DNA from: an uncultured Marivita sp. | GTDB lineage: Bacteria > Pseudomonadota > Alphaproteobacteria > Rhodobacterales > Rhodobacteraceae | DNA length: 32,341 nt | Assembly (NCBI RefSeq): GCF_947488135.1 | Contig: NZ_CANKYW010000016.1 | Coordinates: forward strand, 1-32,341 | Reading direction: 5' to 3' | In this document: positions 1 to 32,341 of the stretch, in pieces | How positions within the stretch are numbered: position 1 is the first letter of the stretch | Layout: each line of letters starts with the position of its first letter | Notes under the pieces: model-generated | The model's database searches: none | What the model was told of the DNA's origin: nothing | What the model saw: the letters and a program-made list of their open reading frames with translations, nothing else | Translations under genes and position numbers: made by a program

Positions 1-77
1 GCCTTTGACGGACAGGGGGGTTCGGGCAAGCCGAACGCCGCCCTGTCCGTTTGTCCCGTTCGCCTGGGGATCGAGGG
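1..77. repeat. Terminal overlap with 32265-32341 (circular molecule)
   Basis: Bases 1-77 are identical to bases 32265-32341, read in the same direction. A perfect overlap of 77 bases at the two ends of one contig is the usual mark of a circular molecule assembled from a de Bruijn graph. The implied circle is 32,264 bp. The junction falls inside leader copy A, so that repeat is split between the two ends of the window. Confidence 0.9.
8..50. promoter_or_regulatory. Nested hairpin in leader A with a covarying pair in copy B
   Basis: The outer stem ACGGACAGGG (8-17) pairs with CCCTGTCCGT (41-50). Inside it TTCGG (21-25) pairs with CCGAA (31-35). In copy B the outer stem is 24799-24808 with 24832-24841, where the terminal A-T pair has become C-G. 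The small inner stem is unchanged while its loop differs (GCAAG versus ACAAG). A second TTCGG/CCGAA hairpin lies just upstream in both copies (near 32240 and 24768), again with loop changes only. This pattern suggests that folding of one strand is under selection. Confidence 0.6.
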
Positions 78-521
78 TCTGCCTTGCCTCCCTCGGGATC
101 GGTCGCGTCCTTCGCCTGACAGCTCGCCCCCGCCCGCCCAAGGGGCTTTCGCGGCATATCCTTGTCGCTGCGCTCCTGCGGTATTCCACGGTCCCCTTGT
201 GCGTTCGGTTTCGAGCCGTCCTGCTTGTCCTTGCGCGACCGACCCGAAGGCTGACGAGGAAGTCAGACCCGGCCCCGGTGCGCTCCGGTCAGGAAGCTGA
301 CACCGCTGCGCGGTGACGGTGATTTTCTGGCCCCCTTCGGGGGCCGTGCGCTCCCTCGCCTCTGGCATCAAAGGAAGTCCGAAGGGGGTGCTGGTGTCAA
401 ACTATTTAATTGCAGAAAACGGCAATAAAAAGCTGGGCCGGGCCATATAAACAAGGTAAAAAGGAGGGGCGAAAGGGGCGCACCAAAGCACCCCGCGCCA
501 CCACCACAAAGGACCGAAATC

Positions 522-1421
522 ATGGCAAAACTCGACATTCACCAGCACGTCACGGATACCATCATCGGGCAGATCGAGGCCGGAACCCCGCCGTGGCGCA
601 AGCCGTGGACGGGCGGCGCAGGCGGCGCGGCCCTGCCCTTGCGTCACAACGGCGAAGCCTATCGCGGCATCAACATTCTGATGTTGTGGGCGACCGCCCA
701 TGAACGCGGCTACAATTCGGCGCACTGGATGACGTTCAAGCAGGCGATGGAGCTTGGCGGCATGGTCAAGAAGGGCGAGAAATGCGCCCGCAGCGTGTTC
801 TATGGCACGTTCGAGAAGGACGCCGAGCAGAGCGAGGACAAGGGCGAAGGCGACGGCAAGACCCGCATCCCCTACGCCAAGACGAACAACGTGTTCAACG
901 CCGACCAAATCGAGAACCTGCCCGCCGAATACTACGTCACCCCGGAACCCGCGCGTGACCTTGGCACCGAAGCGAACCCGGAACTGGACGCCTTTTTCGC
1001 AGGGACCGGGGCGGACATTATCAGCACGGACGACGCGCGCGCCTACTACCGCCCCGCGACCGACCAGATCCACATGCCGCCTATCGCAACCTTTCACGAG
1101 GCGAGCGGCTACTACGGCACCCTTGCCCACGAACTTTGCCACTGGACCGGGGCCGAGAAGCGCCTTGACCGGATCAAGAAGTTTCAGAACCGCGAGGCAT
1201 ACGCTTTCGAGGAACTGGTCGCGGAAATCGGCAACTGCCTGTTGTGCCTTCACCTTGGCGTCACCCCGCAATTCGACCAGAGCGCGGCCTATATCGAGGG
1301 ATGGCTGAAAGCGTTGAAGGACGACAAGGGGCTGATTTTCAAGGCGGCGTCCGAGGCGCAGAAGGCGGTTGACTTCATCCTGGCCGCGACCGAGGCCGCA
1401 GAGCAGGCGGAGGCAGCGTAA
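522..1421 (+). CDS. ardC: ArdC-type anti-restriction protein
   Basis: The 299-residue product matches the usual size of ArdC. The N-terminal domain (about residues 5-130, with the VTDTIIGQIEAGTPPWRKPW region near 10-29) is the single-stranded-DNA-binding ArdC-N domain. The C-terminal half is a zincin-like metallopeptidase fold: HELCH at 203-207 gives the HExxH zinc site, and EELVAEIG near 230-237 supplies the third ligand region. ArdC of plasmid pSa protects incoming DNA from type I restriction in the recipient. The start follows AAAGGA with an 8-base gap. The gene is the first after leader A and its stop overlaps the next start by one base. Its position close to the proposed nick on the leading side fits early expression in a recipient. 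Family assignment is firm; the protective role here is inferred. Confidence 0.92.
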   Translation: MAKLDIHQHVTDTIIGQIEAGTPPWRKPWTGGAGGAALPLRHNGEAYRGINILMLWATAHERGYNSAHWMTFKQAMELGGMVKKGEKCARSVFYGTFEKDAEQSEDKGEGDGKTRIPYAKTNNVFNADQIENLPAEYYVTPEPARDLGTEANPELDAFFAGTGADIISTDDARAYYRPATDQIHMPPIATFHEASGYYGTLAHELCHWTGAEKRLDRIKKFQNREAYAFEELVAEIGNCLLCLHLGVTPQFDQSAAYIEGWLKALKDDKGLIFKAASEAQKAVDFILAATEAAEQAEAA

Positions 1422-2008
1422 TGGGCTGGACCTGCCACTATACCCCGCCCAGCGACGAGCGCGCCGAGATTGAGCAGCTTGTGACGTTCGAGAACGAAGA
1501 CCGGGCCATGCGCCCCGTCTTCACCACCCGCAAGGGATCGGTCTGGTATCTGGCCGTCGAAGTCACGGCCAAGACCACGGACGCCGACCCTCACGGATAC
1601 GAGGCGGACGCCCTCGGGCGGTATGTGTTTGCCGCCGTGATCCTGACGCGCCGCGACAACGGCGAATGGTGCTACAAGGACATGGAGGAAAGCATGGGGC
1701 CGCACGAGGCGCAGGCCCCGCAGAAATTGCTCGACCTGCTATCGCCGACGACGAAGGAATACGCCCTCGCATGGCGCGAGCGGTGCAAAGCGTTCGCAGC
1801 CCTTTCTGCCCGCAAGATCGCCCACGGTGACACGATCAGGCTTGCCGAGCCGTTGGAGTTTAGCGACGGGATCGCTCGGGACACCTTCACCGTCCAGCGG
1901 GAGCGGTTCGCCGGAGCGCGACGGGCCACCACCCACTTTCTATGCCAGAAAACGGGAGCCGCTTGCCGGATCAGCAGGTTCATGCAGCGCGCATGGGTCA
2001 AAGTCTGA
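1421..2008 (+). CDS. Conserved hypothetical protein coupled to ardC
   Basis: A 195-residue protein whose ATG shares one base with the ardC stop (TAATG), so the two are almost certainly co-translated. It begins MGWTCHY and has a soluble alpha/beta-looking composition with no signal peptide or membrane segment. A mid-region GEWCYKDMEESMGP motif is followed by a basic C-terminus rich in Arg and Phe. I recall similar proteins beside ardC on alphaproteobacterial plasmids, possibly the DUF6927 family, but I cannot confirm that name. Co-transcription with ardC from leader A suggests a role in establishment or anti-defence. No catalytic motif is evident. Confidence 0.8.
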   Translation: MGWTCHYTPPSDERAEIEQLVTFENEDRAMRPVFTTRKGSVWYLAVEVTAKTTDADPHGYEADALGRYVFAAVILTRRDNGEWCYKDMEESMGPHEAQAPQKLLDLLSPTTKEYALAWRERCKAFAALSARKIAHGDTIRLAEPLEFSDGIARDTFTVQRERFAGARRATTHFLCQKTGAACRISRFMQRAWVKV

Positions 2009-2025
2009 CCATGCCCACACTACCG

Positions 2026-2051
2026 CACGGGGCCGCATCAGCGGCCCCGTG
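2026..2051. terminator. Hairpin after the ardC operon
   Basis: CACGGGGCCGC (2026-2036) and GCGGCCCCGTG (2041-2051) form a perfect 11-bp stem with an ATCA loop, 18 bases after the stop at 2008. There is no T-run, so it may be a weak or factor-assisted terminator, or a 3'-end stabiliser. Confidence 0.5.
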
Positions 2052-2117
2052 TCACGTCTGGCGGTTCGGGTTCAGGCTGGCGGGACGGCATGGCGAGGCG
2101 ACCGGCTTCAAGTTGAC

Positions 2118-2153
2118 AGGGGGGCGGATCATCGACCGATGATCCGCCCCCCT
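2118..2153. terminator. 17-bp perfect hairpin between convergent genes
   Basis: Arms 2118-2134 and 2137-2153 are perfect complements over 17 bp, separated by only two bases. The structure lies between the + strand ardC operon and the minus-strand RHH gene ending at 2190. A second hairpin (CTGGCC/GGCCAG, about 2173-2188) is closer to the minus-strand stop. A bidirectional terminator is the simplest reading, although no T-run is present. A protein-binding or extruded cruciform role is also possible. Confidence 0.5.
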
Positions 2154-2189
2154 GCCCCGCCCTCCGGGCGGGCTGGCCTTCGGCCAGAA

Positions 2190-2510
2190 TTACTTGCCGC
2201 CGCTTTGTGATTGAAGCCACTCGATGATGGCTTCCGGGTTTTCTTTGACAAAATCGCGAACTACGGCGGAAGCGGTTAGAACCTCCCGGTTAGCAATCCG
2301 GTTTATTTTTGCGACGTGATCGTTGACGTTGGCGGCGGCTTCGCCCCGAAGCTGCAATGTGAAGCGAATGGCGGCGGTTTCGTCACTTCGAGGTTTCGGG
2401 TTTTCGGCTTGTCCGGTCGAGGGGGCATCGCCTCCGGCTGATTGAGGGCTAAAGCCTTCAAGAGAGTCGGCCACCTGACGGTCCTTACCCTTTGGGTTCA
2501 TTCTCGGCAT
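2190..2510 (-). CDS. Ribbon-helix-helix DNA-binding partner of the ParA/VirC1-like ATPase
   Basis: A 106-residue protein read from an ATG at 2510, chosen because GAGGTG lies 4 bases upstream; it overlaps the end of the ATPase gene by 26 bases. The first 50 residues are polar and probably disordered. From about residue 50 onward, the strand IRFTLQL followed by two helices (NDHVAKINRIANRE; ASAVVRDFVKENPEAIIEWL) has the form of a ribbon-helix-helix domain. Known analogues are ParG/omega-type centromere-binding proteins, which pair with ParA ATPases and bind short tandem boxes, and VirC2, the RHH partner of VirC1 in Agrobacterium. The octamer array at 3301-3612 is an obvious candidate target. The name is left open because partition and transfer roles cannot be separated here. 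Confidence 0.75.
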   Translation of the reverse strand: MPRMNPKGKDRQVADSLEGFSPQSAGGDAPSTGQAENPKPRSDETAAIRFTLQLRGEAAANVNDHVAKINRIANREVLTASAVVRDFVKENPEAIIEWLQSQSGGK

Positions 2511-3210
2511 CGAACACCTCTGCAATCTTTGATGTATATTCGTATATCGCGTTTTTGGCCTTGTTGCGGGCTGCGTTGCTGATCGGCCGTGATCCCTCCA
2601 CTGGCAGGATGCCTTCGTCCAACTGCGCGGGCGTTCGACACGCTTCGACCCAATTCGAGATATGGGGGCTGTGCGTCAGCCCTTTTCGGATGAAAGCGGT
2701 TTCGGAGAGGTTTTCCAGCTTCTCGCGTTCGGCGTTGCTGATGAACCGAACCGTTCCGACATACAGTCCGACGAAGCTGTCAGGGGTTTCCTCGTTCATG
2801 GCCTCGAACACTTTTTGATATGTCTCTTTCGTTCGGTTGAACCCCTCTATGTCCCATTCGGTGAGGGAAAACGGTGCTAGAACCAGATCGGCCGAGTAAA
2901 GCGCGGGCATTGTCATCCTGTTCGCGTTGCCCGGAGTGTCGAGAACAATGAAGTCCGGGCCGTCGCAAAGCTGGACGATCTGTTCGTTCGTTGACTCGAA
3001 ATCCGCTTCCTTGGGGTCCATGAAAATGGAGTCTAGGGATTCGTGGTGTGCGGCGGTTTCATCGGCCCACGCCCCGAAACTGCCTTGGGGGTCGGTTTCG
3101 ATCGCTCTTACGGTATGACCGCGATCCAGAAGACCGGCGGTCAAGGCGGCGGCGTGAGTGGATTTGCCGACTCCGCCTTTCAGACTGGCGAAAACTATCA
3201 ATATGCCCAT
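2485..3210 (-). CDS. ParA-family ATPase, VirC1-like
   Basis: A 241-residue P-loop ATPase of the ParA/MinD class. The deviant Walker A box KGGVGKST is at residues 11-18. The ETDPQGS segment near 38-44 and the FIVLDTPGNANR segment near 87-98 are the Walker A' and B regions. ParA proteins segregate plasmids by binding a partner on centromere DNA. VirC1 has the same fold and helps assemble the VirD2 relaxosome at overdrive DNA. The segment LTEWDIEGFNRT resembles VirC1 in position and pattern, and the gene lies beside a VirD2-like relaxase with an RHH partner downstream. It has no long N-terminal HTH domain, unlike RepA of repABC units. A weak AGG precedes the ATG at 3210. The ATPase call is firm; VirC1-like versus partition ParA is undecided. 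Confidence 0.85.
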   Translation of the reverse strand: MGILIVFASLKGGVGKSTHAAALTAGLLDRGHTVRAIETDPQGSFGAWADETAAHHESLDSIFMDPKEADFESTNEQIVQLCDGPDFIVLDTPGNANRMTMPALYSADLVLAPFSLTEWDIEGFNRTKETYQKVFEAMNEETPDSFVGLYVGTVRFISNAEREKLENLSETAFIRKGLTHSPHISNWVEACRTPAQLDEGILPVEGSRPISNAARNKAKNAIYEYTSKIAEVFDAENEPKG

Positions 3211-3300
3211 TTTTTTGCCTGTATCATTTTCGGGTTGTCACAGAGCGGCACGACGGCATCAGAATTGTCTTGTCAGCTCGGATACTGGCGTCCTGCCGGT

Positions 3301-3612
3301 GTCGCGACCCTGTGACCTCGCCATTGCGTTATCTTGCAAGATTGTTGTGTCGTCAAGTCGCTGCGTCGCCACATAGCCACACCGCACAATTGTAATGTCG
3401 CGTGGTCGCAATCCGGCTGCATCGCAAAGTAGTGAGGTCGCAGGGTCGCGTGGTCGCAAGGCTTCGAGATTGCTAGGTCGCCAAATCGCGAGTTGTTGTA
3501 GTCGCGTGGTAGCGATGTTGGTGGCTTGTCTGGTTGCGCGGTCGCGAGGTCGCGAAGGCGCGGGGTTGCGAGGGCGCGGGGTTGCGAGGGCGCGAGGTTT
3601 TCATATTGCGAG
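3301..3612. repeat. Phase-locked octamer array (consensus GTCGCGAG)
   Basis: Cut into 8-base units from 3301, this stretch gives 39 consecutive units. G stands at unit position 4 in 36 of them, usually followed by C. All 15 exact TCGC tetramers in the stretch (T at 3302, 3318, 3358, 3366, 3398, 3406, 3422, 3438, 3446, 3454, 3478, 3486, 3502, 3542, 3550) share the same phase modulo 8. Near 3541-3596 the array tightens into 16-base units of alternating GGCGCGGG and GTTGCGAG. Weaker units may extend back to about 3269. It lies between the ATPase promoter and the oriT-like structure. Candidate roles are a centromere for the RHH protein or an overdrive-like transfer enhancer. It is not protein-coding. 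Confidence 0.85.
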
Positions 3613-3839
3613 TTATCATAGCGACAGTCCCGCCAGGACATGGGCAAGGATTTTATTGAGGCCGTTTTCCGCGCCGCTGGGGCGGTTCCCGTCTTTTTGG
3701 GGTGCCAGGGTAGCGGAGGCGGCGACTCGCGCCTCTGGCGGGCCTCTCCGGGGCGCTGCGAGGCATTGGAGCCTGCAAGCAGGCTGCGGTTAAGCGGTAT
3801 GACGCCCTTCGATCTGCCGATCTCCGGGAAGAAAATTGC

Positions 3840-3931
3840 CAAACACTACCCGTATCTTGCCCCCCAATCCTTTTATCCGACACCTGCGGCGTCGGAGGAT
3901 TGTCAAAGTGGGGGGCAAGGGGTAGTGTTTG
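3840..3931. other. oriT-associated 92-bp imperfect inverted repeat
   Basis: Outer arms CAAACACTACCC (3840-3851) and GGGTAGTGTTTG (3920-3931) are perfect complements. Next inward, CTTGCCCCCCA (3856-3866) pairs with TGGGGGGCAAG (3909-3919), then AATCC (3866-3870) with GGATT (3897-3901), and TCCGAC (3876-3881) with GTCGGA (3891-3896). The whole folds as a long interrupted stem ending 5 bases from the nick candidate. Relaxase accessory proteins of the MOBP class bind inverted repeats near nic, so this is probably part of oriT. In RP4-type origins the repeat lies 5' of nic on the nicked strand. Here the large repeat is on the 3' side, which is unusual. Confidence 0.7.
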
Positions 3932-3933
3932 AG

Positions 3934-3973
3934 TTGCAGGATATGTGCAATGTTAACCAAAATTGCATTTTGG
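3934..3973 (-). other. Candidate nic site of oriT (T-border-like)
   Basis: The minus strand reads ATATCCTG followed by CAACTC, which fits the MOBP nick consensus YATCCTG/Y. The predicted cut is between the complements of 3937 and 3936. Read on the + strand, 3934-3958 agrees with the Agrobacterium T-DNA border at 15 of 25 positions, including the whole core CAGGATAT. A TTGCA/TGCAA pair flanks the core, and a small inverted repeat CCAAAAT/ATTTTGG (3957-3973) lies on the 5' side, touching the mobC ribosome-binding site. A VirD2-like relaxase is encoded just downstream. If correct, transfer begins leftward toward ardC. The position is inferred from motif match only. Confidence 0.65.
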
Positions 3974-3981
3974 AGCCATGT

Positions 3982-4545
3982 GTGAAGCCTTTTGAACGTC
4001 GAAACCGCATCCGAACCCTGCTGTCGCAAGGCGTTCCGGCCGCGCAGATCGCGCGCCAGCTCGGCGTTGCGCCATCGACGGTTTATCGCATCAGGAGCGG
4101 CCAGGGCGCGATCATTGGCGATCGTGCGGGCTACGTTTCTATCGGAACGAAAGTCACGGAACACGAAAAGGCGGGTCTGGACCGACTCGTTCGGGCGAAG
4201 GTTGCGCCCAGCCGGTCAGCCTTGTTGCGAAAAATGACGCGGGCCGTGAGCGGATTCTATGATCCGAACCCCGGCGAGGAAGAGTTTCTGGCGGAGGCGT
4301 TGCGGCACCTGACCGCCCTCGGGGGGAACTTCAACCAGATCGCAAAAGACCTGTCGGTGTCGGTCAAGCGCACCGGCGAGGCCAACGCTTCCGCCGCGCA
4401 GATCGAGCGGATACGGCAGGCGAACGATGAGGTCGAGAAGATCAAGCGGGTCGTCGGGTCCATGCTTCGGAACACGCAGGTAAAGGCCGTGACGTTGCAC
4501 GAGCGGGTATCCGCGCCCATCCCCCAGGACGCCGACGATGAGTAG
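3982..4545 (+). CDS. mobC: MobC-like relaxosome accessory protein
   Basis: A 187-residue protein from a GTG at 3982, preceded by GGAG with a 6-base gap. The frame stays open upstream to 3640, but that stretch runs through the inverted repeat and nick site, so I treat it as non-coding. An N-terminal helix-turn-helix (about residues 7-40, QGVPAAQIARQLGVAPSTVYR) is followed by a central segment with LRHLTALGGNFNQIAKDLS, typical of MobC-family proteins that help the relaxase open oriT. The C-terminus (QANDEVEKIKRVVGSMLRN) looks like a helical oligomerisation segment. The stop overlaps the relaxase start by 8 bases. Its own HTH and the palindrome at its ribosome-binding site suggest autoregulation. 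The extra HTH makes it longer than minimal MobC proteins. Confidence 0.8.
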   Translation: MKPFERRNRIRTLLSQGVPAAQIARQLGVAPSTVYRIRSGQGAIIGDRAGYVSIGTKVTEHEKAGLDRLVRAKVAPSRSALLRKMTRAVSGFYDPNPGEEEFLAEALRHLTALGGNFNQIAKDLSVSVKRTGEANASAAQIERIRQANDEVEKIKRVVGSMLRNTQVKAVTLHERVSAPIPQDADDE

Positions 4546-6640
4546 GGGCTATTCCGCCATCGAGCAGGTCATGGGCCGGTTGCTCGACCGTGACCCGCCC
4601 AAATCGGGTGGCTCGCTGCGCGGTTTGCGTCCGGGGTCGCGCGGGGGCCGTTTTTCCAACGGCAGCGGGCCTTCGATCAGCCGCATGAGCCGTGTGGGTG
4701 CGCGGCACGGTCAGGCGATCTTCAAGCTGGTCCGCACCGGAGGCGTGGACAGCCGAAGCGGGTTGAAGGGTCAGCTCGACTACATTTTCCGGGACGACAA
4801 GGTGGCCGAGGTAATCGACCCCAGCGGGATCGTAATGCCGCACGACGAGCCGAACGGTCGGCAGATCAACCGGCTGGTCGATAGCCTGTCCGATAACTGG
4901 TGGGCGAAGACCAGGAACGGCCAGACCTCGCATATGATCCTTAGCTTTCCGAACGGAACCTCGATCAAGGACGTGGCCGGGATCGTCCGGGACGTTTGCA
5001 ACGAGAAGTTCGAGAGCGGGGACGTTCGCTATAAATACGTTGCCGCCATCCATGACGATCAGGAACACCACCCCCACGCGCATATCGTCCTGAACCGACG
5101 GGGCAGCGACAACAGCCTTTTCAACATGCGGCGCGGCACGGACCACAGCTACGAGGGTTTCCGAGAGGCAATGGCGGTTCATGCGGAGCGGCGTGGGATC
5201 ATGCTCGATCCGACCTCGCGGTTCGAGCGCGGCATCACAGATCGGCAGCCGACCCAGACGGAGCAATGGAACGCAAGCCGGGAAGGCCGCGCACCCCAGC
5301 AACGGCCCCGCACAGGTGCGGATTTGGAGTATGCACAGGAGCAGATCAGCCTTGCCAGGATCGGCTACGAGGCAATGGCCGTGATCGCGGCGAACGCCGA
5401 CTGCCAGCGCCTTGAGCGCGCTTATACCGATGTAGCGAACATGCTAATGTCCACAAAAGGAGACTACGAAATGCCAGCACTTAGCGCCGATGAATTGGAA
5501 AAGTTCGATCAATATTCGTCACTCTTGAACGACGCGCTTGCGAAGTCACAAGAGGTTCTTCGGACGAAGGACGCCACCGACCGCGTTCCCTACGAAAAGC
5601 AGCTCACGGCGAACATGGCCGCGTTCACGGCGCTCAATCCCGATGCCGCTTACGCCAAGGGTTTGCACGAAGACCCGAGTGGCAAGTCGATCTACATGCA
5701 CCAAGCCGAGGGCGACGAAGCTACGTGGTCGCGCGCGGCGGAACGGATCGAGGAATACACCCAAGGCACCGGGCTGGACGCCCAGGCGATCACAGCTCGA
5801 CTGCAAGCCGGGGCAGGGAACCTCTATCTCGAACAGATGTGGATGCAGGATGATTTGCGGCAGGTCGCCAAGGCGTCCGACCTTAGCCTTTCCGATCCGG
5901 TTCAGCGTCAGCAGGCAATCTCGGAGTTGGCGAACGCCTATCAGGAAATCCGCGAGGATCTTCAAGCGCACTACGACATTCGACCCATCCCGCAGTTCGA
6001 GCCGGACTATCTCGACGCGAACGGGCGGCCCACGGTTACGGCGGCAGAGCGCGCCAGTCTCGAAAACCAGTTCAGCCGCACCGACTTCAACTACGGATAT
6101 GCAGACGATGCTTCGGCCCGCAACAGTGGACGTGAACAGGTCGAAGCGGCACGGACACGTTTCGCCGAGTTCGCGCAGCAATCGCGAAATCACGCCGTTT
6201 TCGCGTCGGCCCTATGGGATAAGTCAACTGACATTGTTCGTCCGCCCGAAGGCTATCTGCCCGAGGCCGAGCGCGAACGCATGGCACCAGAAGAAGCCGC
6301 GGCCGAGTTGGATCGTTTCGCCGACCTCAAGGCGCGTAGCGGTGACGACTACATGCTGACCAACAGCGCCGAGGAACATCAGGAAGTCATTCGGCTTCTC
6401 AAGGAAAATACCACGGACGCGCAGTATGACCGCTTCCGCAGGGGCGATCTAAGCGCCATCGACCACATCACCGACGACAAGGTGTTCAGCCGCCAGCTCT
6501 TGATGCAGGCTGAAATGAACAACCGCAGCACCGGCTTTGAAATGTCGGACGAGACCGAACGCCTCATGTCCGACAGCCGCGACTACCTCAAAGACACGTT
6601 CGAGGCGGATCGGAACAATCCCTACGAGAACGAGAGGTAG
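4538..6640 (+). CDS. VirD2-like (MOBP) relaxase
   Basis: A 700-residue relaxase that should nick oriT and lead the transferred strand into the recipient. About residues 55-240 match the VirD2 layout. Y82 in GQLDYIFRDD fits the catalytic tyrosine; SHMILSFPNGT (131-141) fits motif II; the metal-binding motif HDDQEHHPHAH is at 172-182; and the later RGIMLDPTSRFERGI segment resembles the VirD2 sequence that follows its catalytic domain. Residues beyond about 250 form a long acidic, helical C-terminal region with no helicase or primase motif that I recognise. It may carry the secretion signal near the charged C-terminus. The start overlaps mobC by 8 bases and virD4 follows after 5 bases, so mobC, relaxase and virD4 form one operon. 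Catalytic assignment is firm; the C-terminal function is unknown. Confidence 0.92.
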   Translation: MSRGYSAIEQVMGRLLDRDPPKSGGSLRGLRPGSRGGRFSNGSGPSISRMSRVGARHGQAIFKLVRTGGVDSRSGLKGQLDYIFRDDKVAEVIDPSGIVMPHDEPNGRQINRLVDSLSDNWWAKTRNGQTSHMILSFPNGTSIKDVAGIVRDVCNEKFESGDVRYKYVAAIHDDQEHHPHAHIVLNRRGSDNSLFNMRRGTDHSYEGFREAMAVHAERRGIMLDPTSRFERGITDRQPTQTEQWNASREGRAPQQRPRTGADLEYAQEQISLARIGYEAMAVIAANADCQRLERAYTDVANMLMSTKGDYEMPALSADELEKFDQYSSLLNDALAKSQEVLRTKDATDRVPYEKQLTANMAAFTALNPDAAYAKGLHEDPSGKSIYMHQAEGDEATWSRAAERIEEYTQGTGLDAQAITARLQAGAGNLYLEQMWMQDDLRQVAKASDLSLSDPVQRQQAISELANAYQEIREDLQAHYDIRPIPQFEPDYLDANGRPTVTAAERASLENQFSRTDFNYGYADDASARNSGREQVEAARTRFAEFAQQSRNHAVFASALWDKSTDIVRPPEGYLPEAERERMAPEEAAAELDRFADLKARSGDDYMLTNSAEEHQEVIRLLKENTTDAQYDRFRRGDLSAIDHITDDKVFSRQLLMQAEMNNRSTGFEMSDETERLMSDSRDYLKDTFEADRNNPYENER

Positions 6641-6645
6641 GCATC

Positions 6646-8649
6646 ATGCAACGTCAACTCGCCGCAGGGCTGTTCTTCGCAATGGGCGGGCTGATGCTTG
6701 CCTACATTTTCGCAACCGTCTGGGTGGACTACAATCTGCCCGGCGCCATCGGCTACGGCTATCTGGTCAGGGACGGCCTCGATCTACAGTGGCGCGACCC
6801 TGACCTGTTCACGCATGTCTGGCTGATTTTCCTGTTCTGCGCGATCGGCGGTTTCGCGTTCGGGGCGCACTTCGCGTCCGAAGCGTTGACCCAGCAGGGG
6901 AAGTCGAAGTGGCAGTCGCTGGCCCAGATGCGCCGGAACAAGCTGTTGGGCAAGCCGGGCAAGGGTTTCGTCCTCGCCAAGACGACCCGGCCGAGTTTGC
7001 CCGGTCGCTTCGTCACGTCCGACAAGTATCCCAACTGTCTGATCGTCGCCCCGACCGGGGCCGGTAAGGGTGTCGGTTTCGTCTATCCGAACCTTCTGAC
7101 CTTCGAGGGATCGACGGTCACGCTCGACATTAAGGGCGAGAACTACGAGACCACGGCCCGGTGGCGGTCGAAGATGGGCAACAAGGTTTACAAGTTTGCG
7201 CCCGTCCAATTCGGTCAGCCGTCGCACCGATACAACCCGCTCGACCGGATCGGCAAACTGCCGACCTACGGACAGATTAACTTCGAGCTACGCAAGATCG
7301 CCACGCTGTTCCTTCAAGCCGATGGGGCAGGGGAGTGGTTGAACGGCGCGATACAGCTTTTCTGTGTGATTGGCGGCGTTGCCCACGAGCGGCGCGACTT
7401 CACCCTGGGCGGCATCTATCGCGTCTTGTCCGAGGGCGAGGATAACCTGCAAAAGCACTTGAAAGTCCTTTCCCAGACCGTTCAGGAACCATCGTTGCAG
7501 CGCGAACTGGCGTCGCTCGCCAAGTTGGAGCAGCGCACGCTTTCATCCTATATGTCGGTGATGAACAACGCCGGGTTCGACCTTTGGTCCAACCCGCACG
7601 TTGACGACATGACTTCGGCCAGCGATTTCAGCTTCGAGGACATACGGCGCGAGAAGACTTCGATCTACTTCATCGTGTCAGACGGCGACCTCAAACCCTT
7701 GGCCGGCCTTGTGCGGCTCTTTTTCAACGAACTCGTCTCGACCATCCAGGCGCGCAAACCGGGCAAGGACGAGCCGTATCACGCCATGCTGATCCTCGAC
7801 GAGTTTCACAGGCTGGGCAAAATGTCCGAGGTAGCGGAGGCCATGACCACGATCCGGGGCTTCAATGGCCGGATCGCCATCATCACGCAGACCATCCCGA
7901 AGCTCGACGCGATCTATTCCTACGAGGAACGGCTTTCCATTCAGGGTGGCGCGGGCTTGAAGCTCTACATGACGCCATCGGAGGAAATGACCATCGAAGA
8001 CCTGTCGAACGCGGTCGGCATGACAACGAAGCGCACCGTTACCCGGTCGCGTCAGGCAGGGCTGGGGCAGCGCGCTACGTTCACCGAGCGCACTGACGAG
8101 AAGCCGCTTCTGACCGAGGACGATGCCCGTCGCCTGCCCGAAGATGTGAGCATTATCATCGTGAACGGCAAGCAGCCGGTAAAGGTCAAGGCGATCGTCC
8201 ACTGGAAGGATCGGCGCTTCAAGAAGATCCTCAAGAAGCAGGAGAAGCTAGGATGGGATGCTGTCACCGACTCGCTGTTACAGTCGCGCATCGACAACCT
8301 TGAGCGCCGCGCAGCGAAGTCGCCGCAATCGGGGCCGGGTTCCGCATCGGGCGGTGTCGAACGCTCGGCCGACCCGGCATTGGCACTGCCGCCGGTCAAG
8401 CAGCTCACGACCGACGACCTGAAAACGGTCGCTGCCTACGTCGCATCATCGCTCGATCTTCTGGACGAAATACAAAAGATCAAAGACGCGAAGGCAGAAC
8501 CATCGGTCGATGCACGTCCCGATAAGAAGGGTAAGCGCGCGCGCGTGACGTTGAAGGGGCAGGCCCAGCTCGATTTGGGCGACATGGAAGTCGGGGGCGC
8601 GCCAAAGGACAAAGGCAGTGAGAGCAAAAAGCCGCCCGAGGCAGCTTGA
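6646..8649 (+). CDS. virD4: VirD4/TraG-type coupling protein
   Basis: A 667-residue inner-membrane ATPase that links the relaxosome to the secretion channel. Two hydrophobic segments (about 5-28 and 56-78) anchor the N-terminus. Walker A APTGAGKG is at 135-142, and Walker B is in HAMLILDEFHRLG at about 380-392, followed by the ITQTIPKLDAIY sensor region typical of VirD4/TraG. The C-terminal 100 residues are Lys- and Asp-rich and probably cytoplasmic. AGGTAGG precedes the ATG. It is the last gene of the mobC-relaxase-virD4 operon and is followed by a strong hairpin terminator. It faces virB6, the last gene of the secretion operon on the other strand. Confidence 0.95.
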   Translation: MQRQLAAGLFFAMGGLMLAYIFATVWVDYNLPGAIGYGYLVRDGLDLQWRDPDLFTHVWLIFLFCAIGGFAFGAHFASEALTQQGKSKWQSLAQMRRNKLLGKPGKGFVLAKTTRPSLPGRFVTSDKYPNCLIVAPTGAGKGVGFVYPNLLTFEGSTVTLDIKGENYETTARWRSKMGNKVYKFAPVQFGQPSHRYNPLDRIGKLPTYGQINFELRKIATLFLQADGAGEWLNGAIQLFCVIGGVAHERRDFTLGGIYRVLSEGEDNLQKHLKVLSQTVQEPSLQRELASLAKLEQRTLSSYMSVMNNAGFDLWSNPHVDDMTSASDFSFEDIRREKTSIYFIVSDGDLKPLAGLVRLFFNELVSTIQARKPGKDEPYHAMLILDEFHRLGKMSEVAEAMTTIRGFNGRIAIITQTIPKLDAIYSYEERLSIQGGAGLKLYMTPSEEMTIEDLSNAVGMTTKRTVTRSRQAGLGQRATFTERTDEKPLLTEDDARRLPEDVSIIIVNGKQPVKVKAIVHWKDRRFKKILKKQEKLGWDAVTDSLLQSRIDNLERRAAKSPQSGPGSASGGVERSADPALALPPVKQLTTDDLKTVAAYVASSLDLLDEIQKIKDAKAEPSVDARPDKKGKRARVTLKGQAQLDLGDMEVGGAPKDKGSESKKPPEAA

Positions 8650-8663
8650 TCCAGAACGAGGGG

Positions 8664-8685
8664 AAGGGGGCCAAGGCCCCCTTTT
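8664..8685. terminator. Terminator between virD4 and virB6
   Basis: AAGGGGGCC (8664-8672) and GGCCCCCTT (8675-8683) form a stem with an AA loop, followed by more T. It lies in the 36-base gap between two convergent operons and can end virD4 transcripts. Because the A/T tails are symmetrical it may also serve the minus-strand virB operon. Confidence 0.85.
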
Positions 8686-9768
8686 CTATTTCCGCCGGAG
8701 CCGCGTCACCCGTTCCGCCGCCCGGTTGATTTGCGCGGCCCGCAGGTTCACACCCTCGCGGGTGTTCGCCACCGGGTTTTTCAGGAATCCTGCCGTGTCG
8801 CTGGCGACATTGCGCGCTCCCGATCCAATCGCCGCACCGCGTTCAGCCGCTGATCGGGGTTGCGCGGGGTCCATACCCATCGCGCCGCGCGCCGCTCCGC
8901 CAGCCCCTCGCGCCATCGAGCCACCCGCTCTTTTCAGCGCCCCGCTGGCCAAGGCCGTGACAGCCCCAAGTGCGAAGTCGCCTGCCACCAGCGTGACGAT
9001 CAGCGGGCTAAGAAGAACGAGGAAGCACGCGAGCACAAGGACGGTCAGAATTGGAGTTACCTGCCCGATCGCCGAAACATCATCGGGGTCGATGCCAGAG
9101 ATAGTCGCGTTTCCCATCCCGAGGATCGTCGCGAAGATCCCGATAAGAATGAGAGGATACATCAGAACTTTGATTACTCCGCTCAACCATGTGTCAAAAT
9201 AGGACTTCGTGACGGTGGTGAGTGTGGCGAGGATGGCAAGTGGTGCGAGGCCGACCAGAACGGCGAGAACGACCCTGGACGCTACCATCGCCAGCGTTGC
9301 GAGAGCGCCGAAGACCGCGATGGCCATGAACATCAGCCCGTTAATCACGCTTCCCAGAATATTCATCCGACCGGCGGTCACGTTCGCATATTGGCCCATT
9401 TCCAGCGACAGGTTATCGAGTTCCTGCGGGAAGCTCGTTTCAGTTTCGCCGTCGCCCAGGCCCCCCGCAAGCAGCGCGTTGCCGACCGCTTCAAACCCTG
9501 TCTCTATGGCATTGAATACCCCGTTGAAGTCGGTCCAGCTCTGCATGAACAAAGCAACCAGAACCAGCTTGAAGATCAGCCAGACTGAAGTTCCGGCTTC
9601 CATCGGGCGGATTTGTAATGCCATGTTGAACAGAACCAGCACTACCACCAGCGCGGACAATATCTGCGCGGTGGTGCCGATTTGAGAGGCGACCGCCTCG
9701 AACTGCGTCTGGCCCAATGAGTCCAGCAGCGCCATTGTGCTGGTGTAGGTTCTTTCGATGAAACCCAT
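8686..9768 (-). CDS. virB6: VirB6/TrbL-type inner-membrane channel protein
   Basis: A 360-residue polytopic membrane protein. Hydrophobic segments are visible at about residues 32-48, 62-78, 135-160, 163-190, 200-225 and 245-275. The C-terminal 80 residues are Gly/Ala/Arg-rich and cytoplasmic in character. The NILGSVINGLMFMAIAVFGALATLAMVASRVVLAVLV region belongs to the VirB6/TrbL family, which forms part of the inner-membrane channel of type IV secretion systems. It is the last gene of the minus-strand operon; in most virB operons virB6 sits between virB5 and virB8, so this position is non-canonical. Its ribosome-binding site overlaps the stop of the preceding gene. Confidence 0.9.
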   Translation of the reverse strand: MGFIERTYTSTMALLDSLGQTQFEAVASQIGTTAQILSALVVVLVLFNMALQIRPMEAGTSVWLIFKLVLVALFMQSWTDFNGVFNAIETGFEAVGNALLAGGLGDGETETSFPQELDNLSLEMGQYANVTAGRMNILGSVINGLMFMAIAVFGALATLAMVASRVVLAVLVGLAPLAILATLTTVTKSYFDTWLSGVIKVLMYPLILIGIFATILGMGNATISGIDPDDVSAIGQVTPILTVLVLACFLVLLSPLIVTLVAGDFALGAVTALASGALKRAGGSMARGAGGAARGAMGMDPAQPRSAAERGAAIGSGARNVASDTAGFLKNPVANTREGVNLRAAQINRAAERVTRLRRK

Positions 9769-9772
9769 TACC

Positions 9773-10249
9773 CTACTCCAAACCGCTGCATAGTCTTGTG
9801 ACCATTGGCAGGAGCGGTCGGCTATAGTCGTTCATCCTGTCGCGGGTGGCATTGAACCTTTCGCGGGTTTCGTCGTCCCAATCCCACTTCGATTCCGTGC
9901 TGACTTCGTTCCACATCGCCTCGATCTCGGCGCGATAGACGTTCCAGTCCGGGTAGAGCATATCGCAATCGCACGTTCCGGCTTCGGAAACGGCTTCGGC
10001 CCGCTGAACGCTGCGAAATTCGCTCGCCAGCTCCGCCCGCCACATGAACTCGATTGGATGTTCCATCATCCATCGTGGACGGCCAGGATGATCCTTACAC
10101 CGCCCGCGTGTTTTCAGGCCGGGATCGACATAGCCGTCTTCTGCCCCGGCCCCTTCGGACACAGGGGCAATATCTTCCGAGAGTGCTGTGTTGGCTGTCA
10201 GCACGAGTGCGGCGACCGCGACGGCCCGTAGGAGAATGTCAGCTTTCAT
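9773..10249 (-). CDS. Exported protein of the T4SS operon, unknown function
   Basis: A 158-residue protein from the ATG at 10249 (MKADILLRAV), chosen because AAGGGG lies 9 bases upstream; an earlier ATG at 10273 has no such site. An N-terminal signal peptide (hydrophobic core AVAVAALVLTANTALS) ends near residue 24. The mature part contains GTCDCDML and a Trp-rich segment (YPDWNVYRAEIEAMWNEV), with cysteines that could be oxidised in the periplasm. The start overlaps the virB11 end by 11 bases and virB6 follows 4 bases later. Position and export imply a role in assembling the channel or pilus. I do not recognise the family. Confidence 0.75.
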   Translation of the reverse strand: MKADILLRAVAVAALVLTANTALSEDIAPVSEGAGAEDGYVDPGLKTRGRCKDHPGRPRWMMEHPIEFMWRAELASEFRSVQRAEAVSEAGTCDCDMLYPDWNVYRAEIEAMWNEVSTESKWDWDDETRERFNATRDRMNDYSRPLLPMVTRLCSGLE

Positions 10250-11231
10250 CGGCGGTTTCCCCTTTTCCATCATACCGGCTCGGCAGGAATACCTCTAGCA
10301 CACCGCGCTTGCCGTCCCGCTTTCCTACATGAACGATAACGTCGATGGAGCGCACCACATACGAAATCATGTCTTGATAGGTCATTTTCCCATCCGCCTC
10401 CAACGCCGTCTGCGCCATGCGCTCGATTGCCAGCTCGGCCGTCTCGGCGTGGATCGTCGTGATCGACCCGCCATGCCCCGTGTTGATCGCCTTGAGGAAC
10501 GTGTAGGCGTCCGACCCCGTGACTTCCGACAGGATGATCCGGTCGGGACGCATCCGCAGCGATGATTGCAGCAGCACGTCCGGGCTGCGAACAGGATCGA
10601 GACGGTTCGAAACCATCATCACCTTGTTGGGCTGACGGGGCATTAGGTCCGGCACGTCCTCGATCGTCAGGATGCGTTCGCTGTGATCGACCTGCGCCAC
10701 CAGCCATCGGGCTACAGTCGTCTTGCCTGAACTGGTGCCGCCACTCACCACGAGGTTCAACTTTTCCTTCACGCACATCGTCAGGGCTTCGGTCAGGTTG
10801 CCTTCGGCAAGGCCCCAAACACGGTTCGTCAGCTCGCGGCGCATGGCGCTCGCGCTTTCCGGCCCATCGCCGAGGTAGGCGGGCTCGAACATTTCCGTGT
10901 CGGCTTTGAAGAAGCGCATCGACAGCGCATCGCCGCCCCGCACAACCGGATGCTGCACCATCTGCGCGCGAACCAGCCAGTCGCGATAGTCGATCGAGAC
11001 ACTTCCGACAGGGTGCTTTTCCGAGAGCCGGATGTTCCCTTCGGCGGCGATCTGCATCCCCGCGTCCCTGACTTCTTCCTCCGTCAGCTTGATAGCCGAA
11101 AGCTGCATCGAAGCGTCGCCACGGTTCTCGAACCAAACCTGACCGTCAGGGTTCACGCAGATTTCCACAAGGTCGTCGTTCAGAAGGTTCCGAAGCTGGC
11201 CGAACGCCTTATCGACGTAGCTGTCCATCAT
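10239..11231 (-). CDS. virB11: VirB11 secretion ATPase
   Basis: A 330-residue hexameric traffic ATPase that powers pilus assembly and substrate transfer from the cytoplasmic side of the inner membrane. Walker A SGGTSSGKTT is at about 163-172. RILTIEDVPDLM carries the Asp-box region, and the later SEVTGSDAYTFLKAINTGHGGSITTIHA segment is the Walker B/His-box part of the PulE-VirB11 family. The N-terminal domain (about 1-140) binds as a ring above the ATPase core. Two ATG codons in tandem begin the gene, overlapping the virB10 stop, with GGAG upstream. Confidence 0.95.
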   Translation of the reverse strand: MMDSYVDKAFGQLRNLLNDDLVEICVNPDGQVWFENRGDASMQLSAIKLTEEEVRDAGMQIAAEGNIRLSEKHPVGSVSIDYRDWLVRAQMVQHPVVRGGDALSMRFFKADTEMFEPAYLGDGPESASAMRRELTNRVWGLAEGNLTEALTMCVKEKLNLVVSGGTSSGKTTVARWLVAQVDHSERILTIEDVPDLMPRQPNKVMMVSNRLDPVRSPDVLLQSSLRMRPDRIILSEVTGSDAYTFLKAINTGHGGSITTIHAETAELAIERMAQTALEADGKMTYQDMISYVVRSIDVIVHVGKRDGKRGVLEVFLPSRYDGKGETADES

Positions 11232-12721
11232 CAGAAGATCTCCAGATCGCGATCAACGATGATCGACACGGACGTTCCCTGCCGGACGTAAATCGTGGGT
11301 GGGATGTTGATGTAGGCCCCGATCGCGCTGTCTGTTGCCGAACTCAAATCCTCGCCAACTCTTTCCGCGATCACCGCTGTATCGCCGCTATCCGATTGGC
11401 TTGCGGCGATTTCCGGCGCGGCTCCGATGATCGAGATTGCGGCAGCGCCGCCGAACCGGGTGGCGAACCGTGTATCGACCGTGCCGCCCGTGCCGCTCCG
11501 TCCAAGCTGGTCCGCACCATAGGATGCGATACCGATCGAACGGTTGCTGGGTGTCAGAACCCGCGTCCACACAACGAGTATCCGTTTCTGGCCAAGCTGG
11601 ATGCCGCTGCTGTATTCGCCGAAAACCTTCGATCCGGCCGGAATGAGGACCGCCGACCCGTCTAGGCTGTGAACGTCTTCGGAAACCACGCCACGAATGG
11701 GGCCAGGCAACGTGCTATCCACCGCCGTTTCCAAGGACGCCTGAATGATCGTGCCTTGCGGGATCGTAGCTTGGGGCGCGGTGATTTGCTGTGCCCGAGA
11801 GACCGGCACCGGATCGACGCCGCGCCGAACGAAGGACTCGTTCGCGCTAAGCTCGCGGCCTTCCGCAGCGCCGGCTTCCTCCGCACCACCGTTGTTCACC
11901 GCGATCAGGCCGGACTCCGCACGGGCCTGTTCCGCCGCCGCGCGTTCGGCGCGCAGAGCTTCCAGCCGCGCACGATCATCTGCTTCGCGCTGCGCTTGAA
12001 GCCGCTGTTGTTCTGCTTCCTCTTGAAGTCGTAGCGTTTCCAGTCGAATCCGCTCCTGTTCCAAGGGGTCCACCGCGCGGGCTTCACGAAGCTGCTGCTG
12101 ATAGTCCTCGGCCTGTTCCAGAAGCTCTTGCTGCGCCCTGGTCTGCGCGGCGGACAGCTCACGCTGATTGTCCGCTATCTGCTGGCGCAAGGCAGCGATG
12201 GATGCTTGCAGTTGTTCCGTGGTTTCGCGGGCGCGATCCTGGTCGTTCTCGGCGGTGCTACGAAGGGCGGCAATGTCGGCGGCGAACCGATCGCGTTCGC
12301 GTTCCAATTCCTCGCGCAACTCCCTTTCCGCTTCCGTCTCGTTTTCCCGCTCTGCCGCCAAGGCGCGCGCGGCGGCGAGATCGGCTTCGAGGTCGGCCAG
12401 TCGCGCCAGGGTGGCGCTGTCGGTCTGTGTCGTGACGACCGGACGCTCGACCACGATCGGGTCCGGAGGTTGGGGCATGGTCAGGCTTTCATCGGCCGAC
12501 CTGTCTTCGGGAAACTCCTGCACCCCGCTCGACGGGATCGTGACCCCCGGTTCACCCGGTTCGGAGACGGCATCGTAGATCGCATAGCCGCCGACGCCCA
12601 GCACCAGCGCCGCCGCTGCAATCCCCAGCGTCCTACCCGTTGATCCCCTTCGGCTCGAAGATGCAACCTGACCTTCGATTTCCGCCATTCTGCTCCGCAG
12701 ATCGCTATTTTCGTCGCTCAT
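11231..12721 (-). CDS. virB10: VirB10 core-complex scaffold
   Basis: A 496-residue protein from an ATG at 12721 that overlaps the virB9 stop as ATGA. The cytoplasmic N-terminus is followed by one membrane segment (about 32-52, IAAAALVLGVGGYAIYDAV). Next come a proline-containing linker and a long Glu/Arg/Gln-rich coiled coil at about 105-280, longer than in the classical VirB10. The C-terminal domain contains the family pattern TIPQGTIIQASLETAVDSTL and SVLIPAGSKVFGEYSSG-like strands, then the outer-membrane antenna region and the closing segment PPTIYVRQGTSVSIIVDRDL. VirB10 spans both membranes and gates the channel. The extended coiled coil is the unusual part. Confidence 0.95.
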   Translation of the reverse strand: MSDENSDLRSRMAEIEGQVASSSRRGSTGRTLGIAAAALVLGVGGYAIYDAVSEPGEPGVTIPSSGVQEFPEDRSADESLTMPQPPDPIVVERPVVTTQTDSATLARLADLEADLAAARALAAERENETEAERELREELERERDRFAADIAALRSTAENDQDRARETTEQLQASIAALRQQIADNQRELSAAQTRAQQELLEQAEDYQQQLREARAVDPLEQERIRLETLRLQEEAEQQRLQAQREADDRARLEALRAERAAAEQARAESGLIAVNNGGAEEAGAAEGRELSANESFVRRGVDPVPVSRAQQITAPQATIPQGTIIQASLETAVDSTLPGPIRGVVSEDVHSLDGSAVLIPAGSKVFGEYSSGIQLGQKRILVVWTRVLTPSNRSIGIASYGADQLGRSGTGGTVDTRFATRFGGAAAISIIGAAPEIAASQSDSGDTAVIAERVGEDLSSATDSAIGAYINIPPTIYVRQGTSVSIIVDRDLEIF

Positions 12722-13401
12722 TGGAACAGCTCCGCTATACAGATTTCTTGTTCGCCCAACCGAAGCGCCCATTGACGCGACGTGCCGCTCACCCTCACGG
12801 TGCGCCCTTCAACGATTTGCGAGTTTACGCTTCGTTCCCTGCCGTTCGTGACCTTGAACACCGCCGGGATGGGCGCATTTTCACGGAACCGGAAGTAGGT
12901 GAACGCGCCGTCGTCCCAGATAGCGATAGGCGTAATCTCGTTCCGGGCGCTCACCCCGTAGTTCGTGTTCTGGGCTGTCCGAACAGGCGCGGTTCCCGCC
13001 TGCTGGCGCGTCCGTTCAGGATAGCTGAAACGAACCACATAGAACGGGGATGAGTTTTCCCTGACGGTGAAGTAATAGCTCCGGCGGTCGGTATAGACCG
13101 TCACGTTGGTCTGGACGCCCCGAGCGGTCGGCTTGATCGCGAAGACGCGATCCCCCGGTATCGACTGAAACTGGAAGGCCGCGGTATCGCCCGCCACAAT
13201 CGACACGATCCTTTCCCCTTCCTCGAACTCGACCGTAGTGGCCCGGGTCAGCGTCACGTTGATGGCATAGACCTGACCATCGACGTGGCGAGTGACGCGG
13301 ACGCGATTGTCGTGAGAGCCGCGCGGCGGTGTGGCTTCGGCGAAGGCGGCTGATCCCAGACAGGCAATCAGCGCACCGCAGAGTATTCCAGAACGCATCA
13401 T
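12718..13401 (-). CDS. virB9: VirB9 outer-membrane core protein
   Basis: A 227-residue exported protein. The signal peptide (MMRSGILCGALIACLGSAAFA) ends near residue 21. The N-terminal beta domain contains VVxFSYPER-like strands (FYVVRFSYPER near 120-130). The C-terminal domain has the YGVSARNEITPIAIWDDGAFTYFRF pattern found in VirB9, where it contacts VirB7 and VirB10 at the outer membrane. AGGAGG lies 2 bases before the first ATG and 5 before the second, so translation may begin at 13398. The gene overlaps virB8 and virB10 by a few bases each, consistent with tight coupling. Confidence 0.94.
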   Translation of the reverse strand: MMRSGILCGALIACLGSAAFAEATPPRGSHDNRVRVTRHVDGQVYAINVTLTRATTVEFEEGERIVSIVAGDTAAFQFQSIPGDRVFAIKPTARGVQTNVTVYTDRRSYYFTVRENSSPFYVVRFSYPERTRQQAGTAPVRTAQNTNYGVSARNEITPIAIWDDGAFTYFRFRENAPIPAVFKVTNGRERSVNSQIVEGRTVRVSGTSRQWALRLGEQEICIAELFQ

Positions 13402-14054
13402 CCCCTCCTGTCCTGATAAAGCTCATAGTCCGTTACGACGAACCCCAGAGGGTTCCGCCAGACGGCTTCCAGTGTGGCTTGTTCTTCTGCCTCGAAGTCG
13501 TAGCCGATCACGGCGGTGAAATTGCCGGTGTTCGACCCGTCCGGGTTGGTCAGCCGCTTTCTCATGCGGACCTGCACACGATCTTCATCCAGAAGCGTGA
13601 TGCCCGTTACAACCACGTCCACCTGTGTCCGGTCTCCATAGCGATCCGGCAGATACCGTTCGCTGCTGGAATCCCACAGCTCGACCAGGCCCCGACGCGC
13701 GGTGCCCTTCGTCCGCGCAAGAGCGCGGTTGATACGAAGGTCATTGTCGATCTGGTTGTAGGTCTCGCGGTCGGTCACATACTGATAGACGAGCGCCTGC
13801 ACGACCGCCGCGCGTTCATCGAGCGTAACAGCTTCGACGGAGGCGTTCGGGACCGCCATTCCGGTTGTCGGATCGAACGGAACGACAATAGGCGCAGGCG
13901 GCTTGTGCCAGACCATCACCGCCGCCGACGCGAAGACCGCGACCGCAGCGGTTACGGCCATCCCGGCGAACGCGATTTTCCAGATCTTCTCACGCTGCAT
14001 CGCGCCGTAGATGATTTCCGCCTCAAGGACGTTCTTGGGATCATCAGCCATCAT
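13398..14054 (-). CDS. virB8: VirB8 inner-membrane assembly factor
   Basis: A 218-residue bitopic protein. The short cytoplasmic N-terminus is followed by a membrane segment at about 27-48 (KIAFAGMAVTAAVAVFASAAVMVW) and a periplasmic NTF2-like domain. This domain includes the ERAAVVQALVYQYVTDRETY helix and the NPLGFVVTDYELYQDR ending typical of VirB8. VirB8 nucleates the channel and contacts VirB5, VirB9 and VirB10. The start overlaps the virB5 stop (ATGA). Confidence 0.94.
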   Translation of the reverse strand: MMADDPKNVLEAEIIYGAMQREKIWKIAFAGMAVTAAVAVFASAAVMVWHKPPAPIVVPFDPTTGMAVPNASVEAVTLDERAAVVQALVYQYVTDRETYNQIDNDLRINRALARTKGTARRGLVELWDSSSERYLPDRYGDRTQVDVVVTGITLLDEDRVQVRMRKRLTNPDGSNTGNFTAVIGYDFEAEEQATLEAVWRNPLGFVVTDYELYQDRRG

Positions 14055-14860
14055 TCAAAGTCCGGCTGCGTGAAGTCGGTGAACTTCTCAATGTCAGCCA
14101 AGGTGGCGGCGTCGAGAACGCCGGTCATGCCGACATTCATTGTCTGGACGGATTCAAGCTGCCACATCGCAGCCATCGCGATCGCCAGCTCGGCCGTGAC
14201 GCGAGTGTTGTGATCGACCGACTCCTTGAGGCTTTCCATGTTCGCGGTTTCCGCAACGAGAACGCGGACCCTCTCGACCGACTGCCCGGCTTCCTCGTAG
14301 GCCACTTCCGCCGCCGCAGAGGTCGCGGCACCCGTGGTTGTCGCCGTCGCATTGCGCTCGGCTTCCACGACACCGGAGTTCGCCATCGCCGTCACTTCGT
14401 CCTGCGACGTGCCGCCGCCTTCCAGCGCCGCCGTGATCTTTTCGCGAAACACATCTGCGCCGTCACCTTGCAGGCCCGACCAGTCGCCCCGCGCACCCCG
14501 GATCAGCGTTCCGACCATATCGGCGTCAAACTCGCCTTCGAGGATGCCGTCGAGGTCGTCGCCAAGCGCCAGTTCGAGGATCGCCGTTGGATCGCTCAAC
14601 AGATCCTCGATCTCTTCCAGCTTCGTCAGGTGTTCTTCCATCAGCTCGATCTGCTCGATCAGCTTGGAAATCTGTTCTTCCTGTAAACCCGCATCTACAA
14701 GAAGCTGCTCGAAGGTCTGTAGCTGTTGTATTAGGCTTCGTGCGTCATTGACGGGAACGCCTTGAGCGTAGGACGGACCGGGTGCAAGCACCCCCGCCAG
14801 AGGCAGCGCGGCCAGAGTTGCCGTGGTAAATACAGTGCCAAGAAGGTTCTTCATTTTCAT
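14051..14860 (-). CDS. virB5: VirB5 minor pilin/adhesin
   Basis: A 269-residue exported helical protein from the ATG at 14860, chosen over the GTG three bases earlier because GGAG is 6 bases upstream. The signal peptide ends near ...GPSYAQ; the mature N-terminus QGVPVNDARSL is typical of VirB5. Long amphipathic helices dominate, with an acidic central stretch (residues about 90-130). The C-terminus is FTDFTQPDFE. VirB5 sits at the pilus tip and interacts with VirB2 and VirB8. The preceding gene encodes a protein with the same N- and C-terminal signatures, which suggests duplication of a virB5 unit. Confidence 0.9.
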   Translation of the reverse strand: MKMKNLLGTVFTTATLAALPLAGVLAPGPSYAQGVPVNDARSLIQQLQTFEQLLVDAGLQEEQISKLIEQIELMEEHLTKLEEIEDLLSDPTAILELALGDDLDGILEGEFDADMVGTLIRGARGDWSGLQGDGADVFREKITAALEGGGTSQDEVTAMANSGVVEAERNATATTTGAATSAAAEVAYEEAGQSVERVRVLVAETANMESLKESVDHNTRVTAELAIAMAAMWQLESVQTMNVGMTGVLDAATLADIEKFTDFTQPDFE

Positions 14861-14872
14861 CACGGTCTCCGA

Positions 14873-16021
14873 TCAGAGGTCAGGTTGGGTAAAATCGAGG
14901 AAGCTCATGGCTTCCCGTTGCCGCGCCAGTTGCGCCGCGTTCTGTGCGTATTCGGCTTGGGTTCGTGCCGCTTTCGTCTCGATCCGCGCGTTGAGGATAA
15001 GGATGAGTTCGGCGCGCATCATCGTGTTCAGGTCGTAGGCGTCCTTCGGGTCGGTCGTGCTTCTGATTTGGGCGACCAGATTGCGGACCCGGATCAGCGC
15101 CTGTTGCGCGTTGTTCATCGAGTATTCGGCATGGTGCAGCGACCCCGAAGACAGGAGGCTTGCACCGGACGCGGCGTAAAGCGCCGGATCAATGGTGCCT
15201 TGTGCTTCCACACCGCCGATGGTCCGCAAGTAGCTGTTATATTTTTCCGGGATCACCTGGACGTAGTGTTGGGTTTCCGCGAAGGGCGGAACGCCACCGT
15301 ATTCGATGATCCGACCGGGACCGGCGTTGTAGGCCCCCAGAGCGAAAATGATGTTGCCATCAAAGCGTTGAAGCTGCGCGGCAAGATACCGAGCGCCGCC
15401 GACGACCTGGATATAGGGATCGGTGTAGTATTCGGGATAAATGCCCAAGTCCTGTGCTGTGCCGGGTATGATCTGGGTGAGGCCAAACGCAGCCGCTGGC
15501 GATCTGGCCCCAACCTGAAAGCGGCTTTCCTGCCAGATAAGGGCCTGCATCAGACAGCGCCATTGCAGGGGCGACAGCCCCGCCGCCGCCACCCCCGGCA
15601 GGCCATACGTGTCCTGCGATCCGCGAATGATGATTTCTTCGATGTTCTCGCGGGCGTCACCGAACACAAAGCGTCCTGCCGGGTTCGCCAGAGGCCCATA
15701 AACCTCCTGCACCCCGCCCATGTCAGAATTGCCGCCCATGAAGGTGGTCTGATACGTCGAGACCGAGCTAAAGGCCGCGATCATGCGATCCAGACTGGCA
15801 ATCTGTTCGTTCTCGAATTCCCGGATTTCGGCCCGGTTGTCTGCCTTTTCGCGCTGCGTATCTTCATCCGTTTCCAGATGAAGATACCCGCGCAGGCGTT
15901 CCGCAAGGTTCTGTCCGTCGATCACTGGAACGCCTTGCGCCAAGGCGGTCGATCCAAGAAGACCGGCCACCAGCGCCGCGCCCAGCAGGCGCTTCGAGAA
16001 CCCGTTCACCCTAGCCACCAC
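14873..16021 (-). CDS. VirB5-like protein with an inserted lytic transglycosylase domain
   Basis: A 382-residue exported protein. After a signal peptide ending at ...GSTALA, the mature N-terminus QGVPVIDGQNLAERL mirrors VirB5 (QGVPVNDARSL), and helices follow to about residue 105. Residues about 150-270 are a soluble lytic transglycosylase (SLT) domain: the catalytic Glu is in IWQESRFQ, followed by AAFGLTQIIPGTAQDLG, GGARYLAAQL and ALGAYNAGPG motifs. The last 100 residues are again helical and end FLDFTQPDL, matching the VirB5 ending FTDFTQPDFE. It should cut peptidoglycan for channel passage and may be held at the VirB5 position. The plasmid also has a separate VirB1-like enzyme (19186-19869). 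Domain calls are firm; the fusion interpretation rests on short shared ends. Confidence 0.85.
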   Translation of the reverse strand: MVARVNGFSKRLLGAALVAGLLGSTALAQGVPVIDGQNLAERLRGYLHLETDEDTQREKADNRAEIREFENEQIASLDRMIAAFSSVSTYQTTFMGGNSDMGGVQEVYGPLANPAGRFVFGDARENIEEIIIRGSQDTYGLPGVAAAGLSPLQWRCLMQALIWQESRFQVGARSPAAAFGLTQIIPGTAQDLGIYPEYYTDPYIQVVGGARYLAAQLQRFDGNIIFALGAYNAGPGRIIEYGGVPPFAETQHYVQVIPEKYNSYLRTIGGVEAQGTIDPALYAASGASLLSSGSLHHAEYSMNNAQQALIRVRNLVAQIRSTTDPKDAYDLNTMMRAELILILNARIETKAARTQAEYAQNAAQLARQREAMSFLDFTQPDL

Positions 16022-16256
16022 ACAGTTCCCCGCGAAGGCTTTCCAGCGCGGCGGAGGATTGCGCCGGGGAGGACGAAACGGGCGCGGTCGCCATGAACGA
16101 AAAGACCGCCGGTTGCCCCGGCAGCCGCTCGAAGTCGCACGACCCGCTCGCGGTTCCGTCGCTGTTGAAGCACTGGCACCGCGCTTCGCGCTGCGCCATC
16201 GTGGTGCAGCCCGCGATGCTCAAAAGACCGATGGTCAGGACGAGAGGTTTCATCAT
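16011..16256 (-). CDS. Small lipoprotein, VirB7- or Eex-like
   Basis: An 81-residue protein from an ATG at 16256 that overlaps the virB4 stop (ATGA). The signal sequence MMKPLVLTIGLLSIAGC ends in a lipobox (SIAGC), so the mature protein should carry lipid on Cys 17. Four more cysteines follow (CQC, SCDF and a C-terminal CGG). In virB systems a small lipoprotein of this size is either VirB7, which locks VirB9 in the outer membrane, or an entry-exclusion lipoprotein. Its place between virB4 and the virB5-like genes resembles neither order exactly. No other VirB7 candidate is visible in the window. Confidence 0.75.
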   Translation of the reverse strand: MMKPLVLTIGLLSIAGCTTMAQREARCQCFNSDGTASGSCDFERLPGQPAVFSFMATAPVSSSPAQSSAALESLRGELCGG

Positions 16257-18613
16257 TTCGCTTTTCTCCAAAAGTCGGGGGTTTCACGGAAATCGGAGCC
16301 GACGACCGAAAGGCCGGCTTTGCCGCCACCGAGGATGTGCAGGTAGTCGCCGAGGGGCGACATATCGCCGTTCAGGACCAGCGAGTTTTCATCGTCCCGC
16401 AGCAGGAAGTTCCGTCCCGCCGACCGCGACGTGACAATATCGAGTTCAGCCGCGTTCAGGCGCAAAGCCTCGTAGTCCTCGTATGAGGACTTCCCGTCCG
16501 GGAACAGGATTTGCGTCGGGAAGAACGAAAAGACGCGATCACCGACTTTCGAGCGGGCAAGCTGCGAAGCGTTCTGGGTCAGCATGACCACGACCGCGTT
16601 CTGTTTCCGCAGGGTCGCGAGCCAGCCTTCGATCACCGTGGCGAAATACGGGTTGTCGATGGCCTTCCACGCTTCGTCAATCAGGACGATCGTGCGGGTC
16701 CGGTCGCGCATCTGCCGCTCGATCCGGCGGAAGATGTAGCTAAGGACCGCCGTGCGTTCCCGATCCGATTGCGCGTCGAGGATTTGGGTCAGGTCGAAGC
16801 CGACCACGTTCCCGTCGAGTGAGAACGTATCTTCCAACGTCTCCCCGAACACCCAGCCGAACCGACCGCCCTTCGCCCATTCGGCCACGCGCGCCTGCAC
16901 ATGCCCATCGTCGTCGGTCGAAGCGAATTGTTTTGCGAACGTGTCCCACTTGCGAAGCGACGGGGCGGCACCCGCGTTGCGCCGCACATTTTCGAGAATC
17001 GCGCGCGTTTGCAACGAGGTCAGTTCCTCGTGAGGCGACAGGATATTCGCCAGCCAGTCAGTCAGCCAGGCCGTGCCTTCCTCGTCGGTTTCGACCCAAA
17101 GCGGGTTGAGGCCCGTGGGCATCCCGCTTTCGATAGTCGAATATGTGCCGCCCATCGCCCGCGTGACCATTTCGAGACCGCGCCGATAGTCGAAGACGAA
17201 GATCCGCGTGTCCGTGCGCCGCGCCTGCGTCAGAAGGAACGAGGCGAGGACCGTCTTGCCCGAACCCGTCTCGCCCAGGACAAGCGTATGGCCCGCTGGC
17301 GGCTCGCCCTGTCCCGATCCGCGCCGATGGAAGCTGAACCGATAGGACGATCCATGCGCGGTCGGGAAGACCGACACCGGCGTTTTCCACGGGACTTCGC
17401 TACCGCTCTTGCCGAGAGGGGTTCGGTGCAGGGACGCATAGTCGGCGAAATGGACGTTGGTGATGACATTCAGGCGCGACCGCGCGGCCATGTTGCCGGG
17501 GAATTGCGCGAAGTAGTGCGCCCGCTTGACGAAGCTGTCCTTCACCAGCCGCGCGCCGGTGTTAGTGGCGACACCTTCCAGTTCCGACATAATGTCCCGG
17601 ACGCGCGCCTCGCTGCGATCGACAATCGAAATCGACAGTTGGTGGTTGCCGAGGGACACGTCCTGGACCAGCACCCGTTCATGCAGAGCAGCCAGCGCCT
17701 CGCTTGCGTTTGCCCGCACATCAGCCGTGGATGCCATGATCTTCCGCTTGCGCTCGATCAGGTCGGCAGCCGCGTTGTTGCCCATCGGCGAGAAACTTTG
17801 CGAAATCACGTAGTCGCATGGCAGGGCGAAATCATCGAAGATCGTCACCCAGGATTGCGGCGGGTAGGTTTTCAGGGCGCGGATTTGCCCATACCGATCC
17901 CCGAGCGGACCATCCGTCAGCTCGAACCCGTCTTTCGTGAAAGTGACGCGATCCGACAGCACATCGTCGGCCACGACCGTCAGCGCGCCGCTTGGGTAGA
18001 TCGGACGTTCATCGGCGGTCTGCACCGATCCGAGAAAGCCAAGAAGCTCACCCGACGACGCCGTGAGGACGCGGGTTGTATCGCCGCCGATAGAGGACCG
18101 CATGAACCGGACCACTTCGTCCAGAAGTTCGAGATCCTTTGCGTCGCCCGCGCCTTCGATAAGGCCGCTTGCGCGCTGAAACAGGCCCGCCGTTTTCTTG
18201 AGGCGTCCGGTTCGGACAATCGAAATCGTCAGGCGACTGTCGCGCAGCTCGCCGTCCGCGAGACCTTTCCGCCACCGCTGATCCACCGCCGCAGAGAAGT
18301 CATTGTTCTTGAGGGGTTCGAGGTCTTCGGACAGATCGACCTTGCGGCTGATCTTGTGCGTATAGACAGTGAAGTTTCGCCCCATCTGCGCGAGAACGGC
18401 CGCGAAGGCGTTCTTCAAGCTGTCCAGCTCGCTGTCAGGCGTCGTCGCTGCGTTCAGGCCCTCGACCCGGATGCAGGACATGAATGAGTTGTCCCGCAGC
18501 CGGACCGTCCGGTCATTGACCAGCGTGACATAGGGAACGTGCATGAACCCGTTCTTCAGCAGGTTCCGCTGGGCGACGATATTCGCGGCGACAGCCGATA
18601 GATTAAGCGCCAT
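16253..18613 (-). CDS. virB4: VirB4 secretion ATPase
   Basis: A 786-residue ATPase, the largest T4SS component. The start at 18613 (MALNLSAVAAN) follows GGTGG and overlaps virB3 by 11 bases; the upstream open frame lies inside virB3. The N-terminal domain (about 1-400) binds VirB3 and the membrane. Walker A GETGSGKT is at 447-454; Walker B is in TIVLIDEAWKAI near residue 640, followed by VVMLTQNASQL. VirB4 energises pilus subunit extraction and substrate transfer. Length and motif order are typical of the family. Confidence 0.95.
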   Translation of the reverse strand: MALNLSAVAANIVAQRNLLKNGFMHVPYVTLVNDRTVRLRDNSFMSCIRVEGLNAATTPDSELDSLKNAFAAVLAQMGRNFTVYTHKISRKVDLSEDLEPLKNNDFSAAVDQRWRKGLADGELRDSRLTISIVRTGRLKKTAGLFQRASGLIEGAGDAKDLELLDEVVRFMRSSIGGDTTRVLTASSGELLGFLGSVQTADERPIYPSGALTVVADDVLSDRVTFTKDGFELTDGPLGDRYGQIRALKTYPPQSWVTIFDDFALPCDYVISQSFSPMGNNAAADLIERKRKIMASTADVRANASEALAALHERVLVQDVSLGNHQLSISIVDRSEARVRDIMSELEGVATNTGARLVKDSFVKRAHYFAQFPGNMAARSRLNVITNVHFADYASLHRTPLGKSGSEVPWKTPVSVFPTAHGSSYRFSFHRRGSGQGEPPAGHTLVLGETGSGKTVLASFLLTQARRTDTRIFVFDYRRGLEMVTRAMGGTYSTIESGMPTGLNPLWVETDEEGTAWLTDWLANILSPHEELTSLQTRAILENVRRNAGAAPSLRKWDTFAKQFASTDDDGHVQARVAEWAKGGRFGWVFGETLEDTFSLDGNVVGFDLTQILDAQSDRERTAVLSYIFRRIERQMRDRTRTIVLIDEAWKAIDNPYFATVIEGWLATLRKQNAVVVMLTQNASQLARSKVGDRVFSFFPTQILFPDGKSSYEDYEALRLNAAELDIVTSRSAGRNFLLRDDENSLVLNGDMSPLGDYLHILGGGKAGLSVVGSDFRETPDFWRKAK

Positions 18614-18881
18614 AGCTGTCACCACCGAACATCTTGCGGGTTCTGGTGCCGGGGGCCACACGCGAACCCGTCAGAAGCACATCTACCACTTTCTCGTCCT
18701 TTTCCGCCGCCCAGCGGCAAAGGCCGTAAACGAGAATACACCAAACGATAGTGACCACGCTTACGGACCAGATAAGGGGCAGAACGGTCCCCCCCATGAA
18801 CGGCAACGCGAAACCATAGGGTAAGCCGAACAGTTTCGAGGATTGCGTCAGCGCAATGTAGAAGGGGGTCCGTTCCATCAT
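18603..18881 (-). CDS. virB3: VirB3 inner-membrane protein
   Basis: A 92-residue protein with the VirB3 pattern: an N-terminal TPFYIALTQSSKLFGLPYGF segment, then two hydrophobic stretches (about 24-46), a conserved LCRWAAEKDEKVVDVLL cytoplasmic part and a basic tail. VirB3 works with VirB4 and VirB6 at the inner membrane. The start lies one base after the virB2 stop, and two ATG codons are in tandem. Confidence 0.9.
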   Translation of the reverse strand: MMERTPFYIALTQSSKLFGLPYGFALPFMGGTVLPLIWSVSVVTIVWCILVYGLCRWAAEKDEKVVDVLLTGSRVAPGTRTRKMFGGDSYGA

Positions 18882-18882
18882 C

Positions 18883-19173
18883 TTAGGTCGTCGCTCCCCA
18901 GATCGACTGGATCACGGTCGGGATCACGCCGATAATCACGATGATAATCAGCAGCGTGAAGACGCGCGCCCAATCAATGAAGTTGAAGGCCCCGCCGAGC
19001 AGAACGAACACGGCCACGATGGTCATAACCGTCCGTCCGGTCGTGCCTGTCAGGGCGTCGAGGATCGACTGCAAAAGGGAATCGACCGCGCTCAAGTCGA
19101 TGTCTTGCGCGAGGGCCGGTTGCGACCAAAGCAGGGTCGCAATCGCGGCCATCGCGATTAGGTGTCTATTCAT
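18883..19173 (-). CDS. virB2: VirB2 major pilin
   Basis: A 96-residue prepilin from the ATG at 19173, with AGGAG 9 bases upstream; a TTG six bases earlier is less likely. The signal peptide ends at PALA/Q near residue 23. The mature part (QDIDLSAVDSLLQSILDAL, then TGRTVMTIVAVFVLLGGAFNFIDW and VFTLLIIIVIIGVIPTVI) has the two membrane helices and short loop of VirB2 pilins. This is the second of the virB-type genes after the transglycosylase, the canonical position. Confidence 0.92.
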   Translation of the reverse strand: MNRHLIAMAAIATLLWSQPALAQDIDLSAVDSLLQSILDALTGTTGRTVMTIVAVFVLLGGAFNFIDWARVFTLLIIIVIIGVIPTVIQSIWGATT

Positions 19174-19185
19174 TGTCAACTTCTC

Positions 19186-19869
19186 CTAGTTGCCCAAGGT
19201 TTGATTAAACACAGCCATCACCTTCCGGACGTGACCCTGTGTTTCTCGATACGGCGGGATGCCCCCGTGCCGTTCGACTGCATCCGGTCCTGCGTTGTAT
19301 GCTGCAAGAGCAAGTTCGCGGGTGCCGAATTGGCGAAGCATCGCTAAAAGGTAGCGAGCCGATCCATCTAGGTTCTGGTGCATGTCATGCGGGTCCACCC
19401 CCAGGTCGCGCGCCGTTCCCGGCATAAGCTGACCGAGGCCGATTGCGCCCACATGCGACCGCGCGTTCGGATTGAACGCGCTTTCAATCTGAATATTCGA
19501 TCGGAAAAGCGTCACCCATTCGCTTGCGGACAGTCCCGCGTCGGCGATCGCGCGATCCGCCGCGTATCGGAAACCTGTCTGATGAATGGCATCCAGAATG
19601 TCGCCGCGCGGAACGAGAACGCGAGGGGCTGCGACCGCCCCTCCACTGGTCGAAAGAACGACTTCGGGTTCACGCGGCTCAGGGCCGAAAACCACAAGGC
19701 TGCTTCCCTGTTCATAGTTCACAAAGCCGCCGTCTCCGACGACGAGAACATCCGCGCTTGCGGCTGTTGCTACTATCATAAGGAAGGGGAATACGCATCC
19801 GCGCAGCGTGTGCAGCGGGCGAAGGGAAAGGCTACGGCGACAGGATGTGAGTTTCCCGCCCGCCTTCAT
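19186..19869 (-). CDS. virB1: VirB1-like lytic transglycosylase
   Basis: A 227-residue exported SLT enzyme. Translation is set at the ATG at 19869 because the open frame upstream is covered by another gene in a different frame. The signal peptide has a long basic n-region ([19 protein letters not shown]) and a core [13 protein letters not shown]. The catalytic Glu is in [12 protein letters not shown], followed by [18 protein letters not shown] and [21 protein letters not shown] motifs. VirB1 enzymes open the cell wall for the channel. It precedes virB2, the usual virB1 position, and the gene start overlaps the previous gene by 38 bases. Confidence 0.9.
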
Positions 19870-20170
19870 AGAGCGGCACAGAACTGGTCGTGAACCCGTT
19901 CCGGTGCAGGAATGATATGAGGCCATTGGCGGTCTTGAACTCTCTCCGGTCTGGGCCTCCCACATTGGTGCTTCTGGCTGACGTAAGTAATTTCTCGAAC
20001 GAACGGTCTTCGCTGACGACCCGGACGAACCATAGCCCATACCAGACAGAGCTAACTTTTGTTGCGTCCTTAGCCGCGACAACTTCAACGTGAAACCCGC
20101 GCTGGACCAATTCGTAGAGTTGTGTTTCTGATACCACATTCGGTTTTTCTTTATCGGGTTCTGAAACCAC
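19832..20170 (-). CDS. Hypothetical first gene of the T4SS operon
   Basis: A 112-residue soluble protein from a GTG at 20170, with AGGTAGGA just upstream. It contains [34 protein letters not shown] and [14 protein letters not shown] segments, suggesting a small alpha/beta fold with no membrane segment. It leads the operon and lies between the promoter palindrome at 20234-20258 and virB1, a position often held by a regulator. I do not recognise the family, and no helix-turn-helix is evident. The overlap with the virB1 start supports co-translation. Confidence 0.7.
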
Positions 20171-20200
20171 GGAATCCTACCTTCGCCAGACGGGGACCGC

Positions 20201-20219
20201 GGCACCCTTCTCGGGTGCC
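20201..20219. promoter_or_regulatory. Hairpin in the T4SS operon leader
   Basis: GGCACCC (20201-20207) and GGGTGCC (20213-20219) form a 7-bp stem between the proposed promoter and the GTG at 20170. It has no T-run on the minus strand, so it is more likely an mRNA structure that affects stability or translation than a terminator. Confidence 0.4.
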
Positions 20220-20233
20220 TACGTTCTACGAGT

Positions 20234-20258
20234 TTATAAGAGTTGCCGCAAGCTATAA
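20234..20258 (-). promoter_or_regulatory. 25-bp palindrome at the T4SS operon promoter
   Basis: TTATA and TATAA form the ends of a 25-bp imperfect palindrome with a GTTGC/GCAAG centre. On the minus strand its right end gives CTTATAA, a plausible -10 element pointing to the T4SS operon. The minus-strand sequence agrees with a second palindrome at 21401-21425 at 18 of 25 positions, including both outer ends. An operator-promoter shared by two transfer-related units is the simplest reading; a recombinase site is the alternative. Confidence 0.5.
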
Positions 20259-20345
20259 GATACGATAATCTGCAAAAAAGCGGCGCGTCGCCGGTTTCTA
20301 GCTTAGGCTGCTGAGAACGCCAAGATTATTGATGGATCACACCCT

Positions 20346-20624
20346 ATGCGCGGACTTCACGCTGGCATGTTTATACTTATAACCTTTGCGGCCACCACGG
20401 CGCAGGGCGAGACCTGCCTGTCCCCGCCGCGACCGTTCCTGCCAGCGGGAGAGGCAGAGATGATCGAGTTCGCCGAGATCATCCGCCAGGATTTTGAATA
20501 CTACATCAACGACATTCAGGCATACTTCCGGTGCCTAGACGAAGAACGTGCGCGGGCTTTTGAGGAAGCCCGACAGGTAAGTCAAGACTACGGGCGTTTT
20601 CAGGCAGTGATAAAGGCGAACTAG
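20346..20624 (+). CDS. Small exported protein, unknown function
   Basis: A 92-residue protein with a signal peptide (MRGLHAGMFILITFAATTAQG). The mature part begins ETCLSPPRPFLP and continues with GEAEMIEFAEIIRQDFEYYI, YFRCLDEERARAFEEARQV and a DYGRF ending. Proteins with this Cys-Pro start and YFRCLDEER core are, as I recall, common hypothetical proteins on alphaproteobacterial plasmids and prophages. It is transcribed divergently from the T4SS operon and its end overlaps the recombinase gene end by 4 bases. The ribosome-binding site is weak. Function unknown; a periplasmic or surface role is implied. Confidence 0.7.
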   Translation: MRGLHAGMFILITFAATTAQGETCLSPPRPFLPAGEAEMIEFAEIIRQDFEYYINDIQAYFRCLDEERARAFEEARQVSQDYGRFQAVIKAN

Positions 20625-21250
20625 GCCGCTGACCGGGCCGAAACCGATCGCTCCTCGCCGTAAGCGTGAACGATCTTGGCGACAGTCTTTGGGTCGATCT
20701 GCAACTCCTTGGCGATCCAGCGGAAGCTACGACCCTCCGCGCGCAACTTGAGAACGCGCGACTTGTAGAGCTTCACCTTCGGCGCATCGCCTTTCTTCCG
20801 CCCGAGAACCTTGCCGTTGGCCTTCGCGCGTTCAAGCCCGGACAGAACACGCTCTTGCAGAAGATCGGACTCGAACTCCGAGATTACCGCCAGGACGCCG
20901 ACCATCGCGCGGCCCGTCGCCGTGGTCAGATCGAACTCGGACTTGTTGAGCGCCTTCACGGAGACGCCCTTACCCGCCAGCTCCTTGAGCGTCGAAAGAA
21001 GGTCGGTCGTGGACCGCCCCCAGCGGGACAGCTCCGTCACCAGAACGGCGTCGATCTCTCGACGCTGCGCCAGCGCCATGATCTTCTTACGTTCCGGCCG
21101 CGTGTCCCGGCGACCGCTCGCCGTTTCGGTGAAAGTGTCCACCACCCGGTAGCCCGACCGATCGGCCAGAGCAGTCAATTCGGCGACTTGACGGTCTGTG
21201 TCTTGATGCCCGGTCGAAACCCGCGCATAGATAGCAACACGTTGCACCAT
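20621..21250 (-). CDS. Serine recombinase of the resolvase/invertase family
   Basis: A 209-residue small serine recombinase. The N-terminal catalytic domain begins RVAIYARVSTGHQ with the nucleophile Ser 12. It includes the ELSRWGRST and GRAMVGVLAVISEFESDLLQERV motifs typical of Tn3-type resolvases and DNA invertases. The C-terminal helix-turn-helix (SRVLKLRAEGRSFRWIAKELQIDPKTVAKI) binds the recombination site. The most likely job is plasmid multimer resolution. An invertase role is possible because related palindromes at 20234-20258 and 21401-21425 flank the gene in opposite orientation. No clear three-subsite res region is visible in 21251-21443. Confidence 0.9.
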   Translation of the reverse strand: MVQRVAIYARVSTGHQDTDRQVAELTALADRSGYRVVDTFTETASGRRDTRPERKKIMALAQRREIDAVLVTELSRWGRSTTDLLSTLKELAGKGVSVKALNKSEFDLTTATGRAMVGVLAVISEFESDLLQERVLSGLERAKANGKVLGRKKGDAPKVKLYKSRVLKLRAEGRSFRWIAKELQIDPKTVAKIVHAYGEERSVSARSAA

Positions 21251-21400
21251 TCAGACCCCCTCGCCAAGCGACCGGAAAAGGCCAGTAATTACATGACCAC
21301 GGCCCCGATCCGTTTAATCATATGTCAGTTTGGATCACTTGGCGCAACGGTTCCACCCGATTTTCCTTGCAAAGCGCGGCTCAACGGCACTAAACCCGCT

Positions 21401-21425
21401 TTATAGGGTTCGCCCTGTCTTATAA
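21401..21425 (+). promoter_or_regulatory. 25-bp palindrome upstream of the exported-protein gene
   Basis: TTATA (21401-21405) and TATAA (21421-21425) flank a GGG/CCC centre. CTTATAA at its right end is a possible -10 element 18 bases before the ATG at 21444, giving a very short leader. It is related to the T4SS promoter palindrome (18 of 25 positions against the opposite strand), so the two units may share a regulator. Confidence 0.5.
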
Positions 21426-21443
21426 GAACCGCGAGGCCCAACC

Positions 21444-22223
21444 ATGAGGCACTTCCTACAGACCACCGCAATAGCCGCGACAGCCGCCATCGCCGCTTTC
21501 GTATCCACTCCGACCCCCGCCAAGGCCCAAGGCTACCAGATCGACTGCGCGATCCTGCTGTGCCTCTCCGGCGGCTGGCCCGCATCCGAGCCATGCGCCC
21601 GCGCCCGCGCAGAGTTCATCCGGCGCATCACGCCCTGGCCGATCGAACCCCCGCTGCAAATCTGGCGTTGCCCGATGGGCGTTGCCTACACCGTCGATCC
21701 CGACACCCTGACCGCCGACCGGATCTACGAAATCCTGCTCGATCTGGACGACGCGCCGCAGCAATCCTTCCCGAGCGCACCTTTCCAGGACCACTCACGG
21801 GACGCGCTCGTTCCGCAGCCCGCCGTTGTCCGCAACAGCGACGGGGCTGCGCGAACGCTCCCCGAAGGCTTCGCCTTGCAGCTCGCGCAGAGCGCCGAGA
21901 CCGGGGCGGACATTGATATTTCTGATCCAGCCTTCGACTTCGTGCGCTCAATCCGCGTCTACAACGTCACCGGCGCCCACCAGCGCGAGGCGGGACGTGA
22001 AGGCGACGAGGAATGTCGCCGCTCATTCTCGATGCGGATCGGTCGCTACGGCCCGCAGGGTGAGTTCTCATGGCATGGCGGTTCTGATCCCGGCCAGCTT
22101 CCAGCAGCTCATACGGGTCTTTCACGTTGGGGCGAAAACTGCCCGCGCGTCTGGCACCGCTCCGTTTTCGTGGACTGGCGCGACTACGAGGGCAACTACG
22201 GCTTCGAGCAGGTCAACTACTAG
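21444..22223 (+). CDS. Exported protein, unknown function
   Basis: A 259-residue secreted protein. The signal peptide (MRHFLQTTAIAATAAIAAF, cleavage near AKA/QGYQ) leads to a cysteine-containing N-terminal domain with IDCAILLCLSGGWPASEPC, ARARAEFIRRITPWP and IWRCPMG motifs. An acidic linker follows, then a Trp/Tyr-rich C-terminal domain (SMRIGRYGPQGEFSWHGG, VDWRDYEGNYG). GAGG lies 8 bases before the ATG. The shared palindrome with the T4SS operon suggests a periplasmic or surface function tied to conjugation. I do not recognise a named family. Confidence 0.75.
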   Translation: MRHFLQTTAIAATAAIAAFVSTPTPAKAQGYQIDCAILLCLSGGWPASEPCARARAEFIRRITPWPIEPPLQIWRCPMGVAYTVDPDTLTADRIYEILLDLDDAPQQSFPSAPFQDHSRDALVPQPAVVRNSDGAARTLPEGFALQLAQSAETGADIDISDPAFDFVRSIRVYNVTGAHQREAGREGDEECRRSFSMRIGRYGPQGEFSWHGGSDPGQLPAAHTGLSRWGENCPRVWHRSVFVDWRDYEGNYGFEQVNY

Positions 22224-22259
22224 ACGTGGGGCCACGGCCCCGGTCGCACCACAATAATT

Positions 22260-22292
22260 GCGACAGGCATCCAGACTGTGTATGCCTGTTGC
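22260..22292. other. Stem-loop in the repC leader
   Basis: GCGACAGGCAT (22260-22270) and ATGCCTGTTGC (22282-22292) pair over 11 positions with one G-U, leaving an 11-base loop. It lies upstream of repC, between the previous stop (22223) and the antisense-RNA candidate, and could be part of leader-mediated control of repC. Confidence 0.4.
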
Positions 22293-22337
22293 CAACACTT
22301 AGAAGAATCAACCGAGGGAGTGAGCAGCACCCCATAC

Positions 22338-22430
22338 AAATGAAAACCCCCCGCAAGGCGGCAACCTAGCGAGGGGGGGCTTTTAGAACCTAGGAATTGG
22401 CGTTCCGAAGGGTCCACTACCGATAACTTG
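22338..22430 (-). ncRNA. Possible antisense RNA controlling repC
   Basis: Plasmids with RepC initiators usually encode a small counter-transcribed RNA just upstream of repC. Here a hairpin at 22347-22377 (CCCCC plus CGC against GCG, a bulged A and GGGGG, with an inner AGG/CCT) is followed by TTTTCATTT on the minus strand and by CTTTTAG on the + strand, so it could end transcripts in either direction. On the minus strand TTGCCA (about 22463-22458) with TAGAAC about 18 bases downstream is a weak promoter candidate. The limits are estimates. The RNA is inferred from position and structure, not from sequence similarity. Confidence 0.35.
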
Positions 22431-22544
22431 GACTGGTTCTACCACCCCCCCAACATCACTGGCAAGCGAAAAACGCACCTGTGCGAACAGGGAAATCTTG
22501 CCCCGCGCCGCCTTGTCCCACTCACCACATCGAGGACAAGAACC

Positions 22545-23738
22545 ATGACCACAGCGAACCACCCGGTCCTGCCGCAAGGCTTCAAGAGATTTTCTGTCGA
22601 GCAGACCTTGCTCAAGGCCGCAGCCCTCATCGGCCTGCGCGGCCCCACCCTTCACGCCCTCCTGCACATGATGCAGAAGACCGATCCCGCCGCCTGGACT
22701 GATCCCGCGCGGGAGCCCGTCTTCTTCGCCCCACAGGACGAAACCGCCCGCGCCCTGGGCAAGACCCGCCGCGCCCTCTACAACACCGAAATAACGCTCG
22801 AACGCATGGGCCTCATCGAGCGCCGCGTGAAGGCCAACGGCCAGCGATCCTCGCACGGCAAATGCGGCATCGTCTTTTCCAAGCTAATCGCCGCTTTCCC
22901 CGACCTTCTGAACCTCATCGAGCAGGCCGAGATCGAGCGTCGCCGCATCAAGGCCCTCGCCAACGAACGCAGCTCATGCCTGCACTACGTCAACGCCCGC
23001 CTGCGCGAAGCGACGAACGACGACAGCACCTTAGATCACATCCGCGGCGCGCTGGCCGCATGGCCGCGCACCGACAGCCTCACCCGCATGGGCCTCGACG
23101 CCCTCGAAGCCCATGTCGAAGACGCCCGCCGCCTGTGCATCGCCGTCGATGATGTTCTCGATTTACTGCGTGATTCTTCCGGTGAACCGGCAGAAAACTT
23201 CCGGTCCCATATACAAGAGAACAACGTAATAGATAACTCTGTATCCTGTAACGACGCCGTGGATAGATGGAGCGCGGGCAAACCCGCGCACTCTGATTTA
23301 CCTGTGTCGGAGCCTACCGGCCCCGGCGATTGCAGAGAAAATGAGTGTGAAGCGGCAAGCGCATCGCGCAAGGCCAAAATGCTCGCGCATCTGACCCCGG
23401 ACAGGATTTTCAAGATGGCTTCGGCCGACATGCAGCACGCAATCAGCGTCCAGTTGGGCAACAGGACCGAGCCGCGCAAGAGCGACTTCTTCCGCGCCGC
23501 CGAAGCCATGCTGCCCGCCCTCGGCATCAACCCTTCCGCCTGGAACGACGCCGTCTCGTTCATGGGGATCGACCGCGCCTGGCTCACCGTTCTTCTGATC
23601 GACGCGAACCGCGACCACCCCGAAACCCCCGTCAAATCGCCCGGCGGGCTGTTGCGGACCCTGACCCGCAAGGATCGGGAGGGCACCTTCAAGCTCGACG
23701 GCGGGCTGATCGGCCTTCTGACGCGCAAAGGCGTCTGA
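22545..23738 (+). CDS. repC: RepC replication initiator
   Basis: A 397-residue protein of the RepC family, the initiator of alphaproteobacterial repABC-type plasmids. The start at 22545 follows GAGGA by 9 bases; the open frame upstream to 22428 is leader. The N-terminal domain (about 1-170) holds the winged-helix region FFAPQDETARALGKTRRALY and ITLERMGLIERRVKANGQRS. A variable linker lies near 205-260. The C-terminal domain (about 265-397) ends with SPGGLLRTLTRKDREG and GLIGLLTRKG. RepC binds an AT-rich origin inside its own gene. No repA or repB precedes it; the only ParA and ParB-like proteins are far away and in separate units. The next gene begins in the repC stop. Confidence 0.92.
   Translation: MTTANHPVLPQGFKRFSVEQTLLKAAALIGLRGPTLHALLHMMQKTDPAAWTDPAREPVFFAPQDETARALGKTRRALYNTEITLERMGLIERRVKANGQRSSHGKCGIVFSKLIAAFPDLLNLIEQAEIERRRIKALANERSSCLHYVNARLREATNDDSTLDHIRGALAAWPRTDSLTRMGLDALEAHVEDARRLCIAVDDVLDLLRDSSGEPAENFRSHIQENNVIDNSVSCNDAVDRWSAGKPAHSDLPVSEPTGPGDCRENECEAASASRKAKMLAHLTPDRIFKMASADMQHAISVQLGNRTEPRKSDFFRAAEAMLPALGINPSAWNDAVSFMGIDRAWLTVLLIDANRDHPETPVKSPGGLLRTLTRKDREGTFKLDGGLIGLLTRKGV
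23155..23275. other. Putative oriV within repC
   Basis: This part of repC is clearly more AT-rich than the rest of the gene. It includes the palindrome CCGGTGAACCGG (23179-23190), a repeated CTTCCGGT (about 23176 and 23198) and an AT-rich run through 23205-23250. In repABC plasmids the origin lies inside repC in such a stretch. The encoded residues form the low-complexity linker, so DNA function could shape the sequence. The assignment rests on family knowledge and base composition. Confidence 0.45.
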
Positions 23739-24103
23739 TGGCCGAAAAATGCCCAAAGAAAGCCGTTACTTCGCCCGTGCCGTCACACGACGATAACCGC
23801 GCCGTGACACTGGATAGCATCAGCGCCGCCACAGTTCGCGGACAGGACGTGCGACCCTCGCAGCTCGACCTCTTTCCCGACCGGGCCTACCTGCGATGCG
23901 TCGATCCCGCCGCCAACAAGGCCCGCTTCTATGTTCTTGCCGTCCAGCCGACCTTGTTCGGCGGGGTTGATCTTGTCTGTGAATGGGGGCGGATCGGCTC
24001 GCCTGGAACGGTTCGCTTTATCCCTCACCGCGACACGGGCCAAGCTCTCGACACCATCCGAGCGATAACCGCAAAGCGCAAGGCACGAGGCTACGTCGAG
24101 TAG
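23738..24103 (+). CDS. WGR-domain protein coupled to repC
   Basis: A 121-residue protein starting in the repC stop (TGATG). After a polar N-terminus of about 45 residues, the rest is one WGR domain: LRCVDPAANKARFYVLAVQP, the signature CEWGRIGSPGTV near 81-92, then a C-terminal helix (GQALDTIRAITAKRKARGY). WGR domains bind nucleic acid ends in PARP proteins and occur in some bacterial regulators. Translational coupling to repC suggests a role in replication or copy control. Confidence 0.85.
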   Translation: MAEKCPKKAVTSPVPSHDDNRAVTLDSISAATVRGQDVRPSQLDLFPDRAYLRCVDPAANKARFYVLAVQPTLFGGVDLVCEWGRIGSPGTVRFIPHRDTGQALDTIRAITAKRKARGYVE

Positions 24104-24217
24104 CACTTCACTCGCCTGATCTTTGTCTGTCTAGACCGCCCCGAAGGTGCGGCCGCCTCCGTGAACAACGAACGGGCATCTTACGCAGCGCAGGAACCTG
24201 TCAACACCTAGCCCTTC

Positions 24218-24254
24218 GGGGCGCGTCCCGCGCGTGTGGACAGGCCCCTTTTTT
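24218..24254 (+). terminator. Terminator after the repC operon
   Basis: GGGGC (24218-24222) and GCCCC (24244-24248) pair around an inner GCGCG/CGCGC stem, followed by a T-run at 24249-24254. It lies 115 bases after the WGR gene and 43 bases before the next start. Confidence 0.65.
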
Positions 24255-24296
24255 CACCGCGTCTTCTTGCCCTGTTTATTCACCAAGGAGACGACC

Positions 24297-24458
24297 ATGA
24301 ACTACCTTCGCAAACGATCCATCCGCCTTCGCCATGCCGCCTCTCGCCGGATGCGAACCATCCGCAAGCTGCTCCAGAAGATCGACTTGAGCCTCACCAT
24401 CGAGATCAACCTTGTCTTTCTCAAGGTCGCGCTCGAAATCGGTCGCAGGGACGAATGA
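24297..24458 (+). CDS. Small basic protein
   Basis: A 53-residue protein with AAGGAG 6 bases before the ATG, a strong ribosome-binding site. The first half is very basic (RKRSIRLRHAASRRMRTIRKL) and the second is hydrophobic-amphipathic (IDLSLTIEINLVFLKVALEI). It may bind nucleic acid or the membrane. I do not recognise a family. It stands alone between the repC terminator and leader copy B. Confidence 0.6.
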   Translation: MNYLRKRSIRLRHAASRRMRTIRKLLQKIDLSLTIEINLVFLKVALEIGRRDE

Positions 24459-24547
24459 CCGTTCCTGCCATTCCATCTTCATCTTTCCCTAAATATCCAC
24501 GGGGGAGGCGCGGAACGCGCCGGGGGCGGTAGCCCCCTCGACGTTGT

Positions 24548-25307
24548 GGCCCCAGCCCCGCCGCCCTGATCGGGCGACGTGTCACCGCGCTCTAGGCTCC
24601 GGCCGGCGGGCGGCCTGCGCCCCGCACCCTGCGATCCTGGCCTTCCTGATCCAATGGCGCGCGCGCCGTCTCGTTCCGAGCCGCCGCGCGCACCTTGGAT
24701 CATGGTCGCCCTGGACCTTGTGAGCGGCCCTTCCGGGTGACGATCGCTGGGGCGGGCGGCTCCGGGGTTCGGGCGAGCCGAACGCCGCTGCGCCGCTGCC
24801 GGACAGGGGGGTTCGGACAAGCCGAACGCCGCCCTGTCCGGTTTCCCGTTCGCCTGGGGATCGAGGGTCTGCCTTGCCTCCCTCGGGATCGGTCGCGTCC
24901 TTCGCCTGACAGCTCGCCCCCGCCCGCCCAAGGGGCTTTCGCGGCATATCCTTGTCGCTGCGCTCCTGCGGTATTCCACGGTCCCCTTGTGCGTTCGGTT
25001 TCGAGCCGTCCTGCTTGTCCTTGCGCGACCGACCCGAAGGCTGACGAGGAAGTCAGACCCGGCCCCGGTGCGCTCCGGTCAGGAAGCTGACACCGCTGCG
25101 CGGTGACGGTGATTTTCTGGCCCCCTTCGGGGGCCGTGCGCTCCCTCGCCTCTGGCATCAAAGGAAGTCCGAAGGGGGTGCTGGTGTCAAACTATTTAAT
25201 TGCAGAAAACGGCAATAAAAAGCTGGGCCGGGCCATATAAACAAGGTAAAAAGGAGGGGCGAAAGGGGCGCAGCAAAGCACCCCACGCCACCACCACAAA
25301 GGACCGA
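24548..25307 (+). repeat. Leader repeat copy B, upstream of DUF3768 operon
   Basis: This 760-bp direct repeat matches copy A (32025-32264 joined to 1-517). The gene-distal third differs by scattered substitutions and short indels, while 24844-25272 is identical to 54-482. The nested hairpin is at 24799-24841 and the other hairpins of copy A are all present. Identity ends just before the ATG at 25312, after the shared AAAGGA. The 850 bases from 24459 to 25311 hold no convincing gene. A GGGGGC/GCCCCC hairpin at 24522-24537 just before the repeat may terminate the small basic protein gene. Confidence 0.85.
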
Positions 25308-25311
25308 TTTT

Positions 25312-25683
25312 ATGTGCGATACAATCGAAATCAGCCCCACGGCCCGGCGGATCGCCGAGCAGAACGACCAGTTCCGCAAGCACGTTCTGACGGGCGGTCC
25401 CGCAGGCACACCGCAGGGCCGCATCGTTATGACCCGTGCCGTTGCCGCAGTCGGGCCGACCTTTCAGATGGAAGTCGCCCGCGCCGTTATCGCGGACGAG
25501 ACATTCACCGAGGATAACGATCCCCACGGCGATCACAGCTTCGGAGCCGTCACTGTGCAGGGCCATAAGGTCTGGTGGAAGATCGACCTCTACGACCTCG
25601 ACTATCACTGGGGTTCGGAGACGCCCGACGATCCCGCGCAGACCCGCCGCGTCCTGACCATCATGTTCCCGTCCGACTACTGA
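25312..25683 (+). CDS. DUF3768-domain protein
   Basis: A 123-residue protein of the DUF3768 family, common on alphaproteobacterial plasmids and of unknown function. The family signature is visible in DHSFGAVTVQG, VWWKIDLYDLDYHWGSETP and the C-terminal RRVLTIMFPSDY. No membrane segment or signal peptide is present. It is the first gene after leader B, with AAAGGA 8 bases before the ATG, exactly as ardC follows leader A, so both should be expressed under the same conditions. Confidence 0.88.
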   Translation: MCDTIEISPTARRIAEQNDQFRKHVLTGGPAGTPQGRIVMTRAVAAVGPTFQMEVARAVIADETFTEDNDPHGDHSFGAVTVQGHKVWWKIDLYDLDYHWGSETPDDPAQTRRVLTIMFPSDY

Positions 25684-25748
25684 AATCGGGGCATCCCGAG
25701 AGGGGCGCACCCGTCAGGCGCAGCCCGCGCCGGAAAGGAGGTGACAGC

Positions 25749-25859
25749 ATGAGCAGAGAGACTTTGACAGCCCGGATTGCGGAAGCATGGGCGCTTGTCA
25801 GGAAGGGCGATGATTTTGGCATCGGACGCCGCTTCCTGATCCAGCACGGAGCCATTTAA
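25749..25859 (+). CDS. 36-residue protein with a near-perfect ribosome-binding site
   Basis: A short open frame (MSRETLTARIAEAWALVRKG, ending RFLIQHGAI) that would be missed by length filters. AAAGGAGGTGA at 25734-25744, almost fully complementary to the 16S rRNA tail, lies 4 bases before the ATG. The peptide is predicted helical and basic. It lies 65 bases after the DUF3768 gene and 77 before the ParB-like gene. A small regulator, inhibitor or adaptor is possible. The evidence is translational, not functional. Confidence 0.6.
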   Translation: MSRETLTARIAEAWALVRKGDDFGIGRRFLIQHGAI

Positions 25860-25936
25860 GGCCCCTCGCCTCGCCCCGTCAGGGGCGGGGCAACCAATAA
25901 CACGAAACTCACCACACGAAAACAAGGAATGTCCCA

Positions 25937-27790
25937 ATGACCAAGCAAACGAAAATCACCGCCGCAGAAGCCCGCTTTCCGCTGGCGAGTCTGACCCTTT
26001 CGACCATGAACCCGCGCCAGAACGTGCCGGAGCAGGACGTGATCGAGTTGGCCCAGAGCATCTGGACCGCTGGGCTGATCCAGAACCTTTCGGGGATGGC
26101 GACCGACGAAGGCGGAGCCGAAATCGTGGCAGGGGGCCGCAGGCTTCGCGCCCTGCAATATCTGGCCGAACAGCATCCCGACATGGCCGAGACGCGGCCC
26201 GAACTGGCGAACCCGCTGGTCAATCTCGCGCCCGACCGGACCACGGCAGAGGCATGGGCGACGACCGAGAACATCGCGCGGCGCGACCTGCACCCCGCCG
26301 AGGAAATCCGCGCCTATGGCAAGATGGAAGCCGCAGGAGCGCCCCCCGCCACCATCGCGCGCGCCTTCGCGGTGACGGAGAAGCACGTCTATCGCCGTCT
26401 TGCGCTGGCGCACCTTCCCGCGCCCGTGCTGGACGCCTTGCAGTCCGACGAAATCACCCTGTCCGGTGCCGCCGCCTTCACCATCGGCGACGACGAAAAG
26501 CGCAGCCTTGAGGTCTTGGAGCAAGTGCGAGGGTCCAACACGTCCGACTATCACATCAAACGCCTGTTGAAGCCCGACACCGTGCGGGGCAGCGACCGCC
26601 GCGCGATCTTCGTCGGCGTGGACGCCTACAAGGCCGCAGGGGGCCGGATAGGGGGCGATCTGTTCGCCGACGAAACCCTTTTCGATGATCCCGACACGCT
26701 GGACACGCTTTTCCGAGAAAAGCTGGACGCCGCCGCGAAGCTGCACCGCGAACAGCAGGGCTGGAAATGGGTCGAGGTCAGCCCCGAGTCCTATGTCGGC
26801 TGGTATCACATCGAGCAGGGCAAGTTCGATCGGGTCTATCCCGCCGAGGGCGACCTGACCGAAGCCGAGGCCGAGCGGTATGACGAACTGGCCGAACTGG
26901 CGGACGGCGACGTGCTGGACGACGAAGGGCAAGCCGAACTGGACGCCTTGCAGGCCAAGCAGGACGGTTCCTATACCGACGAGCAGAAGGCCCATGCGGG
27001 CGCGATCCTCTACATCGACAACGAGGGGCGTATTCAGGGTTACGAAGGGCTTGTGCGCGGCGCGGACAAGGCCGACGCCATCGCCGCTGGCGTCTTGCAA
27101 AAGAGCCGCCACAGAGCCGACGAGGACGAGGGGCCGAAAGACCCGATCAGCCAGAAATTGCGCGACGACCTCAACCGCGTGGCACAGGGCGCACGGCAAC
27201 ACGCGGCATTGCGCGACCCCGACCTGTTGATCGATCTTCTGGCCTATCAGTTGAGCCATGCCTTGAACTGGAAGAACCCGTTGGGGATCAGCCTGACGGA
27301 CGTGCCGAACTGGCCCACGACAGAGGCCGATGGCTACGCGCTGGACGAGCGGCTGACCGCCAATCCGCCCCGCGATATGTGGGATGCGAAAGACCTTGGC
27401 GCATCGTTCCGCGCGTTCCGCAAGAAGGGGTCGGAGCATGTGCGCGGCGAGTTGGTCCGGTTCCTTGCCGCTCAATATCGCGGGGGCGACGAGAAGCTGG
27501 CCGCGATGATCGACAAGGAGACGCAGCCGAGCATCCGCGAGGTTTGGACGCCCACGGCAGCGAACTTCTTTTCCCGTGTGGGTGGCCCCTACCTCAACGA
27601 GTTGTGGCGTGACCTTCTGGGGCTGACGGCGGATCATCCGACGATCACCACGTTCGAGCGGCTGAAAAAGGGCGAGAAGGCCGAGCGGCTGGAAAGCCTT
27701 TTCACCGACGAGGCGACCCGCACCGCCCTTGGCCTGACGGACGAGCAGATCGCCCGCATCGCCGAATGGCTTCCCGAAGGCATGGCCTGA
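25937..27790 (+). CDS. Long ParB/Spo0J-like protein
   Basis: A 617-residue protein with a ParB N-terminal domain. FPLASLTLSTMNPRQN begins it, IVAGGRRLRALQYL is the CTP-binding/arginine box, and ENIARRDLHPAEEIRAY is the third conserved box. A helix-turn-helix follows (ATIARAFAVTEKHVYRRLALA, about 139-159). The remaining 400 residues are unlike partition ParB and much longer than usual, with an acidic stretch near 305-345. No parA lies beside it. Similar long ParB-like proteins (for example YubM of IncF plasmids) are typical of leading regions, where they are not part of the partition system. A function in early establishment is therefore more likely than segregation. Confidence 0.85.
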   Translation: MTKQTKITAAEARFPLASLTLSTMNPRQNVPEQDVIELAQSIWTAGLIQNLSGMATDEGGAEIVAGGRRLRALQYLAEQHPDMAETRPELANPLVNLAPDRTTAEAWATTENIARRDLHPAEEIRAYGKMEAAGAPPATIARAFAVTEKHVYRRLALAHLPAPVLDALQSDEITLSGAAAFTIGDDEKRSLEVLEQVRGSNTSDYHIKRLLKPDTVRGSDRRAIFVGVDAYKAAGGRIGGDLFADETLFDDPDTLDTLFREKLDAAAKLHREQQGWKWVEVSPESYVGWYHIEQGKFDRVYPAEGDLTEAEAERYDELAELADGDVLDDEGQAELDALQAKQDGSYTDEQKAHAGAILYIDNEGRIQGYEGLVRGADKADAIAAGVLQKSRHRADEDEGPKDPISQKLRDDLNRVAQGARQHAALRDPDLLIDLLAYQLSHALNWKNPLGISLTDVPNWPTTEADGYALDERLTANPPRDMWDAKDLGASFRAFRKKGSEHVRGELVRFLAAQYRGGDEKLAAMIDKETQPSIREVWTPTAANFFSRVGGPYLNELWRDLLGLTADHPTITTFERLKKGEKAERLESLFTDEATRTALGLTDEQIARIAEWLPEGMA

Positions 27791-27849
27791 CCATAGCGCA
27801 GGGCGCGCAAGCGCCCTGCCCCTTCCCCAGATCGCAGGAGACCGACGCC

Positions 27850-28167
27850 ATGCCCATTAAAACCTATACCATCGCCACCAACCGCGCCGAGACGGAGCCG
27901 CGCAAGGGCCACATCGTCAGCTTTGCCCGTGAGGGACAGACGCCCGTGGACGTGGCGCTTTACAAGACGAGCGGCGGCTATGCCGCCGACCATCCCCGCA
28001 CTGGCTACGCGATCCGCGCGTTCGACCAGATCAGCCGCATGGGACCGCCTGTGCCGTTCAAGGCAGCGAAGGAGAGCCTTCTGTTCATGCTGGACGACAT
28101 GGAAGGCTACGAGCGCATCCGTGAGGGATGCCGCGCCCTGCCCGTCCTGAATCCCGATTTTCGATAA
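27850..28167 (+). CDS. Hypothetical protein
   Basis: A 105-residue soluble protein from the ATG at 27850, with GGAG 9 bases upstream. It begins MPIKTYTIATNRAETEPRKG and includes FAREGQTPVDVALYKTSGGY and ESLLFMLDDMEGYERIREGC. No domain is recognised. It follows the ParB-like gene after 59 bases and is followed by another gene after 25, so it is probably in the same operon. Confidence 0.65.
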   Translation: MPIKTYTIATNRAETEPRKGHIVSFAREGQTPVDVALYKTSGGYAADHPRTGYAIRAFDQISRMGPPVPFKAAKESLLFMLDDMEGYERIREGCRALPVLNPDFR

Positions 28168-28192
28168 TCTGATTGCCGGAAGGATCGAGACC

Positions 28193-28456
28193 ATGCCGAA
28201 CTTCACTGCCCATCGTCACCCCGTCCTGGCTGTTCGTTGCCCCGATTGTCGCAAGGCCCCTGGTATCTGGTGCGTCCGGCCCAGCGGTCACAAGGCCAGC
28301 GACCTTCACCAAAGCCGGAAGGCCGAGGCCGACCGCGTGTTCATCGAGCAGCACGGACCAGACGCCAGCATCGAACGGATCGGTGAAAGCTGGACCATCG
28401 ACCCATGGGGACGCGCTGGCATCCGCCCGCAACCCGAGCAACCATCGTTTTTCTAG
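28193..28456 (+). CDS. Small zinc-finger protein
   Basis: An 87-residue protein with a compact metal-binding motif: CPDC at 16-19, PGIWC ending at Cys 27, and His 33/His 39 followed by QSRKAEAD. The pattern CPxC...PGxxC...G...H..R is shared with small zinc-binding proteins of phages and plasmids that bind nucleic acid. The C-terminal half is less structured. AGGA precedes the start. Probably co-transcribed with the preceding gene. Confidence 0.75.
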   Translation: MPNFTAHRHPVLAVRCPDCRKAPGIWCVRPSGHKASDLHQSRKAEADRVFIEQHGPDASIERIGESWTIDPWGRAGIRPQPEQPSFF

Positions 28457-28547
28457 GGCCGGAACGGGCCGTAATCACTGGCTGCACGAACGAAATTGAG
28501 CTAGACTTCGCGTGATGATCGGCGCGGCAGGAACAGGATACGACCCG

Positions 28548-28748
28548 ATGAGAAAAGCCGTGCTGCATTGGACCTACCTGAAAGGCTACAGCGGTTTCGT
28601 TTTGCCCGTTTGGGTCCGTCGATTGGTTGCCGGATCGGAAATCCATCGCGCATGGTTTCTGGGTTTCACGGGTCACTTCATCGAGAACGACATTCGGTAT
28701 GGCCTTGCCAACCCACGACGACAGGAGCCGCTTCACAATGACCTATGA
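28548..28748 (+). CDS. Small hypothetical protein
   Basis: A 66-residue candidate from the ATG at 28548, with AGGA 9 bases upstream; GTG or ATG at 28512-28515 is possible. It contains MRKAVLHWTYLKGYSGFVLP and FLGFTGHFIENDIRYGL, rich in aromatic residues. Its end overlaps the start of the next gene by 11 bases, which supports coupling. No family is recognised. Confidence 0.45.
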   Translation: MRKAVLHWTYLKGYSGFVLPVWVRRLVAGSEIHRAWFLGFTGHFIENDIRYGLANPRRQEPLHNDL

Positions 28749-29073
28749 TCTTGACCGCTACGAGCGCGAGACCGCGCGAATCGCCGACAAGCAATCCCGC
28801 CTTTACAAATGGATCGGCGCGATCACCGTCGCGGCTTTCGCGAGTTTCGGATACGTTGCGCTGACGTTGTTCAATCCCGCCTTGCCCGCGACGATCACCG
28901 TCTTCCTGATCGGTCTGTTCTGTTTCTGCGCGATCAAGGGCGTCGCGCTGCGAAACGAGATTGTCGCGGCCAAGCAGCGCCAGATGCGCGGTCCGTTTAT
29001 GATAGCCCCGAGCGGCTTGGGAAAAGTCGGCTCGATGCGCGGGCGCTATACCGTTTCGACTGAACAGCCCTGA
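28738..29073 (+). CDS. Small membrane protein
   Basis: A 111-residue protein with a charged N-terminus (YDLDRYERETARIADKQ) and two adjacent membrane segments at about 24-43 (WIGAITVAAFASFGYVALTL) and 51-68 (ITVFLIGLFCFCAIKGVAL). A cytoplasmic tail follows. AGGAG lies 10 bases before the ATG. It is the last gene before a strong terminator. A role in surface exclusion or membrane sensing can be imagined, but nothing in the sequence decides it. Confidence 0.7.
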   Translation: MTYDLDRYERETARIADKQSRLYKWIGAITVAAFASFGYVALTLFNPALPATITVFLIGLFCFCAIKGVALRNEIVAAKQRQMRGPFMIAPSGLGKVGSMRGRYTVSTEQP

Positions 29074-29103
29074 ACATTCCTATTCCTTGTGGTGAGGAAC
29101 ACT

Positions 29104-29130
29104 GGCCCCGCTTCGGCGGGGCCTTTTTTT
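29104..29130 (+). terminator. Rho-independent terminator
   Basis: GGCCCCGC (29104-29111), loop TTCG and GCGGGGCC (29116-29123) form a perfect stem followed by seven T. It ends the transcription unit that begins at leader B and runs through the ParB-like gene to the membrane protein. Confidence 0.95.
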
Positions 29131-29201
29131 CGCACTCGATCCTCGCTACGCCTTACAGATGATGCGACGACAGCCCATGCCCTTCCATACCGGAGACAAC
29201 G

Positions 29202-29519
29202 ATGGACCTTTCCGAAATGACCTACGCCCAACTGGCCGAACACCAGAAGGAGGTTGAAAGCGCGATGCGAAACCTTGAGAAGACCCGCCGCGCCGAAGCC
29301 AAGAAAGCCGTCCGGGCGACGGCCAGGGACCACGGGTTCACGGTCGAAGACCTGTTCGGCGGTCAGGGGAGCGCGAAAGGCATCGGGTCCACGACCCCGC
29401 CGAAATATCGCAACCCCGACAACCCCGCCGAGACATGGACCGGGAAGGGCCGGAAGCCGCAGTGGCTCAAGGCCGCGCTCGAAAAGAACGGCGGCGATCT
29501 GTCGGCCTACGAGATCTAG
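29202..29519 (+). CDS. H-NS-family nucleoid protein
   Basis: A 105-residue protein of the H-NS/HvrA family. The N-terminal half is a coiled-coil oligomerisation segment (MTYAQLAEHQKEVESAMRNL). The C-terminal domain at about 66-92 carries the DNA-binding signature TWTGKGRKPQWL preceded by PPKYRNPDNP. GGAG lies 7 bases before the ATG. Plasmid-borne H-NS proteins typically silence AT-rich genes and reduce the burden of the plasmid on the host. It may act on the more AT-rich control regions here. Confidence 0.9.
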   Translation: MDLSEMTYAQLAEHQKEVESAMRNLEKTRRAEAKKAVRATARDHGFTVEDLFGGQGSAKGIGSTTPPKYRNPDNPAETWTGKGRKPQWLKAALEKNGGDLSAYEI

Positions 29520-29742
29520 GTATGATCGGGCGGGCCAGGACTTCGCCCTGCCCCGCTCGATCCGGCGCTGTTCGCGCCGAAGCCGCATGTCATTGCCATT
29601 CCAGCGGCGGCGTCACTGACTGACCGGCGCTTGTGTCTGACCGCGCAGAAGGCGTCCGGCTGTTAACCTGGCCCGCGCCACAGGCGCGGCCCAGGGCCGG
29701 ACCTCCCCACCCCACACGGTCTTGTCATTCTACCACACGGTT

Positions 29743-29801
29743 CAAGGACGGCGATTTTCGTCCTTCGTCCGAAAATCTTGCAAGCGCCTTCGGCGTCCTT
29801 G
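29743..29801. other. Structured non-coding element
   Basis: The 373 bases between 29519 and 29893 hold no credible gene. Inside, CAAGGACG (29743-29750) and CGTCCTTG (29794-29801) are perfect complements that enclose a second hairpin GATTTTCG (29753-29760) / CGAAAATC (29770-29777) and a small GCGCC/GGCG stem. The three-stem fold could be an mRNA leader structure for the gene at 29893, a single-strand initiation site, or a small RNA. Nothing else is evident in the gap. Confidence 0.4.
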
Positions 29802-29892
29802 ACCTCGCGTGTCCGTATGCCTGCGACCGCGCGGGGCGGGCGAGAGCTTTGATTTCCTCGCGGTTTCAACCTATATTGGAAAGGAACTCACC

Positions 29893-30108
29893 ATGAGCGA
29901 CACGAACATGAGCCAAGAGCAATTCCAGCAGATCATGCAGCGTTTCGACGCTAACGACGTTCGGATGAAGAACGTCGAGGACAACATGGTCCGCAAGGGC
30001 GACCTCTTCCAAGCGGTGCTGACGGTTCAAGGGCTTGTCCTTGCGATCATCGTTGGCACGCTGGTCGTCGCCAACGCGCTTGTAGGCTTCGGGGGTCCGA
30101 CCCCCTGA
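29893..30108 (+). CDS. Small single-pass membrane protein
   Basis: A 71-residue protein from the ATG at 29893, with AAAGGAA upstream. The N-terminal half is charged and helical (QEQFQQIMQRFDANDVRMKN); one membrane segment at about 43-64 (LTVQGLVLAIIVGTLVVANAL) follows. The layout resembles small coiled-coil membrane proteins such as phage haemolysin XhlA-like or DUF-type proteins, but no specific family is claimed. It is monocistronic and followed by a clear terminator. Confidence 0.65.
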   Translation: MSDTNMSQEQFQQIMQRFDANDVRMKNVEDNMVRKGDLFQAVLTVQGLVLAIIVGTLVVANALVGFGGPTP

Positions 30109-30115
30109 CGGATCA

Positions 30116-30137
30116 GCGGCCCTTCGGGGCCGCTTTT
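30116..30137 (+). terminator. Rho-independent terminator
   Basis: GCGGCCC (30116-30122), loop TTCG, GGGCCGC (30127-30133) and four T form a terminator 8 bases after the stop of the preceding gene. Confidence 0.85.
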
Positions 30138-30178
30138 CTGCGTTCCCCGTGCGGGCTGGACAGCGCAGCGCCCCGCAC

Positions 30179-30655
30179 TCACCCGCACCAACCTTGCCGC
30201 CGCCCGCCTTCGTAGGGCCGGGCCAGCCCCTCCGATACGAGCGTGTCGCGCACGTCCGTGCCATTCACCATCAGCCGTCCCAAAAGCCGGTCATACCTGT
30301 CCCGCCCCGGCAGCAGCATCAGCTCGACGCGCACCACGCCGTCCAGCAGCTCACGCACCCGCGCCGTCGCAAGATCGCCAAGCCGCTTTTCATAGGTGCA
30401 TCGCGCACGGTATGTCTCCGGCGTGTCGAAGCCGACGAGCCTGACGCGCTCGCCTGAAACATCTATCGTGTCACCGTCCACAACGTATATTTGCGAAGCC
30501 GCGACTTGCTCACTAAATCCGGTTGAGGGAAGCGCCCCGAGAAGAAGGACCAATCCGACCGCCATGCCGCCGCGAAAACCGCTCGACTTTCGGAGGCCGA
30601 AGCCTCGTCCGAACCGCTTCAAAGCGACGTTTATCGTGGCGCTTGCTATCGTCAT
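30179..30655 (-). CDS. Thermonuclease-family (SNase) exported nuclease
   Basis: A staphylococcal-nuclease-like protein. The catalytic region reads YVVDGDTIDVSGERVRLVGF followed by DTPE, with arginines and GRDRYDRLLGRLMVNG downstream, as in the family. A hydrophobic segment (AVGLVLLLGALPSTGFS) before it indicates a signal peptide or anchor. I place the start at 30655 (158 residues), where a short upstream frame ends in an overlapping ATGA; a start at 30565 would give a 128-residue protein with a more normal signal peptide. Possible roles are degrading competing DNA or trimming DNA during transfer. It is one of few minus-strand genes in this region. Confidence 0.8.
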   Translation of the reverse strand: MTIASATINVALKRFGRGFGLRKSSGFRGGMAVGLVLLLGALPSTGFSEQVAASQIYVVDGDTIDVSGERVRLVGFDTPETYRARCTYEKRLGDLATARVRELLDGVVRVELMLLPGRDRYDRLLGRLMVNGTDVRDTLVSEGLARPYEGGRRQGWCG

Positions 30656-30747
30656 TCCTGCGGGCCTCGCTTTTGCATTAGTCGTTTGAGAGCGGCCCGG
30701 AACCGCCCTTCCTTTTCCCGTTTTTCCTTGTCGCGCGAAACCGCCAT
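30652..30747 (-). CDS. Possible 31-residue upstream peptide
   Basis: On the minus strand an ATG at 30747 opens a highly charged peptide (MAVSRDKEKREKEGRFRAAL and beyond) whose stop overlaps the nuclease ATG at 30655 as ATGA. The ribosome-binding site is weak. It could be a coupling peptide for the nuclease. The remaining bases to 31066 contain no other supported gene except a promoter at 31005-31033. Confidence 0.25.
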   Translation of the reverse strand: MAVSRDKEKREKEGRFRAALKRLMQKRGPQE

Positions 30748-31004
30748 TCCGAACTGGAAACCCGCTTCTCTTGTCGGTGAGGCGATAGTGCCTTATCGGT
30801 GCCGTTCCAACCATCACCGTCGAACCATCCTTTCTTGCCCCGCCTTCGCGCTCGACTGTTTCACTGCCGTCAGCCCTTGTTCGTCCGTTCCCCGATACGT
30901 GTTTCTTATTGATGAACATAGCGAATGGGTTCTGTGAGACGCTTCGCTTCAATCACTACTTTCCCCTGCCCCTTCGGGTCATTCCTCGCGGAACAAAGTA
31001 GCGT

Positions 31005-31033
31005 TTGACACACGCCACCCATCCGCCAAGCAT
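31005..31033 (+). promoter_or_regulatory. Promoter candidate
   Basis: A perfect TTGACA at 31005-31010, a 17-base spacer and AAGCAT at 31028-31033 form a sigma-70-like promoter ahead of the gene at 31067. The -35 box is exact; the -10 box is weak. Confidence 0.5.
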
Positions 31034-31066
31034 GTTCATCGAAACACGAAATCAAGGAACGAACCA

Positions 31067-31258
31067 ATGGCTAACCAACACTTCAAACTGAACGTCAAGA
31101 ACGAAGGCAAGGACGGCAAGAACTACTGGTCCGACTGCGGTGTGGTCTTCGTCAACACCGACGACAGCGGCAACATCACCTCGATCACCGTCAAGCACGT
31201 CATGTTCCCGAACGTCGAAATGGTCGCCTTCCCCAAGCGGGACAAAGACGAAAACTAG
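31067..31258 (+). CDS. Small acidic/basic hypothetical protein
   Basis: A 63-residue soluble protein with AAGGA 8 bases before the ATG. It reads as a small beta-rich domain: FKLNVKNEGKDGKNYWSDCG, VVFVNTDDSGNITSITVKHV and a charged tail. It is flanked by its own promoter candidate and a terminator, so it is probably expressed alone. No family is recognised. Confidence 0.7.
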   Translation: MANQHFKLNVKNEGKDGKNYWSDCGVVFVNTDDSGNITSITVKHVMFPNVEMVAFPKRDKDEN

Positions 31259-31265
31259 GGAAGGA

Positions 31266-31294
31266 AGGGCGGCCCCTGGGCCGCCCTCCCTCTT
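31266..31294 (+). terminator. Terminator after the gene at 31067
   Basis: AGGGCGGCC (31266-31274) and GGCCGCCCT (31279-31287) form a 9-bp stem followed by a pyrimidine run ending in TTT, 8 bases after the stop. Confidence 0.7.
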
Positions 31295-31320
31295 TCGCCC
31301 CCGGCTTCGCGGAGACCGTC

Positions 31321-31674
31321 ATGGACGACTACAAGCAAACGCCCGATCCGCGCCACGATCTTCCGCCCAGGCGGCTGGCCGAAACCCGGCGGGTCGAGAC
31401 ACCGGAAGGGCAGACCGTGCATCTGTCGATCGGGTTCGACCCCGCCGAGCCGGATCGGCCCCGCGAGGTTTTCTACTCGGCCGGGTTCAAATCCGGGTCG
31501 CAGTTGGAGTTCCAGATTCAGGACGCCTGCGTCCTCATTTCTCTCCTGCTACAGCACGGCCACCGGCCCGCGGACATTGCCAAGTCCCTCGCGCGGGCCG
31601 AGCAGCCGGACGGATCAATGGCCTATGCCAGCCTCACCGGCCTTATCGTCGCTGCGCTGGACGACCCTGACTGA
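31321..31674 (+). CDS. TSCPD-domain protein
   Basis: A 117-residue protein whose central part (about 30-95) resembles the TSCPD domain found at the C-terminus of B12-dependent ribonucleotide reductases. The matching segments are TVHLSIGFDPAEPDRPREVF, FKSGSQLEFQIQDACVLISL and LLQHGHRPADIAKSL. No catalytic reductase domain is present, so this is a stand-alone form. A nucleotide-related regulatory role is imaginable. Its start follows GGAG by 8 bases. The stop lies 3 bases from the stop of the convergent gene at 31678. Confidence 0.75.
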   Translation: MDDYKQTPDPRHDLPPRRLAETRRVETPEGQTVHLSIGFDPAEPDRPREVFYSAGFKSGSQLEFQIQDACVLISLLLQHGHRPADIAKSLARAEQPDGSMAYASLTGLIVAALDDPD

Positions 31675-31677
31675 TTG

Positions 31678-31950
31678 TCACGGCAGCCATTGCCGCCCAT
31701 CTTCCGCCGTCAGTCCGAACCATTGCAGCTCGACCGTCCTTTTCCGGTCGGAATCCAGTTCGGCGTGGATCTCCTTCAAGCCGTCGATTCCGCCCAGCTT
31801 CACGATCTCCTGTCCGAGCCGGGAGATATGCGTCGCTGCCGTAAGTTTGTCGTGATCGTTCGATCCGGTTTCCATGATCGTCGCCCAGCGGTTCAACTGG
31901 ACCGTTACCGGCGTGACCTGTGACAGCTCATCGTATTTCGTGTCCAACAT
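31678..31950 (-). CDS. Hypothetical helical protein
   Basis: A 90-residue candidate from the ATG at 31950, with GGAG 9 bases upstream; ATG codons at 31974 and 31965 are possible but lack a clear site. It contains MLDTKYDELSQVTPVTVQL and HISRLGQEIVKLGGIDGL, a mostly helical soluble profile. It converges on the TSCPD gene. No family is recognised. Confidence 0.6.
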   Translation of the reverse strand: MLDTKYDELSQVTPVTVQLNRWATIMETGSNDHDKLTAATHISRLGQEIVKLGGIDGLKEIHAELDSDRKRTVELQWFGLTAEDGRQWLP

Positions 31951-32024
31951 CCTGATATTCTCCATTTGCTTCATTGGATTCAGGATACCGCCATCTTGTG
32001 AAAATCGAAAACCAAAGCGTATGG

Positions 32025-32341
32025 CCCCTGCCCCGCCGCCCTGGGGGCGTCGTGTCACCGCGCTCTAGGCTCCGGCCGGCGGGCGGCCTACGCCCCGCAC
32101 CCTGCGATCCTGGCCTTCCTGATCCAATGGCGCGCGCGCCGTCTCGTGCCGAGCCGCCGCGCGCACCTTGGATCATGGTCGCCCTGGACCTTGTGAGCGG
32201 CCCTTTCGGGTGACGATCGCTGGGGCGGGCGGCTCCGGGGTTCGGGCAAGCCGAACGCCGCTTCGCCTTTGACGGACAGGGGGGTTCGGGCAAGCCGAAC
32301 GCCGCCCTGTCCGTTTGTCCCGTTCGCCTGGGGATCGAGGG
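32025..32341 (+). repeat. Leader repeat copy A, distal part
   Basis: Bases 32025-32264 match 24548-24791 of copy B with scattered substitutions and small indels, and continue across the circle junction into 1-517. The last 77 bases duplicate the window start. It contains the first TTCGG/CCGAA hairpin (about 32240-32255) and a GATCCTGGCC stretch. No gene is supported here. Confidence 0.8.

Follow-up and report, generated by a model that had tools for sequence, protein, structure and literature searches.

A phase-locked octamer array beside oriT as a putative binding strip of a ParA/VirC1-like ATPase-adaptor system

Ti plasmids carry virC and virD in divergent order, pRi has a transfer stimulator with short repeats, and parH of plasmid TP228 has a 4+4-bp step. 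VirC1 is described as binding overdrive and raising T-strand production (PMC4285021), as well as promoting relaxosome assembly and helping to bring the substrate to the channel (PMC4285021, PMC4949242). Partition and transfer are also brought together in R388, where StbA is reported to bind 9-bp repeats adjoining oriT and to affect both stability and transfer (PMC3098194), and NAH7 provides a further link of this kind (PMC12421886). For pSM19035, full activation of the ParA ATPase by its RHH adaptor is reported to need at least four contiguous heptads, and two heptad triplets split by a gap fail at it (PMC9499535).

The DNA analysed here (the window) is a stretch of 32,341 nucleotides from an uncultured Marivita sp., whose ends overlap by 77 bases, so that it probably represents a circular plasmid of about 32.26 kb. 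Its array of octamers is flanked on one side by a divergent ParA/VirC1-like gene and on the other by an oriT carrying a MOBP-type nick motif (Table 1), the core of which, ATCCTG, is that described for MOBP relaxases (PMC3772185). The start of the MobC/NikA-like gene is uncertain (ATG 3943, TTG 3970 or GTG 3982). After the VirD4-type gene, VirB6-, VirB11-, VirB10- and VirB4-like genes are found on the minus strand, and an ArdC-type gene lies at 522–1421. The annotation of pRL7 places virC1 and virD1 in the same divergent order as the ATPase and mob genes of the window. In addition, a RepC-like replication protein is encoded at 22428–23738, no RepA-type partition gene being found on the same contig, and the region 25856–28206 contains two frames (593 and 190 aa) without Pfam or PHROG match.

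Table 1. Positions of the array and of the neighbouring transfer features in the window
Feature	Position	Strand	Remarks
106-aa protein P0002	2190–2510	-	VirC2/adaptor position; overlaps the end of the ATPase gene
ParA/VirC1-like deviant-Walker ATPase, P0001	2485–3210	-	KGGVGKST
Phase-locked octamer array	3301–3612		39 units; core TYGY/TYGC (phases 1–4) + 4-bp spacer
Most regular part of the array	3532–3599		16-bp unit GGTTGCGAGGGCGCGA; sister-plasmid length differences fall here
oriT inverted repeats, two nested	3840–3931		3840–3851 with 3920–3931; 3856–3866 with 3909–3919
MOBP-type nick motif ATATCCTGC	3936–3944	-	core ATCCTG
MobC/NikA-like relaxosome protein with HTH	3943–4545	+	NikA-like match under the Pfam cut-off
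VirD2-like relaxase	4538–6640	+	
VirD4-type coupling protein	6646–8649	+	

Analysis of the array confirmed that it is real. Identity at lag 8 reached 0.503, compared with 0.269 ± 0.026 in 5000 dinucleotide-preserving shuffles (z 9.0; 0/5000 as high), and the folded period-8 information was 5.19 bits compared with 0.41 ± 0.13 bits, so the autocorrelation check proposed in the initial annotation gave a clear excess. With the most regular end removed (3301–3530 alone), lag-8 identity was 0.468, compared with 0.257 ± 0.030, and the top lag-8 score elsewhere in the window (312-bp stretches starting before 2900 or after 3700) was 0.355. Phase 1 is T in 31/39 units, phase 2 is C or T in 34/39, phase 3 is G in 36/39 and phase 4 is C or T in 38/39, which corresponds to a 4-bp core, T-(C/T)-G-(C/T), followed by a 4-bp spacer of looser sequence. 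All 15 exact TCGC words fall in one phase, and the description of some 39 octamers running over 312 bp with TCGC in a single phase was borne out. Identity stays at 0.36–0.47 at multiples of 8 up to 240 bp (expected 0.26); this coherence, together with the spacer-biased variation among sister plasmids described below, agrees with the earlier claim that spacing is kept more than sequence.

Regarding its class, the array has the tandem short boxes upstream of a parA-adaptor operon by which type Ib partition sites are recognised. CRISPR repeats measure about 25–40 bp and are separated by unique spacers, and replication iterons are usually repeats of about 20 bp within or beside the rep gene. Both were rejected, as they had been in the initial annotation, the array being made of contiguous 8-bp steps and the RepC-like gene lying far off. 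A separate period-9 signal (score 7.2) was found in the VirB6/TrbL-like reading frame at about 9111–9391, probably a three-codon repeat; since a coding stretch can score so high, the array score taken by itself lacks specificity for periods that are multiples of 3.

An ATPase identical to P0001 is encoded by two other records, L006 (Roseovarius aestuarii) and L007 (uncultured Sulfitobacter), whose arrays measure 362 and 328 bp, compared with 312 bp in the window. The L007 array is 16 bp longer with the register kept, and that of L006 is about 50 bp longer with a two-base slip in all; as 362 leaves a remainder of 2 when divided by 8, one-base slips occur in it. Loss of register in homologous plasmids, named in the initial annotation as evidence against its reading, was thus absent from L007 and present, as a slip of two bases, in L006. 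Within the alignable first 256 bp, 14 of the 17 variable sites lie in the spacer and 3 in the core (binomial P = 0.006; three sequences), with the core/spacer division taken from the window's own columns and set before per-phase counting but after the variable sites had been listed. The 90-bp flank beside the array showed no variable site among the three sister plasmids. L006 differs from the window by 16 mismatches in the 256-bp array and 4 in the 726-bp ATPase gene, and L007 by 6 and 0, respectively; variation was also seen beyond the array, at 2000–2200 in L006 and over about 400–2000 in L007. The oriT stretch of L007 was excluded from the comparison, as its 184 mismatches stem from a one-base gap. 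Across window positions 418–9195, the records named Roseovarius and Sulfitobacter are 98–99% identical to the window, which suggests recent transfer between genera.

When window positions 2100–4700 were used in a search for similar plasmid DNA, the oriT core alone matched, in 8 records. This core of about 49–55 bp (window 3925–3979) showed 86–94% identity to the 8 plasmid records (Paracoccus, Sulfitobacter, Octadecabacter), including L119 (3751–3799), L120 (2012–2060) and L121 (4001–4056). L119 has an annotated mobilization protein and L120 is without annotated relaxase, and plasmids like these two may be mobilised in trans by plasmids like the window's. In L119, L120 and L121, three of the 8 records sharing the core, no array was found within 800 bp of it, so the array is not needed for keeping an oriT of this type.

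A survey of VirC1-family genes revealed matches in 102/390 genomes of the same order (judged from the relatives to be Rhodobacterales), at 139 places. Ninety of them were scanned, corresponding to the best 92 minus G225:C26 (too near the contig start) and G000:C15 (the same as L003), with the 47 lower-scoring places, the window itself among them, outside the scan. Among the 50 scanned loci with a divergent MobC-like frame upstream, 49 showed an array of short period within 1 kb upstream of the ATPase gene, with best periods of 7 in 28 of them, 14 in 12, 8 in 7, 9 in one and 13 in one. Of the loci without MobC match, 16/40 had an array upstream. These calls were made with a threshold of z > 5.5, chosen after a first look at the data, and with a MobC profile derived from 13 neighbours, among them that of the window. 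Stretches of at most 1 kb on the downstream side, most of them coding, exceeded the threshold in 4/90 cases (1/30 in an earlier set), and the highest of 900 shuffles of 30 loci was 4.8, compared with the threshold of 5.5. In L041, the sole MobC-linked locus without an array, the MobC match is weak (E 0.0012) and similarity to close relatives is limited to the last 55 bp, which points to a probable rearrangement of its upstream region.

When the ATPases were clustered at 70% identity together with those of 14 named plasmids and the window, and scored by cluster median, an array was detected in 26/26 MobC-linked clusters and in 6/15 of the clusters counted as not MobC-linked, so arrays are not a hallmark of transfer alone. 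For the 14 named plasmids, MobC linkage was assigned from position and annotation (the neighbour in L015 carries the annotation Hin recombinase), and the clusters counted as not MobC-linked include L063/L076, half of which have a MobC match, as well as L052 and L053, which lie on the MobC side of the tree. No array was found upstream in L003 (z 3.5), L002, L004 or L005. The array of the window thus belongs to a widespread class whose members also have other step lengths, a point missed in the initial annotation. L012 and L014, with a related relaxase and no VirC1-like gene in the stretch examined, gave scores of 4.0 and 4.3 in the region preceding the mobC-like gene, which are under the threshold and slightly over their own 30 shuffles (3.7 and 3.9). 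In L010 and L011, where a ParA gene lies beside the replication initiator, the scores were borderline (6.1 and 5.4), a hint that short arrays also occur at partition-type loci.

The step of these arrays varies by lineage (7, 8, 9 or 12–13 bp), and so does the word: TYGC in the window, GACA in L020 (Phaeobacter, period 7), GGTGC in L092 (period 9) and CATGAC in L018 (period 13). Total length is similar across the different unit lengths, with a median of 337 bp (IQR 280–360) in the MobC-linked loci with an array (64/65), compared with 145 bp and 17 units (medians) in the 16 array loci without detected MobC. The nick motif was found in 57/65 MobC-linked loci, where mononucleotide shuffles predict 0.6; it lies on the MobC side, 339–858 bp upstream in 56 loci and 124 bp in L103. 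This supports the link between array and oriT drawn in the initial annotation. Shorter arrays (periods 5, 7, 10 and 11) were observed before ParA genes without MobC match, among them those of L064, L068, L070, L073, L075, L080, L088, L090, L093 and L106, and these are perhaps partition sites. In close pairs, the array was less alike than the ATPase gene in 38/43, and homogenised array blocks were seen in relatives. The numbers of gaps whose length is a multiple of the step (41/499 in g20, 12/39 in roseo7, 7/20 in cga, 8/50 in k38 and 3/9 in the window group) are too ambiguous to be used.

The ATPase P0001 scored 47.3 bits with VirC1 (PF07015; cut-off 24), with AAA_31 higher at 59.8, and 44.5 bits with the NCBIfam VirC1 equivalog, far from its cut-off of 313. 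Its earlier naming as VirC1-like is thus retained as a distant relationship only, with an unsure place on the tree; the end branch of P0001 there measures 4.26, and no other row is more than 28% identical to it. MobC-linked and other ParAs are separated on this tree by 3 label changes, compared with 31.9 when shuffled, long branches leaving parts of it unsure. No relatives of P0001 were found in viral contigs, and at E ≤ 1e-25 the 390 genomes of the order yielded the window's own genome only. P0001 may be a VirC1 that has diverged strongly, or a partition cassette may have come to occupy this position.

The partner P0002 (106 aa from the first ATG) had no match in Pfam, PHROGs or the plasmid collection; NCBIfam gave one match far under the cut-off, to FlhF (16.6 bits, cut-off 777), and the best PDB sequence had an E of 1.1. 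At E ≤ 1e-3, it was found among the 390 genomes in the window's own genome only. It did not match VirC2 (PF07181), and hhalign with a VirC2-like alignment gave a probability of 0.1%; that alignment matched the VirC2 structure at 2.5e-10 with known VirC2 rows and not at all when these were left out. The description of P0002 as an RHH protein was not supported by these searches, a strand-helix-helix shape in its C-terminal half being readable by eye only. The affiliation of P0002 and P0001 is the weakest link of the whole account.

A bridge to VirC1-VirC2 systems comes from relatives of the window, as VirC2 was matched by 2/7 scanned partner proteins. One belongs to L029 (VirC1 318.7 bits; VirC2 30.5 bits, cut-off 25), with an upstream array of period 8, and the other to L009 (Haematobacter pOT1-9; VirC1 256.6 bits, VirC2 28.5 bits), with one of period 9. 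The rhizobial virC1-virC2 loci L027 and L028 have short intergenic regions without an array, their upstream neighbours being a divergent virD1 and virB11, respectively. Likeness of array words is confined to loci with similar partner proteins. Partner and ParA distances were correlated with r = 0.91 over 39 loci, from which the window is absent because its partner is short. A partial test on the array word favoured ParA (0.168; 0/2000 permutations) over the partner (0.055; 102/2000), though r = 0.91 is too high for the two to be separated as the one that tracks the word.

The VirC1-like gene was the sole ParA-type ATPase gene found with models PF13614 and TIGR03453 on 8/15 plasmids (window, W01, W02, W03, W07, W08, W10 and W11), and the other seven carry a RepA-type partition ATPase as well (in W13, by weak, split matches only). 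The array is kept in both classes, which, together with the tree separation of the MobC-linked ATPases, favours a transfer role common to all. On the window's plasmid, partition is, from this gene content, a likely second role of the array system. The two models offered in the initial annotation, a centromere read by the adjacent protein and an overdrive-like enhancer of transfer, are not exclusive, given the arrays before VirC1-VirC2 pairs and on plasmids with and without a RepA-type ATPase.

As related arrays occupy the same place with other steps and words, the array is probably the landing strip of a motor system that brings the plasmid into place for transfer or for inheritance. More specifically, we consider it rather likely that it is a cis-acting binding strip of the adjacent ParA/VirC1-like ATPase-adaptor system, of the type Ib centromere or overdrive kind. 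The 106-aa partner would bind one 8-bp step after another, recognising the 4-bp core and accepting varied sequence in the 4-bp spacer, so that an unbroken nucleoprotein filament would cover the roughly 300 bp. Such a filament could then engage and stimulate the ATPase, which would position the plasmid together with the adjoining oriT and relaxosome. The function shared by the family would most likely be to help the relaxosome assemble and reach the type IV secretion system, as with overdrive, and on plasmids without another ParA, the window's included, the same complex may also serve segregation. A demand for contiguity like that of pSM19035 would select for contiguity and spacing while the spacer letters drift, which matches the pattern seen here. 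A further proposal, tentative and somewhat less probable than not holding, is that plasmids with a VirC1-type ATPase have a satellite-like transfer centromere beside oriT. Its length would be fairly constant, at some 300–400 bp, with contiguity and phase preserved while step and word change fast, and a fast-diverging adaptor reading it would give each lineage a private code, by which the transfer or segregation machinery would leave co-resident plasmids alone.

The main competitor, to which we give a minor though real share of probability, is a plain type Ib partition centromere, with ParA and the 106-aa adaptor segregating the plasmid and the proximity of oriT incidental or historical. It would account for the plasmids where the VirC1-like gene is the sole ParA found, for the short partner of the window, comparable to that of 97 aa in MobC-free loci such as L064, for the shorter arrays before ParA genes without detected MobC, and for the best identity of P0001, 28%, being to the MobC-free ParA of L073. 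However, 7/15 plasmids keep the array in spite of their RepA-type partition genes, the MobC-linked ParAs stand apart on the tree (partly unsure, as said), and the arrays of MobC-linked loci have roughly double the length. That the array acts as an operator or silencer in transcription from the two divergent promoters (virC and mob), without a direct part in DNA movement, appears improbable. The array does fill the divergent promoter region, and ParG is reported to repress its own operon too (PMC7308502), but some 40 units over 300 bp would exceed what an operator needs, and arrays with different unit lengths resemble each other in total length. In addition, no sigma-70-like promoter was found in a search of 3150–4050, which is weak evidence either way.

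A neutral minisatellite, grown by slippage in tolerant intergenic space, also has little probability in our opinion. Fast change relative to the ATPase gene, both between L006 and the window and in most close pairs, the length changes and the homogenised blocks of relatives are all expected from it, but not the same position in 26/26 MobC-linked clusters with differing words, the sparing of core sites in the three sister plasmids, or phase coherence over 200 bp in spite of point divergence. As for a coding repeat or RNA element, we regard it as practically negligible: open frames cross the array region on both strands, but steps of 7, 8 and 13 do not correspond to whole codons. The coding repeat was rejected on the length changes of 16 and 50 bp in the sister plasmids, which are not multiples of 3, and an RNA family because no Rfam model matched the window at gathering score.

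If read as a cis-acting binding strip of the ATPase-adaptor system, this class of arrays provides a shared DNA element, in a virC/virD-like arrangement, on which the proposed connection of ParA partition with conjugation can be tested. Steps of 7, 8, 9 and 12–13 bp in one position form a natural series for studying the measurement of DNA by adaptor filaments. Rapid turnover of words with the core spared among sisters resembles the turnover of centromere satellites, and it may bear on which plasmids can live together. A literature search turned up no account of arrays of this kind between virC1 and oriT, which is weak evidence of their absence, as subscription papers were mostly unreached.

Among known systems, ParF-ParG-parH of TP228 is similar in its ParA-type ATPase, small adaptor gene and upstream centromere of degenerate 4-bp boxes with spacers. 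In contrast to parH, which has fewer units than the 39 found here, the window array is GC-rich and lies beside oriT, and its adaptor has no Pfam match (ParG being compared by description). The delta-omega-parS system of pSM19035 shares the contiguous short steps, 7 bp in that case, and is described as needing their contiguity (PMC9499535); the commonest best period among the relatives of the window, 7 or 14, recalls those steps. However, pSM19035 has direct and inverted heptads, whereas the window has a single core orientation, other words and an oriT context. Comparable to the arrangement in the window, stbABC/stbDRs of R388 is an operon for a DNA-binding protein and a ParA-like ATPase that adjoins oriT, with short direct repeats in the promoter region (PMC3098194), although R388 has two sets of five 9-bp repeats with 2-bp spacing instead of 39 units in one phase (StbA, likewise, by description). 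Finally, the Agrobacterium Ti overdrive/VirC1-VirC2 system resembles the window in its VirC1-family ATPase with the partner gene next to it, its divergent mob/virD operon and its VirD2-like relaxase, and arrays precede VirC1-VirC2 pairs in L029 and L009 too. Overdrive, compared here by description, is reported to lie to the right of the T-DNA right border (PMC4285021), whereas the window array, with its 39 units over about 300 bp, lies between virC1 and an ordinary oriT.
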